From the NCBI GenBank assembly GCA_020444065.1, contig JAHLLQ010000001.1, positions 620,001 through 684,000 on the forward strand: a DNA stretch of 64,000 nt. Direction: 5' to 3'. A program made the position numbers and the translations under genes. The first letter of the stretch is position 1. Every line of letters starts with the position of its first letter. This stretch comes from a bacterium. Lineage in GTDB: Bacteria; Sumerlaeota; Sumerlaeia; SLMS01; JAHLLQ01. The notes beneath the pieces were generated by a model. That model saw only the letters and a list, made by a program, of their open reading frames with translations, was not told the origin of the DNA and made no database searches. Positions 1 through 64,000 of the stretch are shown here, in pieces.

Positions 1-2692
1 TTTCGCAGGGCGCGTTGTCGCAATGCTGGCAGAGCATCGGCTGCTTCACGACTTCCGGATTGTCCGGATCTCCCTTGTAGTAGCGGTCGATACGAATCCA
101 GTGCATCTCGCGGCCGACGAGAATCTCGCGCTTGCCGACGATGGGAACGTTGTTCTCCATCTGGCAGGCGACCATGCACGCGTTGCATCCCGTGCAGGAG
201 TTCAGGTCGATCGACATAACCCACTTGTGTTGCTTGTACTTGTGATCGGCTTTCCAGATGTCATGCAGCGGCTGGCCAGGCTCCCATTCGGGAACGTGAT
301 GCGGCGGCTGCGGGGCCTTCGGGTCCTTGTTCAGGTACTCGAGGTTCGTCTCCTGAACGATGGGCCGATCTTCCATGTAGTTGTGGCCCTGGACATCCGC
401 GAGCTTGATGCGATCGCCGGTCTTCTCGATCGTCACTGAAGCGCCGGAGTAGGCCGCGCCGAAGTCGCCAACGGAACCGAGGCGGAAGGCATTGAAGCCC
501 TCGTTGCTTCCGACTGCGCCGGCGTGAGTGCGTCCCCATCCACCGCCGATGGAAAGCACTTCCGGATGAGCGCCGGGGTGAATGCGAACCGGACCTTCGA
601 CGATTGCGTTGTTTGCCTTCAAACGAACGATATCGCCGTCTTTCAGCTTCATCTTACGAGCCGTTTGCGGAGCCACGGCAACGAAGTTGTCCCAACTGAC
701 CTTCGCAACAGGATCGGGAAGTTCGAGGAGGAAGGGATTGTTCTGATCCCGACCGTCGTACGTATTCGCCGATGTGAATACGGCCAGCGTGTAACCCGTG
801 GCCGACTTCGCCTCTGCGCGACGCAGCACGCGATAGGCGGCATCTGCCTGGAAACGACGACCCGTGGACTTGGTCTTCGGCTGCGTCTCCAGAACGCCGC
901 GCCGAAGCGTTGCGAACCAGAAGTCTTCGAACGAGCCGGGGTACTTGCCTTTTGCAAACACCTCGGTCTCCCAGTGCCGCATCAGATACTCGTACCAGGA
1001 GAGGGTCTGCGTTTCCGACTCCTCTTCGGTGATGGGCTTCAGGAAACGGCGCCCATCCTGGCGTGAAGCCAGTGCGATGAGCGAGTCTTCAAACGAACGA
1101 TTCTCCCAGATCGGACGAATCGTGGGCTGCTGGATGCTGAGAAGTCCTTCGTACGGCTCCGCATCGCCCCATCCTTCCAGGAAGTGGAGCCCGGGCAGAA
1201 TCAGATCGCACAGTGCGCCCGTTTCATCCTTGTGAGTTCCGAAGGAAACCTTCAGGCCGACGCGCTTCATCGCGTCATCGAAGCCCGCAGCCACGGGCAA
1301 CGTGTGCGCCGGGTTCGTGCCTTCGATCAGAAGTACATCCACGTCGCCATTCTTCATGTCGGCGACGAGTTGGGTCATCTCTTTCGTGGAACCCTGCGAC
1401 TGGTTGCTGGGACGGGACGCATCGACCGTGTGACCTTCATTGCCGAGCATCGAATTCAGCAAATTGACCGTCAGGTGCAGATCGGTGAGCGATTCGGTGC
1501 TGCTCATCATGCCGCCGGCGTAAACGAGGCTCTTGCCGCGGGCCGCCCAAAGGTCGTCGGCCACGCGCTTCACGGTGCCGGAGGGAAGGCCGACGGCCTT
1601 CTCCAACACGCTCGGCTTCACATTCCCGAAGGACAGGCCGGAAATCTCCGTGTGCCCATCGGCGGCAAGTTGCGCTGCAATGGCCAATGCCAGCGAAGCG
1701 AAGTGTTGGGGCCGTACCGAGAAGCGATAGTCGGCATTCATGCCGCTCATCGACATCACAGGCTCGAACGCATACAGGCGACCCATCCTCTTGTGGCCGT
1801 CCTCGCCGGTCACTCGGCGGGAGGCCCCGATGCCGGCCATGTGCTCGACAGGTGAATGGCTCTCCGACATCGGGTCCGCGCCGAGAAGCACAGTGACTTC
1901 AGACTTGTCGAAGTGATACCGCGGCACGACCGGCTGGCCATACGCCAGCACAGCGGCCTCGCGACGAGCCTCGTCCGCGAACGCGTCGTACGTTACGTGA
2001 CGAAGGCTGGGGAACGACTTCTTAAAATCGTCCAGAAGAGCACGTCGCGCCGGTCCGTGGATCGTTCCGGTCAGCAGCACTGCTTTTCTACCCGCGGCAC
2101 GCAAGGCCTTCGCGACGCGATCATAGCTCTTGTCCCAATCGGCCTTAGTATCGCCCTTCGAATCGGGCGAGGCAGAAACAACGGCAATCGGGTGGCGCAA
2201 ACGATCGGGATCGTAGAGCCCAACAACCTGGACCTGGCCGCGCGAGCAAAGCGCTCCCTTGTTGAGGGGGTGTTCGGGGTTGCCTTCGAGCTTGATCGGG
2301 CGTGCCTCACGGGTCTTGACCAGCAGACCGCACCCGGCTTCACAGCCCTTGCAGGTCGAGGCGTAGTAGTTCGCGACGCCGGGCGTGATTTCTTCGGGAG
2401 CAGTGACGTAAGGGAGAATCTTCTGGGCCGGACGTTCGCCGCAGCCGACCGCCGCCAGCACTGCGGCGAATCCACTGAGCTTCAGGAAGTCGCGTCGGCG
2501 AAGATTCCACTCCGGCACACTCAGATTCTCCAGCCGATCAGCAAAACCTTTCGGCTTTGTGTTCCAATCGCCGCCGCCCTTCCGGGCCAGTACGTCCGGA
2601 TCGCCCTCGTACTCATCGAGGGTGGACCACATGGCCGGCGGTTTCGTATTTTCGCCCATCAACGTCTCCTGCTCGGGTTCGAATTCGCTCAT
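1..2692 (-). CDS. actB: Alternative complex III iron-sulfur subunit ActB (partial, runs off left edge)
   Basis: This is the molybdopterin-oxidoreductase-like plus ferredoxin-like subunit of the alternative complex III quinol:electron acceptor oxidoreductase. The frame is open from the ATG at 2692 to the edge (897 codons seen; the family is about 1000 aa), so the C-terminus is missing. A twin-arginine signal RRRDFLK lies near residue 65, followed by a hydrophobic stretch. An N-terminal CKGCEAGC cluster with a later LCSRGQ Cys resembles the Fe-S motif of the Mo-enzyme family. Near the left edge are ferredoxin motifs CTGCNACMVAC and CQHCDNAPC. The start overlaps the actA stop as ATGA, so the two are translationally coupled. 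From family knowledge it should pass electrons from the ActC/F quinol site toward ActA haems on the periplasmic side; the actC-F genes probably lie further left. The call is firm; which clusters are really bound is not known. Confidence 0.9.
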   Translation of the reverse strand, partial: MSEFEPEQETLMGENTKPPAMWSTLDEYEGDPDVLARKGGGDWNTKPKGFADRLENLSVPEWNLRRRDFLKLSGFAAVLAAVGCGERPAQKILPYVTAPEEITPGVANYYASTCKGCEAGCGLLVKTREARPIKLEGNPEHPLNKGALCSRGQVQVVGLYDPDRLRHPIAVVSASPDSKGDTKADWDKSYDRVAKALRAAGRKAVLLTGTIHGPARRALLDDFKKSFPSLRHVTYDAFADEARREAAVLAYGQPVVPRYHFDKSEVTVLLGADPMSESHSPVEHMAGIGASRRVTGEDGHKRMGRLYAFEPVMSMSGMNADYRFSVRPQHFASLALAIAAQLAADGHTEISGLSFGNVKPSVLEKAVGLPSGTVKRVADDLWAARGKSLVYAGGMMSSTESLTDLHLTVNLLNSMLGNEGHTVDASRPSNQSQGSTKEMTQLVADMKNGDVDVLLIEGTNPAHTLPVAAGFDDAMKRVGLKVSFGTHKDETGALCDLILPGLHFLEGWGDAEPYEGLLSIQQPTIRPIWENRSFEDSLIALASRQDGRRFLKPITEEESETQTLSWYEYLMRHWETEVFAKGKYPGSFEDFWFATLRRGVLETQPKTKSTGRRFQADAAYRVLRRAEAKSATGYTLAVFTSANTYDGRDQNNPFLLELPDPVAKVSWDNFVAVAPQTARKMKLKDGDIVRLKANNAIVEGPVRIHPGAHPEVLSIGGGWGRTHAGAVGSNEGFNAFRLGSVGDFGAAYSGASVTIEKTGDRIKLADVQGHNYMEDRPIVQETNLEYLNKDPKAPQPPHHVPEWEPGQPLHDIWKADHKYKQHKWVMSIDLNSCTGCNACMVACQMENNVPIVGKREILVGREMHWIRIDRYYKGDPDNPEVVKQPMLCQHCDNAPCE

Positions 2693-3471
2693 TGGTGGCA
2701 CGTGTTGCAGTCGATCGAAGCGTTCTGGAAGGCCTTCACATGGTCGATCGCGCCGGGGCCTGCCTGCGGGGCGAGGCTGTCGTAACCGAGAGCCGCGAGA
2801 ATCTGCGTCTTCAGTTCCGCCGCTGCCTCCTCATCCGTCTTGGCCTTGGAAGCCAACTGATCCAACTCGCGGCCATCCCACATGTTGGACTTCAGACTCT
2901 TGAATTCCGTTTCTTCTCCGGCGATCTCAAGTCCCTCGGCTTCCCATGCATCCTGCTTGGCGCCGGTTCGAAGGTAGTCATCGTTGCGGTGACAGGAAAC
3001 GCACCAGCCCATGTTGAGCGGAGCGAATTGGCGAAGGGTTTCCATCGTCTCCACAGGGCCGTGGCAAGTCTGGCAAGCGACGCCGGCCGCGACGTGAGCC
3101 TTGTGAGAGAAGTGGACGTGATCGGGAACTCGGTGGATCCGATCCCAGGGGACCGGCTTGCCGTCTTCGAAGTACTTGGTCAGTTTCTGGATTTCGGGAC
3201 GATCGGTGCGGACGACCGAGTGGCAACCCATGCAGGCGTCCACCGCCGGAATTGTGGCGTGCGCGGATTTATCGGCATTCGAATGGCAATACAGACAGTC
3301 CATGCCCAACTTGCCGGCATGCAGCTTGTGGCTGAAAGCGATCGGCTGTGTGGGCTCATAGCCCTTGTTGTTGCGAAGGGTCAGTGCCTGAATTGCTCCC
3401 GCGATGGCCAGGACCAGCACGAGGAACAGGATCCTCCAACGGGCCAGGATCGCCTGGGTCATGGCTTTCAT
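2689..3471 (-). CDS. actA: Alternative complex III pentahaem cytochrome c ActA
   Basis: This 260-aa protein has one N-terminal membrane anchor (residues about 8-30) and then a periplasmic multihaem domain. Five CXXCH sites are visible: CLYCH, CMGCH, CQTCH, CVSCH and CNTCH. The last lies at the extreme C-terminus. Length, haem number and position directly before actB match ActA of alternative complex III, which passes electrons from the quinol-oxidising core to cytochrome c or to an adjoining oxidase. The start is preceded by GGAG at about 10 bases. It is the first gene of the operon, and its stop codon overlaps the actB start. No terminator is seen between the two. Confidence 0.92.
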   Translation of the reverse strand: MKAMTQAILARWRILFLVLVLAIAGAIQALTLRNNKGYEPTQPIAFSHKLHAGKLGMDCLYCHSNADKSAHATIPAVDACMGCHSVVRTDRPEIQKLTKYFEDGKPVPWDRIHRVPDHVHFSHKAHVAAGVACQTCHGPVETMETLRQFAPLNMGWCVSCHRNDDYLRTGAKQDAWEAEGLEIAGEETEFKSLKSNMWDGRELDQLASKAKTDEEAAAELKTQILAALGYDSLAPQAGPGAIDHVKAFQNASIDCNTCHQ

Positions 3472-3777
3472 TCGGTCAGAACTCCGTTCAAGAGAAGAGA
3501 GGCAAAGCCCCTTTTTTCAACACTCTGCAGCCCGGAGGCAACGTCACGCGAGGAAGCCTGCTCAACCTCCCCAACGAGACCGCTCCGGACACCCGAAAGT
3601 GGACAGCTCAAGTCCACTTTCGTGAAAAAAATCACAAGGTGGCGTATGGGTGTATCTCGACCATTCCACGCACAACGCACGCCTGGATGCAAGCGCCGTA
3701 CCGACAGTGATTTAACAGCAGGCCGAAGAATTGCATCCGCCTGGATCGCCCGACGAATTTGTACCAATCGGTCAACT
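3472..3777. other. Divergent intergenic region between actA and the MFS gene
   Basis: This 306-base region holds no convincing ORF. It must carry promoters for both the leftward act operon and the rightward transporter gene. The only clear structure is the 11-bp perfect inverted repeat listed separately. No confident -35/-10 pair was recognised. Confidence 0.6.
3594..3622. promoter_or_regulatory. Perfect 11-bp inverted repeat in act/MFS divergent region
   Basis: The arms CGAAAGTGGAC (3594-3604) and GTCCACTTTCG (3612-3622) are perfect complements with a 7-base loop. A run of seven A follows on the + strand, so on the - strand the T-run precedes the stem. That is the wrong order for an intrinsic terminator of either flanking gene. 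It is more likely an operator or a 5' leader hairpin of the act operon. Function is inferred from position only. Confidence 0.5.
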
Positions 3778-4980
3778 ATGCCCACAAAACGCGTTCTGAT
3801 TGTCATCAGTCTCATCGTCTTCCTGGAAATCCTCTGCCTGGGCGCAACCGTCAGTACCATCGAGGAGTATTCGGACTTCCTCGGCGGCACGGCGCTCATG
3901 CTGGGACTGCTTTGGGCGGCGACATCCGGGCCGAAAGCAATCTCTACCCCGCTCTGGGCGAGCCTCTCCGATCGCTGGGGACGCAGACCCGTCCTGGTGA
4001 TCGGAACCATCGGAACGATCCTCGGGTCTCTCATGTGGGGCATTGGCCGTCATGTCGGAATCGTTCTCGCCGGCCGACTTGCGATCGGACTTCTCTCCTC
4101 TCAGGCGGCGCTTGCCCATGCGGTTGTGGCCGACGCCACGCCCGAAGACAAACGCGCGGCCGGGATGGGTCTGCTCGGGGCCGTCTTTAGCGTCGGTTTC
4201 ACGATCGGCCCGCTGGGTGGAGCCTTGATTGCGAAATACTGGAGTTTCCACGCGCTCGGCTACATCATGGCGGGGTTGCAGGGAATCGCTTTGCTTCTGA
4301 TCATCTTCGCCCTCCCGGAGACTCTTCCCCGCCGCGAGGAGCACGCCCGGATTCGAATCCCCATCCTCTCCGGCGAGGTCTGGCGAAGCGTCCTGGGCCA
4401 ATCGGCCGTCGCCGGTTTGCTCGGCGCCAGCGTCATCGCCACGCTCGGCTACAGCGAGTTCTTTACGGCGATGCCTCTGGCCGCCGGCGAGTGGTTCGAC
4501 TACGATGTCATGGCTGTCGGAAAGGTGTTTGCCGTGCTGGGTCTGGTCGGAGCGATCGCGCAAGGTGGCTTGATCCGCCCGCTGGTCAAGCGCATCGGCG
4601 AACGCGCCGTCGCAATCGGAGGCCTGATGCTCGTCGCCGCGGGGTACGTCTGGATGGCAGCCGGCCCAGGCTTGGGAGGCTTTTGGATCTCATCCATTCT
4701 GATCGGATTGGGTGGCGGTCTTGCCACGCCGTCGATTACCGGCCTGCTTTCGCGAACCGGCAGTTCAGGGGACCAGGGAACGATCCTGGGAATGAACCAG
4801 GCACTGATGGGAATCGGGCGCTCGGCCGGCTTCGTAATCGGCAGCGTCCTGTTCGTTCGGGTGGCTCATTGGGTGCCTTTCACCGTCGCTGCTACTTGTC
4901 TGGCCGGTGGGTGTCTCTTGCTGGCAGCGCTGAAGCTGAAGCCCACGCCGGCCGCAACTGCTGGAGAGCCAGCGATCTAG
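3778..4980 (+). CDS. MFS transporter, TetA/drug:proton antiporter-like
   Basis: This 400-aa protein has about 12 hydrophobic segments. Motif A of drug antiporters is present after TM2 (SDRWGRRPVL) and a motif-C-like GPLGGALIA lies in the fifth TM region. It is therefore a major facilitator inner-membrane exporter, nearest to TetA-type transporters; the substrate cannot be told. The reading frame is open far upstream, but the ATG at 3778 gives the normal MFS N-terminus (MPTKRVLIV) and fits family length. No good Shine-Dalgarno precedes it. It lies divergently from actA, and moaA follows after 132 bases. Confidence 0.85.
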   Translation: MPTKRVLIVISLIVFLEILCLGATVSTIEEYSDFLGGTALMLGLLWAATSGPKAISTPLWASLSDRWGRRPVLVIGTIGTILGSLMWGIGRHVGIVLAGRLAIGLLSSQAALAHAVVADATPEDKRAAGMGLLGAVFSVGFTIGPLGGALIAKYWSFHALGYIMAGLQGIALLLIIFALPETLPRREEHARIRIPILSGEVWRSVLGQSAVAGLLGASVIATLGYSEFFTAMPLAAGEWFDYDVMAVGKVFAVLGLVGAIAQGGLIRPLVKRIGERAVAIGGLMLVAAGYVWMAAGPGLGGFWISSILIGLGGGLATPSITGLLSRTGSSGDQGTILGMNQALMGIGRSAGFVIGSVLFVRVAHWVPFTVAATCLAGGCLLLAALKLKPTPAATAGEPAI

Positions 4981-5060
4981 GCTCCCGTTGGCCCGTCTTC
5001 GGCATTTGCGATCCCGGATTTCCATCGTTGACAGCGAGCCGCTGACATGGATTCTGCTAA

Positions 5061-5084
5061 CGTTATGTCTGGCGGAACATAACG
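5061..5084. promoter_or_regulatory. ModE-like palindrome upstream of moaA
   Basis: CGTTATGT (5061-5068), an 8-base spacer and ACATAACG (5077-5084) form a perfect dyad ending 28 bases before the moaA start. The half-site resembles the CGnTATAT/ATATnnCG type recognised by molybdate-responsive ModE regulators. Position before a molybdenum-cofactor gene supports that reading. No modE gene is in the window. The assignment is inference from motif and context. Confidence 0.45.
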
Positions 5085-5112
5085 CTCGAATCCACCGCTT
5101 GGCCCGCACCTC

Positions 5113-6150
5113 ATGGCAGCCCTCACAGACCTGAATCCCATCGTCGTTCCCCGAGTTGTCGACCAGTATGGCCGGCAGTTTCGATACGTGCGTGTCAGCG
5201 TCACGGACCTCTGCAATCTCTCGTGTACGTACTGCAACCCGGTCCAGGGCTGTGCTTTGACGCACAAGCACAAGCTGAGCTGGGAAGATCTCGATTTCCT
5301 GGTCGATGTCTCGGTGAACGACCTGGGCGCAGAGGCCATCCGTATCACTGGCGGAGAGCCCTTGCTGCGGCCGGGAATCGTGGATTGGATCCGCGGGATT
5401 CGCCGAAACGAGGATCTCGTCGACATCGCCATGACAACCAATGGCGTGATGCTGGACCGCCTGGGTGAAGACCTGGCCGATGCGGGTCTCGATCGCGTGA
5501 ACGTGTCACTGGATACGTTCGATTCGGATCGATTCCGTGAACTCACACGCGGCGGTTCGCTTAAGCGTGTCTTGCGGGGAATTGAAACGGCCCGAGGCCT
5601 CTTCCGACAGGTAAAGATCAACTCCGTAGCCATGAAGGATATTGTCTTCAAGGAGATGGATCGTTTCGTCCGATTCTCGGATGAAAGCGGCCTGGAGGTT
5701 CGCTTCATCGAGCTGATGCCGATCTTCGACGAGAAGGATTTCTTCCACCACAACTTCATCAGCGTCGAGGATCTGAAAGCGCACTTGCGCGGGCTCGGAT
5801 TTGTGCTGACTCCGGAAGGCGACGGACCCGCAGCCGGCAATCGATCCGGCTACGGACCAGCCACAACGTATCGCGTCGAAGGGACGCGTGCGCGGCTGGG
5901 ATTCATCTCGCAGATGTCGAACACCAAATGTCTGAAGTGTAACAAGCTCCGCCTGACGAGCGATGGTGCCCTCAAGCCCTGCCTCCTGATGCCCGAAGAA
6001 ATCGACCTTGTGCCGCTGATCCATCGTCGCGATCGCGGAGCCGTTGCGGCGGCAATGCGGTATCAGTTCCTGAAGCGTGCCGAACGCTACGATGCGATCG
6101 AGGCTCTGAACGGCAACGTCGGCCGCAGTATGCAGGCGATCGGCGGCTGA
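5113..6150 (+). CDS. moaA: GTP 3',8-cyclase MoaA
   Basis: This 345-aa radical SAM enzyme catalyses the first step of molybdenum cofactor synthesis, GTP to 3',8-cyclo-GTP, before MoaC acts. The radical SAM cluster motif is C34-N-L-S-C38-T-Y-C41, followed by TGGEPLL. The second, substrate-binding 4Fe-4S motif CLKCNKLRLTSDGALKPC is near the C-terminus. The protein ends in Gly-Gly (AIGG), a hallmark of active MoaA. Length is typical. No other moa genes adjoin it. A ModE-like dyad lies just upstream, suggesting molybdate control. A terminator hairpin follows at 6180. Confidence 0.95.
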   Translation: MAALTDLNPIVVPRVVDQYGRQFRYVRVSVTDLCNLSCTYCNPVQGCALTHKHKLSWEDLDFLVDVSVNDLGAEAIRITGGEPLLRPGIVDWIRGIRRNEDLVDIAMTTNGVMLDRLGEDLADAGLDRVNVSLDTFDSDRFRELTRGGSLKRVLRGIETARGLFRQVKINSVAMKDIVFKEMDRFVRFSDESGLEVRFIELMPIFDEKDFFHHNFISVEDLKAHLRGLGFVLTPEGDGPAAGNRSGYGPATTYRVEGTRARLGFISQMSNTKCLKCNKLRLTSDGALKPCLLMPEEIDLVPLIHRRDRGAVAAAMRYQFLKRAERYDAIEALNGNVGRSMQAIGG

Positions 6151-6179
6151 CTTCCCCCTGACAGTCCACCAAATGAAGA

Positions 6180-6216
6180 GGCGCCGCCCAATCGGACGGC
6201 GCCATGTTTGTTTCGT
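6180..6216. terminator. Terminator hairpin between convergent moaA and pilC
   Basis: Arms GGCGCCG (6180-6186) and CGGCGCC (6197-6203) enclose a 10-base loop. The T-rich stretch ATGTTTGTTTCGTTT follows on the + strand. It sits between the stops of two convergent genes, so it probably ends moaA transcription and may work in both directions. Confidence 0.65.
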
Positions 6217-6228
6217 TTGTCGGCGATC

Positions 6229-7446
6229 TCAGTGCGAGATCAGGTCGATCATCTTGAACATCGGCAGGAACATCGAGATGACGATGAAACCGACGACGAC
6301 ACCGAGGAAGATGATCAGCAAGGGCTCGATCAGGGATGTCAGTCCGGCGACCGCCGTGCTGACCTGGTCCTCGTAGAAGTCGGCGATCTTCGTCAGCATG
6401 CTTTCCAGCGCACCGGTGCGCTCGCCGACGTCGATCATACGAGTCACCATCGGCGGGAACACGTCCGCTTCGACGAGAGGCTTCGTGAGCGATTCACCGC
6501 TCTGGATGCTGGCTCTCGTCTTGTAGACGGCTCGCTCGATCTTCGCATTGCCGGCCGTCTTGGCCACGATGTCCAGCGCATACAAAATGTTCACACCGGA
6601 TCGGATCAGCGTACCGAGAGTTCGAGTGAACTTCGCGACCGCCGATTTCAACAGAAGCGGACCGAAGATGGGTATCTTGAGTTTCAGCGAGTCGAGGTTG
6701 TATCGGCCGGACTTCGTCTTGCCGTACTGCCAGACGAATATCCACAGGCCGATCAGCAGAATGATGATCAACCACCACTTGTCCTTAATTAAGTTCGAAA
6801 GGGCCACGGTTATTCGGGTGGGTAACGGAAGCTGACCGCCCAGGTCGGAGAAGATGTTGGCGAACACGGGGACGACCTTTACCAACAGGAAGATCGTAAT
6901 ACCGGTCGCGACGATCGACACGGTGGCCGGGTACATAATAGCAGTCTTGATCTTGCGCTGCAGGCTGGCCGTACGTTCCAGGTAAACCGCCACCTGCTCC
7001 AGGATCGAGTCGAGCATACCGGAGGCCTCACCGGCTCGGATCATGGAGAGGAAGAACATATTGAAGATGTTGGCGTGTTTGACCATGGCCTCGGTCAGGG
7101 ACTCGCCGGCTTCAACGTCCCGCTCGACCTGGCGGACGACGTTCGCGAGCGAGATGCGCTCGGTCTGTTCGGCAAGAATATCGAGCACCTCGATCAGCGG
7201 CAGACCGGCGCGGATCATAACGGCCATCTGCTGGGAAAGCACAACGAGGTCGTCCAGCTTCGTCCGCCCGCGTTTGCCTTTCCGCTTCTTGGTCCGCGCT
7301 GCAGCCGCAGCACCCACCTTGATCTGAGTGGGCATCAGCCCCTTTTCGCGCAGCATCCGAACGACGGTATTCTGGTCGCTGGCTTCTGCGGTTCCGCTGA
7401 CGGTTCGACCGTCGGATGCTCGCGCAACATACTGATAAATCGGCAT
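6229..7446 (-). CDS. Type II secretion/type IV pilus inner-membrane platform protein (GspF/PilC family)
   Basis: This 405-aa protein starts with the typical MPIYQYVARASDG and has two copies of the GspF domain (roughly residues 70-195 and 275-395). Three main hydrophobic segments are seen, near residues 170-190, 220-245 and 375-395. Platform proteins of this family link the cytoplasmic ATPase to pilin or pseudopilin assembly in the inner membrane. A basic linker rich in Lys/Arg lies near residues 50-62. A GAGGAG ribosome site precedes the ATG. It lies 62 bases downstream of the matching PilB/GspE ATPase on the same strand. Whether the machine is a T2SS or a T4P cannot be decided here. Confidence 0.93.
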   Translation of the reverse strand: MPIYQYVARASDGRTVSGTAEASDQNTVVRMLREKGLMPTQIKVGAAAAARTKKRKGKRGRTKLDDLVVLSQQMAVMIRAGLPLIEVLDILAEQTERISLANVVRQVERDVEAGESLTEAMVKHANIFNMFFLSMIRAGEASGMLDSILEQVAVYLERTASLQRKIKTAIMYPATVSIVATGITIFLLVKVVPVFANIFSDLGGQLPLPTRITVALSNLIKDKWWLIIILLIGLWIFVWQYGKTKSGRYNLDSLKLKIPIFGPLLLKSAVAKFTRTLGTLIRSGVNILYALDIVAKTAGNAKIERAVYKTRASIQSGESLTKPLVEADVFPPMVTRMIDVGERTGALESMLTKIADFYEDQVSTAVAGLTSLIEPLLIIFLGVVVGFIVISMFLPMFKMIDLISH

Positions 7447-7508
7447 CGCTAAGCAAACTCCTCAATTGTTAAGGCGTCTCGTCATGCACTGCCGGAGGTA
7501 CTGTTACC

Positions 7509-9254
7509 TCAATCCTCGTCCGCCATCGTGGCCGCAAGGACTTCCTCGATGGGAGCAGTGCCCTGGATGGCCTTGCGGACGCCGGCCATGCGAAGTGTCC
7601 GCATGCCGTGTTCGACGGCGAGTTTCTTCAACTTGTTGGTCGGCAATTCCGATGTGATTGCATCGCGCAGATCATCGTCTACGGACATAATCTCATAGAG
7701 GCCGACACGTCCCTTTGTTCCAATCCCGCGACATGTGTCGCATCCCCGGCCCTTGGCGAACATGACATCCTCATCGTCGATCCCGAGGGCTGCCACGATA
7801 TCCGCTTCCGGCTTGTACTCTTCCTTGCAGTTCTTGCATACGCGGCGCACGAGGCGCTGCGCCTCGATCAGCACGAGAGACGCGCTGACGAGGAAGGGTT
7901 CGACGCCCATGTTGATCATACGCTGGGGGGTACTCGGAGCGTCGTTCGTATGGATCGTGGAAAGCACCAAGTGACCCGTGAGAGCGGCCTTAATGGCAAT
8001 CTCGCCCGTCTCCAGGTCACGAATCTCACCAATCATGATGATGTCGGGGTCCTGGCGAAGGAAGGACTTCAGCCCAGCGGCGAACGTCAGCCCGATGTCC
8101 TGTTTCGCGGCAACCTGGTTGATGCCCTTCAGGTTGTATTCGACCGGGTCCTCGATCGTGGAGATGTTTTTTCTCGGATCATTGATGGTCGAGAGAGCCG
8201 AGTACAGCGTCGTGGATTTACCGGAACCCGTCGGGCCAGTGATTAGTGCCATGCCCCAGGGCTTGTGGATGGCTTCCTCGAGCTTGTCCAATTCCTCTGG
8301 ATCGAAGCCGAGATCCGCCAGGTTCAGCATCAGGCTGCCCTGGTCGAGAATACGAATAACGACCTTCTCTCCGTGAATCATCGGGCAGGTCGAAACACGG
8401 AAGTCAATCGCGCGGTTCTTCATCTTGATGCGGAAACGCCCGTCCTGGGGAAGGCGTTTCTCCGCGATGTCGAGGTCGGAGAGAATCTTGATGCGGGAGA
8501 TGATCGCGTTCTGGAATTTCTTGGGCGGCGGCGACATTTCGTGCAGCACACCGTCGATGCGGTACCGGAGCCTCAAGACCTTCTCATAGGGCTCGATGTG
8601 AATATCGGAGGCTTCCGACTTGATGGCTTCGGTAACGATCGTATTCACGAGCTGGATAACGGGCGCGTCGTTGATTTCCGAATCGTCGTCGTCATCCCCC
8701 TGTTCCTCGTCGTCATCCATCATCTCCATGGACTCGGACTCGAGATCGTCTCGGACGGCGCGAATATCGTCGTCGGTGATCTCCTTCAGGGCCTCGTCGA
8801 TATTCCCCGCGTCGACTTCCTCGGGGTAGTACCGGGAAATCGCCTCGTTGATGTCCGACTCGAAGGAAATCACGGGGATAATCTGGCTCTTGGTCAGGAT
8901 CCGGAGTTCGTCCAGCAGATAAATGTTGGAGGGATCGGAAAGGGCAATCGTCAACGTATCGCCGGTCTTGTCGACCGGCACAATCTTGTACTTGCGGACG
9001 ATGCTGGAGGGAATGCACTCCAACACGCCGCGGTCGATATCATAGTGCGATAGTGTGATAAATGGGACGTTGAGCTGCTTGCCCAGCGCGGCGGCCATTT
9101 CCCACTCCGACGCGAAGCCCATCTCCACCAGAACACGGCCAAGACTGTCCCCGGAATCCTCTTGCCGCTGAAGCGCGGCTTCCAGGTCTTCCGCCGAGAT
9201 GACGTTGTCTTTAACGAGCATCTCGCCGAGTTTGCGCTCCATTGCGGACGCCAT
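7509..9254 (-). CDS. Type II secretion/type IV pilus assembly ATPase (GspE/PilB family)
   Basis: This 581-aa ATPase powers pilin or pseudopilin extension through the platform protein encoded next. An N-terminal MshEN-type domain covers residues about 1-150. The ATPase core has Walker A GPTGSGKST, an Asp box, and the Walker B region DPDIIMIGEIRD. Two CxxC pairs form the usual zinc site (CKNC, CDTC). An acidic linker near residues 180-200 (EEQGDDDDDSE) is unusually Asp-rich. The ATG at 9254 was preferred over upstream in-frame starts because GGGGGA precedes it by 8 bases. It is the first gene of a pilB-pilC pair. Confidence 0.94.
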   Translation of the reverse strand: MASAMERKLGEMLVKDNVISAEDLEAALQRQEDSGDSLGRVLVEMGFASEWEMAAALGKQLNVPFITLSHYDIDRGVLECIPSSIVRKYKIVPVDKTGDTLTIALSDPSNIYLLDELRILTKSQIIPVISFESDINEAISRYYPEEVDAGNIDEALKEITDDDIRAVRDDLESESMEMMDDDEEQGDDDDDSEINDAPVIQLVNTIVTEAIKSEASDIHIEPYEKVLRLRYRIDGVLHEMSPPPKKFQNAIISRIKILSDLDIAEKRLPQDGRFRIKMKNRAIDFRVSTCPMIHGEKVVIRILDQGSLMLNLADLGFDPEELDKLEEAIHKPWGMALITGPTGSGKSTTLYSALSTINDPRKNISTIEDPVEYNLKGINQVAAKQDIGLTFAAGLKSFLRQDPDIIMIGEIRDLETGEIAIKAALTGHLVLSTIHTNDAPSTPQRMINMGVEPFLVSASLVLIEAQRLVRRVCKNCKEEYKPEADIVAALGIDDEDVMFAKGRGCDTCRGIGTKGRVGLYEIMSVDDDLRDAITSELPTNKLKKLAVEHGMRTLRMAGVRKAIQGTAPIEEVLAATMADED

Positions 9255-9434
9255 GCGCACATTCCCCCAGGTGGACTCGCACCAAAGCAAATGTGGTCGA
9301 GGGCAACTACACCAGACCAGCTCTCAACCCAATCCTTTGATTCATCCGAGTCTCGGCTCGGCTCCCGAGTAAGTCAACCTGAAACGCGACAGGGGTTTGT
9401 GGCGCGGAAGTCACGCTCTTAGGCCCGCTTTCGG

Positions 9435-10937
9435 CTACCAGTAGGCGTGCCATGACCCCCAGGCATCGGCGGGCAGATCCGCCTGCAATTCAAGGACATA
9501 GGCGTCTTCGACCCCGGAACTTGTGGCGATTGGCGCAGAGGCCGAATTCCCGAAGAAGCAACTGCCGGAGTAGACGCCGCCGGCATAAATCCGTCCGGCC
9601 GGGCCCACCTCGACTGAGATGACCTCGTCCCGCGCTGCTCCGCCAATCAATTGAAAGGCATAAAACTCGCCTGTGTAGGGTGAGAATAGACCGATGTAGC
9701 CGTCGCGTCCACCGCGCCCCGTGATCAGACCGTTCAGCCCCGGCAAATCCCCGCCATTTCCGAAGAATCCGCCACCCAGGATTGCTCCATCTGAGTATTC
9801 AGCCATCTCGTAGAGTGTATCATCCGCAGTCCCCCCGAACCCTCCGACCCAGAATACGAGTCCCGTCGCGGGGTCCAGCGACGCGATGAAGCAGTCCAGG
9901 CCGCCGGCCGAAGTCAGCGTCTGCGTCCCCCCCATCGCCAGGTCGAACACAGCATCGTCGGAGTAGACTCCGCCCATCAGCAACGCGCCGGATTGGTGCT
10001 CCAGGACGTCGAATGCTTCATCTTGCCCCGGGCCACCAAATCCACGCGCCCAGATCAGGTTTCCATCGGCGTCCAACCTGCACGCCACGATGTCGCGATC
10101 GCCGGCGGCGCTGAATTCCGCATCCGGTGCGGTCCCGCCGGGAACGAGAGTCGTTTCCTCGAAGAACCCGCACAGCACTACGCTGTTGTCCGGCAGCAGA
10201 GTCGAGAATGTGTACGCATCGTCCTCGGTGCGCCCCAGGACCTTGCTCCAGACAATATCGCCGTTCGAATCGAAACGCACGACGGCCGTGTCGAATCGGA
10301 TGTCGTAGGATTCCAGCCGTGTCTCGTCCGGCTCGCCGATTTCCCAGGTAAGACTGATGCGGAACATCCCGGAGTACAATGTGCCGCCGTCCGGCATCGG
10401 CTGAAGGCTGTGCGCGTAGTCGGAAAGCTCTCCGAACGGCAGCTTGATCCAGCGCTGCTCGAGCGTGCTGCTTGTCAGCATCAGGTATGGATCGAACGAA
10501 GCCTCGAGGGACGCAGATGTGAATCCGTCCGTGCCGTCCGCGTCGAAATCGGTCAGCTCTTTGTAGGCGCCGCCGATCATCAGGTCGCCATTGTCGCGCG
10601 GAAGGAGAATGCTCAGGTACTGGTCGAGAATCCCACCGATCCGCAGGTGATCCGAGAACACCGACTTGTTCGGATCGAAGACGCCGACCAGCGCATCGTA
10701 GTCACCGTCGTGCCCGACGGAGATCGTCGTGGCACCGGCCGCGGGCAAAGTAACGGGTCCGCTGATCGTCCCACCGACATACAACTCGTCGGTCGTCGGC
10801 GAATAAGCCAGTTCGTTCACGATGTCTACGCTGGGCGAACCGAAGGCGACAACGCGGACGGGCTCCAGCGTCTGCCCGAAGGCGATACTTGCCGTCAAAA
10901 CTGCGATGAGTATGGCGACTTTCAACCGAACCAACAT
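9435..10937 (-). CDS. Secreted SBBP-type beta-propeller protein, function unknown
   Basis: This 500-aa protein has a clear signal peptide (MLVRLKVAILIAVLTASIAF, then GQT). The mature part is built from repeats of the pattern W-x-x-GFGG-x-x-D followed by GGxYSDDAVF-like strands, as in SBBP/beta-propeller proteins. Such proteins are exported and often bind other surface components; no catalytic motif is seen. The ATG at 10937 was chosen because AGGAG lies 7 bases upstream and the signal peptide starts there. The frame is open further upstream without sense. It ends with GSWHAYW and lacks a PEP-CTERM or type IX sorting tail. It stands alone, divergent from the CNNM gene. Confidence 0.75.
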   Translation of the reverse strand: MLVRLKVAILIAVLTASIAFGQTLEPVRVVAFGSPSVDIVNELAYSPTTDELYVGGTISGPVTLPAAGATTISVGHDGDYDALVGVFDPNKSVFSDHLRIGGILDQYLSILLPRDNGDLMIGGAYKELTDFDADGTDGFTSASLEASFDPYLMLTSSTLEQRWIKLPFGELSDYAHSLQPMPDGGTLYSGMFRISLTWEIGEPDETRLESYDIRFDTAVVRFDSNGDIVWSKVLGRTEDDAYTFSTLLPDNSVVLCGFFEETTLVPGGTAPDAEFSAAGDRDIVACRLDADGNLIWARGFGGPGQDEAFDVLEHQSGALLMGGVYSDDAVFDLAMGGTQTLTSAGGLDCFIASLDPATGLVFWVGGFGGTADDTLYEMAEYSDGAILGGGFFGNGGDLPGLNGLITGRGGRDGYIGLFSPYTGEFYAFQLIGGAARDEVISVEVGPAGRIYAGGVYSGSCFFGNSASAPIATSSGVEDAYVLELQADLPADAWGSWHAYW

Positions 10938-11076
10938 CGTCTTCTCCTGCCTTGTGTTCCCTAAGTTCTCTTGAAGAACGTAGAACGAGTAGACGGCCGT
11001 TGTCATTGCCTTTTCCTGTGAGCCGGGTGTCTGCACTGGTCTTGACGCACTCCCGGACGACCCTTCTGATCCTCGC

Positions 11077-12141
11077 ATGCTCGGGATTCTTCTCGCCGTT
11101 GGGTTTGTGACGATTGTCAGCTTCCTCTGTTCGCTGTGGGAGGCGGCTCTGTATTCGATCCCGCAAAGCCGAATCGAGGCACTGCGCGAGGCAGGCTCCA
11201 GTGGAGCAAGGCGCCTGGCGCGGCTGCGCGAGAATATCGATGAACCGATCGCCGCCATTCTCACGCTGAACACTTTGGCGCACACCATTGGCGCCACGGT
11301 AGCTGGTGCGCTGGTCGAAGGGCGCTTCGGCGCTCAGTATCCGTTCGCACTGACGCTCTTCTCGATTTCATTCTCGATCCATATCCTGATCGTGACGGAG
11401 ATCATCCCGAAGACCCTTGGTGTTGTAATGGCGGAGAAACTGGCGCCGCTCTTTGCATTTCCAATTCAGATCACGATCTGGATGCTCTGGCCGCTCGTGA
11501 AGACCAGCCAGGGACTTACGAAAATCCTCACCGCCCGCTTCGGCGACAAGGAATCCGGCCCGACGCGCGCCGATCTGCATGCCATGGCGCGACTGGCCGC
11601 AGAGGCCGGGCACCTACGCAAAGACGAACTGATCTGGAGTCAGAACGCGCTTCTGCTGCATTCCGTCACCGCACACGATCTGATGACGCCGCGGATCGTC
11701 GTCGAGAGCTTCGATGCCGCGACGACATTGGGAGAGGTCGCTCGCAATCGAACCAATTGGACGAAGAGCCGCGTCCCTATCTGGCAGGACAGCCCCGAAA
11801 ACATTGTCGGGATTGTGCGCCGGCGCGATGTCTTCGATGAGATCATCGAGCATCAGGATTCGGATTGGGAACAACGCACGCTTGCGGAATTCAAACGCGA
11901 CGTCACGATGATCCCCGAGAATATCGATGTCTACGAAGTCCTCCGGCGATTCCTTGAAACGCACAATCATCTCTTCATCGTCATCGATGAATTCGGTGGC
12001 ATGGAGGGGCTGATTACATTGGAGGACGTCTTGGAGTTCTTCCTGGGCGCTGAAATCATGGACGCCTACGATCAGCACGAAGACTTGCAGGTTTACGCAA
12101 AGGAACTTGCAAAGAAGCGGCAGGAAGGGCGACGGAAGTAG
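11077..12141 (+). CDS. CNNM/HlyC-CorC family membrane protein with CBS pair
   Basis: This 354-aa protein begins with a DUF21/CNNM transmembrane domain (residues about 1-165) containing TEIIPKT, a conserved family signature. A CBS-domain pair follows (about 190-320), including VTAHDLMTPR and FIVIDEFGGMEGLITLEDVLE. The CorC_HlyC C-terminal domain found in many relatives is absent; the protein ends in a short basic tail. Family members act in divalent-cation (Mg2+/Co2+) transport or tolerance at the inner membrane; the ion here is not known. No strong ribosome site precedes the first ATG. Confidence 0.88.
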   Translation: MLGILLAVGFVTIVSFLCSLWEAALYSIPQSRIEALREAGSSGARRLARLRENIDEPIAAILTLNTLAHTIGATVAGALVEGRFGAQYPFALTLFSISFSIHILIVTEIIPKTLGVVMAEKLAPLFAFPIQITIWMLWPLVKTSQGLTKILTARFGDKESGPTRADLHAMARLAAEAGHLRKDELIWSQNALLLHSVTAHDLMTPRIVVESFDAATTLGEVARNRTNWTKSRVPIWQDSPENIVGIVRRRDVFDEIIEHQDSDWEQRTLAEFKRDVTMIPENIDVYEVLRRFLETHNHLFIVIDEFGGMEGLITLEDVLEFFLGAEIMDAYDQHEDLQVYAKELAKKRQEGRRK

Positions 12142-12314
12142 GAAGAGCCAGAGCACATCCAACGCGAAAACGGCAAGTATCCGGACCTTGCTTTTCCCAA
12201 GGAACCGAGGAGTTCTGGGAATCTCTCCGCACAATTGGTTGCGCCTGTCATCGATCAATGGTATCTCCGTATCCATCTATCGAGTGATATTTCGCTCGTG
12301 GAGGGAGAGTTTTG

Positions 12315-14252
12315 ATGCGCGTCTATGCCTATTTGCCAATTGTAGGATTCTTGTGCCTGGCGGCAGCACTGAGTGCCGATCCCGGAACAGCTTTTACTTA
12401 CCAGGGCCGCCTCATCGACAATGCCACGCCCGTCGACGGCACCGTCAGCCTGAAGTTCTCACTGTACGACCAAGACACGACCGGTACGCTAGTGGCCGGG
12501 CCATTAACTCGGGAAAACACCCACTCCGCCGATGGGATGATTGTCCAGGAGTTGGACTTCGGTTCGGTATTCGATGGCACAGCTCTGTGGCTGGAGATCG
12601 AAGTCGACAGCGATGGAGGGACCGACGCGTTCGAAACGCTATCGCCGCGTGTACAGCTTCTTCCCGTGCCATATGCCGCGGCTGCTTCAACAGCCCTCGA
12701 TGACTTGGATCGGGATCCGAGCAACGAACTCCAGACTCTCGCGGATGTTCTCGCCGAGGGCTCCGACGCGAACGGTCAGAGTGCACTTGGCTTTGAGAGA
12801 GTTGCGATCGCCGGCCCAAGCCTGTCTGGCGATTTCGATTCCAGCCAGGCCAACACTGGCCTGCAAGTTGGCGTCGACTCCGGCCTGAATAGCACCACGA
12901 ACCCAGAAGCGAGTTATGGAAACATCGCGATCGGGAACTACCAGGTCTTCACCAGCCCGGACGAGACTGGCAATAATGCATCGGCAACCCAGGCGCTTGT
13001 CGTGCAGGCTCAAGACAATCCCGACATCGAAGGCAGTTACCAACTCTTCAGCGTGCAGAGCAGAATGGATGCAAATCGGTTCTCTGTAGTGCATGGGGAG
13101 GATGGATACGGCAGCCAGTTCTACGACAGCCTTGCTGTCGGAGCAGAAGGAAACACGCAACTGTCAAGCATCGATCCAACGTCTGGACTCGACTTCGGGA
13201 GAGACGTCGAGGCAGACCTGTGGGTCGCCGACGACATCGAAGCAGGAGGAACGGTGACGGCAGACGCCTTTGTCGGCGATGGAACTGGTCTGAGTGGTAT
13301 CAGCGTCGATGACGCCGATGCGGATCCGGACAATGAGTGGGATTACACGCTCCCATTCGCCTGCCGTCTCGAAGCGTCCGTGGAGAGCATTCAAACTGGA
13401 TTGGACTCTACTTATACAAACGCCTGGCAGAGCTTCACAGCCCCACGGGGCGGCAGCATCGCTGCTCTGCAGGCACGGGTCAGCTCTCCGAATGAGACTG
13501 CGTCTTTCACCTTCCGCATCTATGAAGGCGAGGGGACGAATGGCAACCTCCTCGACACTTCGACCTACACTGGTCCAACTGATGCCGATGTTTGGTTATC
13601 CGTTCCACTCACCCGTCCCGTTCCGGTCACCGAGGGGGGCATCTACACACTCCGCACGACGGCGGACTCACTTCTGAAGTGGCGAATGAACATCACAAAC
13701 CCTTATCCCGATGGACGGGCTGACAGAGGACCATCGACTGACTATCTTTTCCGTCTCTACATGTCTCCGCCCGAGCCTGTCGCGTATTTGCAGCCCGGCG
13801 CCGAGGCTGTCGGTCTCTTCCGTCTGGAAACTAACCGCCCCCTGCAGGTCGGCGACGATTCCACCAACGGCAATGGTGCCTATTTGACCGCGGGCGGGAC
13901 GTGGACGAACGCCTCCAGCCGGTCACTGAAAGAAGGTTTCGTGGCCATTGACCCGGTGGACGTGCTTGAGCGCCTCGTCTCCCTTCCCGTCACCCGATGG
14001 GAATACACCGGCAGCAACGATGGCGAGCATCTGGGTCCTGTTGCCGAGGATTTCTACGCCGCCTTCGGCCTTGGCGATACCGACAAGGCGATCTCCACCA
14101 CCGACGCAGACGGGGTCGCCTTTGCCGCCATCAAGGGGGTGAATGCGAAATTGGAAGCGGAAAACGAAGCGCTGCGCAGCCGGGTTTCAGATCTGGAGAG
14201 TCGACTCGAAGAACTGGAAGCACGAATCAATCAAGATGCTGCGGAGCCGTAA
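12315..14252 (+). CDS. Secreted protein with C-terminal S74-type intramolecular chaperone domain
   Basis: This 645-aa protein has a signal peptide (residues 1-21, ending ALSADPG). A beta-rich N-terminal domain starts with the FTYQGRLID motif common in secreted proteins of Planctomycetes-like bacteria. Repeated Asp-rich segments DDLDRDPSNELQ and DDADADPDNEWD separate the modules. The C-terminus (about 535-645) has SSRSLKEGF, then LGPVAEDFY, then a coiled coil (LEAENEALRSRVSDLESRL). That is the pattern of the endosialidase/tail-fibre S74 chaperone domain, which trimerises beta-helical fibres and is then cleaved. The ATG at 12315 follows GGGAGAG. It is not prophage-associated here. Confidence 0.8.
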   Translation: MRVYAYLPIVGFLCLAAALSADPGTAFTYQGRLIDNATPVDGTVSLKFSLYDQDTTGTLVAGPLTRENTHSADGMIVQELDFGSVFDGTALWLEIEVDSDGGTDAFETLSPRVQLLPVPYAAAASTALDDLDRDPSNELQTLADVLAEGSDANGQSALGFERVAIAGPSLSGDFDSSQANTGLQVGVDSGLNSTTNPEASYGNIAIGNYQVFTSPDETGNNASATQALVVQAQDNPDIEGSYQLFSVQSRMDANRFSVVHGEDGYGSQFYDSLAVGAEGNTQLSSIDPTSGLDFGRDVEADLWVADDIEAGGTVTADAFVGDGTGLSGISVDDADADPDNEWDYTLPFACRLEASVESIQTGLDSTYTNAWQSFTAPRGGSIAALQARVSSPNETASFTFRIYEGEGTNGNLLDTSTYTGPTDADVWLSVPLTRPVPVTEGGIYTLRTTADSLLKWRMNITNPYPDGRADRGPSTDYLFRLYMSPPEPVAYLQPGAEAVGLFRLETNRPLQVGDDSTNGNGAYLTAGGTWTNASSRSLKEGFVAIDPVDVLERLVSLPVTRWEYTGSNDGEHLGPVAEDFYAAFGLGDTDKAISTTDADGVAFAAIKGVNAKLEAENEALRSRVSDLESRLEELEARINQDAAEP

Positions 14253-14378
14253 TCTCAGCGCTCTGTGCCCCCATTTCTGAAGACTACCGGCTGAGAACCG
14301 GAGGAACAAAGTCGAGCGCGCTTCGATAACGCCAGCGCCAGTGGCGCGGATTCTCGCAGAAGGAATCGGGACAGTACA

Positions 14379-15554
14379 TTATTCGTCAACGGCCGCTTCA
14401 CTCAGCCGAGAGATTGTTGCTCCTTCGGTCAATGCCTGCAATTGCGGGCGCGAAGGCCCTGGGACTAGACGCGGGTCTGCCGCTGTCTCTTCCGCGCATT
14501 TGAATCCATCGACATGCGACGTCACGGCCACGGAGACTTCTTCCGGGACGTCCAGTCCGTACTGCGCGCAAAACCGGCGGAAGACCATGCCGTTGACATC
14601 GGGATCGTATGGCACAAAGGCGTCAGCCACATCCCCCTCGATCGGCGCGTTGATGTCGAGCATCAGCAACGGCTCGTCGCACTCGAAGCTGAGATCCGCG
14701 AACACGACGTGCTTGACCTTCTGATTGACCACGGTGCCATACCACGCTTCGCGATTCGCGATGTCGTACACGATGCTCCACTTCGTGTGCGACGCGGCGA
14801 CTGGACCCGTCAGTGTTCCGAACGCGTAGTCGACGGCGCTGATTTCGCCGGATGGATCGAAGGCCTTCGCGCGTGCGTCGCATGCGGCAAAGCGCTCAGC
14901 CGACTGACCGGGGTTCGACCACCACCAGCGTGCTCCGCCACGTTCCAGAGCCTCCTGAGCGCGACCGTATGGCATATTGGACATTGCGGCCGTCGGCAAA
15001 TCGGCTCCAGTGCGCGCCTCGCATTGGCCGTCAAACCACTCGATCGCCGCACTGTTTCCGTTCGCATCGGTGAACAGGAAGTGCAACGGCGGCGCATCGT
15101 CCTGAATGCGCACGACGCGTTCCATCGCGATGACTTCCTCGACGGTCGCGCAATTATCGAGCATGAACTGCTCCCACGGCCCGATCGGCAACGGAGGCCG
15201 CGCGTCCGGCTCGGGAAACTCGGATGCAAGCAACTCCATCGACGAAACTGCGAGACCCGCTTCATTCATTCCCGACACCGCGAACTCGCGCCCTGCCAGG
15301 CTGAAGGTCACGCTGCCGTATTGGGAGACCCACTCGATCGTTTCGCCCGTCGTGCTCGGCCCGAAACCCGACTTGGCCACACCGCGCCGATTCACAAACA
15401 CCAGCCCGTCGCCCGGAATGAACAAATCAATGTTCGCCCCAACGATCGGTCCATCGGGAGTGTCCATGCGAAACGTTGTGCAGGCAGGCGCAGGTGCGGC
15501 GCTTGCAACAACGAGAAATGCAGATCCAAGGACAACGCGACGAAGAAAGCCCAT
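14379..15554 (-). CDS. Secreted linear-amide C-N hydrolase, choloylglycine hydrolase (Ntn) family
   Basis: This 391-aa protein has a signal peptide ending APA, followed at once by CTTFRM. In this N-terminal nucleophile family the catalytic Cys becomes the first residue after processing, so signal cleavage would itself free the nucleophile. Further family motifs are GANIDL near residue 40, GMNEAGLAVS, the MSNMPYG region and a late NREAWYG strand. Relatives hydrolyse bile salts, penicillin V or acyl-homoserine lactones; the substrate is not predictable here. The start at 15554 is backed by GGAGGGG just upstream. It is divergent from the KAP cassette. Confidence 0.85.
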   Translation of the reverse strand: MGFLRRVVLGSAFLVVASAAPAPACTTFRMDTPDGPIVGANIDLFIPGDGLVFVNRRGVAKSGFGPSTTGETIEWVSQYGSVTFSLAGREFAVSGMNEAGLAVSSMELLASEFPEPDARPPLPIGPWEQFMLDNCATVEEVIAMERVVRIQDDAPPLHFLFTDANGNSAAIEWFDGQCEARTGADLPTAAMSNMPYGRAQEALERGGARWWWSNPGQSAERFAACDARAKAFDPSGEISAVDYAFGTLTGPVAASHTKWSIVYDIANREAWYGTVVNQKVKHVVFADLSFECDEPLLMLDINAPIEGDVADAFVPYDPDVNGMVFRRFCAQYGLDVPEEVSVAVTSHVDGFKCAEETAADPRLVPGPSRPQLQALTEGATISRLSEAAVDE

Positions 15555-15754
15555 GCCACCCCTCCGGCGAGTGAGAGTTATCGTTAGCTTGGAATCCCTC
15601 GCTCGGAAGTGCAAGGGGGTTTTGTCGTAGTCAATAGGGATGGATCTCCTGCCAAATCCTACGGGAGAGAGGCCGTTCAGATTGACTGCACTTCCCACTC
15701 AATATTACTTACGTGAATGGAATCCAACCTGCACGTGAACATCATAGAAAGCTG

Positions 15755-17575
15755 ATGCCAATGCTAAAGGAAGAAGTACCTATTCGCGGAAAGGCCGAGG
15801 ATCTTCTTGGCAGATACCATTTCGCAGAAGGCTTGGCGTCGGCGCTATCTGGATGGTCCGGCGATGAGAGCATCGTGGTCGGGCTCTGCGGGGAGTGGGG
15901 CTCGGGCAAGACATCCATCATCAATCTCGTGCTTGAGGAACTAGATGGACTTCCCGAAGAGGACGAATCAAGCCCGACTGTGATCAACTTCAACCCTTGG
16001 ACAATCTCTGGAGAGGGAGATATCACTGAGAGGTTCTTCACTGAACTCTCCGAGCAACTGCGCCTGAAGGATGAATCGGAAGAGGCCGCGAAACTCGCTG
16101 CTATGCTCCTGGAGTGGGGCGAAATCCTGAGATTTGTTCCAGCGGCGAAGCTCTCCCCAGAGGATATCAGGCGGATACTCTTTGTGATCGCCACTGTCGC
16201 TGGTTTCAGTAGCCTGAGTGCAGTCCAATTGCTCAGCAGCATCAACTGGCTAGTCATCCTATCTATGATTACCACAGTGGTACTCTTCTCACTGGGTTGC
16301 ATCAAGAACATTTCTCTGTGGCTCGCTGAGTACTTCGAACGACAATCATCCAGAGGTCAGAAGTCGATTCACGAATGGAAGTTGCAACTCAAGGGAGAAA
16401 TCAGCAAGAGGAGCAGGAATATCCTCGTTGTGATGGATGATGTTGATCGCCTGATGCCCGACGAGGTCAGAGAAGTGTTCAAGCTCGTTCGGATCAATGC
16501 CGATTTCCCCAGAATGGTGTATCTGCTGGCATACGATCGCGTCGTCATCGAAGAGAGTTTGACTTCTCAACTTGGGATATGCGGAAGGAGTTTCTTGGAG
16601 AAGATCGTGCAGCAATCCTTCAATCTACCTGCCATACCTGCTGATTCCCTTTACTCCCTATTAACAACTGAGCTCGATCGTATCATCGGGTCCCTTCCCG
16701 AAAGGGCATGGGGCTTCTTCTCTCCGCAAGATTCTCGGTGGGGGAATGTGTACCATTCCGGTTTCAGGGAACTCTTTGGGAATCTGCGCGATGTCAAACG
16801 ATTTACTGGCAGTCTTGAATTCAATCTCGCGCAATTCCACGAGAGGCCCGTCTTGGAGGTTAACCCAATTGATTTCATTGCCCTGGAGGGCATCAGGGTA
16901 TTCGAACCTGATGTGTACTCCTTCATGAGAAATCACTCGGAGCTTTTTACCGTGGGCCTTGACGAGGCTGAATCGGAGGCAAAGTCCCGGAAAGCACTTG
17001 CGGAATACCTCAAGAGTCTTGAAGGCCAGAGTTCGAAACGCATTCTCCAATTGCTGGGCGAACTGTTTCCAAAAGTCAGAGACATTGATCGAAAGCAGGT
17101 GGGTCATTATTCTGACAGCAATGCGAAGCACTGGCGAAGTACGCTGATGTTATGTTCACCAGAATTATACAAGACTTACTTCGCGCTTGCTCCAGGTGGC
17201 TCCAGCAGTTCGATTTGTCAGTGGGAGATCGATGCCATTCGATCTTCTCTGGGTTCTTTTAGCTCCTGCCTAAAGGAACTGCGAAGGTGGATTCTTTCGG
17301 GGAGATTGCGCCCTCTTTTGTCGAAACTTGAGGATTACACATCGCCAGGCGAGATAGGTGAGGATGAAGGACGTAACCTCCTGCACGCCTTGTACGATTC
17401 ATTCCATCTTCTGCCCAATGACGACGGAGCCTTTGCGCAAGTAAGTACTCGCCTACTAATATCGCGTCTGACAACAAAGCTTCTCCGCAATCATGAACCC
17501 ACATCTGTCGTTGAGTTCATTCGCCGAATGATCGAAGAATCCACACAGTTGATAGGCCCCTTACAGGAAGTGTGA
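15755..17575 (+). CDS. KAP family P-loop NTPase (membrane-anchored)
   Basis: This is a protein of about 606 aa. Walker A is GEWGSGKTS at residues 46-54, and Walker B is VVMDDVDRL near 225-233. Two predicted TM helices (about 140-190) are inserted between them, the hallmark of KAP NTPases, which include the phage-exclusion protein PifA. The C-terminal 250 residues match nothing I recognise. The start is uncertain: GTG 15713, ATG 15755 and ATG 15761 are in frame and none has a strong ribosome site. The next gene begins one base after the stop, with AGGAAG inside this gene, so they form a coupled pair. Base composition is clearly lower in GC than in neighbouring genes, suggesting transfer. A defence or membrane-stress role is inference. 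Confidence 0.85.
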   Translation: MPMLKEEVPIRGKAEDLLGRYHFAEGLASALSGWSGDESIVVGLCGEWGSGKTSIINLVLEELDGLPEEDESSPTVINFNPWTISGEGDITERFFTELSEQLRLKDESEEAAKLAAMLLEWGEILRFVPAAKLSPEDIRRILFVIATVAGFSSLSAVQLLSSINWLVILSMITTVVLFSLGCIKNISLWLAEYFERQSSRGQKSIHEWKLQLKGEISKRSRNILVVMDDVDRLMPDEVREVFKLVRINADFPRMVYLLAYDRVVIEESLTSQLGICGRSFLEKIVQQSFNLPAIPADSLYSLLTTELDRIIGSLPERAWGFFSPQDSRWGNVYHSGFRELFGNLRDVKRFTGSLEFNLAQFHERPVLEVNPIDFIALEGIRVFEPDVYSFMRNHSELFTVGLDEAESEAKSRKALAEYLKSLEGQSSKRILQLLGELFPKVRDIDRKQVGHYSDSNAKHWRSTLMLCSPELYKTYFALAPGGSSSSICQWEIDAIRSSLGSFSSCLKELRRWILSGRLRPLLSKLEDYTSPGEIGEDEGRNLLHALYDSFHLLPNDDGAFAQVSTRLLISRLTTKLLRNHEPTSVVEFIRRMIEESTQLIGPLQEV

Positions 17576-18028
17576 ATGGCAACACCAAGAGAGGGGGAGC
17601 AGCACTCTGAACATGATTTGATATTGCCCAGCGAAAGCCTCCCGAATCTCCAGGCGAAGTGCGTTGCCCGTCTCCAAGGGATGACGCCGGAAGAGTTCCT
17701 AAATCAGTCAAATGCAGAATACCTCCTCTGGGCCTGGAGGGAATGGGATGCGAATCGAGGCTGGGAATCATTAGTGAGTCGAATTCTGGATCACGATAGC
17801 CTGCTTCCCCCGTTCCTGGCACTATTCGTTGCCACCAGCGAGATCTGGACTGCTGGAGACAGGGTCGCTACGAAGCACCAGAAATTCCGCCTCGATGAAT
17901 TGGGACAATTCTGCGATCCCCGGGAGGTCCAAGCTCGCGTCGACAGAATCGAACGCGAGAATCAAGACTTGTCAGATCCACACCGAAAGCTCATTGCCCT
18001 GTTCAAGAATTCGTACACAGCCTCCTAG
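17576..18028 (+). CDS. Unknown 150-aa partner of KAP NTPase
   Basis: The ATG directly abuts the TGA of the KAP gene, with AGGAAG as a ribosome site. The product is mostly helical and hydrophilic, with the N-terminal segment LPNLQAKCVARLQGMTPEEF, a Trp-rich stretch (LLWAWREWDANRGW) and a charged C-terminal helix (RVDRIERENQDLSDPHRK). No TM segment, signal peptide or catalytic motif is evident. I do not recognise the family. Tight coupling and the shared lower GC imply that it acts with the KAP NTPase, perhaps as a regulator, effector or adaptor. Confidence 0.7.
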   Translation: MATPREGEQHSEHDLILPSESLPNLQAKCVARLQGMTPEEFLNQSNAEYLLWAWREWDANRGWESLVSRILDHDSLLPPFLALFVATSEIWTAGDRVATKHQKFRLDELGQFCDPREVQARVDRIERENQDLSDPHRKLIALFKNSYTAS

Positions 18029-18215
18029 ATCTGCGCGTCTGATTCTCGGGCATCGGAAGTCGCTCAGTGAGAGCAAGATGAAGTATTTCCAATATCCTGG
18101 AAAAAAGCTGTTGACTTGTCGTGCACGGGCGGAACAGGAAGACTGTCATACTTGACGTGAGCGCACTTCTTTCGCCCTCCCGCGAGTTCATTTGCTTCAA
18201 CCAAGGTTGGTTTCG

Positions 18216-18347
18216 ATGAATAACTATACCAATCAAATCCCGTCCAACGGCCACATGGCCAAGGGTGGACTGCGCCCTGTCGCGAACGGCGACTTCGCAA
18301 TCTCCACCTCGGTTACGGCCGACTGGACCTTGGAGCGAACTCCGTAG
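18216..18347 (+). CDS. Small 43-aa peptide ORF upstream of ABC transporter
   Basis: This ORF is too short for most gene finders. It starts ATG-AAT-AAC with AAGG nine bases upstream and ends with TAG at 18345. The peptide begins MNNYTNQIPSNGHMAKGG and ends with a Thr/Ser-rich part (STSVTADWTLERTP). It has no Cys and no TM segment. A strong terminator begins 28 bases after the stop, and the transporter gene starts 50 bases beyond the T-tract. It could be a leader peptide in an attenuator, or an exported precursor peptide for the transporter. Coding status is unproven. Confidence 0.4.
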   Translation: MNNYTNQIPSNGHMAKGGLRPVANGDFAISTSVTADWTLERTP

Positions 18348-18375
18348 GAGACTGGATATCCACTGACATCCATCG

Positions 18376-18411
18376 CCTCCCGGGGTCCTCCACCTCGGGA
18401 GGTTTTCTTTT
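18376..18411 (+). terminator. Strong intrinsic terminator before the ABC transporter gene
   Basis: Arms CCTCCCGGGG (18376-18385) and CCTCGGGAGG (18393-18402) pair over 10 bp with one G-T wobble, with a 7-base loop, followed by TTTTCTTTT. This is a textbook rho-independent terminator on the + strand. It ends the transcript carrying the 43-codon ORF and, if leaky or controlled, would regulate the downstream transporter. Confidence 0.85.
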
Positions 18412-18461
18412 GCCTCCCTTTCACCCGCAACCTCGCCCGAAGTGAAAGTTGAGACAGGACA

Positions 18462-20744
18462 ATGTCAGTTCCCGAGAACAAAGCTCTCATTCACCGTTAC
18501 CTGAAGCAGCCCACTGAACTTCCCACCGGCTTGCGTCGTTTGGTCGAGGCCGAGTGGGATGGCGAGCCAGTCCAGCTCTATGCCCTGACGGACTTGGATG
18601 ATTCCATGCGCCTGGCCCGCCGGTGGTTGGTCCTGGGGCCGAGCCGCGTTGCGCTCGTCGAAGAGCGCCCCGACGGCACGCCCGGCACCATCAATTCGGT
18701 CCGTCGCGATGCCGTGCGCGAGATCCGCGAGACGCCGGGCCTGAGCGCTACGACGTTGGCGTTCCTGGCCGGCAAGGAAGACGCGCCTCTGCTGACGATC
18801 CGGTTCACCCATCGCCAGCGCCGGGCGGTGGAGAACATCCGCTACATCCTCGATCAGCAGATCGAGGGTTACGCGGTAGAATCGCCCGCCGATGCGGATG
18901 CACTGTACGCGGACTCCGTTTCGCAGGCCGTGAACGACGCGCAGGCCGCGTTCGCAGCGAACAAGCTCGCGGTCGTGTGGCGCCTCGTCAGCTACCTCGG
19001 CCCTTACAGGGGCCGATTGATTGCAGGCATGATCGCCGCCGCGTTGATGACGCTGACGAGCCTGCTGCCTCCTCTTGTGACGGGGCGACTGATCGACAAG
19101 ATCCTCTCGCCGTACGAGGCCGGAACGCTCGCGTTCCACGATGCATGGCCGATGTTGTGGCCGCTGGTCGTCATGCTGGCCGTGGCGTACCTGGTGATGG
19201 AACTGTTCGCCTGGGTCCGTCTGCGCACGATGTCGGTGCTCGGCGAGTTGGTCGCCCAGGACTTGCGCGACGAGTTGTACGGTCACTTGCAGACGCTGAG
19301 CATGTCGTACTTCAGCCGCAAGCAGACGGGCTCGATCATCAGTCGCGTCAGCAGCGACACCGACCGCTTGTGGGACTTCATCGCGTTCGGCGTGGTGGAG
19401 GTTTCGCTCTCGGTGATCAAGCTGACGGCGCTCGGCGCGGTTCTGCTCTGGCTGGACGTGCCGCTTGGCCTGGTGATGATTCTGCCGGTGCCGGTGCTGT
19501 TGTGGTCGATCTTCCGGCATGGCCAGACGATGCAGCGCTTCTTCCTGCGCGCCTGGCGCAAGTGGTCGGACCTGACCGACGTGCTAAGCGACACGATCCC
19601 CGGCATGCGGGTGGTCAAGGCCTTCAACCAGGAGGACCGCGAAACGCGGCGCTTCAACCACCGCAACCAGGTCGTGGTGAGCGAATTCAACAGCATTCAC
19701 CAGGTCTGGACGGTCTTCTGGCCGAAGCTGTTGCTCTGCGTGCACGCGTTGGTCCTGACAGTGTGGATGTTGTCACTCCCCCGCCTGATGGGATTCGGCG
19801 GCGCACCGCTCACCGTGGGAACGTTCGTTTCGTTCCTGCTGTACACGACGATGTTCTTCCAGCCGATTGAGGTGATCGGACAAATGGCCCGCATGTTGAA
19901 CCGCGCGACCAGCTCGGCCCACCGAATCTTCGAAGTGCTGGATACGGAACCCCAGATCACCGACGTCGACGGCGCGGTGAAGCTGGAACCGGTGGAAGGC
20001 CAGGTGACGTTCGACAACGTGTCGTTCGCCTACGACGGAGTCCGCCAGACGATCAAGGGCATCACCTTCGACGTGAAGCCCGGCGAAATGATCGGCCTGG
20101 TCGGCCCCAGTGGCGCCGGCAAGACGACGATCACGAACCTGATCGCGCGCTTCTATGAAGCGACCGGCGGAGAGATCCGCATCGACGGCGTGAACTTGAA
20201 GCAGCTCGACACCGGGCACTATCGCCAGCAGGTCGGCATGGTGCTCCAGGACCCCTACCTGTTCCACGGCAGCATTGTGGAGAACATCCGGTACGCGCGA
20301 CCCGATGCGCGGCCGGAGGAAGTGATCGAAGCAGCGAAGGCGGCGAACGCGCACGACTTCATCTGCAAACTGGCCCACGGATACGATACGATCGTGGGTG
20401 AACGAGGACAGACTCTGTCGGGTGGCGAGCGCCAGCGTGTCTCCATCGCCCGAGCGATTCTGGCCAATCCGCGGATCCTGATTCTGGACGAAGCGACCTC
20501 GAGCGTGGATACGGAGACTGAAAGCAAAATCCAGGAAGCGCTCGATCGCCTGGTGGCCGGCCGCACGGTGTTCGCCATCGCGCACCGCCTCTCCACCCTG
20601 GCCGCGGCGGACCGCCTCTTCGTGATCGAAGACGGCCGCCTGGTCGAGGAAGGAACCCACGGCGAGTTGCTCGAAAAGGAGGATGGAGTGTACCGCAAAC
20701 TCCATCGTCTGCAGCAGGAACTGCACGAAGCCTATGCAGTGTAA
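18462..20744 (+). CDS. ABC transporter, fused permease and ATPase, DUF1854-associated type
   Basis: This 760-aa protein is a half-transporter exporter. Residues about 1-140 form an N-terminal soluble domain with strands resembling a PH-like fold. An ABC transmembrane domain with six helices follows (about 170-450). The nucleotide-binding domain has Walker A GPSGAGKTT near 548, signature LSGGERQRVS near 653, Walker B ILILDEATS and the H-loop AHRLS. The next gene encodes a DUF1854 protein, and such pairs are annotated elsewhere as cyanophycin-metabolism-associated (from memory). No cyanophycin genes are in the window. The substrate is unknown; a peptide is possible given the small ORF upstream. 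Confidence 0.9.
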   Translation: MSVPENKALIHRYLKQPTELPTGLRRLVEAEWDGEPVQLYALTDLDDSMRLARRWLVLGPSRVALVEERPDGTPGTINSVRRDAVREIRETPGLSATTLAFLAGKEDAPLLTIRFTHRQRRAVENIRYILDQQIEGYAVESPADADALYADSVSQAVNDAQAAFAANKLAVVWRLVSYLGPYRGRLIAGMIAAALMTLTSLLPPLVTGRLIDKILSPYEAGTLAFHDAWPMLWPLVVMLAVAYLVMELFAWVRLRTMSVLGELVAQDLRDELYGHLQTLSMSYFSRKQTGSIISRVSSDTDRLWDFIAFGVVEVSLSVIKLTALGAVLLWLDVPLGLVMILPVPVLLWSIFRHGQTMQRFFLRAWRKWSDLTDVLSDTIPGMRVVKAFNQEDRETRRFNHRNQVVVSEFNSIHQVWTVFWPKLLLCVHALVLTVWMLSLPRLMGFGGAPLTVGTFVSFLLYTTMFFQPIEVIGQMARMLNRATSSAHRIFEVLDTEPQITDVDGAVKLEPVEGQVTFDNVSFAYDGVRQTIKGITFDVKPGEMIGLVGPSGAGKTTITNLIARFYEATGGEIRIDGVNLKQLDTGHYRQQVGMVLQDPYLFHGSIVENIRYARPDARPEEVIEAAKAANAHDFICKLAHGYDTIVGERGQTLSGGERQRVSIARAILANPRILILDEATSSVDTETESKIQEALDRLVAGRTVFAIAHRLSTLAAADRLFVIEDGRLVEEGTHGELLEKEDGVYRKLHRLQQELHEAYAV

Positions 20745-20746
20745 TC

Positions 20747-20803
20747 CCATCGTGCTCGTGCTCGGGACCTCGGCCGCATCGAGACCGAGTACGAGTACGA
20801 TGG
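20747..20803. repeat. 19-bp inverted repeat built of TACGAG/GCTCGT hexamers
   Basis: Arms CCATCGTGCTCGTGCTCGG (20747-20765) and CCGAGTACGAGTACGATGG (20785-20803) pair over all 19 positions, with two G-T wobbles and a 19-base loop. It begins two bases after the transporter stop and ends 43 bases before the DUF1854 start. There is no T-tract, so it is more likely an mRNA-stabilising or REP-like intergenic hairpin than a terminator. The wobbles lie at the repeated hexamer junctions. Confidence 0.7.
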
Positions 20804-20846
20804 AAAGCATCGACTGACAGACCGATCGAATACCAAGGAGCAAGTC

Positions 20847-21350
20847 ATGAATATCAAGCATCCCACTCCCGCCGCGGTGACGGAACCGGAGGAGATCGTT
20901 GCGCTACATCGTGCCGACAACGGCCAGTTGATGCTGCAACGCCAGGGGCAGGCGGTTCCGGTGACGGTCAGCCGGTGCTTTCCGTGGTCCGAGCCAACGC
21001 GCTTCATTTCGTTGCGCGATGGCGACGACAAGGAAATCGCGTTGGTCGAAGACCTTGCCGAGTTGGACGATGAGTCGCGCGGCGTCCTCGAGCTGGCGCT
21101 CGCGGAAATCGGATTCCTCTTCGAGGTGGAAGGCATCGAATCCATCGAGGAAGAATTCGAAATCCGCACGTGGCACGTTCACACGAAGCAAGGCGAACGC
21201 ACGTTCCAGACGGCGCGCGATCATTGGCCGCTGCAGGCACCGGGCGGAGGACTGATCATCCGCGACGTTGCCGGCGACATGTTCTACATCGCCCAACCGG
21301 ATGCCCTGGATGAGCGAAGCCGTCAGATCCTGTGGGCGTTTGTGGACTAA
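20847..21350 (+). CDS. DUF1854 family protein, partner of the ABC transporter
   Basis: This 167-aa soluble protein carries family features: a central VSRCFPWSEPTRFISLRD segment, a negatively charged helix, and C-terminal GLIIRDVAGDMFYI and LDERSRQILWAFVD. AAGGAG lies six bases before the ATG. DUF1854 proteins are repeatedly found beside this type of ABC exporter, so a role in its function or regulation is likely; the biochemistry is unknown. A terminator follows at 21376. Confidence 0.85.
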   Translation: MNIKHPTPAAVTEPEEIVALHRADNGQLMLQRQGQAVPVTVSRCFPWSEPTRFISLRDGDDKEIALVEDLAELDDESRGVLELALAEIGFLFEVEGIESIEEEFEIRTWHVHTKQGERTFQTARDHWPLQAPGGGLIIRDVAGDMFYIAQPDALDERSRQILWAFVD

Positions 21351-21375
21351 TCGAAGTTGGAAACGACCGGACAAC

Positions 21376-21401
21376 AAGGGCGCCTCGCAAGGGGCGCCCT
21401 T
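21376..21401. terminator. Bidirectional terminator between DUF1854 and radical SAM genes
   Basis: Arms AAGGGCGCC (21376-21384) and GGCGCCCTT (21393-21401) form a 9-bp stem. On the - strand it is followed by TTGTTGT; on the + strand by a short TCTC. It lies between two convergent genes, so it probably serves both. Confidence 0.65.
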
Positions 21402-21402
21402 C

Positions 21403-22959
21403 TCAATGCAAGAGCTCCAGGCCTGCAATTGCCAGTCCTAACTCTCGGCCATCGCCTTCGGGGCAGTGGCTGTTCTCCATCTCGAGTCGCAGAGTGAGGG
21501 GCCCGCTTGTGCCTTGAGGGATTGGGAAATGCAAGACGTTGCACGTGTTATCGAAGGGCTCGATTTGGTCGCCATCGAGCGTCGCCATGCCGGGATTGGT
21601 TTCCGGAACCGGCACGCGCGGAATGATTCGGATGCGTAGGAACCTGGCGGCAGTGGGATGCGGGATCGTGAACGTGCCACGCCGTGTCATCCAGATGTGA
21701 CTCGGAGCGCCGGACTTGTTGCGCTCGATTTTGTGAAAACCCTCCGCGAAATCGATGTTCGGGTCGTCGAGCGCCAACGCCTCGGCGCGGAATTTCTCGA
21801 AGAACTGTGTGTACTGCCTTTCGTTGCCACCATTGATTCCGGTGGGCAGCCCGCAGTTGCGGCAGACGTCTGATGGATTCCAACTGTGAACCGTCCGGCG
21901 AAGATTTCGGTACGGCGCGCCGTTCCAGATTTCAGCCCACGATTGCGTGCCCATGTTTCCCAGTCTCTCCTGCATGATGCAGCAGGGGAACACGGTCCCG
22001 TCGGAGGCGAAGTAGCTGTCCTTCCATGGCATGTTGCAGTGCGTGACCGCCGCCTTTCGATCTTCCTGGTGAACACCCTGCACGAACCGTTTCCGCGTCC
22101 GTTCAACGCCGTGCTTCCGAACGTAGTGATAACCGAGGCGAACCCGGCGAACCCATCGACGCGCCGATCCACCCAGGCCAGTCTCGCCGGAATCTATAAT
22201 GACATCCGTGAAGGATTTGGGGATCAGCAATTCGACATTCAGCCTGGCAGCGAGCGGTATTGCCTCCATAAAGGCGCGCGACAATTCCGCGGGGTGATGG
22301 AACGGCGACTGGTTTTCCATCAGTTCGAGATCTTCTTCGCTGCCAAGTGGCAGGACGAGGATCTGGGACGCCCCGTATCGGTGAGCAAGTCGAACAAGCT
22401 CCAGCAGATCGCCGAGATTCTGGTGCATGGCGACGAAGTTGAATCGCAGACGAAAGCGGGCCGCATCGCCGGCCTTTTCTCGGCATTGCTTCAGCATCTC
22501 GAGCGTCTTGATGATGCCTTCCCATCGCACGTAAGGCCGCACAAACTCGAACGTCTCCTTCGTTGCACCGTCGATGGACAGAACCAACGTTACGTCATTG
22601 CGAACAACCTTGTCGGCCAACTCTTCCTTGCGAAGCAAAATGCCGTTCGTCGTCGTGAGGATGTGAATGCCGCGCTCCACACACGCGTCAAACATCCGCA
22701 TGAAGTTCTTTGCCATGAACGGTTCGCCGTAACCGATCAGTTCCGCGGAGTTGACGTGATCGAGAACATCCGCCTCGATGCGCTCGTAGAGTCCGAGTTC
22801 CATGTCCTCGCCGAACTGACTTGCCCAATGGCCGCAATGCGTACACCGCGTGTTGCACCGATTTGTCGGCTCGATCCAGATATGAGAAGGCTGCCAATCT
22901 GCAACTTCTGGCAGATCGTAAACTGACGAAGTTTCTGGGAAATTCCCATCCAGCGTCAC
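21403..22959 (-). CDS. Radical SAM/SPASM protein with C-terminal beta-domain
   Basis: This protein of about 518 aa has the radical SAM motif CNTRCTHC near residue 35 and a SPASM region with CNMPW, FPCC and DVCRNCG cysteines (residues about 305-380), so it should bind auxiliary Fe-S clusters. The last 120 residues form a beta-rich domain ending GRELGLAIAGLELLH. This RxLG pattern is known as an accessory domain in glycosyltransferase and cell-surface proteins, and a similar one is inserted in the glycosyltransferase at 60140. GTG 22959 was preferred because AGAGG lies seven bases upstream; TTG 22965 is possible. Substrate is unknown; either peptide or surface-polymer modification would fit. Confidence 0.85.
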   Translation of the reverse strand: MTLDGNFPETSSVYDLPEVADWQPSHIWIEPTNRCNTRCTHCGHWASQFGEDMELGLYERIEADVLDHVNSAELIGYGEPFMAKNFMRMFDACVERGIHILTTTNGILLRKEELADKVVRNDVTLVLSIDGATKETFEFVRPYVRWEGIIKTLEMLKQCREKAGDAARFRLRFNFVAMHQNLGDLLELVRLAHRYGASQILVLPLGSEEDLELMENQSPFHHPAELSRAFMEAIPLAARLNVELLIPKSFTDVIIDSGETGLGGSARRWVRRVRLGYHYVRKHGVERTRKRFVQGVHQEDRKAAVTHCNMPWKDSYFASDGTVFPCCIMQERLGNMGTQSWAEIWNGAPYRNLRRTVHSWNPSDVCRNCGLPTGINGGNERQYTQFFEKFRAEALALDDPNIDFAEGFHKIERNKSGAPSHIWMTRRGTFTIPHPTAARFLRIRIIPRVPVPETNPGMATLDGDQIEPFDNTCNVLHFPIPQGTSGPLTLRLEMENSHCPEGDGRELGLAIAGLELLH

Positions 22960-23062
22960 GGGCAAGCCTCTGGGCGTGCGATGGCCAAGACACTATGAAC
23001 CCCACCGCCCTCTCGCAAGGCGAATGGGAGACACCGATCGGGTGTAACGGGAGAGCCCTCCC

Positions 23063-25135
23063 CTACCGCACCAGGAAAACCTCAATCGACGGCGGGGGCG
23101 GTGCGCCGGGGGAAACGAGCGCGAAGACTCCGAGGTCGGTGACCGTTGCCGTGGCCGTTCCGGTCGTAATCGTCGTGTCGAGCATCGTCCAAGGACCACT
23201 CGTTCCCGGCGACTGGTGGAGGCTCCATGTTGAAGGATCGCCTTCAAGGAGTTCCACTTCGCTGGGAACCCAGTGGAATGTCACATCGGCGGAGCCGAAG
23301 CCTGTGCGATCGGAATCGAGAATCCAATAAGATGTCGCGACCTGATCGAGGGGATCGAGTCCCGAAAGCGACGTGTTCGAGTAGACAATCTCTGCGGTTA
23401 CGGAAGAGGAACTGTCGAAGCCGCTTGTCCGGAAACTGATATCCTCGAAATCGACGATGGCGCGAACGGTCGGGCCGAAGTCGATCGGCGGGATCGAATC
23501 GCCTGAGCCGCCGGAAGCTGCAAACGCGGTGGCGGAACTGGACGTGACCGATGGAGAACGTTTGCCGTACAGAACATAGACGGAGTTTGTTTCTCCGCGA
23601 TAGGCAGCCAGGTCGCCAATGCCGTCGGCGTTGATGTCGCCGATCGGGAAAGGAGAGCCGAAGCGCTCGCCCTGCTCAACCCCGCGGAAGAGAAAGCCGT
23701 TATTGCCATCGATGGCGCCAAGCGTCGAGGAACTGACCGAGAGACCCGGTGCACCGTAGATCGTGTAGATCTTCCCCGAATCGAGCCGTACGTCATCTGC
23801 ACCGCCGGCCACGGCAAAAAGATCGGCGATTCCGTCGCCATTCAAATCGAGTGGGTCCCGTCCGTAGAATGCGAAGCGATGTTGGAATCCCTGGCCGATA
23901 ACCGCGTTGTTGTAAGAGAGCGCAAACCCGGGTCCGATTCCTCCCGGCCCGGAGGGGATCACCCAACCGGCACCCACCCCGGTGTTTCCATCGGGAGTAT
24001 CGTAGTTGGAATTGCTGATGGAAAGCTCCGGATAGCCGTCCGCATTCAAGTCCCCGGCGCTGAAGAACTGTGGCGCATTGGAGAAACTGGCGAAATTCGT
24101 TTCGACCCCGAGAATAACCGATCCCAGCGACCCGTCGCCGCCGTTCTCCGAGTAATACGTCGACAGGTCCACTGATTGCGGCCACGCACGACGACCGTGT
24201 ACGACAAAGAACTCGCCGCGGTTGCTCATCGCATCGCCTGGACCTGCGCCTGCTCCGTTCAGAATCAGCAGGTCATTAACTCCGTCGCCATTCACATCCT
24301 TCGCAGGACGAAGATCGCGGCCTGTGTAATCGCTCCCCGGGCCAACCAGCACGGTGCCGTTCGATCCGTTGATACCATTCAAGTCGAAGCCCGGACCAAA
24401 GTTGGTCCGGCTACCGAAGATCACATAGATTTCGCCGGAGTTCGCCCGCACACCGGTGAAGCTGTCGCCCCACGAACCCATGATCAAATCGTCGAGACCA
24501 TCGCCATTGATGTCTTCGAGAACGACGTCGAGCCCGAGGCGTTTGTCCGCCTGCCGCCCAATGACGATGAAGCCGCGATCACCCGAGTTCCCATTCAGCG
24601 AGGACAGGTAGTCGACGGTGGTGGAGGGAATGCCGCCGGGCTTCCCGAAGATCAGATAGCAAATGCCGTCGAAGTTCGCCTGGCCGTTGTTGGAGGAGTC
24701 GAAGGTCTGCTCACCGATCGCGAGATCAGCCAGGCCATCGCCATTGAAATCGCCACCCGCGATGTCGCGTCCAAAGCTCGAGTAAGAGCTGACCGTGTTG
24801 TAGATGACGAAACCATCCGATGGCGACATACTGGCCGGGTTGATGGTCGACGAGAGACCTGGGTACTTGCCGTAAACGACCACCACCTCGCCGGCACGGC
24901 TGACGTTATTCGCGATGCCCTCTCCATTGGGGCTGCCCAGAGCGATATCGCTGATCCCGTCGCCATTGAAATCGCCCAAAGGCACGGTCGGGTAGCCGAA
25001 CTCATAATCAGTACCGCCTGGAATGATGACGCCGTCGCTACTCGAAAACTGGTCAATGTTGATGGCCGCGGGAAACTGTGCCCCCGCAAAAGCGGCGAGC
25101 GATATCAAAATGGGAACTATGAGCACACGTTTCAT
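23063..25135 (-). CDS. Secreted FG-GAP/integrin-alpha-like beta-propeller protein
   Basis: This 690-aa protein has a signal peptide (MKRVLIVPILISLAAFAGAQ). Seven or more FG-GAP repeats follow, each with a calcium-binding DxNxDGxxD loop, such as DFNGDGISDI, DINGDGLDDL and DLNGDGIADL. They fold into an integrin-alpha-like propeller. The last 150 residues are beta-rich without repeats and end PPPPSIEVFLVR. Role is extracellular or surface binding by family analogy; no enzyme motif is visible. It is one of several large secreted proteins in this window, all transcribed alone. An imperfect inverted repeat (ATTCTGGA/TCCAGAAT) lies just upstream. Confidence 0.85.
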   Translation of the reverse strand: MKRVLIVPILISLAAFAGAQFPAAINIDQFSSSDGVIIPGGTDYEFGYPTVPLGDFNGDGISDIALGSPNGEGIANNVSRAGEVVVVYGKYPGLSSTINPASMSPSDGFVIYNTVSSYSSFGRDIAGGDFNGDGLADLAIGEQTFDSSNNGQANFDGICYLIFGKPGGIPSTTVDYLSSLNGNSGDRGFIVIGRQADKRLGLDVVLEDINGDGLDDLIMGSWGDSFTGVRANSGEIYVIFGSRTNFGPGFDLNGINGSNGTVLVGPGSDYTGRDLRPAKDVNGDGVNDLLILNGAGAGPGDAMSNRGEFFVVHGRRAWPQSVDLSTYYSENGGDGSLGSVILGVETNFASFSNAPQFFSAGDLNADGYPELSISNSNYDTPDGNTGVGAGWVIPSGPGGIGPGFALSYNNAVIGQGFQHRFAFYGRDPLDLNGDGIADLFAVAGGADDVRLDSGKIYTIYGAPGLSVSSSTLGAIDGNNGFLFRGVEQGERFGSPFPIGDINADGIGDLAAYRGETNSVYVLYGKRSPSVTSSSATAFAASGGSGDSIPPIDFGPTVRAIVDFEDISFRTSGFDSSSSVTAEIVYSNTSLSGLDPLDQVATSYWILDSDRTGFGSADVTFHWVPSEVELLEGDPSTWSLHQSPGTSGPWTMLDTTITTGTATATVTDLGVFALVSPGAPPPPSIEVFLVR

Positions 25136-25368
25136 AATAAAACCTGCTATTCTGGATTGTGGATAATGAATTCCAGAGTCCAGAATTCCAAGTCAAGTCC
25201 ATTCCGGGAGCGGCATGGATGGTTTCGGTGACTTGAAGAGAAATGTGGCGAATTCAAACCCAAATCGGGTGTTTCCCGGACAGTGCCACCCCTTTCTGCT
25301 CGCAGACATCCGCATTTGCAGCATACATTGTTGTGATTGATTCAGCTTCCTGGGGGGAGGCTCTGACC

Positions 25369-26109
25369 GTGTTCGAAAGAAGCAAACGAGAGCTCGGAGT
25401 CATCGCGGGATTGATTCTGGGCGCCTTGTTCATTGGCTCTCTGACGGTTCTTGTGGCGCAGAGGCATCAGCGAAACACTGCGTTCGAGAAGCTCAACGCA
25501 GACTTTCGCCTGATCGATGAGGCCATCTTCAGTCGTTTTGTTGACTGGTCTTGCGGACCTCCCCCTGATTCCTACTCGTCGGATCCCAAACTCACCGCGC
25601 GGGGTTTCGTGACATTCGGGGGCCAGCCAGATGTGCCGAGGAGAAATGGAAGCGCACCGCCCTCCATCACAACGCCGATCGTCTATTTGAAGGAGATTCC
25701 TTCGGACCCGTTTTATCTAGTTCGCCCGTATTCGTACATCCATCCACCAACCGGCGAACACCCGAGCTTCGGACTGGTGATTTCTGCCGGTCCGGACGGC
25801 GATTTCGATTTGGATCAGATCTCAACTCGAAAGCAATTGGGCAAGATCCTAAAGGGTTACTGGTATTTCGTGGATCCGGAACTCCGCGGGCAAGTGCATA
25901 CGCTCCTTGCCCCGGAATCGTACGATCCAACAAACGGAGCAACGAGTTCGGGAGATATCTTGCGATTCTATGCCGCTTCGGAGCCAGTGTATGGCTATGG
26001 AATTCAATATTCTGAAATCGGCCGACCGACCGACGGTTTTACGACCCAAGGAACCACAAAGAAACCCGGCCGGCTTGATTGGATCACGGATTCCCTGCCC
26101 GGCCGGTAG
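25369..26109 (+). CDS. Pseudopilin-like single-pass membrane protein, paralogue of 34234-35454
   Basis: This protein of about 246 aa has one N-terminal TM segment (residues about 9-30), then a helix and a beta-rich outer domain. Motifs SAGPDGDFDLDQ (about 139-150) and YDPTNGATSSGD (about 185-196) are shared almost exactly with the protein encoded at 34234-35454. The first resembles the S-x-GPDG loop of type II secretion pseudopilins, but the usual GFTLIE cleavage motif is absent. GTG 25369 was chosen because GGAGG lies eight bases upstream and the TM follows directly. The pilB-pilC machine of this window may assemble it; that is inference. Confidence 0.6.
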   Translation: MFERSKRELGVIAGLILGALFIGSLTVLVAQRHQRNTAFEKLNADFRLIDEAIFSRFVDWSCGPPPDSYSSDPKLTARGFVTFGGQPDVPRRNGSAPPSITTPIVYLKEIPSDPFYLVRPYSYIHPPTGEHPSFGLVISAGPDGDFDLDQISTRKQLGKILKGYWYFVDPELRGQVHTLLAPESYDPTNGATSSGDILRFYAASEPVYGYGIQYSEIGRPTDGFTTQGTTKKPGRLDWITDSLPGR

Positions 26110-26321
26110 GACTCAGTAGATACCCCCCACCCGCTCTGCTTATCTGATTTCTTCTGCCGAACGGAACAAGCAGAGCCCGCCCACATCACGGCCGCGGCCC
26201 TTGAAAATACGGATTGCTTTTTTCTAACGACCTGACAGGCTTTGCAGGATGTTGTGGCCCATTTATCTTCCATGCAGAGCTATCTCCCTTGATCACCTTT
26301 CCGACTCAATCTCGTCCGAAG

Positions 26322-29300
26322 ATGCCGATGTCGCTATTTCGAGTTTCACTTCTAATGGTCCTCTGTGGTTCTGCCGCACTGGCGCCCGCTGGAACGGGGC
26401 TCGGGTTCCCCTCCAGCAATGTCTCGGGGTTTCGGAGTCTCGTGCCCCCATCAACGCAACTCGTGATCGACACGGATGCGCTGACTTGGATGGGGGACGA
26501 TGACGCCGCCACGGATACCCTGAACGGCGTTCACCTTCGTGCAATCGAGAATGCCGGCGTGGCGGAGTTCTACCTCGCCGGCGACCTGCTGCCCAATGCC
26601 GGTGACTCCAGCACGACGGTGACGGTACGGGGGTCAAGGCCCTGCCGCGTAACCATCGGCGGCAACGTGCTGGCGCCCACGGAGTTCGACGGCAGCGCCG
26701 AGGGACAGCAACCTGGACCGGGCGGGGGACGCGGCGGCGATGGCGGCATCGGTGGGACGGGGGGAGATGGGGGCCGGCGGATCGAGATCATTCAACCGGC
26801 TGGCGGGCAAGGCGTCCCGGGCTCAAACGGAGGCAGTGGATTCGCAGGCTCCGTCAAAGTCGGCGAGAATGGTCTGGCCGGCAACGCGGGAACTCCGCCC
26901 GAATCGGGCGCCGACGGTTTCGGGATGCCTGGTTCCGGCGGCGTGGCAAGGACTCCGAGTGCTGGCAATGGCGGCGACGGTGGCGACGCAGGAACAGCAG
27001 GCGGAGGCGGCGCCGGAGGACTCTGGGTCCTCGTCGCCGGTACTCCCGGCGGCAATGGTGGCGATGGATTGAATGCGGGAGACGCAACCGGCGGCGATCA
27101 TGGGGAAGATCAAATCGGTGCCCCAGGCTTACGCACTGCCAGTGTCGAGTTCGCAGGAGGCGGCGGCGGCGCCGGAGCCGCCGGTGGAGCGGGCGGCGGC
27201 GGTGGCGCAGGAGGCACTGCAGCCAGCGGGAGCGGAGGGGCGGGTGGCGGCAGCGGCATTACCGGACGCGGCGGCAACGGTGGCGGTGCAGTGGGCGCCA
27301 ACGGCGGAGCTGGCGGCAAAGGCGGCGATGGAGCCTCTCACGCTGACGGCGGCGGCGGCGGCGGGGCCCTCTGGGTCAGCGTGCGTGGCCGCTCAACCGA
27401 AGTGACAATCAATGCCGCGGGCGGGAATGGCACCAACGCCGGCGGAACGGATGGCACCCCAGGACAGGGCGGCGATCCGGCGCGCGGGCCCAACGGTCCT
27501 GCCAGCTCCCCCACTGAGACTGGCGGCGCCGGCGGCTCCAGCGGCAGCGTCGGCCGCGGCGGCAATGGCGCCCCGGGAGGACGCGGCGGCAACGCAACCG
27601 GAGGCGGCGGTGCCGGTGGCTCGGCGATTCTCGAATTCGGAGCGGGCGACGGACCTCTGTTCCGCTCAAACGTGCAGCCCGGAGTCCCGGGCGGAGCAGT
27701 CGGCGAATCGACGTCACGTCGCGTCCTGCAATCCAATCCCTTTTTCAAACCTGCCTCCTCCGATCCCATCAGCACTCCCTATATCTCAGACTTGCAAGGC
27801 GGCGCGGAGGCATTTGGGATTATGGATGGGCACACATACGCGGACCTTCCCATTCTCACAGTGGACGCACCTCCCGGAGCCTTCGTCGCGCTCTATCGCA
27901 CGAACACCCTCTTTGGATTTGCCGAGCCCGGCTACGAATGGCTCGTCTATGCCAACCTCTCCTCCGAGTCTATTGAAGATCCGGGCCTGCAAGCTGGTGC
28001 TGATTCCAATCTGGTTTCGATTCCGCTGGCGCGTGGAGGAGACCTTCGCACGGAATTCGGCGGTCCCGGTGTTCAGGACATCAACGCGCTTCCGTCAGGG
28101 GCGCTCTTTGTCACGCTGATTCCCGAGAATCCCGGAGCTCCAGTCCCCGCTGTCTTTGAGGGCAGTCAAGCCGGCATCACACGGACCCGCGCAACAAACC
28201 TGCAGGACGGCGAAGTGGTGTTCCTCGCGCCGCCCGTTGAGATCGATTCGCTGGCGGAGTTGGACGACATTCGGAACAATCTCTCATGGGATTATATCCT
28301 GACTGCGGACATCGACGCGTCCCCGACCAGTGATCCGGGCTACAACGGCGGGCTCGGGTGGGAACCCATCGGAGCCGACCCGATGTCCCCATTCCGCGGA
28401 GTTCTCGACGGTGACGGGTTTGCCATCGACGATCTTGTCATCGACAGGCAGGAGATGATGGTCGGGCTCTTCGGCAACCTGGAAGGCCCGGGGGAGATCC
28501 GAGACCTGACGATCCGCAATGCCACCGTCACGGGCGGTAACTTCGTCGGCATTCTCGCAGGTGCCGCAAACGCAGGGTCCATCATTTCCGGATGCGTCGT
28601 GGAGGGCGGCAGCGTCGACTCGACGCTGACGGTGGACTGCGTGTCGGGAGGCAATCTTGGGTCGTGCCTCATGGGTTTGGGTGGCCTTGCCGGAGGAGTC
28701 TTCGACGCCAACGTAGACAACTGCCACTCGTCCGCCAGCGTTCTCGCCACGGGCTTCACAGGTGGCGAGTCCGGAACCGTCCCGGTATGGACAGGCGGGC
28801 TCGTTGGAGTCCTTCAGATCTCCATCATCGAGTCAAGTTCTGCCAGCGGGAACGTGACCGTGGAGGTCGGCACCGCATACGCCGGAGGACTCGTTGGCGG
28901 CTTGTACGGAGTCATCCTCGATAGCTACTCAACCGGCGATGTCATTTCGACAAAAGTCGCCGGCGGGCTCGCCGGCGCTGGCGATGCGGGCGGAAATGCG
29001 GGAGCGAATGCCAGCTACGCCACCGGCAATGTCACTGGGGGCGAGTCGGCGGGAGGAATCATCGGCAAAGGCGCGAGTGCCGGTTTCTGTTATTCCCTGG
29101 GAACCCTCACAAGCCCCGGTACCGCCGCGGGCATCTGCGCCGGAGACACGGACATCACGGCCTATTCCTTCTCCGCCAGCGTGTTTGCTCTCGGCGCGAC
29201 CACCGCGATCCCCCTTGCAGCAGATGTGAAGGATTCCTATTGGGACTTCACCGTAAGTGGCCTCGCCGCCAGCGACACCGAGGGGCGCACGACGGCTGAG

Positions 29301-29786
29301 ATGACATTCCCGTACGACTACACGACGTGCTACGTATCGCCCGAATGGCAGCCGGGGCAGGGCTATTGGGTCTACGATGCCGCCGGATCTCCGAGCGCCC
29401 CGACCGGTCCCAACAACGGATACCCGTACCACACGTGGCAGACGGCGCGTGTGACTGCGACCTACGCCGCCGGCACCGGCGGCCAGCTTCGCGTCGACGG
29501 CGGTGCGTACGTCCCCGGCGCCACGCTCACCCGCATCCCCGGAGCCAGCAGCGGCGCAATCGAGGCCGTCCCTGCCTCCGGGTCCGTGTTCCTCCGATGG
29601 AGCGATGGGTCCACTCAGAATCCGCGCCTCGACCGCAACCTGCAAGAGGACCTCGGCCTCACTGCCATTTTCGATGTCTCGGATCCATCAATCATAGAGG
29701 TGATTGATCGCCTGCTGGGTCGAACGACGACGGGTCTTCCGGACAGAAATGGGGACGGAGTCGTGGACGCGGCGGACTTGCGGTGA
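26322..29786 (+). CDS. Large secreted Gly-rich protein with GLUG repeats and dockerin-like tail
   Basis: This protein of about 1154 aa starts with a signal peptide (MPMSLFRVSLLMVLCGSAAL). Residues about 125-450 are a low-complexity Gly-rich region of GGxGG units, dense in GGNGGDGG and GGGGAGG. A beta domain follows, then GLUG-type repeats (about 790-970) with GGLVGGLYGVILDSYSTGDV-like units. The last 30 residues (DRNGDGVVDAADLR) look like one calcium-binding half of a dockerin; the second half is missing. The domain plan suggests an exported surface or matrix protein. ATG 26322 and 26328 are both possible. Many reverse-strand Pro/Arg-rich ORFs here are composition artefacts. Confidence 0.75.
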   Translation: MPMSLFRVSLLMVLCGSAALAPAGTGLGFPSSNVSGFRSLVPPSTQLVIDTDALTWMGDDDAATDTLNGVHLRAIENAGVAEFYLAGDLLPNAGDSSTTVTVRGSRPCRVTIGGNVLAPTEFDGSAEGQQPGPGGGRGGDGGIGGTGGDGGRRIEIIQPAGGQGVPGSNGGSGFAGSVKVGENGLAGNAGTPPESGADGFGMPGSGGVARTPSAGNGGDGGDAGTAGGGGAGGLWVLVAGTPGGNGGDGLNAGDATGGDHGEDQIGAPGLRTASVEFAGGGGGAGAAGGAGGGGGAGGTAASGSGGAGGGSGITGRGGNGGGAVGANGGAGGKGGDGASHADGGGGGGALWVSVRGRSTEVTINAAGGNGTNAGGTDGTPGQGGDPARGPNGPASSPTETGGAGGSSGSVGRGGNGAPGGRGGNATGGGGAGGSAILEFGAGDGPLFRSNVQPGVPGGAVGESTSRRVLQSNPFFKPASSDPISTPYISDLQGGAEAFGIMDGHTYADLPILTVDAPPGAFVALYRTNTLFGFAEPGYEWLVYANLSSESIEDPGLQAGADSNLVSIPLARGGDLRTEFGGPGVQDINALPSGALFVTLIPENPGAPVPAVFEGSQAGITRTRATNLQDGEVVFLAPPVEIDSLAELDDIRNNLSWDYILTADIDASPTSDPGYNGGLGWEPIGADPMSPFRGVLDGDGFAIDDLVIDRQEMMVGLFGNLEGPGEIRDLTIRNATVTGGNFVGILAGAANAGSIISGCVVEGGSVDSTLTVDCVSGGNLGSCLMGLGGLAGGVFDANVDNCHSSASVLATGFTGGESGTVPVWTGGLVGVLQISIIESSSASGNVTVEVGTAYAGGLVGGLYGVILDSYSTGDVISTKVAGGLAGAGDAGGNAGANASYATGNVTGGESAGGIIGKGASAGFCYSLGTLTSPGTAAGICAGDTDITAYSFSASVFALGATTAIPLAADVKDSYWDFTVSGLAASDTEGRTTAEMTFPYDYTTCYVSPEWQPGQGYWVYDAAGSPSAPTGPNNGYPYHTWQTARVTATYAAGTGGQLRVDGGAYVPGATLTRIPGASSGAIEAVPASGSVFLRWSDGSTQNPRLDRNLQEDLGLTAIFDVSDPSIIEVIDRLLGRTTTGLPDRNGDGVVDAADLR

Positions 29787-30042
29787 TGTGTCTGAAGCTG
29801 GCACGCACACGGCGGGAACCTGGGTGGCCGGTGGAAGAAAAGGAATATCCCCACCTCCCGAGCATCAGAATCCTCATCCGCCCCGTGGGCTGTTGAGAAA
29901 TAGGCTTGAATCGACAGCCAAACAAGCCCGACTCGATGGCGGATTCGGGGACAAATCCAGTAGTTTGCTTGAAGTCGTCCTTCCCTAGCTCGACATTGCC
30001 CGCCACAGACGGAAGAACTCAGGAGCAGTGCGCAACATGCGG
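29787..30042. other. Intergenic region, no feature seen
   Basis: This lies between the convergent Gly-rich protein gene and the TOPRIM-like gene. No gene, strong hairpin or copy of the tmRNA 3' end was seen, although one was looked for as a possible boundary of an island. Confidence 0.5.
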
Positions 30043-30738
30043 TCATGGAAGCGCCGCCAAAACATCCAGGGAGAACCGCTCGGCTTGTGAACACCGTTGC
30101 CGAACGATGCCCCATTGATCCCGCACCCTCTGCTCGTGCGCCTGATATTCACGCTTCTTCTTCTTCACCTTTTCGGCCAAGGGTAGCTGTTTCAGCCGAT
30201 TTTCCAGGTTCAAATTGCATTCGAGATCATTCAGCATGCGGTGCCCGTCGCTGAAGAGCGCCGCCACGAGCCATGCTTCAGTCGCCTTCGACGGCACACA
30301 AAGTACAGTCTTTGGACCCAAGCCGCTTAGGTTTGCCCATGCGATAGGTAGTGCGCGGACCACACCGGCACCTCCGGTCGCTGGGGGACAGTTGGTGCTG
30401 TTTGGCAAGGGAGGCCAGCCATTATTCATTGCTTGCTGAGCGATTCCTGGACTGACATCTTCGTAGCTGTATTCTGCCACGTCCGCGTCCAGGTGAATTA
30501 TGAAGAGATCAAAGCCCGGCAAGGTCGGATCATCTTCAATGCGATTGAACCCGCGCGTTGCAAACTCCTGACACCATCGAAGTACCCCGCCCCATCCAGT
30601 TCCAAGCTTCGGTCGAGTGGGTTCGGGTTGGATTTGGGTAATCACGAATGAGTCAGGAAGTAACGCCTTCAGCGCGGCCTCAATGATTACGGTATCTGTG
30701 GGACCTTCCCCTACAACGGCAACTCTGAGCTCAGACAT
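30043..30738 (-). CDS. TOPRIM/DUF4276-like protein, partner of AAA ATPase (candidate defence effector)
   Basis: This 231-aa protein begins with VAVVGEGPTD, whose Glu (residue 11) fits the TOPRIM metal-site Glu. IIHLDADV supplies the Asp-x-Asp pair (84 and 86), and VPSKATEAWLVAAL (about 148-161) matches the conserved E-x-W region of RloB/DUF4276-like proteins. The C-terminus is strongly basic (EKVKKKKREYQAHEQRVRD). TOPRIM proteins paired with SMC-like ATPases act as nucleases or effectors in several anti-phage systems such as AbiL, PARIS and OLD/Septu relatives. The start overlaps the ATPase stop by eight bases (ATGTCTGA). The exact family is not certain. Confidence 0.7.
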   Translation of the reverse strand: MSELRVAVVGEGPTDTVIIEAALKALLPDSFVITQIQPEPTRPKLGTGWGGVLRWCQEFATRGFNRIEDDPTLPGFDLFIIHLDADVAEYSYEDVSPGIAQQAMNNGWPPLPNSTNCPPATGGAGVVRALPIAWANLSGLGPKTVLCVPSKATEAWLVAALFSDGHRMLNDLECNLNLENRLKQLPLAEKVKKKKREYQAHEQRVRDQWGIVRQRCSQAERFSLDVLAALP

Positions 30739-31906
30739 TGGGAACTGCTCCTAAATGGCCCATAGCCCAAAGCCGTGAGAGGGGATACTGTTCGTTCAAC
30801 TGCCCCAAATCCGGAGAGACCTCGACTCGCCTCACTATTGTATGCCCATTGCTATTCCGCTCGACCGCGAAAAGTCGGACTTCATCATCGTCGAGATTCA
30901 AACCATCGAGCACTGTTGGGTTGTGCGCGGTGAAGAGCAGTTGCCGTCCTGGAGATGCTGATTTCAGCCAATCATCAATTCGCGATACCAGTCGGGTCAC
31001 GAGGCGGGGGTTTAAAGCTGAATCAAGATTATCGATAGAAAAGATACTGGGGGATTTTGCCGCCAGGCAAAGTACAGCTGAGAATAAGACGTATAGAGCA
31101 CCCTCACTCGCGTCGAAGGCCGAAAGAGTATTGCGCGATGGTTTCATAAAGCGATCCGTGAATTTCAAAACATTCTTCGGGCGGGGGACTGCCGGTGAGA
31201 GGAGTGCACCCGCCGAATCTGTTGAGCCGATTTCACTGGCCCAGTCGATTAACTCCAGAACTTCGTCCAGCCTCTCCTCGCTGACTTGCCGTTTGAGAGA
31301 AGCGAGACCATCCGCCAAACCGCCTCCAGATAGGCCAACCGGAGCGCGTGACTGCGAATCCTGCTCGGTTCCTCTCAGAGGCGCCGTCTCGGGCGTATAA
31401 ATCGCGTAAGCCTGAAGCGCCTTTAGCAGCAGCGAAGCAGGATCGTCTAATTGCAGGTCAACGACCTTCAAGGCGGAAAGCCCAGCCGTAGGATCCAGAT
31501 TCTTGTTACTACGCCGAACCCCAGCGCTCACTATTTCTTGCGCTCCAGAAGAGAGATACTCCGTCTTGAAACTCCATGCCGGCTCCGGATCCTTGAGCGG
31601 ATTCAGGAGCGTTACTCGGAAGGTCGCATCCGGATCTCCCTTCGCCTCCAACATGATATGCGGTGGAGTCCGTTCGCTGGAAAAAGAGGCTTTGAAAAGG
31701 CGAGGCAAGCCGGGCCGCACCCCGCGCCGAATCATTGCTTCCGAGTCTACATGTCCTCCCGCGGCGGCGCCCAGGACTCCCAACGCCTCAAGAATATTGC
31801 TTTTCCCCACACCGTTCGCCCCAATGAAGCAGTTCAACCGGCCTAGTTGGACTCTTTGATCCAGAATGGACTTGAAACCCGCGATATGTAGTTCATGAAT
31901 CCTCAT
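30731..31906 (-). CDS. AAA15/AAA21-type SMC-like ATPase (candidate defence sensor)
   Basis: This protein of about 391 aa begins MRIHELHIAGFKSI, the usual SMC/RecF-like N-terminus. Walker A is GANGVGKS at residues 29-36. The ABC-type signature appears as LSGGGLADGL near 200. Walker B is FSIDNLDSALNP (about 288-299); the Asp is present, but the catalytic Glu that normally follows is Asn. The H-loop FTAHNPTVLD follows. The start at 31906 has GGAG five bases upstream. It overlaps the TOPRIM-like gene by eight bases, so the two form an ATPase-plus-effector operon. The location beside ssrA fits a transferred defence cassette. Confidence 0.78.
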   Translation of the reverse strand: MRIHELHIAGFKSILDQRVQLGRLNCFIGANGVGKSNILEALGVLGAAAGGHVDSEAMIRRGVRPGLPRLFKASFSSERTPPHIMLEAKGDPDATFRVTLLNPLKDPEPAWSFKTEYLSSGAQEIVSAGVRRSNKNLDPTAGLSALKVVDLQLDDPASLLLKALQAYAIYTPETAPLRGTEQDSQSRAPVGLSGGGLADGLASLKRQVSEERLDEVLELIDWASEIGSTDSAGALLSPAVPRPKNVLKFTDRFMKPSRNTLSAFDASEGALYVLFSAVLCLAAKSPSIFSIDNLDSALNPRLVTRLVSRIDDWLKSASPGRQLLFTAHNPTVLDGLNLDDDEVRLFAVERNSNGHTIVRRVEVSPDLGQLNEQYPLSRLWAMGHLGAVPNV

Positions 31907-32550
31907 GCTCTCTCCCATTTTGTTCTACGCGTCACCGGCTCCACAATCAAGGGCAACCATCATTGCATGGATAACTCGATCATCTCTCGCACGGGGCCGG
32001 GCGGCCGGAGAGGACCACGAAACAGATCAGCGATCTGCCAGACTAAGTTCTCTGGCCGATGGTGCGTCGCCAGATTGCCCTCCTGATGACGGAGGAAGTC
32101 GTTTCCCCAGCCAAGCGAATAATGTCCCAAACACACGGGACAGCATTGTCCAGGCCCCGTATGCAAAGGGTCAACTGCGTGTTGAATCCTCCCCCCAGAA
32201 ATTCGCGGGATCTGGCTGCTGGACGGTTCTCCTTCTTTCCGAATCGCCTCCGCTACCCCCATCCAAGCGATCATGACTCAGTCTAGGATTCGGCCCGGCC
32301 ATCATAAGTCCAGAAATCTCAACCACAAAGATCTTCACGTAAGAAAATGCTCGGCTGGCAGGTTCAGTGTAAGAGATAGAAAAATGCGAACTGTATCGGA
32401 AGAAGCTCTGGGTCCAGGGTAAGGGCCGTCCGAGGATATTCCACGAGCAATGGAGCGCAAGATCACGGGGAGCCGCAGCGGGACTGAGGTGGGGAAATGA
32501 AATGCCCCCGATGAAATGGTCAACAGGGAAGACCTCTGCAGCATTTGGGC
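31907..32550. other. Gene-poor stretch between defence-like operon and 71-aa gene
   Basis: These 644 bases hold no intact convincing gene. Short open frames exist on both strands without ribosome sites. The one recognisable piece is a possible hsdM relic near 31960-32085, listed separately. A weak copy of the ACCACxAAG repeat lies near 32320. The stretch looks like decayed DNA. Confidence 0.5.
31960..32085 (-). pseudogene. Possible 5' remnant of a type I restriction methyltransferase gene (hsdM)
   Basis: The - strand frame reads LVWQIADLFRGPLRPP and then continues VREMIELSM to a stop. HsdM proteins begin with a segment of the form FIW-x-IADLLRGPYRPxQY-xxVMLPLTVLRRLD, and the two align over about 30 residues without a gap. 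After the stop, another frame continues with ALDCGAGD, which could be the frameshifted RLDCV part. Nothing of the rest of hsdM is present. This is pattern recognition by eye from a short match, so confidence is low. Confidence 0.3.
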
Positions 32551-32766
32551 TTAATGGGCGGCAATGAAATCGATCAGCCTTTTCGCCAACTCGGCACATT
32601 GTGCCCTGTTCAAGTCAAACAACTGCTTGGTTGAGGTCCCAGCTCCGCCTGCCTTGTCCGAGCGTAGCCTAAAGAACTCCCCGAACTTCCCGGCTTCCAG
32701 CTCAACTTCCGACGTGGATTCGCTCAAGCCCTCAGGCAAGTTTGCGATTCGTGTAACTCTGGCCAT
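32551..32766 (-). CDS. Small 71-aa protein of unknown function next to ssrA
   Basis: An excellent ribosome site TAGGAGG lies five bases before the ATG, which strongly supports translation. The peptide starts MARVTRIANLPEGL, has an acidic middle and a Lys/Gly-rich loop (RSDKAGGAGTSTKQ), and ends in an amphipathic helix (CAELAKRLIDFIAA). No family is recognised. It begins only 23 bases beyond the tmRNA 3' end on the same strand, so it could be co-transcribed with ssrA or be the first gene of inserted DNA. Confidence 0.7.
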   Translation of the reverse strand: MARVTRIANLPEGLSESTSEVELEAGKFGEFFRLRSDKAGGAGTSTKQLFDLNRAQCAELAKRLIDFIAAH

Positions 32767-32789
32767 GGATGCCTCCTATCTGAAGTTCC

Positions 32790-33186
32790 TGGTGGAGCCG
32801 GGGGGAGTTGAACCCCCGTCCGAAGATCCTTCAAGCACGACTCGTTCACGGGCGTAGCCGACATTTATCCCTATCGGCGGGGCTGGCGGTCTTTCCCGCC
32901 CGTCACCTCGTCTTTCCGAGGCGTCGGATGCCTGTCTTTCCAAGCTGTCTCCCGTCTGTCCGGGTTGTCATCTCTCCTCTACCGGAGGAGAACGGCGACG
33001 CTATTCTGTTGCCAGGTCAGCGCCCAACCCCTTGGAGATTACGCAGCGAGTGCGACCTCTCCGTTGATGTCCACCACGTTATTGGCGACAGTTATAAGGG
33101 TGATCGGATGTTTAAAGTGGCCAACGATCATCCACTGCCCGTATCATCGTACTCTCCGTCGATCCCCGTCGAAACCCGTCGGCCCC
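32790..33186 (-). ncRNA. ssrA: Transfer-messenger RNA (tmRNA)
   Basis: The 5' end reads GGGGCCGACGGGTTTCGACG and the 3' end reads GGGGGTTCAACTCCCCCCGG then CTCCACCA. Both are diagnostic tmRNA tRNA-like-domain sequences, with an encoded CCA. The tag frame runs from 33086 to 33039: resume codon GCC, then AATAACGTG and onward. It encodes ANNVVDINGEVALAA followed by TAA, a typical proteolysis tag ending in ALAA. The length of 397 bases is normal for a one-piece tmRNA. It rescues stalled ribosomes with SmpB. Its 3' end is a common integration site for islands. Confidence 0.96.
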
Positions 33187-33529
33187 ACAATTCGAGTGGC
33201 CGTCGCATTGCGCGACAGTTTTGGAGAGCGCCGACGCCTCTCGACGCCAGCGACACCCATTAGCGCATGAACCATGCCGCAGCGCAAGGAGAAGCGGAGG
33301 TGATCACCACGAAGGCACGAAGGACACGAAGGTGAAGTCAGAATTGAGAACAGTTGCTTTGCCCTCCTGGGATGATAATCAGCGGACACTAAAATAGGAA
33401 GTCTCTGCACTTCTTCGTGATCTCTGTGCCTTCGTGGTGCAAATCCGTCGCCCGCCCGCCCAGCCCCAATTGAATGTTCCTGTGCTTCCGCCGTATAAGT
33501 ACTGAACACAACGGAAAGGGAGAGCGCCG
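33187..33529. other. Intergenic region between ssrA and GPP34 gene
   Basis: This 343-base stretch must hold the ssrA promoter on the - strand, but no good -35/-10 pair was recognised. It contains the inverted pair of CACCACGAAGGCAC repeats listed separately. No gene is supported. Confidence 0.5.
33305..33439. repeat. Inverted pair of CACCACGAAGGCAC intergenic repeats
   Basis: CACCACGAAGGCAC occurs at 33305-33318, continuing GAAGGACACGAAGGTGAAG. Its exact reverse complement GTGCCTTCGTGGTG is at 33426-33439, within TTCTTCGTGATCTCTGTGCC and onward. Extended copies share the ACxAAG/CACGAAG periodic pattern over about 40 bases. Such ACCACGAAGGCAC phrases are known to recur between genes in several Planctomycetes-like genomes (from memory). 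They are not coding and not transposon ends that I recognise. Confidence 0.65.
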
Positions 33530-34222
33530 ATGGCCGACATGCAATTGCACCTGCACGAAGAGATGCTGCTCCTGCTGCTGAAGGACGAGGAGGGCACGTT
33601 CCACAATGCCTGGCGACACATCGCCCTGGGGGCGGCGCTGCTGTCGGAATTGCTCCTCGATGGCTATGCCCGCGTCGAAGAAACCAAGCGTGGTCGCGAG
33701 ATGGTTATCTCCGCGACCGAGGCATCCCCGATCAATCCGATTCTGGCGGAGTGCCACGCGGCGATCGCGACCGCCAAGAAGCCCTGCGTCGCCTCGCATT
33801 GGGTGTCGAAGTTCGGCAATCAGCGCGACTTGGCTCAGCGCATCGCCGAGGGCCTGGCCGAGCGGGGAATCCTGCGGATCGACCGCGAATCGATTCTGCT
33901 CATCTTCAAGCGCACGATCTTCCCCGAAATCGATCACAAGCCCGAGGAGCAGTTGATGCAGCGCATCTGGGGCGCGATTCATAGCACCGATGCCGTCGAT
34001 CCGCGCACGGCCGTCATCGTCGGCCTCGCGCAGCACACCGGCCTCATGCGCCAACTCTTCGACAAGTCCGCGCTGAAGACGCACAAGGAACGGATCGAGG
34101 CGCTCGCGAACGGCAACGCCGCCGTCTCCGGCGCGAAGGAAGCCGTGCAAGCCGCCCAGGCCGCCATCATGGTGGCCACGATCATGCCGGCGATCGTGGC
34201 GACGACGGTGGTGTCGCACTGA
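33530..34222 (+). CDS. GPP34 (Golgi phosphoprotein 3-like) domain protein
   Basis: This 230-aa protein has the GPP34 N-terminal signature LHLHEEMLLLLLKDEEGTF followed by WRHIALGAALLSELLLDGYARVE. A middle basic helical part follows, then a C-terminal hydrophobic stretch (AAIMVATIMPAIVATTVV). Eukaryotic GOLPH3 binds phosphatidylinositol-4-phosphate and glycosyltransferase tails; bacterial GPP34 proteins are of unknown role. A GGAAAGGG ribosome site precedes the ATG. It converges on the pseudopilin-like gene, with 11 bases between stops. Confidence 0.85.
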   Translation: MADMQLHLHEEMLLLLLKDEEGTFHNAWRHIALGAALLSELLLDGYARVEETKRGREMVISATEASPINPILAECHAAIATAKKPCVASHWVSKFGNQRDLAQRIAEGLAERGILRIDRESILLIFKRTIFPEIDHKPEEQLMQRIWGAIHSTDAVDPRTAVIVGLAQHTGLMRQLFDKSALKTHKERIEALANGNAAVSGAKEAVQAAQAAIMVATIMPAIVATTVVSH

Positions 34223-34233
34223 AACATCAAGAA

Positions 34234-35454
34234 TCAATCCGCTGCCATTTCGCCGCGCGGCATCTGCTCCGCCAACTCCTCGTAGATGCGGCCGAGTTCG
34301 GTTTCGATGCGGTACGCCCATGGGTCGGCCTGCATGGGCAGGTGGGCCAGGTCGTGCGCCATGCGGAGGACTTCGAGCGATCGCGCGGCCGCGTCCCAGT
34401 CTTCCTCCGCCATTTCCGCGGCGGCGCGCACGGCAGCGCTCTTGCCAATCAAGGGAAGGGTGCCGAGAAGAACAGCCTCGCTTCCATTCTCTTTCCGATA
34501 CTCGTTGGTCCTGAGTTCGTCCATCAATGCCCACCACTCCGGGGATTCTTCTCTCCATGCCTTGTAAGCCTTCGTCTCATCGAACAGAAGGGGGGCAGGC
34601 CGCTCTATGAAGGCTGCGAAATGGTGACCGAGACGGCTCTGTGCCTGCGCCAGGAGTTGACGCGACGTTTCGCTCTTGCGTGTCGAGAACGCTTCAATCA
34701 TTGGACGTGGCCAGAACATTTGATAGTCACGCATCTCGCCAAGCATTCTGTTCTTTGCAAGTGGGAGTGGATCTCCTTCGGTCCACGGAATCCCGCTCGC
34801 GGCAAATTCCGCCCTCAGTTTGATTGGCGACATCACGCGCGCCTTGAAAAAGGCTTCATTCGGCATCCCCCAACCGTGGACAGACATGTTGGAATCGTAA
34901 ACTCGGAAGAGATCCCCCGAACTCTTTGTCCCGTTTGTCGGATCGTATGTTGCAGGCGATAGGATGGCGTTGATGTGGCCGAGCCAGAATTCCCCTTCGG
35001 GATAGTGCTTGAGCGAACTGTACCCTGAGGGCGGTGGCAGGAGATTATGGATCGCGGCCTGATCAAGATCGTAGTCTCCATCGGGACCAGCGGACACGAG
35101 CATTCCCATCATACGCCAGGAGGCCTTCTTGGGACAGATATACCCCAATGGTCTGCTGGGAGAGAATGGATCTCTGGGGAAGGACTCGATGTACGCGGCC
35201 GGCGTTGTTAGTTCCGTGAGGTAAAAAGAAGTCCCGCTGGAATCGGGGCTGTCGGGTGGCATGGAAATCCCGCACCAGTCGATGCCATACTCCATAATGC
35301 CAAGGTCGATTCTCTCGAACGCCCGATCAAGTTCTTCAAACTGAGCCTTGCGCTTTGCTTCGCTGCGAATTGTCCATCCAGTAAAGGCGACCGCGACGAA
35401 GGCAATCGCTCCGAGGATTGCGGTCCCCCAGAATGCACGTCGGTTTGCGAACAT
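34234..35454 (-). CDS. Pseudopilin-like single-pass membrane protein, long paralogue
   Basis: This protein of about 406 aa has one N-terminal TM segment (residues about 7-28). SAGPDGDYDLDQ (about 119-130) and YDPTNGTKSSGD (about 169-180) match the shorter protein at 25369-26109 closely. The extra C-terminal 220 residues are helical and charged, with many Ala/Glu and no recognised domain. It lacks a GFTLIE prepilin motif. The ATG at 35454 has GGAGG eight bases upstream; the longer open frame upstream has no support. An envelope role tied to the type II/IV pilus machine is inference from the GPDG loop. Confidence 0.6.
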   Translation of the reverse strand: MFANRRAFWGTAILGAIAFVAVAFTGWTIRSEAKRKAQFEELDRAFERIDLGIMEYGIDWCGISMPPDSPDSSGTSFYLTELTTPAAYIESFPRDPFSPSRPLGYICPKKASWRMMGMLVSAGPDGDYDLDQAAIHNLLPPPSGYSSLKHYPEGEFWLGHINAILSPATYDPTNGTKSSGDLFRVYDSNMSVHGWGMPNEAFFKARVMSPIKLRAEFAASGIPWTEGDPLPLAKNRMLGEMRDYQMFWPRPMIEAFSTRKSETSRQLLAQAQSRLGHHFAAFIERPAPLLFDETKAYKAWREESPEWWALMDELRTNEYRKENGSEAVLLGTLPLIGKSAAVRAAAEMAEEDWDAAARSLEVLRMAHDLAHLPMQADPWAYRIETELGRIYEELAEQMPRGEMAAD

Positions 35455-35667
35455 CGGAAGCTCCTCCCGCCCCCAGCGGTTCGACATCGACACCAGTGTT
35501 ATTCGTTTCCGCCTGCGATGCGAGAAGAATATCGAGGCTGCCCCCCGATTGGACACACGCAAGTCTCGATTGCGATGACGAGCACCGCTTCGCTGAGCAC
35601 GCGCACGAGATTGGTCCGCGGATGTTTGCAGGAGACCTTTCGGCGCCAAACCGACTGTTATGACAGG

Positions 35668-35696
35668 TTGACACCGTGAGGCTTGCCCGGTAGCCA
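35668..35696 (+). promoter_or_regulatory. Possible sigma-70-type promoter of sucC
   Basis: A perfect TTGACA at 35668-35673 is followed after 17 bases by TAGCCA (35691-35696), a poor -10 element. It lies 53 bases before the sucC start codon in the right orientation. The -35 match is good and the -10 match is weak. Confidence 0.3.
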
Positions 35697-35748
35697 TCGG
35701 TATTAATGCACGACCTAGTCCCTAAACGCGAAGAGCCGGTGGAAGATC

Positions 35749-36891
35749 ATGAAAATTCACGAATATCAAGCAAAGAGAATCCTTGCCGAGTTTGGCGTGG
35801 CCACCCCTTTGGGCGAAGTCGCCACGACCGTTGAGGAAGCGGTGGCCGCGGCCGAGAATATCGGCGCATGGCCGGTGGTGGTGAAGGCCCAGGTCCATGT
35901 GGGCGGCCGTGGTAAGGCCGGCGGCGTGAAGCTGGCCAAGTCTATGGACGAGTTGAAAGACGCCGCGTCCAAGATCCTTGGGCTGAACATCAAGGGAATC
36001 GTCGTCCGCAAGGTCCTGATCGAGCCGGGCATCGACATCAAGCGCGAGATTTATCTGGGCATCATCATGGATCGAGGCACAAAGCGGCCGGTCATCATGG
36101 CGTCCGCCGAAGGCGGCGTGGAGATCGAAGAAGTCGCCAAGGAGACACCGGAGAAGATCCTGAAGCTGGGCGTCCCCCCCTTCACCGGCCTGCGCAGCCA
36201 CCACATCGTTCGCCTTTGGGAGTTCCTGGATATTCCGGAAGCCGCGCGCAAGTCCTTCGGCGCGATCGTGAAGGGCCTCGTGAAGGCATTCTTCCAGAAG
36301 GACTGCTCGCTGGCCGAGATCAACCCGCTCGTCATCACCGGCTCGGGCCAGGTCATCGCCTGCGACGCCAAGATGAACTTCGACGACAACGCATTGCCAT
36401 GGCACAAGGAACTCGATGAGTTGCGCGACGACGGCGAGGAAGAGCCACTGGAAGTCGAGGCGCGCGCGAAGAAGTTGAACTACGTGAAGCTCGACGGGCA
36501 GATCGGCTGTATCGTAAACGGCGCGGGGCTGGCCATGTGTACGATGGACGTCGTGAAGCACTTCGGCGGATCGCCGGCGAACTTCCTGGACATCGGCGGC
36601 GGCGCCAAGGCCGAGCAGGTGGCCGACGCGCTGAAGCTGATCACGTCCGACCCGCACGTGAACACGATCTTCTTCAACGTGTTCGGCGGAATCGTGCGCT
36701 GCGATAACGTCGCGAAGGGCATTCTGCTCGCGCTCGAGCAGTTGCCGGACTTCGACTACCCGATCGTCATTCGCCTCAGCGGTACAAACGAAGAAAAGGC
36801 GCGCCAGATGCTTGAAGGGTCACCCCTCAAGATGGCCCCGAATATGGCCGAAGGCGCAAAGATGGCCGTGGAAATCGCCAAGTCGCGGTAA
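35749..36891 (+). CDS. sucC: Succinyl-CoA ligase (ADP-forming) beta subunit
   Basis: This 380-aa protein starts MKIHEYQAKRILAEFGV. It has the ATP-grasp region (VVKAQVHVGGRGKAGGVKLA), LAEINPLVITGSGQVIACDAK for metal binding, and the C-terminal ligase domain with GAGLAMCTMD, FLDIGGGAK and FNVFGGIVRCD. It joins CoA and succinate with ATP formation or use in the TCA cycle, as a complex with the alpha subunit SucD. The alpha subunit, which carries the phosphohistidine, is not next to it here; a terminator follows at once. Length is typical. Confidence 0.95.
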   Translation: MKIHEYQAKRILAEFGVATPLGEVATTVEEAVAAAENIGAWPVVVKAQVHVGGRGKAGGVKLAKSMDELKDAASKILGLNIKGIVVRKVLIEPGIDIKREIYLGIIMDRGTKRPVIMASAEGGVEIEEVAKETPEKILKLGVPPFTGLRSHHIVRLWEFLDIPEAARKSFGAIVKGLVKAFFQKDCSLAEINPLVITGSGQVIACDAKMNFDDNALPWHKELDELRDDGEEEPLEVEARAKKLNYVKLDGQIGCIVNGAGLAMCTMDVVKHFGGSPANFLDIGGGAKAEQVADALKLITSDPHVNTIFFNVFGGIVRCDNVAKGILLALEQLPDFDYPIVIRLSGTNEEKARQMLEGSPLKMAPNMAEGAKMAVEIAKSR

Positions 36892-36911
36892 GGTTCACAC
36901 ACAGGCAAGAC

Positions 36912-36952
36912 GAAACACCAGGGCCGCAATACGGATCCCGGTGTTTCCTTTT
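36912..36952 (+). terminator. Terminator after sucC
   Basis: GAAACACC (36912-36919) pairs with GGTGTTTC (36940-36947), and GGG/CCC extends the stem inside a one-base bulge. CTTTTG follows. It stands 20 bases after the sucC stop and probably ends a monocistronic transcript. Confidence 0.7.
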
Positions 36953-37100
36953 GAAACGCCAGGAACCGCCCATCCGTGAATGAACGGGACTTGTCCCCAA
37001 TTCAAGAAGAAGAACAGCCCGAATCGGAGATACGCAAGAGGGGCATCTCGCCTACATTTCAAGTGTGATTTCACGTGCAAAATGTCATCTGATACAAGAG

Positions 37101-37145
37101 AGCCAGTTCGTCAATTACAGCTTTGACGAACTGGCTATTTTCTTG
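37101..37145 (+). terminator. 14-bp perfect hairpin with T-rich tail upstream of yjzC-like gene
   Basis: AGCCAGTTCGTCAA (37101-37114) and TTGACGAACTGGCT (37123-37136) form a perfect 14-bp stem with an 8-base loop, followed by ATTTTCTTG. It has terminator form, but there is no gene before it since the sucC terminator. It may end a small RNA, or act as an attenuator for the downstream gene. Confidence 0.55.
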
Positions 37146-37229
37146 CTCGACTGTGTGTTCCGACTCCTTAACGGAAGAAGGAGTTGCACATCGATTGCCA
37201 TCCCACAAAGGAAGGAGGTGAAACGAAAA

Positions 37230-37427
37230 ATGGCCAAGCAAGAAAAACTCAAGCCAGGGCAGGAAGCCCCGCGATCCGGGCAATACGGAGTCGTGGGTCC
37301 CCGAGGCGGTGATACTGGCAAAGAAGTCACCGTTCCCAAGGGCAAAGTCCTGCCGCCAACGTCGAAACCGGGTCAAGGCTATAAGCTCAATGATCCGACA
37401 AAGAACAAGAGCGGTCAGGGTAAGTAA
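37230..37427 (+). CDS. YjzC-like small protein
   Basis: This 65-aa protein follows a near-perfect ribosome site (AAGGAGGTGA). It has the family pattern KPGQEAPRSGQY, then GPRGGDTGKEVTV, PKGKVLPPT, and a C-terminal YKLNDPTKNKSGQGK. It resembles the YjzC family described in Bacillus, which has no known function. It is rich in Gly, Pro and Lys and is probably unfolded or very small-domain. The strong ribosome site suggests high expression. The longer frame starting at 37065 is not supported. Confidence 0.75.
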   Translation: MAKQEKLKPGQEAPRSGQYGVVGPRGGDTGKEVTVPKGKVLPPTSKPGQGYKLNDPTKNKSGQGK

Positions 37428-37505
37428 CCCGCCGTGACAACCCTATGACCTGACCCCGGACTCTTCCCCTCCGAATGGCCCGGGGTCACTCGCCGCTTCC
37501 ACCCC

Positions 37506-38594
37506 TTACCCGTACCCGCCGCATCCACGACAAACCACAGCTTGCTCTTCGTCTTCCCCGGCTTTGCCAGTGATCCAGCGTCGGGCGTAGCGATACTCGG
37601 GGCCGTTCCAGATTTCGGCGAAGGGCTTTTCGAAGACATTTCCGAAGCTATCCAGGTAATTCTTGCCGCAGCATGGATCGACCTGACCGCCCCAATTGAT
37701 GACCGTAGAACGCCATGGCCAGAAGCACTTGATCGGAGGAGGATTGGCCGCCGCGCAGGCTTCCTGATCTGCCTTGGGACTGAAGATGTCGAGCCGATCG
37801 GACTGATCTTTTTCTTCATCCAAGTACTCGCTGCGCACGAAGTCCGGATTGTCAGCGGGGCGGATCGATTCGGATTCGATGTTCACGAAGGGCTTCTGAA
37901 TGCGCACGATGTCGGCGCCGAGTCCCTTCGCAAAGGCATGCACGCGGGGCACTTCGTGTTCGTTGTGCTTGAAGACGAGGAACTGAAACTCAATGTGTGG
38001 ATTCTTTCGACCGAGCCGGCGGCGCGCATCAGTGATTTCCTTCAAGTTGCGCACGACGTTTTCGAGCTTCCCCTGCACGCGGTATTGCTCGTACGTCTCC
38101 TGAGTCAGGCCATCGCAGGAAACAACCAGATCATCGAGCCCGCTGCGAACCACGGCCTCTCCCCCGCCCTGGGGCAAGACGTTCAGATTGGAACTGATCG
38201 CGGTGGAGATGCGCCGCTTGTGCGCGTGTGCCACCATCGGAAGGATGTCTTTGTGCAGGAAAGGCTCGCCCCAGTTGTAGAGGTCGATCTTGAAGGTGTG
38301 CGGGGCGATTTCGTCGATCAGACTCTTGAAGGAATCGAGCTTCATCTTTCCCGGCTTCAGCGGCAGGTTGCCTTGGCCGGTCGCGCAGAACGGGCACCGC
38401 AGATTGCAGGTGTTGAGCGGATCGATCAGCAGAATGTACGGGCGGCCGCGGACGACTTCGCGGCCAAGCATGCGTTCCGTTTCCACGACAGCCAGATTCC
38501 AGAACCGCCCGATGGTTGGATAACGGAACATGGCCGCCGCATGGCGGCGCACACGTGCGCTGCGAGCTTTGAGTTTCTTGATGAAGTCGATCAT
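37506..38594 (-). CDS. Radical SAM/SPASM domain protein
   Basis: This protein of about 362 aa has the radical SAM motif CNLRCPFC near residue 62. A SPASM region with CFWPW, DPCCGKNYLDS and VVCRGCGGYG lies at the C-terminus. An N-terminal basic extension of about 50 residues precedes the barrel. FAEIWNGPEYRYARRW is the usual SPASM signature, so auxiliary Fe-S clusters are expected. Such proteins often modify peptides or sugars; no precursor peptide is next to it. ATG 38594 was taken; GTG 38615 is also in frame. Confidence 0.85.
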   Translation of the reverse strand: MIDFIKKLKARSARVRRHAAAMFRYPTIGRFWNLAVVETERMLGREVVRGRPYILLIDPLNTCNLRCPFCATGQGNLPLKPGKMKLDSFKSLIDEIAPHTFKIDLYNWGEPFLHKDILPMVAHAHKRRISTAISSNLNVLPQGGGEAVVRSGLDDLVVSCDGLTQETYEQYRVQGKLENVVRNLKEITDARRRLGRKNPHIEFQFLVFKHNEHEVPRVHAFAKGLGADIVRIQKPFVNIESESIRPADNPDFVRSEYLDEEKDQSDRLDIFSPKADQEACAAANPPPIKCFWPWRSTVINWGGQVDPCCGKNYLDSFGNVFEKPFAEIWNGPEYRYARRWITGKAGEDEEQAVVCRGCGGYG

Positions 38595-38667
38595 CCGCGC
38601 GATCCGCCTTGTCACCTGCCCGTATACGCAATCGTCGTGACGGCCGATTTGCGCCGTCGCCGACTGC

Positions 38668-41058
38668 CTACCGTCCCCAACTCGGCGGAAGCAAGTGTTG
38701 CGCTCGAAGAATCGCGATCAGCGGATCGTCCGGCTCGACAGAGCGGACTGCGTCGTCCACGAACTTGGCGGCCTCTGAATTCCGGCTGGAGCCCACGCAG
38801 GCCTCAACGAAGTAACGCTCGAAACTCGCCGGACGCGACATCCGGACTTTCATCGGGGAAAGGATCCGATATGCACCGGAATAGACCGTCTTAGCGCTCT
38901 TCGTCTGCCCCAGAGCGTTGTGCATTCGCGCCTTCTTGACCATGATTTCGGCAAGTGAGATGCGATTCTCGTCGGTATCGTCCTTGTCGACGCGTTGCCG
39001 CCAGAAATCATAAGCTGGCGTAATGACGTCGATTCCCTCCTGATAGAGCCCGGATTGATTGAGCGAATCGGCGAAATCCTCGCGCAGATAGGCTTCGCGA
39101 ATTGTGCGTTGCGCCTCGGTCCCCTGGCTGGCGCTGAGATTCATGCCCTGGCGGAATGTCATGCGCCCCTGGTCCGTCAAACCGAGCAGCATCTGCAGCC
39201 GCGCGATTTCCACGAGACACTGCGACATCGTGACTGGAGCATCCAGCGCCTCCAGGAAATTCAAACGCACCTGTTGCGCCATCAGCGCCGAAGGCAACTG
39301 CCCGGCATCGATCAGGCGATCGGCCAATGCGTCGAGATCGCGGCCACGTTGTTGGAGCGTCGATTCGTGCAGGTTCGCAATGGATCCTTTGTCGTAGAAG
39401 GCCATCACCTGGCTCAATGCGTTGTTCAGTTCCTCGGGGGTGATTTGCTCGGGCGGCAAGCCATTGGCCCGGGCGAAGATGTAGTTCATCAGATCCTCGC
39501 CGCGTTCGGTTGCCTGATGCGTTTCGCGCGTGAGCATAAAGAAGCCGAAAACGAGGCCGTACACGGCCGCCAGAAGCACGATCGTCAACCCCAGGAAGAT
39601 CCAGCGCTGACGGCGGACATCACGGATAGACTGTTCGCGCTTTGCGACTTGTTCGAGCAACGTCTCCCGGCGCAGGCCTTCCTCAAGGCGTTCGATCATC
39701 GCCCTGGCCAGCGCCAGATCGTTATTCGCGGCGGCGGTTTGTGCTAGTTCCGTCAGCACCCAGCGCCGCAGCGGCGGAATGTCCGGATTCTCGGGCCAAA
39801 GTCCGGCCGCACGTTCCAGTTTCTCCATGCAGCCGGTCAGTACCTGGTAGCCGGAGGTTCCGTCGCCCTTGGCATGGCCGGCGACCTCGGAGGTCAATGC
39901 CATGGATTCGCGGCGCTTGCCGGCGCCGGACAGGTAATCCTGAATACCCTCCATGAACTCGGTGGCGCTCTGGTAACGATCCTCCGGCTCGGGGGCCATT
40001 GCCTTTGTGCAAACGGCGTTCAGTTCGGCTGGAATCCAGCGTCCGGGGGCACGATACCGGGGCGGCTCAACGTCGCCAACCATGGCCTGCTTGTACGTCT
40101 CGAATGTCTTTCCACCTGGATAGGGAACGCTTCGCGTCAGGAGGAAATAGAGAATGCCGCCAAGCAAGAAGACATCTGTCCAAGGACCGATGCGATCCAT
40201 CGTCTCTTCGGTCTGCTCCGGCGCCATGTAGCAAGGAGTGCCGGCCGGATTCTGGGCGTTCTCCTTGGTCGGCGCCAGCCCCGTCGTCAGGAGATTCGTA
40301 TCCCCCTGGCGAGCCTTGTCCTTATCGTAGACGAGTGCCAGTCCCCAATCCATGAGCAGCACTTCGCCGAATTCCCCGACCATTACCTGAGATGGCTTGA
40401 GGTCGCGGTGAACGACGCCGCGGGAGTGAGCGAAGGCGACGGCCTGGGCCACATCGATCAGAATCTGAAGGTGGCGGCCGAGGAACTCGCCCGTCGAGAG
40501 CTCGAAATCTTCGCGGATCATCTGGTGCCACGGCTTGCCCTTCACCATCTTCATGGCGAGGAGCGGTCGGCCCGATTCATCGAGCCCGAGGTCGTGCACC
40601 GGAACGATGTTGGGATGTTCGAGGCTGGCCGCCGTCAGGGCCTCCTGGCGGAAGAGGACCTCGAGTTGGCGCGACTGCCATGTATCGGCGGCTCGCTGAT
40701 AGATACTGTCTTTCAGGCGTTTGACGGCAATCGTGCGGCCAAGGGACTGCTGCGTGGCCTCCCAGACTTCGCCGAAACCGCCGGTCCCGACGATACGCTG
40801 GAGGGTGAATGCAATCGGCATCGGAAGGCCGAATTCATCCGATGGCGGCGGACCGGTTTCCTGCTCGGCCAGATCGCGACTCGCGGGCTCGTCGACGCGC
40901 CACTGGCTCAGGATCCCGGTCTTGTACATGATCGTGACTTCCCGATGGAGTGCCATCGGGTCACGCCTGGCCACGGAACGCACCGGATCGTAGGACATGC
41001 CCGGATCATCGGGCAGTTCCTTCGGGAGACCCATGTCCTCCTGCCGTACATCGGCCAT
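38668..41058 (-). CDS. Membrane-bound Ser/Thr protein kinase with C-terminal helical repeats
   Basis: This 796-aa protein has a cytoplasmic kinase domain at about 83-375: GTGGFGEVW loop, AVKRL lysine, HRDLKPSQ catalytic loop and DWGLA in place of DFG. DWG is common in kinases of Planctomycetes-like bacteria. In the catalytic loop the usual Asn is Gln (HRDLKPSQ), which is unusual because this residue binds the second metal ion. One TM segment lies near 480-502, and the outer 280 residues are TPR-like helices. Substrates are unknown. AGGAG precedes the ATG. A divergent 215-base gap separates it from oppF. Confidence 0.88.
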   Translation of the reverse strand: MADVRQEDMGLPKELPDDPGMSYDPVRSVARRDPMALHREVTIMYKTGILSQWRVDEPASRDLAEQETGPPPSDEFGLPMPIAFTLQRIVGTGGFGEVWEATQQSLGRTIAVKRLKDSIYQRAADTWQSRQLEVLFRQEALTAASLEHPNIVPVHDLGLDESGRPLLAMKMVKGKPWHQMIREDFELSTGEFLGRHLQILIDVAQAVAFAHSRGVVHRDLKPSQVMVGEFGEVLLMDWGLALVYDKDKARQGDTNLLTTGLAPTKENAQNPAGTPCYMAPEQTEETMDRIGPWTDVFLLGGILYFLLTRSVPYPGGKTFETYKQAMVGDVEPPRYRAPGRWIPAELNAVCTKAMAPEPEDRYQSATEFMEGIQDYLSGAGKRRESMALTSEVAGHAKGDGTSGYQVLTGCMEKLERAAGLWPENPDIPPLRRWVLTELAQTAAANNDLALARAMIERLEEGLRRETLLEQVAKREQSIRDVRRQRWIFLGLTIVLLAAVYGLVFGFFMLTRETHQATERGEDLMNYIFARANGLPPEQITPEELNNALSQVMAFYDKGSIANLHESTLQQRGRDLDALADRLIDAGQLPSALMAQQVRLNFLEALDAPVTMSQCLVEIARLQMLLGLTDQGRMTFRQGMNLSASQGTEAQRTIREAYLREDFADSLNQSGLYQEGIDVITPAYDFWRQRVDKDDTDENRISLAEIMVKKARMHNALGQTKSAKTVYSGAYRILSPMKVRMSRPASFERYFVEACVGSSRNSEAAKFVDDAVRSVEPDDPLIAILRAQHLLPPSWGR

Positions 41059-41273
41059 GGTTCAGCTCCTGGGATGCGGAGTATTGCCGGAGTTTGCCTC
41101 GTCGCTGAGACCCTAATCCAGACGCAGGCCGTTGGAAAAGCTAAACTTTCAGCGAAGTGCCCACTGGCTGCCGCGGATCGTCCGCTGGGCTCATTTGGCG
41201 GTTGCATCGCTTGGGGGGCATCGGGTCAACTCCTTGTTCGTAGCCGCTGGGAAAAGCACAGGAACAGTCCTCC

Positions 41274-42440
41274 ATGACCGACGACGCAAGAACCCAAGAC
41301 GTTGTTCTCGAAGTTCGCGACCTGAAGAAGTGGTTCCCCATTCGCAAGGGGCTGCTCTCGCGCGTGGTTGCTCACGTGAAGGCCGTGGACGGTGTGTCGC
41401 TTCACCTGTGCAAGGGCGAGACGCTGGGTCTTGTGGGCGAGTCCGGCTGCGGCAAGACAACTGCAGGCCGATTGGTCATGAACCTGATCCCGGCCACCGA
41501 AGGCGACGTCCGCATCGGCAACTCGAAGAACCTGTGCGAGCTCTCGCCGCGCGAGATGCTCCCCTACCGCCGGAAGATCCAGATGATCTTCCAGGATCCG
41601 TTTTCTTCGCTCAACCCGCGCATGACCGTCGGAACGATGATCGCCGAAGCCTTGGCGATTCACAAACTGGTTCCGAAAGGCCCTCAGCGTGAAAAGCGCG
41701 TTCGCCAGTTACTTGATTTTGTCGGACTGCCAACGGAGAGCGCGAAGCGTTTCCCGCACGAATTCTCCGGCGGCCAACGCCAGCGCATCGGCGTTGCTCG
41801 TGCACTCGCCGTCGAGCCCGAGATCATCATCGCAGATGAACCGGTTTCGGCACTCGACGTCTCGATCCAGGCGCAGGTCATCAACCTGCTCGAGGAGTTG
41901 CAGCGCGAATTCGGTCTCGCCTTCCTGTTCATCAGCCACGATCTGTCCGTCGTTGGCCACCTTTGCCATCGTGTCGCCGTCATGTACTTGGGCCGGATCG
42001 TGGAGAAGGGCGAGAAGCTGACGATCTTTAACGCGCCGCGGCATCCTTACACAAAAGCACTGCTGAGCGCCGTGCCCGTGATCGAAAAAGACCAGCGCCG
42101 CCAACGAGTTATCCTGCCGGGCGATGTTCCATCTCCCGTCGATCCGCCTCCTGGATGTCACTTCCACCCGCGCTGTCCCGCGCGGTTCGGCCCATGCGAT
42201 CAGGTCGTTCCGAAATTGCTTCCCCTGGCGGACGGTACGCGCGTCGCCTGCCATCTGTACGATCCGGCCTTCAAGGGTGAGCTCACGGACGATCTGCAGA
42301 AGGCGAAGGAACTGGATGTGATGCCGGACTTCATCGATCGTGTGAAGGATGAGTTTTCGACGGAAACCAGCACGAAAGACAATCCCCTCCAGCCCCGGCC
42401 CGAGGCCGCCGTTGCCGCGGAAAAGGGCTCGGCCGAGTAA
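41274..42440 (+). CDS. Oligopeptide/dipeptide ABC transporter ATP-binding protein (OppF/DppF-like)
   Basis: This 388-aa protein has Walker [10 protein letters not shown] near residue 56, Q-loop [13 protein letters not shown], signature [10 protein letters not shown], Walker [13 protein letters not shown] and switch His in ISHDLSV. The C-terminal oligo_HPY domain has [12 protein letters not shown] and the Cys motif [14 protein letters not shown], which may bind an Fe-S cluster as in some Dpp ATPases. The last 50 residues are an extra charged tail. OppF partners (permeases, OppA, OppD) are not adjacent, so it must work with proteins encoded elsewhere. The next gene starts four bases after the stop. 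Confidence 0.9.
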
Positions 42441-42444
42441 CACC

Positions 42445-42870
42445 GTGTGCCCTCGCGGCCCCGACCAATCCACGAGCTTGCGCCAGGAGTGCGACCTGTT
42501 CGCTCGCTACCTGATCGGGCGTCGGCCCAGTGATGCGATTGCAGCACGCTATGTCGAGGGATGGAAGCGTGTGCGCTCGCAAGGTGAATCGGACAGCGCA
42601 GCCTTGCGCGCCGTCGAACGTCATCCGGCCCTCTTGCCCCTTCTGGATGCCGCGTGCGCGCTGCGACGCAAGGACGATCCGTTGCGGCGAAAGCTGATAT
42701 TGTTGACTGCGATCCTTGAAGCATCCGTGGAAAATTCCGACCTCTTCCTGCCGCGCCATCGTTCGCTGCCTGTGATGATAATCGGTCTCGGATGGAACGG
42801 ATGCCGGGCTGTCTTGAAGACGATGATCGGCCTTGTATTGCTGCCTCTCGTCGCGAGGGAAACGCCATGA
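42445..42870 (+). CDS. Unknown 141-aa protein upstream of GMC oxidoreductase
   Basis: This starts at GTG 42445, four bases after the oppF stop, and its TGA overlaps the GMC start (ATGA). The N-terminal part is helical and basic (DLFARYLIGRRPSDAIAARY). The last 30 residues include a short hydrophobic stretch (VLKTMIGLVLLPLVA). The middle has LLPLLDAACALRRKDDPLRR. I do not recognise the family. Its place directly before a GMC flavoenzyme resembles the small helper subunits of some membrane-bound dehydrogenases; that role is inference. Confidence 0.6.
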   Translation: MCPRGPDQSTSLRQECDLFARYLIGRRPSDAIAARYVEGWKRVRSQGESDSAALRAVERHPALLPLLDAACALRRKDDPLRRKLILLTAILEASVENSDLFLPRHRSLPVMIIGLGWNGCRAVLKTMIGLVLLPLVARETP

Positions 42871-44471
42871 GCGACTTCGATGTCATCGTGGTAGGCTCTG
42901 GCGCCAGCGCTGTCCACGCGGCGTGGCCGATCGTGGAAGCAGGATTGCGTGTCGCGATGCTGGACGTCGGCAGCACCGACAAAGAGCGCGTGCCAGCCAA
43001 GGACTTCCTGACATTGCGCAAATCAGACGAGGAGCAGCATCGCTACTTGCTGGGCGAACGATTCGAAGGCGTGCCGTTTGGTCCGGTGCGCGTGGGTGCG
43101 CAACTTACGCCTCCGCGACAGTTCATCACGCGCGATGTCGAACGACTGACTCCGCTGGCAACCGATCTGCACGTCATGCAAAGCCTCGCACTCGGGGGGC
43201 TCGGCGCAGGTTGGGGGGCCTCGACGGTGCCCTTCAATGATCGAGATATCGAAAACTGGCCAATCGGACGAACGGACCTGCAGCCGCACTACGAAAAAGT
43301 AGCCGCGCGCATCGGCGTCTGCGGAACCAATCACGATGATCTGGCGGAGTTCCTCGGTCCCGTAAAGGGAATGCTTTCGCCTGCGAAGCCCGATTCCAAT
43401 GCGCGCTCGATCTTCAAACGCTACAGAGCACATCGAGCCGAGTTGAATCGTCGCGGCTTCTACATGGGAATCCCGCGGCTTGCTCTTGCGACTCACAAAT
43501 TCCGAGGACGCGGTCCGGTCGCGTACAATGACATGGAATTCTGGAGCGACGCAGACCGCTCAGTCTATCGGCCGAAGTACACAGTCGAGGAACTCCAGCG
43601 CTTCGAGAATTTCACGTACCGCGACGGCTGCCTGGTCGAGCGCTTCCAGGAAAATGAGGGACGGAGTCATGTCGAAGTGGCTTGCACAAACACGCGCACC
43701 GGCGCGCGCGAGAGTTTCACTGCCCGTCGCCTGGTCATTGGCGCAGGAGCGATCGGAACGGCACGCATCGTTCTCCGATCTCTGAATCGCTACGATGAAT
43801 GCGTACCGTTTGTGTGCAACCCATACACGTATTTCCCATGCCTGAACGTTGCGCGTCTTGGGCGCCCATCAATCGACAGGCGCCACAGCCTCACGCAATT
43901 GCTGATGGTGTTCGATCCGAGCGGTGAGAATGGCAAGCCATTGCAGCCGCAGCTCTATTCGTATCGCTCGCTGCTGCTCTTCAAACTGGTCAAAGAGTCT
44001 CCCCTACCCGTTCGAGAATCCATCCGCCTGATGCGATTGCTGCAGGAGTATTTCGTGATCGTCGGAGTCTTTCACGAGGATTGCCCACGTTCTGGCCAGT
44101 TCGCTCGCCTCCTCAAAAAGGAGGACGGAGACGAGTTGGAGCTGCGCGGGCCGACTGACCCCGATCAGGAAGCGATGCGCATTGCCCGGGAGAAACGCCT
44201 GATGCCTTGCCTGCGGCGCGTCGGTTGCTTGCCACTGAAGCGCATCGACCCAGGGTTTGGTTCGAGCATCCATTACGGCGGAACGTTCCCCATGTCGGTT
44301 GAAGGGGACGACCTGACGACAACGCCCGACGGCACGCTTCGCGCCGCGCCGCTGGTCACGCTCGCCGACGGCGCCACGTTCCCTCACCTGCCTGCAAAGG
44401 GCCTGACATTCACACTGATGGCGAACGGGAATCGCATCGGCGAAGCACTAGTAAAGAACCTGCAATCGTAG
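42867..44471 (+). CDS. GMC-family FAD-dependent oxidoreductase
   Basis: This protein of 534 aa begins with the dinucleotide-binding motif VIVVGSGASAVHAAWPIVEAG. It has the GMC signature region (ALGGLGAGWGASTVPFNDRD), a second FAD motif RRLVIGAGAIGTAR, and the C-terminal catalytic region SSIHYGGTFPM followed by LPAKGLTFTLMANGNRIG. GMC enzymes oxidise alcohols or sugars; the substrate here is not predictable. The ATG overlaps the preceding stop codon. It converges on the SDR gene, with nine bases between stops, and may act in sugar or lipid metabolism. Confidence 0.85.
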   Translation: MSDFDVIVVGSGASAVHAAWPIVEAGLRVAMLDVGSTDKERVPAKDFLTLRKSDEEQHRYLLGERFEGVPFGPVRVGAQLTPPRQFITRDVERLTPLATDLHVMQSLALGGLGAGWGASTVPFNDRDIENWPIGRTDLQPHYEKVAARIGVCGTNHDDLAEFLGPVKGMLSPAKPDSNARSIFKRYRAHRAELNRRGFYMGIPRLALATHKFRGRGPVAYNDMEFWSDADRSVYRPKYTVEELQRFENFTYRDGCLVERFQENEGRSHVEVACTNTRTGARESFTARRLVIGAGAIGTARIVLRSLNRYDECVPFVCNPYTYFPCLNVARLGRPSIDRRHSLTQLLMVFDPSGENGKPLQPQLYSYRSLLLFKLVKESPLPVRESIRLMRLLQEYFVIVGVFHEDCPRSGQFARLLKKEDGDELELRGPTDPDQEAMRIAREKRLMPCLRRVGCLPLKRIDPGFGSSIHYGGTFPMSVEGDDLTTTPDGTLRAAPLVTLADGATFPHLPAKGLTFTLMANGNRIGEALVKNLQS

Positions 44472-44480
44472 CGCGATGGA

Positions 44481-45263
44481 TCAAGACGTCGGATCAAAAC
44501 CCATCGTGGACATTCCACCATCGACGGCGATCGTCTGTCCGGTGATGTAGGCCGATGCGTCCGATGCGAGGAAGATCGCGAGTCCAACCAGATCGCGCAG
44601 CTCGCCGACGCGCTTCATCGGAGTCGCCCGCAGAATTGCGGACATGTACTTTTCATCCTTGAGAAGCTTCTCGGTCAATGGCGTGCGGAAGTACCACGGC
44701 GCGATGCAGTTGACATTGATCCCGTAGGGTGCCCACTCGAGCGCAAGCGTGCGCGTCATCTGGCCGATCGCCCCCTTCGAGGCTGCATAGGCCACGCCTG
44801 TCTTGAGCGAAACAAGACCGGCAACGGAACCGATGTTGACGATATGTCCCCCATCATTGCGCGACATGATCCGCGCAGCGGCTCTCGAGCAGTAGAAGAC
44901 GGAATCGAGATTTGTACGCAGAACCGCGTGCCAGTCCTCGTCGCTGGTTTCCATCGCGGGGCGGCGGATATTCGTCCCCGCATTGTTCACGAGAATATCG
45001 ACTTTCTCCCACTCGTTCGCGACGGTTTCAAAGGCTCGCGTGACGTCGTCGGAGCTACTGACGTCGGTCGGTACAACAACGAACGAACGCCCTTTGTCCG
45101 CGATTTGTGCGGCCGTTTCGAGCAAGTCCTCTTTGTTGCGCGCGAGGAGCGCGACGTCGGCGCCGGCTTCGGCGAAGGCGATTGCGATCGCTTGGCCGAT
45201 ACCTCGACTGGCGCCCGTTACCAACGCCGTCTTGCCTTCCAAAGAAAACTGACTCAGCGGCAT
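44481..45263 (-). CDS. Short-chain dehydrogenase/reductase (gluconate 5-dehydrogenase-like)
   Basis: This protein of about 260 aa has the NAD(P)-binding motif TGASRGIG (about 17-24), NNAG, the catalytic Ser in GSVAG and YAASKG with Tyr and Lys. The segment NVNCIAPWYFRTPLTE and the end ITGQTIAVDGG are typical of the family. Nearest relatives by motif are gluconate 5-dehydrogenase and 3-oxoacyl-ACP reductase-like enzymes. ATG 45263 was chosen because GAGG lies eight bases upstream. It follows the glycosyltransferase gene with a five-base gap, so the two are in one operon. Confidence 0.88.
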   Translation of the reverse strand: MPLSQFSLEGKTALVTGASRGIGQAIAIAFAEAGADVALLARNKEDLLETAAQIADKGRSFVVVPTDVSSSDDVTRAFETVANEWEKVDILVNNAGTNIRRPAMETSDEDWHAVLRTNLDSVFYCSRAAARIMSRNDGGHIVNIGSVAGLVSLKTGVAYAASKGAIGQMTRTLALEWAPYGINVNCIAPWYFRTPLTEKLLKDEKYMSAILRATPMKRVGELRDLVGLAIFLASDASAYITGQTIAVDGGMSTMGFDPTS

Positions 45264-45268
45264 GGCGT

Positions 45269-46867
45269 TCACCTCGGTTCGAGAATCGGATCGTGCAGGA
45301 TGGGCTGCCCTTTGGGAATGTAAAGACCGAGGCTCGTGTTCCTCGTGGGGAAGGGCTGCGGCTCAATGGGCTGATAATGCGTCTCAATGGCGTTGCGCAC
45401 AACGGGGATTTGGCCGGTCTGTTCCATGTCCAGAAGAACGAGCGGCACTTCCTGGCGGCGCAGCATCGCGCCGAGTTCATTCATCTTCAAGACGCCTTCG
45501 CCCTCGATTCCATCGTGCGTTTCATTCACCCACTTGATTTGCCACAGATAATTCTCCGCAAGCTCCGCGGCCACGGTCCGCCCCGTGATATAGGCATAGA
45601 ACGGCGGAGCAAGAATCGGATCCCCGGGCTGGGTGTACGTCTCGATCAAGCTCTTGAGCATGCGCACTTGCGGTTCGGGCAATTCCGCCTGTTGTTCATT
45701 CAGGGTCAGACGAACATTCCGCACGCCGGGGTTCAGACAAACAAGGCCGACTAGAACGAGCACGGGAAAAAGAAGCCGAAGGAAAGGCAGCGTGTTCCGC
45801 AGGCTGAGTTCCTTCAACTCTTCGCGCTTCGGCAATGTCCAGCGCATGAAACGTACAATGCCGTCCGCCGCGAAGATCGCGATGGCCGGCTCGCCGATTA
45901 CGAAGATGTAGTCCATCGTTCCGCCCTTCATGACGAAACCGATGGAAAGGCACATCCCGATGGCCGACCACGCGGCGTATTCCCAGCGCAACCATGCGTC
46001 GCCTTTGGCGTCTTCCTTCCTTCGTGCCATCGCGTCGCGCGTCCCGATTGCCAGCGCCGCGCCCGCCACAAGAATGTAGAAGCCCTCCAGATGCAAAACG
46101 CTCGCGCTTTGGCTGATCACCTTGTTCTTCGCATAGACGGCGAACGGATAGCCGAGGATTTCCTCGCGCGGGAAGCTGCCCACCTGGTTGAAGACAACAT
46201 TCGTCCAGTAGGGCTCCCCTGCCCAAAGCGCTGCGCCCAGTGCACCGATGCCCCAGATCCCCAGGCCGATCCCCGCGTACCACGGGAGCAATTCCCGTCT
46301 CCGGAATCCCAGGAAGATCGCGTTCACAACGAAGTACGGCACGGCGGTCATGTTGGTGTGCATCGCTAACGCCGAAGCGACACCCGCAATGATCGCATCG
46401 CGCTTGTTCAATCCGAGGATTCCCCAGAATGCGAGTAGCAGGAGCGGAACCTCGAGGTTCTCCGATTGGAGGGCAAAACTCCACCAGAATCCAATCGGCA
46501 GCGCAAGGTACAGCGCTGCGGCGAGAACCGCTCGGAATCCGCAACGAAAGAGTCTCAATGCTGCGAGGTAAACCATCAGCGACGCCGCAATGCGAAGGAG
46601 CATCTGGTAGACACGCGCGCCGGTCATCGCACTGCCGAACCAGGATCCGACGCGCTGTGAGATGGCGCTCATAAGAAGATGCATCGGCGGCTGCGGCGCG
46701 AGGATGTCGCGATAGGGGACCAGCCCATCGTTGATGCGCTGCCCAACGTACAGGTAATTCCCATCCCCGAAGTCCCAATAGGTCAGCCCCCACGTCGGGA
46801 TGACGAGGAGCCCCAGGAGGACCCACAGGGCCGCGAGAATCAGAACTTGAGCGCTACGATAGTGCAT
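45269..46867 (-). CDS. GT-C fold membrane glycosyltransferase (ArnT/GT39-like)
   Basis: This 532-aa protein has about ten TM helices. The first outer loop has the acidic motif TYWDFGDGNYLYVGQRIN followed by PYRDILAPQPP, as in polyprenol-phosphate-sugar-using GT-C enzymes. A soluble C-terminal domain of about 130 residues (from residue 400) follows the last helix. It probably moves a sugar from a lipid carrier onto a surface polymer or protein at the outer face of the inner membrane. The middle gene of a leftward set: gamma carbonic anhydrase, this gene, SDR. Confidence 0.8.
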   Translation of the reverse strand: MHYRSAQVLILAALWVLLGLLVIPTWGLTYWDFGDGNYLYVGQRINDGLVPYRDILAPQPPMHLLMSAISQRVGSWFGSAMTGARVYQMLLRIAASLMVYLAALRLFRCGFRAVLAAALYLALPIGFWWSFALQSENLEVPLLLLAFWGILGLNKRDAIIAGVASALAMHTNMTAVPYFVVNAIFLGFRRRELLPWYAGIGLGIWGIGALGAALWAGEPYWTNVVFNQVGSFPREEILGYPFAVYAKNKVISQSASVLHLEGFYILVAGAALAIGTRDAMARRKEDAKGDAWLRWEYAAWSAIGMCLSIGFVMKGGTMDYIFVIGEPAIAIFAADGIVRFMRWTLPKREELKELSLRNTLPFLRLLFPVLVLVGLVCLNPGVRNVRLTLNEQQAELPEPQVRMLKSLIETYTQPGDPILAPPFYAYITGRTVAAELAENYLWQIKWVNETHDGIEGEGVLKMNELGAMLRRQEVPLVLLDMEQTGQIPVVRNAIETHYQPIEPQPFPTRNTSLGLYIPKGQPILHDPILEPR

Positions 46868-46888
46868 GGATTGCCTTTGCCCGAAGGG

Positions 46889-47434
46889 CTAGAATTTCCA
46901 GCCCGTTCCTGCTGTCCACTCCTGCATCATGGCGAGGTGCCGCTTCCCGTTATTCACGTACTTCCCGGTGTTGTAGTAGGAACCCTTCACATCTTCCTCG
47001 GTGAGTTCCCGAACAACGCGCCCCGGAACGCCAAGAACCAGGCTGCGCGCCGGGATCCTCTTGTCTTCCGCGATCACGGCGCCTGCGCCAACGATGCACT
47101 CCTTCCCAATGACGGAGCGATTCAGAATCGTGGCACTCATTCCGATCAGACATCCGGGCTCGATTTCGCAAGCATGGATCATCGCCAGATGTCCAACGGT
47201 GATGTCTTCTTTGATGATACAGGGCTCGCCTTCGCCGGTGTGCAGAACGCTGTTATCTTGGATGTTCGAGCGCTTCCCGACATAGATGGGCTCGAGGTCG
47301 CCGCGCAGGACGCAACCGTACCACACGGAGGCATCTTCCTCGATTTCGACCTCTCCGATGATTACGGCCGTGGGGGCGACAAAGGCATTTGGGTGGATCT
47401 TGGGCACTCGGCCCTCGAATGGAATAATCGGCAT
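46889..47434 (-). CDS. Gamma-class carbonic anhydrase family protein
   Basis: This 181-aa left-handed beta-helix protein has hexapeptide repeats (VIIGEVEIEEDASVW and on) and family metal-site regions NIQDNSVLHTGEGEP and GHLAMIHACEIEPG. The usual HG of GHxxxxHG is HA here. IGMSATILNRSVIG follows. Members hydrate CO2 with three His ligands or serve as acyltransferase-like proteins (YrdA, PaaY). It is the first gene of the leftward set, with 21 bases before the glycosyltransferase start. Activity as a real anhydrase is not assured. Confidence 0.9.
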   Translation of the reverse strand: MPIIPFEGRVPKIHPNAFVAPTAVIIGEVEIEEDASVWYGCVLRGDLEPIYVGKRSNIQDNSVLHTGEGEPCIIKEDITVGHLAMIHACEIEPGCLIGMSATILNRSVIGKECIVGAGAVIAEDKRIPARSLVLGVPGRVVRELTEEDVKGSYYNTGKYVNNGKRHLAMMQEWTAGTGWKF

Positions 47435-47603
47435 GGTTCGTTTTCCTGCTGCCTCGGCTCGGAAATTGCACCAGTATTTAGCTGCAAGGTGCGGAAGACA
47501 GTTGAGTGCCCCAGCGAGGGCTGGTGCAACTCCAATGCCGCGCCACCGGCGCCCGCCCGCAACACGGACGGGTCAGGAAGACACAACGGAGGCTTCGACA
47601 AAC

Positions 47604-48767
47604 GTGCTCGGTCTGCTCGGAAGACGAGGTATTCGGCTGGGGCGATTCTTCGGAGTCGACGTCCAATTAGACGTCTCCTGGTTCTTCATCTTCTTCATCC
47701 TGATCTTCTTCGCGGCCAACTGGCTGGGCGAAGTCCCAACCGTTACGGGGACACAGGCCTGGGTCTTTGCGATCCTGGGCGTGGTTCTGTTCTTCCTCAG
47801 CCTTCTGGCCCACGAGTTCGGGCATGCATTCACCGCCCGCGCGTTCGGCATCAAGACCCACGCGATCACGCTTTTCATGTTTGGCGGCGCGGCCCAAATG
47901 GAACGCGGGCCGAAGCGTCCGACCGCCGAGTTCTGCATCGCGCTCGCCGGTCCGGCCGTGTCCTTCATAACAGGTGTCGCCTTTGGCGTCGCGTGGTATC
48001 TTCTGCGCAACACAAGCATATCCCCCGGAATGCTCAACATCCTGGCCTATCTAGGCTCCATCAACCTGATCCTGACGTTCTTCAACCTCATCCCGGGATT
48101 TCCGCTGGACGGAGGTATGATGCTCCGTGCCGCCATCTGGGGAGTGTCGGGCAGCTATCTGCTGGCGTCGCGGATTGCCGGCGGTATCGGCCGCGCGTTT
48201 GGAGGGTTTCTCCTGTTTTGGGGTATCGCGGGAACCTTGACGATGCTCGCCGGAGCCAATGTTCCGGTCGTGTCGTCCGCAGGCCCGTTCACGGCCCTGA
48301 TCGGCTGGTTCATGATGGGCCTGGCGAAGGCGCAGCAGCGGCATGCCGAGGTGTCAGCGGTGCTCGGCGATCTGACGGTGCGCGACCTGATGCGGCCGAT
48401 TCACGCTGTCGTGCCGGCCGATACGCTAATCTCAGACGTGATTAAGTACTACTTCGGAGCGCTGCCCGGCGACCAATTCCCGGTGGTAGAGGACCAGCGT
48501 CTGCTTGGTCTGATTACACGGGCCCAGGTCGATGCCGTGCCGGAGCGCCAGTGGGATTGGGTCCGCGCCGGAGAAGTGGCTCGGCCATTCCGCCGCGAAG
48601 CCTCCGTCCCTCCCGGGCTGGGCGCCCTGGATGCACTGCAATTGCTGGCTGGGACCAATATTACGTCGGTGCCGGTTTTTCAGGATCGCCGACTGCTGGG
48701 CTATCTGTTCCGGAATGATCTACTGCAAGCTTACGAGAGCCGGAAGAGCCAGGTCGGCGTCAGTTGA
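47604..48767 (+). CDS. Site-2 protease family metallopeptidase with CBS pair (M50)
   Basis: This protein of about 387 aa is a membrane metalloprotease. The zinc motif HEFGH lies in the second TM segment (LLAHEFGHAFTARAFGI), and the second metal ligand is in NLIPGFPLDGGMML. Four to six TM helices precede two CBS domains (about 225-385), including MRPIHAVVPADTLISDV. It is a Rip/SpoIVFB-like intramembrane protease; CBS domains may sense nucleotides. GTG 47604 was chosen because GGAGG lies ten bases upstream and it gives the family N-terminus; ATG 47535 is also in frame. A terminator follows. Confidence 0.9.
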   Translation: MLGLLGRRGIRLGRFFGVDVQLDVSWFFIFFILIFFAANWLGEVPTVTGTQAWVFAILGVVLFFLSLLAHEFGHAFTARAFGIKTHAITLFMFGGAAQMERGPKRPTAEFCIALAGPAVSFITGVAFGVAWYLLRNTSISPGMLNILAYLGSINLILTFFNLIPGFPLDGGMMLRAAIWGVSGSYLLASRIAGGIGRAFGGFLLFWGIAGTLTMLAGANVPVVSSAGPFTALIGWFMMGLAKAQQRHAEVSAVLGDLTVRDLMRPIHAVVPADTLISDVIKYYFGALPGDQFPVVEDQRLLGLITRAQVDAVPERQWDWVRAGEVARPFRREASVPPGLGALDALQLLAGTNITSVPVFQDRRLLGYLFRNDLLQAYESRKSQVGVS

Positions 48768-48793
48768 TCGAGGTTCCAACGCCCCAGAAAACA

Positions 48794-48826
48794 GAAATCG
48801 CGGCCTCGACGGGCCGCGATTTCTTT
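48794..48826. terminator. Bidirectional terminator between S2P and DtxR-family genes
   Basis: GAAATCGCGGCC (48794-48805) and GGCCGCGATTTC (48812-48823) form a perfect 12-bp stem with a 6-base loop. TTTAAG follows on the + strand, and TGTTTTCTGG follows on the - strand. It serves the two convergent genes. Confidence 0.85.
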
Positions 48827-48847
48827 AAGAACGATCTTTGCAGAATG

Positions 48848-49393
48848 TCATTCTTCGCCGGACCTGTTTCCATCACCGGCACACTGGAGATCGCACGTAT
48901 CGGTCTCGCAAAGCTCGCACTGCTCCGGACCGGGACAGCAGAAGTGGTAGTCGGCAAACTGCTTTAGAAACTCGCGGGAGATCTTGCGATCGCTGCGGGC
49001 GTACTGCAGAAAGGTCAGCAAGCGCTCGCGCGTCTCACTGCTGACGAGATGCTCGATCTTGCATGAATCGATGCTTGCCTGCTCTTCAGAAACCCCCAGC
49101 ACATCCGTGAAGAAATGCACGAAGGAACGGTTCGCAACATGGACATCGTGCGCCACGCGCAGACCCTCGTCCGTCAGCCCCAAGAACCGATTGTGGTCCT
49201 CGGAGACGTACCCCTTGCCCTTGAGGGCTTTGAGGCTAACCGAAGCCGAGCCCGGCGTGATGTCGAGTTCCCGGGCCACGTCGGTGACGCGGGCATAGCC
49301 CTGACGCTTCAGGAGGTCCTGAATCGCCATCAGGTAGTGAGCCATGCTATGGGTCACTTCCTGGCCTTCAAATTCCTTCCAAGTCGGCTGCAT
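48848..49393 (-). CDS. DtxR/MntR-family metalloregulator with Cys-rich tail
   Basis: This protein of about 181 aa has an N-terminal winged helix (YLMAIQDLLKRQGYARVTDVARELDITPGSASVSLKALKGKGYV) and a dimerisation/metal domain with HFFTDVLGVSEEQA and CKIEHLVSSETRERL. The Cys and His at this position match DtxR primary-site ligands. The last 30 residues are Cys-rich (FCCPGPEQCELCETDTC and one more Cys), about seven Cys in all. Such a tail could bind an Fe-S cluster or zinc. ATG 49393 has GGAG six bases upstream; 49405 is possible. Targets are unknown. Confidence 0.85.
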   Translation of the reverse strand: MQPTWKEFEGQEVTHSMAHYLMAIQDLLKRQGYARVTDVARELDITPGSASVSLKALKGKGYVSEDHNRFLGLTDEGLRVAHDVHVANRSFVHFFTDVLGVSEEQASIDSCKIEHLVSSETRERLLTFLQYARSDRKISREFLKQFADYHFCCPGPEQCELCETDTCDLQCAGDGNRSGEE

Positions 49394-49569
49394 CCAATGC
49401 TCCATCTCGTCGATTCTCGCCGCCTGGGGAGAATCCGGGTCAATCGTACCCCATCCTGGAGCAAAAACCCCGCCACGGCAAGCGGCAAATCTCTCCCTGC
49501 TCGCCGCTGATTTCCCCCTCGTCAAACCCCATCCCGCATCGTACAGTCCCTTTGCCTGGAGGAACACTG

Positions 49570-50772
49570 GTGAAGCAAATTGCGATTCTCCCCATCACGA
49601 TCTGCTTGTTGCTGCTCGCTGCGAACGCACCGCACGCGATGGCCGACGAAATCCACTGCAGTCTCTGCGGCCAGATTATCAGCGGCCAGTACATGGAGTA
49701 CAAGACGGCGGACGGAAAGAAATTGAGCGTCTGCCAGCACTGCGCCGACACGAAGCCCAAGTGCGCACTCTGCGGCATTCCAACGAACAATCGCGCCGGT
49801 GGGGGCAAACCCGCCCTTTGTGATAATTGCCGACGCACGGCGATGTCCTGCGACCGGTGCGGGCATCTTATCACGGGCAAGTACGTCACCTACCGTCCCG
49901 CAGGAAAGAGTGAGATTCGTGTGTGCGAGCGCTGCGAGCAGGCCTTGTTGAAGTGCTCGGTTTGCGGAGTTCCATACAAGGCGACGGATCTGCGCCGATC
50001 GCCGAATGGACAGATCTGGTGTACCGATTGCCTTGCAAAGGCAAAGATCTGCAATCTCTGCAAGAACCCAATCAACGGATCATACTACGAGATCCCATTC
50101 CTGGATGGGCAATGGTGCGCCGACTGCTTCGAGCACAAACTGCACTGCAGCACCTGCGGTCGGCCAATGGATGAACCGGCGGCGTCGCTCTTCGATGGGC
50201 GACACGTCTGCCGCGAGTGCTATAAGACCAGCGTGACGGGAACGGAGAAGCTGGAAGAGATCCGGGATGAGCTCGTCCCGGAATTTCGGAAGCTCTTCGG
50301 CCGTCCGGTGCATCCCCCACCGATCCGAGCCGTCGCCGCCTCCGAGTTGCGCGGCGCAATGGTTGAAGGAGAGATCTATCTGCCCGAGGATGAAGAAGGG
50401 AAGGTCCCCATCGTCCGTGAGATGGGCCTCTTCCGTGTGCGAGATGGCGTGCAGGAGATTCTGATCCTCGACACAATGCCCGAAGACATGGCGTGGGAAA
50501 CAGTCGCCCACGAGTTGGCCCACGCCTGGCATTATCAGCAGCATCCCATGTCACGGGATCCGGTGATTGTCGAGGGCTTCGCCCAGTGGACGGCCGAGCA
50601 GCTTTGTTACAAGACATACCATCGTACGACGCTTGATCGCCTGCGGAATCGAGAGGACTTCTACGGTCTCGCCTTCCGCACAATGCAGCAGGTTGAGTTG
50701 AAAGACGGCACCCGCGGCGTTCTAAAGGCTCTGGAGGAAAACGAACTCCCATCAGGCGTCGGAGGCTATTGA
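49570..50772 (+). CDS. Secreted LIM/zinc-ribbon metallopeptidase, DA1-like
   Basis: This protein of about 400 aa has a signal peptide (VKQIAILPITICLLLLAANA). Eight to ten CxxC pairs follow (about 28-215), forming tandem LIM-like zinc ribbons such as CSLCG, CALCG, CDRCG, CNLCK and CSTCG. The C-terminal half has the gluzincin motif AHELAHAWHYQQH with a downstream VEGFAQW Glu ligand. LIM domains with an HExxHAW peptidase are the plan of plant DA1 peptidases. GTG 49570 has GGAGG seven bases upstream. The next gene starts one base after its stop. Substrate is unknown; an exported location is unlike plant DA1. Confidence 0.85.
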   Translation: MKQIAILPITICLLLLAANAPHAMADEIHCSLCGQIISGQYMEYKTADGKKLSVCQHCADTKPKCALCGIPTNNRAGGGKPALCDNCRRTAMSCDRCGHLITGKYVTYRPAGKSEIRVCERCEQALLKCSVCGVPYKATDLRRSPNGQIWCTDCLAKAKICNLCKNPINGSYYEIPFLDGQWCADCFEHKLHCSTCGRPMDEPAASLFDGRHVCRECYKTSVTGTEKLEEIRDELVPEFRKLFGRPVHPPPIRAVAASELRGAMVEGEIYLPEDEEGKVPIVREMGLFRVRDGVQEILILDTMPEDMAWETVAHELAHAWHYQQHPMSRDPVIVEGFAQWTAEQLCYKTYHRTTLDRLRNREDFYGLAFRTMQQVELKDGTRGVLKALEENELPSGVGGY

Positions 50773-50773
50773 G

Positions 50774-51517
50774 ATGACGGAGTTTTTCTCCCTCGCGGAC
50801 AAGGTTGTGTGGATCACGGGCTCGGCCAGGCGAGTCGGGCGAGAGATCGCACTCGCCTGCGCCGAGGCTGGGGCGGACATTGTCGTTCACTGCCGCAGTT
50901 CGCGCGATGAAGCGGAAGCGACTGCCGCGGAGATCACTGCGCTGGGACGCCGTGCAATCTTAGTCCAGGGGGACCATGCAGTCCGCGCCGATGTACGGCG
51001 AATGGTCGAAGAAATCGACCGTGTCTTTGGTCGATTGGATGGCCTCGTGAATTCGGCTGCGGTTTTTCCGCGCGTGGATTTCGAGAAGGCCACGGATGAG
51101 GACTTCGATCGCGCAATCGATTCGAATTTGCGCGGAGCCTTCCTCTGCAGCCAGCTCGCGCTTCCGCTGCTGCGGAAGAAGCCCCCTTCGCACATTATCA
51201 ATCTGGTAGACTGGTCCGTGGAGCGCCCGTACCGCAGATACGCGGCCTACATGGCTGCCAAGGGTGGCCTGGCGACGCTGACAAAGGCGCTCGCGAAGGA
51301 ACTCGCGCCGGATGTACGCGTGAATTCCATCTCGCCCGGGCCGGTGCTCGAGCCGGCCGATCTCGGCGACAAAGAACGCGACGCAATCATCGCGAAGACC
51401 CTCGTGAATCGTTGGGGAACTCCGCGAGACATCGTGCGGGCAGCGATCTTTCTGCTCGGATCCGATTACATAACAGGCAGTGATGTCGTCGTGGATGGCG
51501 GACGAAGCCTGGCCTGA
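50774..51517 (+). CDS. Pteridine-reductase-like SDR
   Basis: This 247-aa protein has the nucleotide motif ITGSARRVGREIA with the arginines typical of NADPH-using pteridine reductases (PTR1/FolM type). Where most SDRs have catalytic Ser it has Asp (NLVDWSVERP), again as in PTR1, and then YMAAKG with Tyr and Lys. The end is ITGSDVVVDGG. It probably reduces a pterin or dihydropterin; a general SDR role is possible. The ATG lies one base after the DA1-like stop, so they are in one transcript, though no functional link is obvious. Confidence 0.8.
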   Translation: MTEFFSLADKVVWITGSARRVGREIALACAEAGADIVVHCRSSRDEAEATAAEITALGRRAILVQGDHAVRADVRRMVEEIDRVFGRLDGLVNSAAVFPRVDFEKATDEDFDRAIDSNLRGAFLCSQLALPLLRKKPPSHIINLVDWSVERPYRRYAAYMAAKGGLATLTKALAKELAPDVRVNSISPGPVLEPADLGDKERDAIIAKTLVNRWGTPRDIVRAAIFLLGSDYITGSDVVVDGGRSLA

Positions 51518-51524
51518 CTGGCCG

Positions 51525-52754
51525 TTAGTGCTTGATTGGCAATTCGATCGTGAACGTCGTGCCGACATCCTTCTGCGTTTCGAAGAAAATCCGTCCGCCG
51601 TGCTCGTCGACGATCTTCTTCGTCACCGCCAGGCCGATACCGGTTCCGCCGTGTCCCTTTGTGGAGTAGAACAGGTTGAACATCTTCGCCTGCACTTCCT
51701 CGGGAATGCCGGAGCCGTTGTCGCTGACCTGAATGCGCGCGCAGCCAGCGCTGAGATCGAGGCGACTGACGATCTTGACCTCCGGATCGGGATGCCCCGC
51801 GGGCAACGCGTCCAGGGCGTTCGTCACCAGGTTGAGCAGTGCGTCGTAGAGTGCCTGCTCGTCGAACATGATGCTGGGGATCAGTTCATCAATTGCGACG
51901 CCAAGGCGCACGCCGCGCTGCATCGTGTTCTCCTCGACCTCGCGCGCAAGGTTCGCAATCAGCGCATTCAAGTCGCCGCGTTCCAACTCGACTTGTGTGC
52001 CGCGAGAGTAGTTCAGCATGTTCAGAACAAGCGCCCGGATCTTGCCGTTGCTTCGCTTCAGCAGTTGCCAGCCCCGCTCGGTCTTTGAGACGTCGCCATT
52101 CCGAAGGCCGGACTCGACGAAGTACTCGCCGCCCGTCATGGTCTGAAGGACGTTCTTGATGTAGTGGGCGACTTCGCTGAGGGAGATGCCGATGGCCGCC
52201 AATCGTTCGGCTTCCATCTTCTCAACGTACAGACGGGCTTTCTCGAGGACGATTGCCACCTGTTTAGCGATAATCTCTGCGAATACGATCTCTTCCTGAC
52301 TCCATTCGACACACCGCTCGCGCCGCACCGAAAGAACTCCAACGACCTCTTCCTGGATGCGGAGCGGGGTGCAGAGGTACGCCATCAGGCGCGTCTCCTC
52401 CTGCGTGTCGTCCAGCCGGGCGTAGCGCTCGTCATGGCGGGCGTCGGCCAGCGCAACCGTCTGGTTATGCGATGCCGCCCAACCGGTCACGCCGTCGCCA
52501 AGATCGAATCCGCGTACGCCCAGCTCCTCCGCCCGACTGAGGCCGTGCGTCGCTCGAAGTACAAGAAAATCAGGTTTCTCCTCGTCGAGCAGGTACACAG
52601 AGCAGGTCTGCGTATCCATCACGCGCGCGGTGATTCCGCAGATGGTATCCAGAATCCGATCGAATTCCATGACGGATCCCACCGCGTGGCTGATGTCCAG
52701 CAGCGCGTGCGCGATGCGAATGTCTTGTGCCAAGGCAGAAACTGGAGCTGTCAT
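51525..52754 (-). CDS. GAF-domain sensor histidine kinase
   Basis: This 409-aa soluble protein has an N-terminal GAF domain (about 20-170), then a dimerisation helix with the phosphoacceptor in VAHYIKNVLQTM, and an HATPase domain with N-box NLVTNALDALP, G1 VSDNGSGIP and G2 GHGGTGIGL. No TM segment is seen, so it senses an internal ligand. Its response regulator is not adjacent. GGAG lies about seven bases before the ATG. It follows dnaK and grpE on the same strand after 107 bases. Confidence 0.88.
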   Translation of the reverse strand: MTAPVSALAQDIRIAHALLDISHAVGSVMEFDRILDTICGITARVMDTQTCSVYLLDEEKPDFLVLRATHGLSRAEELGVRGFDLGDGVTGWAASHNQTVALADARHDERYARLDDTQEETRLMAYLCTPLRIQEEVVGVLSVRRERCVEWSQEEIVFAEIIAKQVAIVLEKARLYVEKMEAERLAAIGISLSEVAHYIKNVLQTMTGGEYFVESGLRNGDVSKTERGWQLLKRSNGKIRALVLNMLNYSRGTQVELERGDLNALIANLAREVEENTMQRGVRLGVAIDELIPSIMFDEQALYDALLNLVTNALDALPAGHPDPEVKIVSRLDLSAGCARIQVSDNGSGIPEEVQAKMFNLFYSTKGHGGTGIGLAVTKKIVDEHGGRIFFETQKDVGTTFTIELPIKH

Positions 52755-52861
52755 GATCGCTCTCCGGCAGTCCTGAAACGAAGTGTGCCCACCGTCCCAC
52801 GGGCATCCGCGGACCGGTGGGCAATTTCCGCGCCCGACCTCATGTGATCAACTGTTCGATG

Positions 52862-53389
52862 TCACCCGTGCCGGACGACGATGACCTTTGCGGGCCGGAG
52901 GATCGTCCCATCTGAAAACCGGTAGCCGGTCTGGATTTCGTCGACGACCTCGCCTTCGTCCTTTTCCGGGATGTGGGCCGTCGCAATGGCTTCGTGGATG
53001 TTCGGATCGAACTGCTCGCCAATCGCATCGAAGGGTTCCGCTCCGAACCGTCGGAGAGTCTCGAGCATCTGCGCACGGATTGCACCGAAGCCGTCGATCC
53101 ACTCGTTCGCCTCGGCGCCCTGCATTCCGAGTGCTCTGTCGAAGTTGTCCAGTACGTCGAGGAACCCTCGCAGCACCGATTCACGCTCGCGCAGACGCGC
53201 CAGTTCGACTTCGCGCGTCATGCGCTTGCGCAAGTTCGCGACCTCGGCGGCCGCGCGCATCCACTTCTCCTTGAACTCGTCGGCGATTTCTTCGGACGGC
53301 AGTTCCTCCGCGCCTTCCGGCGAGATGTCTTCGATGGTCGCCTCCGGTAATGGCTGCTCTTCGGGCTTCTTTTTGCGCTTCTTTCTCAT
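52862..53389 (-). CDS. grpE: Nucleotide exchange factor GrpE
   Basis: This 175-aa protein has a Lys/Glu-rich N-terminus, a long coiled coil (about 35-95, including WMRAAAEVANLRKRMTRE) and the C-terminal beta domain with FGAEPFDAIGEQFDPNIHEAI. It ends with the GYRFSDGTILRPAKVIV signature. GrpE frees ADP from DnaK. The ATG follows AAGGAAACC. It lies 114 bases after dnaK on the same strand, in the order dnaK-grpE, the reverse of the common grpE-dnaK. Confidence 0.93.
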   Translation of the reverse strand: MRKKRKKKPEEQPLPEATIEDISPEGAEELPSEEIADEFKEKWMRAAAEVANLRKRMTREVELARLRERESVLRGFLDVLDNFDRALGMQGAEANEWIDGFGAIRAQMLETLRRFGAEPFDAIGEQFDPNIHEAIATAHIPEKDEGEVVDEIQTGYRFSDGTILRPAKVIVVRHG

Positions 53390-53421
53390 GCGGTTTCCTT
53401 GTTGATTGATGGGGCAGATGA

Positions 53422-53455
53422 GACCCAGGGGGACAAATCGCCTGCCCCCTGGGTC
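53422..53455. repeat. 11-bp inverted repeat between dnaK and grpE
   Basis: GACCCAGGGGG (53422-53432) and CCCCCTGGGTC (53445-53455) are perfect complements with a 12-base loop. There is no T-tract in either direction. It may be a processing or stability hairpin that sets the different levels of dnaK and grpE message. Confidence 0.55.
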
Positions 53456-53471
53456 ATCCCGTTTCCTCTTC

Positions 53472-53499
53472 AGTCACTAGTCACTAGCCACTAGCCACT
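53472..53499. repeat. Tandem heptamer AG[TC]CACT, four copies
   Basis: AGTCACT occurs twice and AGCCACT twice in perfect head-to-tail order at 53472-53499, just after the dnaK stop. It is non-coding. Related CTAGTGRCTAGTG phrases are known to me as intergenic repeats in similar genomes, but I cannot confirm that here. Confidence 0.6.
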
Positions 53500-53503
53500 G
53501 CTT

Positions 53504-55384
53504 CTACATTTCCTTGAACTCCGCATCGACGACATCGGAGTCGCTGCGAGCTCCGGTTCCAGCCGGTGTTTCTGCACCGGAATGTGCGTGCGCGGCTCCC
53601 TGTTGCAAGCCAGCGGCCACCTGCTGCAGATCGCTCATCAGGCTGCGAATCCTGTCGATCGGGGCCTCATCCTTGATGGCCTGCCGCGCTTCCTGAATCA
53701 GCATCTCGGCGCGTCCCTTCTCGTGCGAAGGAGCGGCATCTCCCATCTCGTTCAGGGCCTTTTCAACCTGGTAGGCCAGTGAATCGAGCTGGTTGCGGGC
53801 TTCGATGGCTTCGCGCCGCTTCTTATCTTCGGAGGCGTGCGCCTCGGCGTCCTTCACCATCCGGTCGATGTCGCCCTGTTCCAGATTGGCCGAATCGGAG
53901 ATGGTGATTTTCTGTTCCTTGCCCGTGGATTTGTCATGGGCGGAGACACTGAGGATGCCATTGGCGTCGATGTCAAACGCGACTTCGATCTGCGGCACGC
54001 CCCGCGGCGCCGGACGAATGCCTTCGAGCTTGAACGTTCCAAGCACACGGTTATCGCGGGCCATTTCGCGTTCGCCCTGCAGGATCACGATCTCAACGGC
54101 AGGCTGATTGTCGTCGGCTGTCGAGAAGATCTCCGACCGATGCACGGGGATGGTCGTGTTGCGCTCGACGATCTTGGTCATCACCCCGCCGAGGGTCTCT
54201 ACACCCAGGCTGAGCGGCGTCACGTCCAGCAGCAGCACGTCCTTCACATCGCCGGAGAGGATGCCGCCCTGAGCGGCCGCTCCGATGGCAACCACTTCGT
54301 CCGGATTCACGGACATGTTGGGTTGCTTCCCGCCTGTCAGCTTCTTGACCAGGTCCTGAACAGCCGGGATTCGAGTCGAGCCACCAACCAGGATGACTTC
54401 GTCAATGTCCGGGGCGGCCAGCTTCGCGTCCGCGAGAGCCTGCTTGACCGGCCCCATGCAGCGCTCAACCAGTTTTGCCGTCAGTTGATCGAACTTCGAG
54501 CGGGTCAGCTCGATATTCAGGTGCTTCGGTCCACTGGCGTCGGCGGTGATGAACGGAAGACTGATCGTCGTCGTCATGGTCGAGGACAGCTCGCACTTGG
54601 CGCGCTCGGCAGCTTCGTAGAGTCGCTGCAGTGCCTGGCGATCCTGGCGAAGGTCGATTCCCTGGTCGCGTTTGAACTCGTCAGCCAGCCAATCGACGAT
54701 GGCCTTGTCGAAGTCGTCGCCACCCAGGTGCGTATCGCCGGCGGTCGAACGAACCTCGCAGACCCCGTCGCCGACGTCCAGAACGGACACGTCGAAGGTT
54801 CCGCCGCCGAGATCAAAGACCATGACGGTTTCACTCTTCTTCTTGTCCATACCGTAGGCCAAGGCGGCGGCCGTCGGCTCGTTCACAACTCGCAGGACAT
54901 TCAACCCCGCGATCCTGCCCGCGTCCTTCGTGGCTTGACGCTGGGCATCATTGAAGTACGCCGGCACCGTAATGACGGCATCGGTGATCTTCTCGCCCAG
55001 ATGCGCGGCGGCGTCCTTGACGAGCTTCCGCAGGATCTGCGCGCTGATTTCCTCTGGCGCATAGTCCTTGCCACGAATCTCGAAGCGCACCGCGCCGTTC
55101 TCCCCCGCCTTCACCTTGTAGGGGACGATCTTCATTTCTTCGCTGACTTCGTCGTACTTGCGGCCGACGAAGCGCTTGGCCGAGTACACGGTGGCCTCGG
55201 AATTCAGGACGCCCTGGCGCTTCGCCACCGTACCGACGAGGCGTTCGCCGTCTTTCGTAAACGCGACGACCGATGGTGTGGTCCGCGCACCTTCAGAGTT
55301 TGTCACAACTGTCGGCTGGTCGCCATCCATCACCGCAACCACCGAATTCGTAGTACCCAAGTCGATTCCAACAACTTTACCCAT
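53504..55384 (-). CDS. dnaK: Chaperone DnaK (Hsp70)
   Basis: This 626-aa protein starts [18 protein letters not shown], the Hsp70 phosphate loop. It has the DVIITVPAYF-like region ([20 protein letters not shown]), [27 protein letters not shown] and the linker [16 protein letters not shown] before the substrate domain. The tail ends [13 protein letters not shown]-driven folding with DnaJ and GrpE is its role. The ATG follows a strong AGGAGG site. The longer open frame to 55453 is not supported. dnaJ is not adjacent. No CIRCE element is seen upstream. Confidence 0.97.
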
Positions 55385-55685
55385 TTTCGTTACCTCCTGT
55401 CTGGGAGTGCGTCGCACCCCGCGACTTGCGCCCCATATCATTACGAGATACATGCCGAGACAGCGAGAGTGGCAAGTCGAACAAATTCAATATTCTGCGC
55501 CCTATCGCGGGTTGGCTGCCCAAGCGATGCAACGTCGAATGCGACGGTCTTTCGCGGAGTGTGCGACGGTACGGGAAGATCTGTCTGCCTGGCGGACACG
55601 CAGGCCGCTTCAGTCCATTTGTTTCAGTTTGCACCGAGGGCCGCGACGGCAGCATCCTGGGGTCAGCTTACTCGCGGAGGATTCT
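55385..55685. other. Divergent promoter region of dnaK and wlbA-like gene
   Basis: This 301-base region is non-coding. It must hold heat-shock control for dnaK, but no CIRCE (GCACTC-N9-GAGTGC) repeat was found. On the - strand TTGCCA, 17 bases, then TGTATC could be a weak promoter (55472 to 55444). A GGAGG ribosome site for the wlbA-like gene lies at its right end. Confidence 0.4.
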
Positions 55686-56711
55686 ATGATTGGGTTGGGA
55701 GTTGTCGGATTGGGCGGCTGGGGGCCGAACCTGCTGCGAAACGCAGCGAATACTCAGGGCGCGGAAGTTCGCATCGTGTGCGACGCGAATGCCGATCGCC
55801 TGGCGGCCGTGGCGCAGGCCCAGAAATCGTTCGATCAAACAACCGAATTGGTGGACGTTCTGTCGCGCCAGGATGTCGATGCGGTGATTCTGGCCACTCC
55901 GGCGGGCCTGCACTTTCAGCACGCCACCGCTGCTCTCGAAGCCGGCAAGCATGTGCTTGTCGAGAAGCCGATGGCCTTGACGGCGGAAGAAGGGCGCATC
56001 CTGGTCCGGCGCGCTAAGGAAGTGGATCGCCTCCTGATGGTCGGACACACGTTCCTTTACAACGATGCAGTCGCCGAAATGAAGCGCCTCGTCGATGCCG
56101 GCGAGTTGGGCCGTGTCTACTCGATCATGGCCGAGCGCATGTCGCTCGGCAAGATTCGCGATGATGTAAATGCGATGTGGAACCTCAGCCCCCACGACTT
56201 CTCGATCGTGCTGCACCTGCTCGGCGAAATGCCGCGGCGTGTCTGGGCGAAGGGCGGAGTCTTCCTGCCTGGATCACAACTGCATGACGTGGTCATAGCG
56301 ACGCTGGAATTCCCGTCCGGTGCGCTCGTGAATGTGTACAGTTCCTGGCTGAATCCAATCAAGATCCGCCGCATGACAGTGGTCGGCGATAAGAAGATGC
56401 TCGTGTACGACGATGTGTCCAGCGATCGGATGATCGTGGTGTACGAGAAGTCCGTCGACAGCGTGCCATTCGACGATCCTTCGGGCAGCTTCAAGAAATT
56501 CCAGCACCACATCCGAACGGGCGGCGAGCAGGTCTCCGACTTCGAGTTCCGCGAGCCATTGGCGCAGGAGATCGCACACTTCGCCGATTGTATCGCCAAT
56601 GGCAAAACACCGCGATCGGATGGCGAAGAAGGTCTGCGTGTGCTGCGAGTCCTGGAAGCATGTCAGAATTCTCTGGAGTCCAACGGTTTGCCAATTGAGC
56701 TTCTTCCATAG
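55686..56711 (+). CDS. Gfo/Idh/MocA oxidoreductase, WlbA/WbpB-like
   Basis: This 341-aa protein has the Rossmann motif VVGLGGWGPNLLRN and the Gfo/Idh/MocA catalytic signature EKPMALTAEEG with Lys. HDFSIVLHLLGEMP holds the His. A WlbB-like acetyltransferase lies two genes on, which makes it a good candidate for the UDP-GlcNAcA 3-dehydrogenase of 2,3-diacetamido sugar synthesis. The aminotransferase (WlbC/WbpE) is not in the window. ATG 55686 has GGAGG five bases upstream; the frame is open upstream but without support. It begins a rightward set of surface-sugar genes. Confidence 0.85.
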   Translation: MIGLGVVGLGGWGPNLLRNAANTQGAEVRIVCDANADRLAAVAQAQKSFDQTTELVDVLSRQDVDAVILATPAGLHFQHATAALEAGKHVLVEKPMALTAEEGRILVRRAKEVDRLLMVGHTFLYNDAVAEMKRLVDAGELGRVYSIMAERMSLGKIRDDVNAMWNLSPHDFSIVLHLLGEMPRRVWAKGGVFLPGSQLHDVVIATLEFPSGALVNVYSSWLNPIKIRRMTVVGDKKMLVYDDVSSDRMIVVYEKSVDSVPFDDPSGSFKKFQHHIRTGGEQVSDFEFREPLAQEIAHFADCIANGKTPRSDGEEGLRVLRVLEACQNSLESNGLPIELLP

Positions 56712-56726
56712 GATGGAGTGCATGTT

Positions 56727-57242
56727 ATGACCGAACAGCCTTTTCATGATCTGTTAGCAAAAGCCTCACAGCCTTCGGCGAAGGATACCGGTTCCAAACC
56801 GGGAGATGCGAAAATGCTGGCAGAGGTCGCAGAGAAGATTTCGCAGTTGGGTTACATGGCGGGGAACTGGCGGGCGGAGTTCGATGGGGAAGTAATGGAG
56901 GAATTCTGGGCGGCACCGATGGGAAATTCCATGTCCGGCGTCACGCGTTTCATTCGAGACGACAAGCTGCGCCTGATGGAAGTGCTCTCTATCGAAGGAA
57001 CTGACCGCGGGATCGTCATGTACATCAAGCACTTCGCCCCACAAATGAGAGTCCTGGAACGTCAGCCTCTCGCCTACAAACTGGTGCGTATGGAAGATGG
57101 CCTGGCCGTCTTTGAGAATCGCCGCCGCGAGTTCCCGCGGACGATCACCTATCGCCGCGAAGGCGATAACCTGACCGCAACGCTGGAGGGTAAGCGCGAC
57201 GATGCCCCTGCGGAATTGGTCTTCCGCTTCAAGCCCATCTGA
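56727..57242 (+). CDS. DUF6265-like protein
   Basis: This protein of 171 aa has the family pattern [29 protein letters not shown] and [10 protein letters not shown], then [14 protein letters not shown]. It is a small beta-barrel-like domain of unknown function, sometimes described as lipocalin-like. No signal peptide is present. GGAG lies eight bases before ATG 56727. It sits between two sugar genes, 15 bases after the first and 19 before the second, so it is transcribed with them, though a sugar role is not implied by its sequence. Confidence 0.75.
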
Positions 57243-57261
57243 CTATTCACTTGGAGTCCCT

Positions 57262-57846
57262 ATGTCGATCGACCCATCTGCACGAATCCACGAAAGCGCT
57301 TATGTCGACGAGCCATGTGCGATCGGCGCAGGAACAAACATCTGGCACTTCACTCATGTGCGTTCGGGCGCGGTGATCGGTGAGGGCTGCAACATTGGCC
57401 AGGGGGTCTACATCGGCCAGGATGTTCACGTCGGCAACCGCTGCAAGATCCAGAACAACGTCAGCGTCTACGAAGCAGTGACGCTTGAGGATGAAGTCTT
57501 CTGCGGGCCGGCAATGGTCTTCACAAACGTCATCAATCCCCGCGCCGCCATTGAGAGGAAGAATGAGTTCCGCCCGACGCTGATTCGGCGCGGCGCCACG
57601 CTCGGCGCGAACTGCACGATCCTTTGTGGAATCACGATCGGCCGCCACGCCTTCATCGCCGCGGGAGCAGTGATCTTGCGCGACGTGCCCGACTATGCTC
57701 TCATGACCGGCGTCCCGGCGAAGCGTACCGGCTGGATGTGTCGCTGCGGCGTTCGGCTGCGTGAGGAAGATGGGCACTGGACATGCCCGGCGTGCGCGTG
57801 CCGCTACGAAACTGTCGCCGGACAGGATGCAATCGCTCCGAGCTGA
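57262..57846 (+). CDS. WlbB/WbpD-like sugar N-acetyltransferase with zinc-ribbon tail
   Basis: This protein of 194 aa is a left-handed beta-helix acyltransferase: [31 protein letters not shown], then [14 protein letters not shown], typical of UDP-2-acetamido-3-amino-glucuronate N-acetyltransferases. The C-terminal 30 residues carry a zinc ribbon (MCRCGVRL and CPACACRY), also usual in this family. It uses acetyl-CoA in O-antigen or capsule precursor synthesis. ATG 57262 has GGAG five bases upstream. The WlbA-like dehydrogenase two genes back makes the pathway call stronger. Confidence 0.88.
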
Positions 57847-57896
57847 AGAACGCGTTCCCGGTTGTGCCCGATGCCATCCCCTTTCTACCGTCGAGC

Positions 57897-60194
57897 ATGC
57901 GCTCGATGAATCCGCTCAACCCCGATCAGACGTTGCGCCACTTCACGTGGCGGATGGTCGGGCTGTATGCGCTGGTCTGGTTGGCATGCCTCGCACCGTT
58001 CGCAATCGAAGGCACGCTGCCGGGCAGTCTGGGCAGTCTCGGTGCCGACACAAACCGGCTCTTCGTGCCATTCCGGGCATTTCTGCTGCGCCAGTTCTGG
58101 GCGTTCAACTTCCCCGATTGCGCCATGGGGATGTACCTCGGACATCCGATTCTGACTTATGGCCAGACGGGGATGCTCTATCCAACGAATCTGCTCGGCC
58201 TGATCATCCCTCTCCCCCACCATGCGTTCTTCTTTCTCGATCTGTGGATCCACGCAACGCTGGCATCCGCGGGCATGGCGTGGATGGTTCGCCGGCGCGG
58301 GCACAGGATGCTTGCCGCGCTGCTGATCGGATGGGTGTATGCAAACAGTTCCGCGTTCCTGCTCCGCACCGACGGGCACTGGACGCTGCTCCACCAGGCC
58401 GCGCTGCTCCCCTGGATGCTCGGGCTGTGGGAAAGCCTCGACAACTGGCGCTCGTCAGGGAATTGCGTCCGATCACGCGTACTCCTAGCCATCGTTCTCG
58501 GACTGATGCTCCTCGCGCAGAATCCCCAGTGGCTCTACCTGTTCGCGTTGTTACTGGCGCCGCTCGAGGCACTCCGAACGGTCCGCCGTCATCATCGGCT
58601 GTCTCCGCTCAGGCGCTGGGGGGGATTGCTGCTGATCGCTGTAGGCGCACTCCTCCTGGGTGCGGCGGGTTACTTGCCGGCGATTCTCGGGAGAGGCGAT
58701 TCGGCCCGCGCTGCTAGTGCCGGAATGCGATTCATCGATTTGTGGACGCTCGCACCGGATAATCTGCTGGCTCTCATCTCACCGTACTATTACTTCGGCG
58801 AGAAGGTCTGGCAATTCAGCGGCAAATGGTGGCCGAACGAGTCCGTCGCCATCGTTGGTCGAGGAACCATGTTGCTCGCTGGAATCGGTTTCATCTCTCT
58901 GCTGCGAACCCCGAAGCGGCTCTCTGGACGCGCGGCCCTTCCGCTGATATTGATCCTTGGTGGACTCGCGATCGGAATCGCACCCGAGTTCCCCAACAGC
59001 CGGGGGATCGTTGCCCAATTGCCTTTCTTCACGAGTTTCCGTGCCTGGGGCCGTGCATTGATCGCTGTCGTGATTGGGCTGTTGCTACTGGCGGCGGAGG
59101 GCATCGATCGCCTGAACATTGGCCGTTCGAAGCGGGAAGCTCGCTCAGGAATACTCCTCGGGATGGGTGCGCTTGCGGCTTTCGCCTCGGCACTTTGGGA
59201 TTCAATGGGAGCCGAGCCTTGGCGACCGGAGAAACTGAGCTCCTGGGGTGCAAAGATCCATCAGGGATTCCCCATTAAGATGGATGGCCTATTCTTCTCG
59301 ACAGTGAAGGCCGATATCCTGATTCGGGATTTGCTCTGTTACGGAACTTGGACAATTTTGCTTCTGGCGATTGCAGTCCGAGGCAGGAGACAATGGACGA
59401 CGATCGCAATCGCTGTTTTGCTGGCTGCAGAGCTGTTCTCCTTCCAACGGTTCGTCTTCCGCGAGCGCTCCCCAGTACTGACGCCCGAGTCGGTTCCTGA
59501 GTTAGCGGACTTCATTGATCGGCGTCGGGCTGGTGTCGCGCCGGCGCCGCTGACGGTGACATTCAATGCTCGCGAACTGAAGAACTTCGCTCTGCACCTG
59601 GATGGCATTCGCAGCCTTAGCGGTGTTGACGCAGATATGTCTTCTAGACGCTTGAAGTTCCTGAACATACTGCAGGGAATTTCGTATAGCGCCTACGAGC
59701 TTGATTCGATGGTTTTTGGGGTTCCTTCGGATCTGGCTCTCAACATGACCGGGGCCCAGGTTGTTGTCGAAGGCGATGATTTTAGCCCCCCTGTGGGGGG
59801 GGAGTGGCAACAGATTGACGGATACTGGATTCGATTCTTCCCTCAGAGGCATTCTGCCATCGAACTTCAGCCTGCAGATGCCGGCGAGGTGGACATTCTC
59901 CAGTGGACCGATGATGAGCTCACGGCCGTAACGAACTCGGATGAGCCGACAACACTGGCCTTCTGGAATTTTGGTGTGCCGCCTTATGATATCGATGGTC
60001 AATTGAGAGAGTCCGGTCATGGCAGGCTCTCTCCCGGCCAGCATCGCATTCACTACGAATACGTTGACTGGCGAGCGAGGATTGCGTTTGCGATCTCGAT
60101 CGTGAGTTGGTTTGGGCTGGGGTTGTTCTTGCTGATTCGTCAGCGGCGCAAATCGTCAATGGCCGCGAGTAATCGCTCCGTCGCCGCGCGTTGA
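57897..60194 (+). CDS. Large membrane protein, YfhO-like
   Basis: This protein of about 765 aa has 11-13 TM helices and a soluble C-terminal beta domain (about 540-740). The N-terminal loop has LGADTNRLFVPFRAFLLRQF and MYLGHPILTYGQTGMLYPTN, typical of the YfhO family, which aids sugar transfer in polysaccharide or teichoic-acid glycosylation. One further TM segment near the C-terminus precedes a basic tail. ATG 57897 or 57906 may be the start; no good ribosome site is seen. Its last 55 bases overlap the convergent glycosyltransferase gene. Confidence 0.75.
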   Translation: MRSMNPLNPDQTLRHFTWRMVGLYALVWLACLAPFAIEGTLPGSLGSLGADTNRLFVPFRAFLLRQFWAFNFPDCAMGMYLGHPILTYGQTGMLYPTNLLGLIIPLPHHAFFFLDLWIHATLASAGMAWMVRRRGHRMLAALLIGWVYANSSAFLLRTDGHWTLLHQAALLPWMLGLWESLDNWRSSGNCVRSRVLLAIVLGLMLLAQNPQWLYLFALLLAPLEALRTVRRHHRLSPLRRWGGLLLIAVGALLLGAAGYLPAILGRGDSARAASAGMRFIDLWTLAPDNLLALISPYYYFGEKVWQFSGKWWPNESVAIVGRGTMLLAGIGFISLLRTPKRLSGRAALPLILILGGLAIGIAPEFPNSRGIVAQLPFFTSFRAWGRALIAVVIGLLLLAAEGIDRLNIGRSKREARSGILLGMGALAAFASALWDSMGAEPWRPEKLSSWGAKIHQGFPIKMDGLFFSTVKADILIRDLLCYGTWTILLLAIAVRGRRQWTTIAIAVLLAAELFSFQRFVFRERSPVLTPESVPELADFIDRRRAGVAPAPLTVTFNARELKNFALHLDGIRSLSGVDADMSSRRLKFLNILQGISYSAYELDSMVFGVPSDLALNMTGAQVVVEGDDFSPPVGGEWQQIDGYWIRFFPQRHSAIELQPADAGEVDILQWTDDELTAVTNSDEPTTLAFWNFGVPPYDIDGQLRESGHGRLSPGQHRIHYEYVDWRARIAFAISIVSWFGLGLFLLIRQRRKSSMAASNRSVAAR

Positions 60195-61849
60195 ACGAAA
60201 CGCTCTTCGGCCTTCTTGCGACCGGCTTCGCCCATCGTTTTCGCCCGCTCCGAATTATCAAGCAGCAACGCGATCGCATCCGCCAGCGTCGTTTCGTCGC
60301 GGGCGACGAGCCCATCTTCGCCCGGCGCGATCAGCGATGCCGCAGGGCCGCAGAACTCGTTTGCGATCACGGGTTTGCCGCGCAACCAGGCCTCGGCCAG
60401 CACCATGCCGAAGCTCTCGCTTTCGGACATCAGCGCAAACACATCGCACGCACGATAGGCTTGTTCGATCTCATCGTCAGACACGCGCCCGAGATAGACA
60501 ACATGATCAGAAACTTCACGTCGATCGGCATCGGGACCGATCAGAACGTGTCGCACGAGTCGATCTTGTTGGCGGAGTTTACCGACGGCATCCGAGACGA
60601 GCTGATAGCGCTTCTCCGCGCTCTTCCGACAAATCGTCAGCACCACGGCTTCATCCGACGCAATGCCATGCGATTCCTTCCAAGACGCGGAAGAGAAATC
60701 CGCTGCAACCCTGCCGGGCATCGGTACGCCTGGACCTACAAATTCGGCACGAATGCCTCGCGGGGTGAAGAACTCGCGAGCAGAGAATTCCGTGTTCGCC
60801 AAGACGAATCGACTGGCGCGCAGTCCATCGATGTATCCCGACCAGTAGTAGTAATCGTCGTCCATGTGCCAGAGCGCCATCGAGAGCACCGGCAACGGAC
60901 AAGCCTGCGAAACGTTCGGAATCACAGCCCACGGCAGGTTCGCCGCGATCACGTAGTCCACATCCTCCGGCGGCGTGCCCAGCGCATTCCAAAGTTCCGG
61001 ACACCTCGGGCCACGCAGCCAGTCGAACAGGCGCGACATCCATGGCGGCCGGCGAGTCGCAGCATTCCAAAGGTGATCCCACCAGGTCTTGCCATTCCGC
61101 CGGCCAAGTGCGCGGTAGTCATTCGCCAGGTCCGCGCGCTGCATGGGCGTCGATTCATCCGGGGGGCGGAAGAGGATCTCTTTGACCAGAACGCCAAGCG
61201 TGCGGTGATCCCGGATCGGCTGAAAGGGATTGCCGATTCGCATTTCGAGAATACGCGATGGCAACTCATCGATGGGGACAGTCAACGAGAAGTGATCGTG
61301 AACCTGTGCTTCTGCAAGGGTTCGACCGCCGCAATGCACTGACAAACGACCGGACTTGGGTGCGATTCCATTGATCCAGACGGTTCCGCGAAATCCCTCC
61401 GGCACAGACACTCGGGCACGTTTCCAACTCCACCGCCACGTCTCACGGTTCGGTTGGATTTCCGCATGATGCCAGCCGTCGAGGAGTTCCACATCGGTTC
61501 CGTCGCTGGCCGCCAGCAATTGGTCCAGGAACTCCTCCTTGATGTCTGCCCACTCGGCCTCGATGCGTCGCTGCAAAAACTTCGCAGCGGCCTTCAGGCG
61601 CCACTCTGCCGGTTGTGCGAGTGGAAAGCGCGTGACAGCAACATCGTTCTCCATCATGAAACCGGCCGGATAGCCTTCCTCCCAACGGACTCCCCAGTGA
61701 CCCACTGGCGCGATCTTCGATCCCGTCGTCGTCCAGATCTCGACCGAGTGCCCAAGCGCCACAAGATCGTCAATCAGGCGCCGGTGGTGAATCTCCGCAC
61801 CCCCGATCAGTTCCTGTCCCCAACGATAGGTCACGAAGAGGAATTTCAC
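60140..61849 (-). CDS. GT4-like glycosyltransferase with inserted beta-domain
   Basis: This protein of about 569 aa starts VKFLFVTYRWGQELIGGAE, a GT-B fold N-terminus. The C-terminal domain has CDVFALMSESESFGMVLAEAW, with the E-x7-E motif of GT4 enzymes. Between them (about 135-245) lies an inserted beta-rich domain with WINGIAPKSGRLSVHCGG and HRTLGVLVKEI, like the RxLG accessory domain of the radical SAM protein at 21403. GTG 61849 overlaps the stop of the upstream glycosyltransferase (GTGA) and has GGAG seven bases before. The 3' end overlaps the YfhO-like gene by 55 bases. Confidence 0.85.
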   Translation of the reverse strand: MKFLFVTYRWGQELIGGAEIHHRRLIDDLVALGHSVEIWTTTGSKIAPVGHWGVRWEEGYPAGFMMENDVAVTRFPLAQPAEWRLKAAAKFLQRRIEAEWADIKEEFLDQLLAASDGTDVELLDGWHHAEIQPNRETWRWSWKRARVSVPEGFRGTVWINGIAPKSGRLSVHCGGRTLAEAQVHDHFSLTVPIDELPSRILEMRIGNPFQPIRDHRTLGVLVKEILFRPPDESTPMQRADLANDYRALGRRNGKTWWDHLWNAATRRPPWMSRLFDWLRGPRCPELWNALGTPPEDVDYVIAANLPWAVIPNVSQACPLPVLSMALWHMDDDYYYWSGYIDGLRASRFVLANTEFSAREFFTPRGIRAEFVGPGVPMPGRVAADFSSASWKESHGIASDEAVVLTICRKSAEKRYQLVSDAVGKLRQQDRLVRHVLIGPDADRREVSDHVVYLGRVSDDEIEQAYRACDVFALMSESESFGMVLAEAWLRGKPVIANEFCGPAASLIAPGEDGLVARDETTLADAIALLLDNSERAKTMGEAGRKKAEERFVQRAATERLLAAIDDLRR

Positions 61850-63087
61850 GGCGCCGCTCCCCCGCCGTCGAGCGCTCGAAGCTTCGCTTCCACTTTCTTC
61901 ACCAGCGCCTCCCATGAGCGCCCACGGGCGAAATCGCGCCTTGCGGTACGTGCCTCATCGGAGTCTTCAGCGAGCATCTCTGCAATCCGGTCCGGCCAAT
62001 CCGAGGGCTGTGCGATAACAACCGGCGGAACGTAGAAACGCTCGACATCCGGAACTGGCGTGGAGATTACCGGCAACCCACAGGCAAGAAACTCGAGCGT
62101 CTTCACCGGATTGATCGCGCGGGCGGCCTCGTTGTCGGCAAACGGCATGATGCCCAGATCGCAATGCTGGTAGAACGCCGGCAGATCGCCGTGCGGTTTC
62201 AGACCGATCTCGTGGACATTGTCTGGAAAGCGAGGCGCCCGAAAGGCCGCTCGGCGTGGGCCGACCAAGACGATGGAGGCTTGCGGAAAGCGCCGGGCGG
62301 TTGCGTCAATCAGTTCGCCCGAAAGGCGATCGTTGAGCGTCCCGACGTATAGCAAGCGCGGCCGCGGAAGGTCGATCAGCTCGGCGGGCTCCTTCGCGGG
62401 GCGAGTCATCTTGTCGAAATCGACGCCGCTGGGAAGGAATTCCAGCCCGGCGATTTGCGGCGCGAATTTCTCCTTAAGCGAATTCGTGCCGGCGAAGGCA
62501 AAGTCGTGCGCTTTCAACAATCGCTGCTCGCGTTCGCGCCCATCCGATGGAGCCCAGTCGAAGGCGCAGAAGTCATCGATCAAATCGTACCCGACGTGTT
62601 TCGGCCTAAGCGCCGGAACCAGGTAATCGGCGAATGGAGAGTTTGTAAGGAAGTCGACTTCGAGCCCGCCGAGGACTTTCCGCAGGTAGGCGACGAGAAT
62701 TCGCCGATTCAGTGCTCGGACGGGGGCAGCGCGGTACTCTCCGGTCAAGATCAGCGGCGACGCGACCAGGAGCTTGCCATCGGCCATCACACGCGACGAT
62801 TGCCAACGACCCTGCAGAGGACCGGCGACCTGATGCAATTGGACGGGCGAGCAGAACAGAACGGGCCGGTGCTTCGCGAGGCCGACCGCCATTTCCTGGG
62901 GGCGCTGCCAGACGTCATCCCAGGCTACTTGGGAATACAGAAGGAGTGGGCGGGCGGCACTTCTGCTGGCCTCATGGCGCCATTTCGACGCAATTCCGCC
63001 CGAATCCGCAGACGCCAATTGCGCCGCCAGGCGGCCGTGCAGGCCAATCCAACGCAGGAACATGCTGGCTGTAACGTCTTGGGGCAT
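61846..63087 (-). CDS. Glycosyltransferase, GT1/GT4-like
   Basis: This 413-aa protein has a GT-B plan: an N-terminal segment LLLYSQVAWDDVWQRPQEMA near 48-67, then PRLLYVGTLNDRLSGELIDA and a C-terminal INPVKTLEFLACGLPVIST donor-binding motif. The N-terminal 45 residues are a weakly conserved extension. It is the upstream gene of a coupled pair with the next glycosyltransferase (GTGA overlap). The pair should add sugars to a surface polysaccharide; donors and acceptors are unknown. Confidence 0.88.
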   Translation of the reverse strand: MPQDVTASMFLRWIGLHGRLAAQLASADSGGIASKWRHEASRSAARPLLLYSQVAWDDVWQRPQEMAVGLAKHRPVLFCSPVQLHQVAGPLQGRWQSSRVMADGKLLVASPLILTGEYRAAPVRALNRRILVAYLRKVLGGLEVDFLTNSPFADYLVPALRPKHVGYDLIDDFCAFDWAPSDGREREQRLLKAHDFAFAGTNSLKEKFAPQIAGLEFLPSGVDFDKMTRPAKEPAELIDLPRPRLLYVGTLNDRLSGELIDATARRFPQASIVLVGPRRAAFRAPRFPDNVHEIGLKPHGDLPAFYQHCDLGIMPFADNEAARAINPVKTLEFLACGLPVISTPVPDVERFYVPPVVIAQPSDWPDRIAEMLAEDSDEARTARRDFARGRSWEALVKKVEAKLRALDGGGAAP

Positions 63088-63217
63088 CGGTTTCTCGCTG
63101 TCTCGCGGCGTCGACGGCCTGCCGAGCCCGAGTATTGACGAAGATGCGCGGCCGGGTACAAGAGTTGTTATCAGATTGAGGTGAGTAAGGCCTTTCAGAA
63201 GTCCAAGAGCGGCAGCG

Positions 63218-64000
63218 ATGAGCGAGAATCAACAACCCTTCGAGAAGCCCCACGATTCGGCCCCCAAGCGGTTCTGGAATTGGGCGACGGAACTAAACTT
63301 CCGCGTCCAGACGATCCTGCTCACGGCCGCGGCTCTGCTCTTCGCCGGCGCGATCACCGTCGTGCTCTCCGCGCTGGTCGTGAACCAGATGAAGAACGAG
63401 CTGGTCTCGATGGCGGAGGAAAACGCCAAGAACCTGGGTAACGAAGCCCGGCGCGAGATCGAGCGCGCGCTGCGGGCAAAGGACGCTTCTTCGCTGAACG
63501 AGATCCTCCAGGACCCGGAGGTTCGCACCTCATTCCGGCTCATGACGCGCGACGGGGCGGTGGTGCTGGCCGCAATGGTCGACAGCGAAGGCAACTGCAT
63601 CTACCAGCAGTTCGGCGACGAGACTCTCGTTCGCCGCAGCCACACAAACGCCGGTGGAGAGTTGGAAGGTCGCGTCCCGGGGACGGACGATCTGACTTGG
63701 GCCCTGGAAGTCCACGATTACCCGGAGGGCGTGACTCCGGAACGAATCCCCATCGAACACCAGGGCAAGACACTCGGCTTTGTTGAGTATGGAATCTCGG
63801 AAGAAGAAGCGATCGGCAACCTGGAGCGAATCAGTCACCACATCTCCGTCGGCTTGACGTATATGGTCGCGGTGGTCGTGCTGTTCCTCTCCGCCACGGT
63901 GTTCCTGCTCTACCGGGTTGCGAATCGTCACCTCGCTCTCCAGAAGCGCCACGACGATGCACAGCATCTTGCGCAGATCGGTACGATGGCGAGCGGCCTC
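63218..64000 (+). CDS. Membrane sensor histidine kinase (partial, runs off right edge)
   Basis: The frame is open from ATG 63218 to the edge (261 codons). A TM segment near 30-55 and another near 212-235 flank a periplasmic sensor domain of about 155 residues. The visible end AQIGTMASGL is the start of a HisKA box just before the phosphoacceptor His, so the catalytic part lies beyond the edge. GGCAG lies close upstream of the ATG. It is divergent from the glycosyltransferase pair. Ligand is unknown. Confidence 0.82.
   Translation, partial: MSENQQPFEKPHDSAPKRFWNWATELNFRVQTILLTAAALLFAGAITVVLSALVVNQMKNELVSMAEENAKNLGNEARREIERALRAKDASSLNEILQDPEVRTSFRLMTRDGAVVLAAMVDSEGNCIYQQFGDETLVRRSHTNAGGELEGRVPGTDDLTWALEVHDYPEGVTPERIPIEHQGKTLGFVEYGISEEEAIGNLERISHHISVGLTYMVAVVVLFLSATVFLLYRVANRHLALQKRHDDAQHLAQIGTMASGL

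Follow-up and report, generated by a model that had tools for sequence, protein, structure and literature searches.

The P0001 locus

The gene designated P0001 occupies positions 49570..50772 on the + strand of the window, by which we mean the whole 64,000-nucleotide stretch of DNA that was analyzed, and encodes a protein of 400 amino acids, as read from the open reading frame and from homologues. A Shine–Dalgarno-like GGAGG (49558..49562, +), read from the sequence, is situated seven bases 5′ of the GTG start, and no sigma-70-like promoter was found between positions 49300 and 50900. A chance ORF was ruled out, since the gene is conserved in six other genomes. From the N-terminus, the protein comprises a signal-peptide-like segment (residues 1–25; 49570..49644, +), assigned from hydropathy and an AxA motif recognized by eye, followed by three LIM-like units and a predicted peptidase domain. 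Unit 1 (C30–C87; 49657..49830, +) consists of two CxxC...CxxC fingers, unit 2 (C94–C154; 49849..50031, +) follows, and unit 3 (C161–C217; 50050..50220, +), which is matched by Pfam LIM at residues 161–220, adjoins the peptidase. The gluzincin (HExxH + Glu) domain (residues 223–400; 50236..50769, +), assigned from an AlphaFold2 model and VIA-align comparisons, includes the zinc-binding and catalytic motif HELAH (residues 314–318; 50509..50523, +) and the motif EGFAQW (50572..50589, +), which contains the presumed zinc ligand Glu335 in the arrangement HExxH-x16-E.

A gene for a DtxR/MntR-type metal-dependent regulator is divergent from P0001 (48848–49405, −; the longest ORF reading extends to 49567). 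Just upstream of its likely ATG is a 10-nt inverted repeat (49412–49435), which is not tied to the peptidase. Two genes upstream of P0001 is an M50 site-2-type protease with CBS domains (47424–48767, +).

Conservation and distribution

When 61 genomes were searched with the whole protein (its own and 60 others, 21 of the latter from outside the phylum), seven genomes, including its own, were found to carry the gene, in one copy each. It was present in 5/5 genomes of its family including its own (4/4 others) and in 2/3 genomes of another family of the class, and this search found it in 0/7 genomes of the sister family within the order. A phylum search over 40 of the same genomes returned the same seven. 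All 24 cysteines and the HExAH and EGFAQW motifs were invariant in the seven-row alignment of P0001 with its relatives, L002–L007.

A plasmid search with P0001 gave no match, and a single-sequence scan of genome contigs returned seven stretches, none of them a relative. A profile-guided scan of genome contigs detected at least 48 loci. Loci L008–L055 were recruited by the patterns AHE[MLY]AH[AL]W and [ILV][VAN]EGFAQW, so that the family counts are lower bounds and the conservation of HExAH and EGFAQW in these loci is partly by construction; both motifs are also kept in L002–L007, which were found by whole-protein search. Eight rows were dropped before counting: L008, L009, L010 and L014 as identical to L002, L003, L004 and L007, respectively, L049, L050 and L053, which were treated as truncated, and L055, an M1 aminopeptidase. 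This left 47 proteins among the matches listed, P0001 included, of which L011–L013 are close relatives of one another. The phyla represented among the matches listed were Sumerlaeota, Omnitrophota, CSSED10-310, Acidobacteriota, Verrucomicrobiota and Armatimonadota, together with a proteobacterium and many Chloroflexota; the nearest among them was Candidatus Sumerlaeota/Sumerlaeia. Residues H314, E315, H318, E335 and Y365 were identical in 47/47 aligned proteins among the matches listed, the spacing from HExxH to the Glu being x15, x17 or x18 in L041, L015, L048 and L054.

The zinc-finger array

The 24 cysteines of P0001 make up twelve CxxC pairs, running from C30 to C217, which gives six putative zinc sites in three LIM-sized units. 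The earlier note had described tandem LIM-like zinc ribbons; these are present, but were understated in light of the twelve pairs, the three units and the Pfam LIM match. The latter scored 33.4 bits against a cut-off of 22.9, and no other Pfam family exceeded its cut-off. A heme protein was ruled out, as the CxxC pairs are without a following His.

The number of CxxC pairs varied among the 47 proteins of the matches listed: twelve in 13 proteins, eight or nine in 10, four in 21, three in two and none in one. Pfam LIM was matched by 27/47 of them at E ≤ 0.001. All of the three-unit proteins among the matches listed (13/13) kept 24/24 cysteines, and their finger-to-finger linkers were 6 residues long in 65/65 cases; over all 47 proteins, again among the matches listed, the short linkers had 6 residues in 116/118. 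This departs from the canonical LIM spacer of two residues between two zinc modules, which is also the distance between the fingers of a unit in our alignment of human PINCH/LIMS1. Unit 3, nearest the peptidase, is common to nearly all relatives among the matches listed, each of its eight Cys positions being Cys in 44 to 46 of the 47 proteins, with the last position an Asp in two of the 47. The finger sequences alternate, the odd/even division being the best of 10 splits (12.63 vs. 5.95 for the next), and the array thus consists of three two-finger units. Six unrelated fingers were ruled out by the same test.

A model of the array alone, built from 13 sequences, had a pLDDT of 92.2 and a pTM of 0.69. 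Foldseek placed the LIM4–5 tandem of PINCH1 first (E 4.6e-5), from which the P0001 units differ by having four extra residues between the fingers and all-Cys ligands. Rigid VIA alignment of the array to PINCH LIM4–5 gave only Z 3.5, tied with small ribosomal proteins, and does not discriminate LIM from other small zinc folds. Because of this low score, we refer to the array as LIM-like (treble-clef-type) and not as canonical LIM.

Loss of zinc ligands in homologues, which the earlier note had regarded as telling against its reading, was seen only for the fingers of the distant relative L046. This Armatimonadetes protein has a signal-peptide-like start and zero CxxC pairs, yet scores 30.3 bits with the DA1-like profile, over the cut-off. 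The Verrucomicrobiota proteins L048 and L054 have one LIM-like unit with Asp as the last ligand, the spacing HExxH-x18-E and a long C-terminal extension.

The peptidase domain

An AlphaFold2 model of P0001, generated from seven sequences, had a pLDDT of 85.0 and a pTM of 0.66, and the placement of the LIM array relative to the peptidase in it is uncertain. A whole-chain Foldseek search with this model returned nothing at E ≤ 0.001, the best match being human MATCAP at 0.089, and we therefore relied on VIA-align and on the separate array model. The best VIA match for model residues 223–400 was the M1 peptidase 1z1w (rmsd 2.8 over 150 residues), with a Z of 10.9 that is above the guide value of 8 and below that of about 13 for mostly helical models, scores under these values possibly reflecting only a common arrangement. 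The M4 protease vibriolysin MCP-02 gave Z 8.8 and rmsd 3.9 over 158 residues, and the best rows listed were mostly M1, M3-like and M4 peptidases. These comparisons suggest that P0001 carries a gluzincin fold (clan MA). No different peptidase fold was seen, and the gluzincin site that had been described from the letters of the sequence is in place, with HELAH at 314–318 and the downstream Glu at 335. In gluzincins, two His and a Glu bind the zinc and the Glu of HExxH is the general base; by its sequence, P0001 would use His314, His318 and Glu335 as zinc ligands and Glu315 as the general base. The PDB entry 3cmn, a "putative hydrolase with a novel fold" from Chloroflexus aurantiacus, aligned with 173 residues of model 219–400 (Z 9.8, rmsd 4.0), and is possibly a solved cousin of the P0001 peptidase domain.

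Since M1 aminopeptidases headed the solved folds and M4 proteases came further down, P0001 might be a general scavenging or housekeeping M1/M4-like peptidase, in which the zinc fingers only stabilize the protein. The gluzincin fold around HExxH...E is indeed shared with family M1 (aminopeptidase N type), and a PDB profile search with P0001 also found M1 around the active site, although in that alignment the stretch leading to the Glu is two residues shorter in P0001 than in aminopeptidase N. However, Pfam Peptidase_M1 reached only 12 bits on P0001 against a cut-off of 27.7 and was matched at E ≤ 0.001 by only 11/47 proteins among the matches listed, vs. 38 for the DA1-like family. Moreover, the M1 N-terminal and ERAP1-like C-terminal domains were not listed by Pfam for P0001, whereas the true M1 control, L055, had both of them listed and DA1-like not. 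Six invariant fingers also seem to us much for mere stability, and a housekeeping role is improbable. An M1 aminopeptidase identity for P0001 was rejected on the sub-cut-off M1 score and the unlisted flanking domains.

Relationship to DA1 and other LIM-peptidases

Plant DA1 is a ubiquitin-activated peptidase with the site HEMMHx15EE, and was likened to Roseiflexus proteins, according to Dong et al. (2017, PMC5322733). The earlier note held that P0001 resembles DA1 and proposed a comparison with the DA1-like HMM. By this measure (PF12315), P0001 itself scored 17.1 bits, below the cut-off of 25, and was not one of the 38/47 proteins among the matches listed that were matched at E ≤ 0.001. DA1-like was nevertheless the family most often matched, and L047, L031, L046 and L040 were over its cut-off. 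The resemblance thus holds through the relatives, one step removed, and not for P0001 by its own score. Run over the P0001 genome, the DA1-like profile gave no match, and none was obtained from any control genome either.

Several features of DA1 are nonetheless recognizable in P0001. LIM-like fingers precede a HExxH...E gluzincin site as in plant DA1/DAR proteins (Arabidopsis DA1), and HELAH-x16-E corresponds to HEMMH-x15-EE with the last Glu at equal spacing, an arrangement kept in the six relatives from the whole-protein search. Homology to the Roseiflexus-type group extends over a LIM-like unit and the peptidase, as seen by tblastn and in the 47-row alignment and tree; L040, from Roseiflexus sp., is a P0001 homologue with a tblastn E of 3e-18. 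The LIM-peptidases of Chloroflexota (Roseiflexus, Chloroflexus) share LIM-like unit 3 and the peptidase core with P0001, but have one or two LIM-like units and no signal that we could see. Plant DA1, by contrast, is an intracellular enzyme with UIMs that is switched on by ubiquitylation, as described in PMC5322733. P0001 instead begins with a signal-like segment and carries three LIM-like units, and it offers no space for N-terminal UIMs, most of the 29 residues ahead of the first CxxC belonging to the signal peptide. No UIM was among the 11 Pfam families listed for P0001 up to E 10, a list from which the HMMER filters drop most very weak matches.

Bacterial LIM-peptidases are an already known kind of protein. 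They are probably described by Burroughs et al. in 2011. As early as 2007, PMC1781342 pointed out a LIM domain in Chloroflexus aurantiacus. What is new, as far as searchable papers show, is the exported-looking three-unit clade, its fixed 6-residue spacing and the phospho-signaling neighborhood of some intracellular forms. Our literature search, for which most subscription journals were out of reach, found no paper on exported bacterial LIM-peptidases among the papers listed.

Export and phylogeny

The start of P0001 has a mean Kyte–Doolittle value of 2.91 over 14 residues, followed by ...PHAMA|DE, and was identified by eye as a Sec-type signal peptide. The signal peptide proposed earlier therefore appears as an exported-looking N-terminus by hydropathy and inspection, and P0001 is likely exported, judging from its sequence.

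In the tree, P0001 belongs to a clade of 14 rows among the matches listed (support 98/95), whose members come from Sumerlaeota, Omnitrophota, CSSED10-310, Acidobacteriota (L019) and an unclassified MAG (L015). Three LIM-like units were found in 13/14 clade rows among the matches listed, while L019 has two. With the label "exported" assigned from hydropathy and reading, the tree requires two changes of this label, compared to a shuffled mean of 14 (47 rows among the matches listed); as the root is unplaced, gain and loss of export are not separable. L046, L048 and L054 are exported-looking and fall outside the 98/95 clade. These three and L041 have long branches, which limit what the tree can support, and the join of L006 and L007 with the P0001 group carries a warning. 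The signal-less rows (30 among the matches listed) all have one or two units, and 29/30 are from Chloroflexota, the remaining one being the proteobacterial L041.

If the hydrophobic start had been misread, or served as a membrane anchor, P0001 would not be exported and its peptidase would work at the cytoplasmic face, just as the signal-less Chloroflexota forms are presumably inside the cell. The signal reading rests on hydropathy and inspection, and two clade members fit it imperfectly: in L006, the hydrophobic stretch occurs only in the in-frame sequence upstream of the first ATG, GTG or TTG, and in L005 a stretch other than that adjoining the first Cys is the most hydrophobic. On the other hand, a strongly hydrophobic stretch (mean ≥1.9) before the first CxxC was present in 13/14 clade rows among the matches listed, several of which also have a small-residue cleavage motif by eye, whereas the 30 rows labelled signal-less among the matches listed reached a hydropathy of at most 1.16 or started too near the first CxxC to score. 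We thus consider a cytoplasmic location of P0001 very unlikely.

All-cysteine LIM-like arrays are, to our knowledge, unusual outside the cytoplasm. By eye, the exported-looking relatives L012, L013, L015 and L019 have starts of twin-arginine-like appearance, as might be expected if zinc were loaded before export; P0001 is without such a start.

Genomic neighborhood and host gene content

In a BLAST comparison of 27 sources, members of the exported clade had flanking genes in common only where they were close relatives, many of the flanks being short (0.3–1.5 kb a side for L002–L007). No counterpart of the window's DtxR-type, M50 or hexapeptide-repeat genes was seen in the flanks of the other loci examined. 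SDR matches in the flanks of L013, L026 and L027 look generic, as do histidine-kinase matches in those of L006, L033, L034, L038, L040 and L044.

In the Anaerolineae loci L018, L045 and L047, the signal-less form is found in a cluster with genes for a Ser/Thr kinase, PP2C, FHA and zinc-ribbon proteins, an FHA-ABC transporter and VWA, as identified by Pfam for L045 and L047 and by a home-made profile and BLAST for L018. The cluster is conserved around a two-LIM DA1-like peptidase (L045, 643–15124; L047, 1730–15314; L018, 365–11665), its zinc-ribbon proteins are of the double-zinc-ribbon type, and in L045 it also includes a zinc-ribbon subtilase. A VWA gene followed the peptidase within 60 nt in 4/54 sources among the matches listed (L018, L032, L045 and L047) and was found at 4.5 kb in L042. 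Lone kinase-like matches, with no other partners, were seen at L008 and in the window, both with exported genes, and at L053. These results suggest a connection to phosphorylation for some of the intracellular forms.

The search of the host genome for E2 gave no match, and no control genome matched in that search either. ThiF-type E1 homology was represented by one strong match and one below the cut-off, and matches over the cut-off were also found in 11/14 control genomes. It is plausible that the host has no ubiquitin system, and ubiquitin is unlikely to be the trigger of P0001. The LIM profile matched only the P0001 gene in the host genome. DsbB was not found there, though six control genomes matched; DsbD_TM and TatC were present, and a VKOR-like match was below the cut-off.

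The combination of 24 invariant cysteines with an exported-looking protein, next to a divergent gene for a DtxR-type metal regulator, raises the question of whether the array could be a metal or redox sensor, in which zinc loss or Cys oxidation releases or blocks the peptidase as a periplasmic zinc or thiol-stress switch. With no DsbB match and a DsbD_TM match, the host may have a reducing pathway into the periplasm, although the sub-cut-off VKOR-like match leaves an oxidizing arm possible. However, no DtxR-type neighbor was seen beside any of the other loci examined, and the signal-less relatives have an equal core, so that the combination of fingers and peptidase does not depend on a periplasmic location. 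We therefore regard such a switch as unlikely. For the exported clade as a whole, it is quite unlikely that the zinc loading or thiol state of the six-finger array gates a periplasmic gluzincin in place of ubiquitin, as an ancestor or cousin of the DA1 switch.

Proposed function of P0001

Our preferred reading, to which we assign a probability of roughly 0.6, is that P0001 acts, once exported, as a zinc endopeptidase of the DA1-like kind whose array serves to dock protein substrates without ubiquitin. The protein would cross the inner membrane, fold around seven zinc ions and work in the periplasm or outside the cell. The LIM array would hold a protein substrate in the manner of a docking arm, and its third unit would be part of the catalytic module. 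Ubiquitin would play no part in this action; in place of the UIM/ubiquitylation switch that sits on an equal core in plant DA1, P0001 would rely on substrate docking, or have no trigger.

The enzyme class and zinc architecture, as predicted here, are well supported by the sequence. The docking role is inferred by analogy with the LIM region of DA1, which binds the substrate WUS in yeast two-hybrid, as reported in PMC11143343. According to PMC5322733, DA1 carrying the C274Y change in its LIM-like domain loses both ubiquitylation and peptidase activity, and since ubiquitylation was also lost, the effect on peptidase activity may be indirect. No conserved partner gene that might point to a pathway was found in the flanks compared.

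If the preferred reading is right, P0001 places the LIM-peptidase core known from a major regulator of plant growth where ubiquitin cannot be the trigger. With the core in a ubiquitin-free compartment, its intrinsic activity and the role of its LIM-like unit would become testable in a small bacterial protein. Such an enzyme would be consistent with ubiquitin control being an addition of the plant lineage, and suggests that the LIM-peptidase design can work outside the cell interior without ubiquitin.
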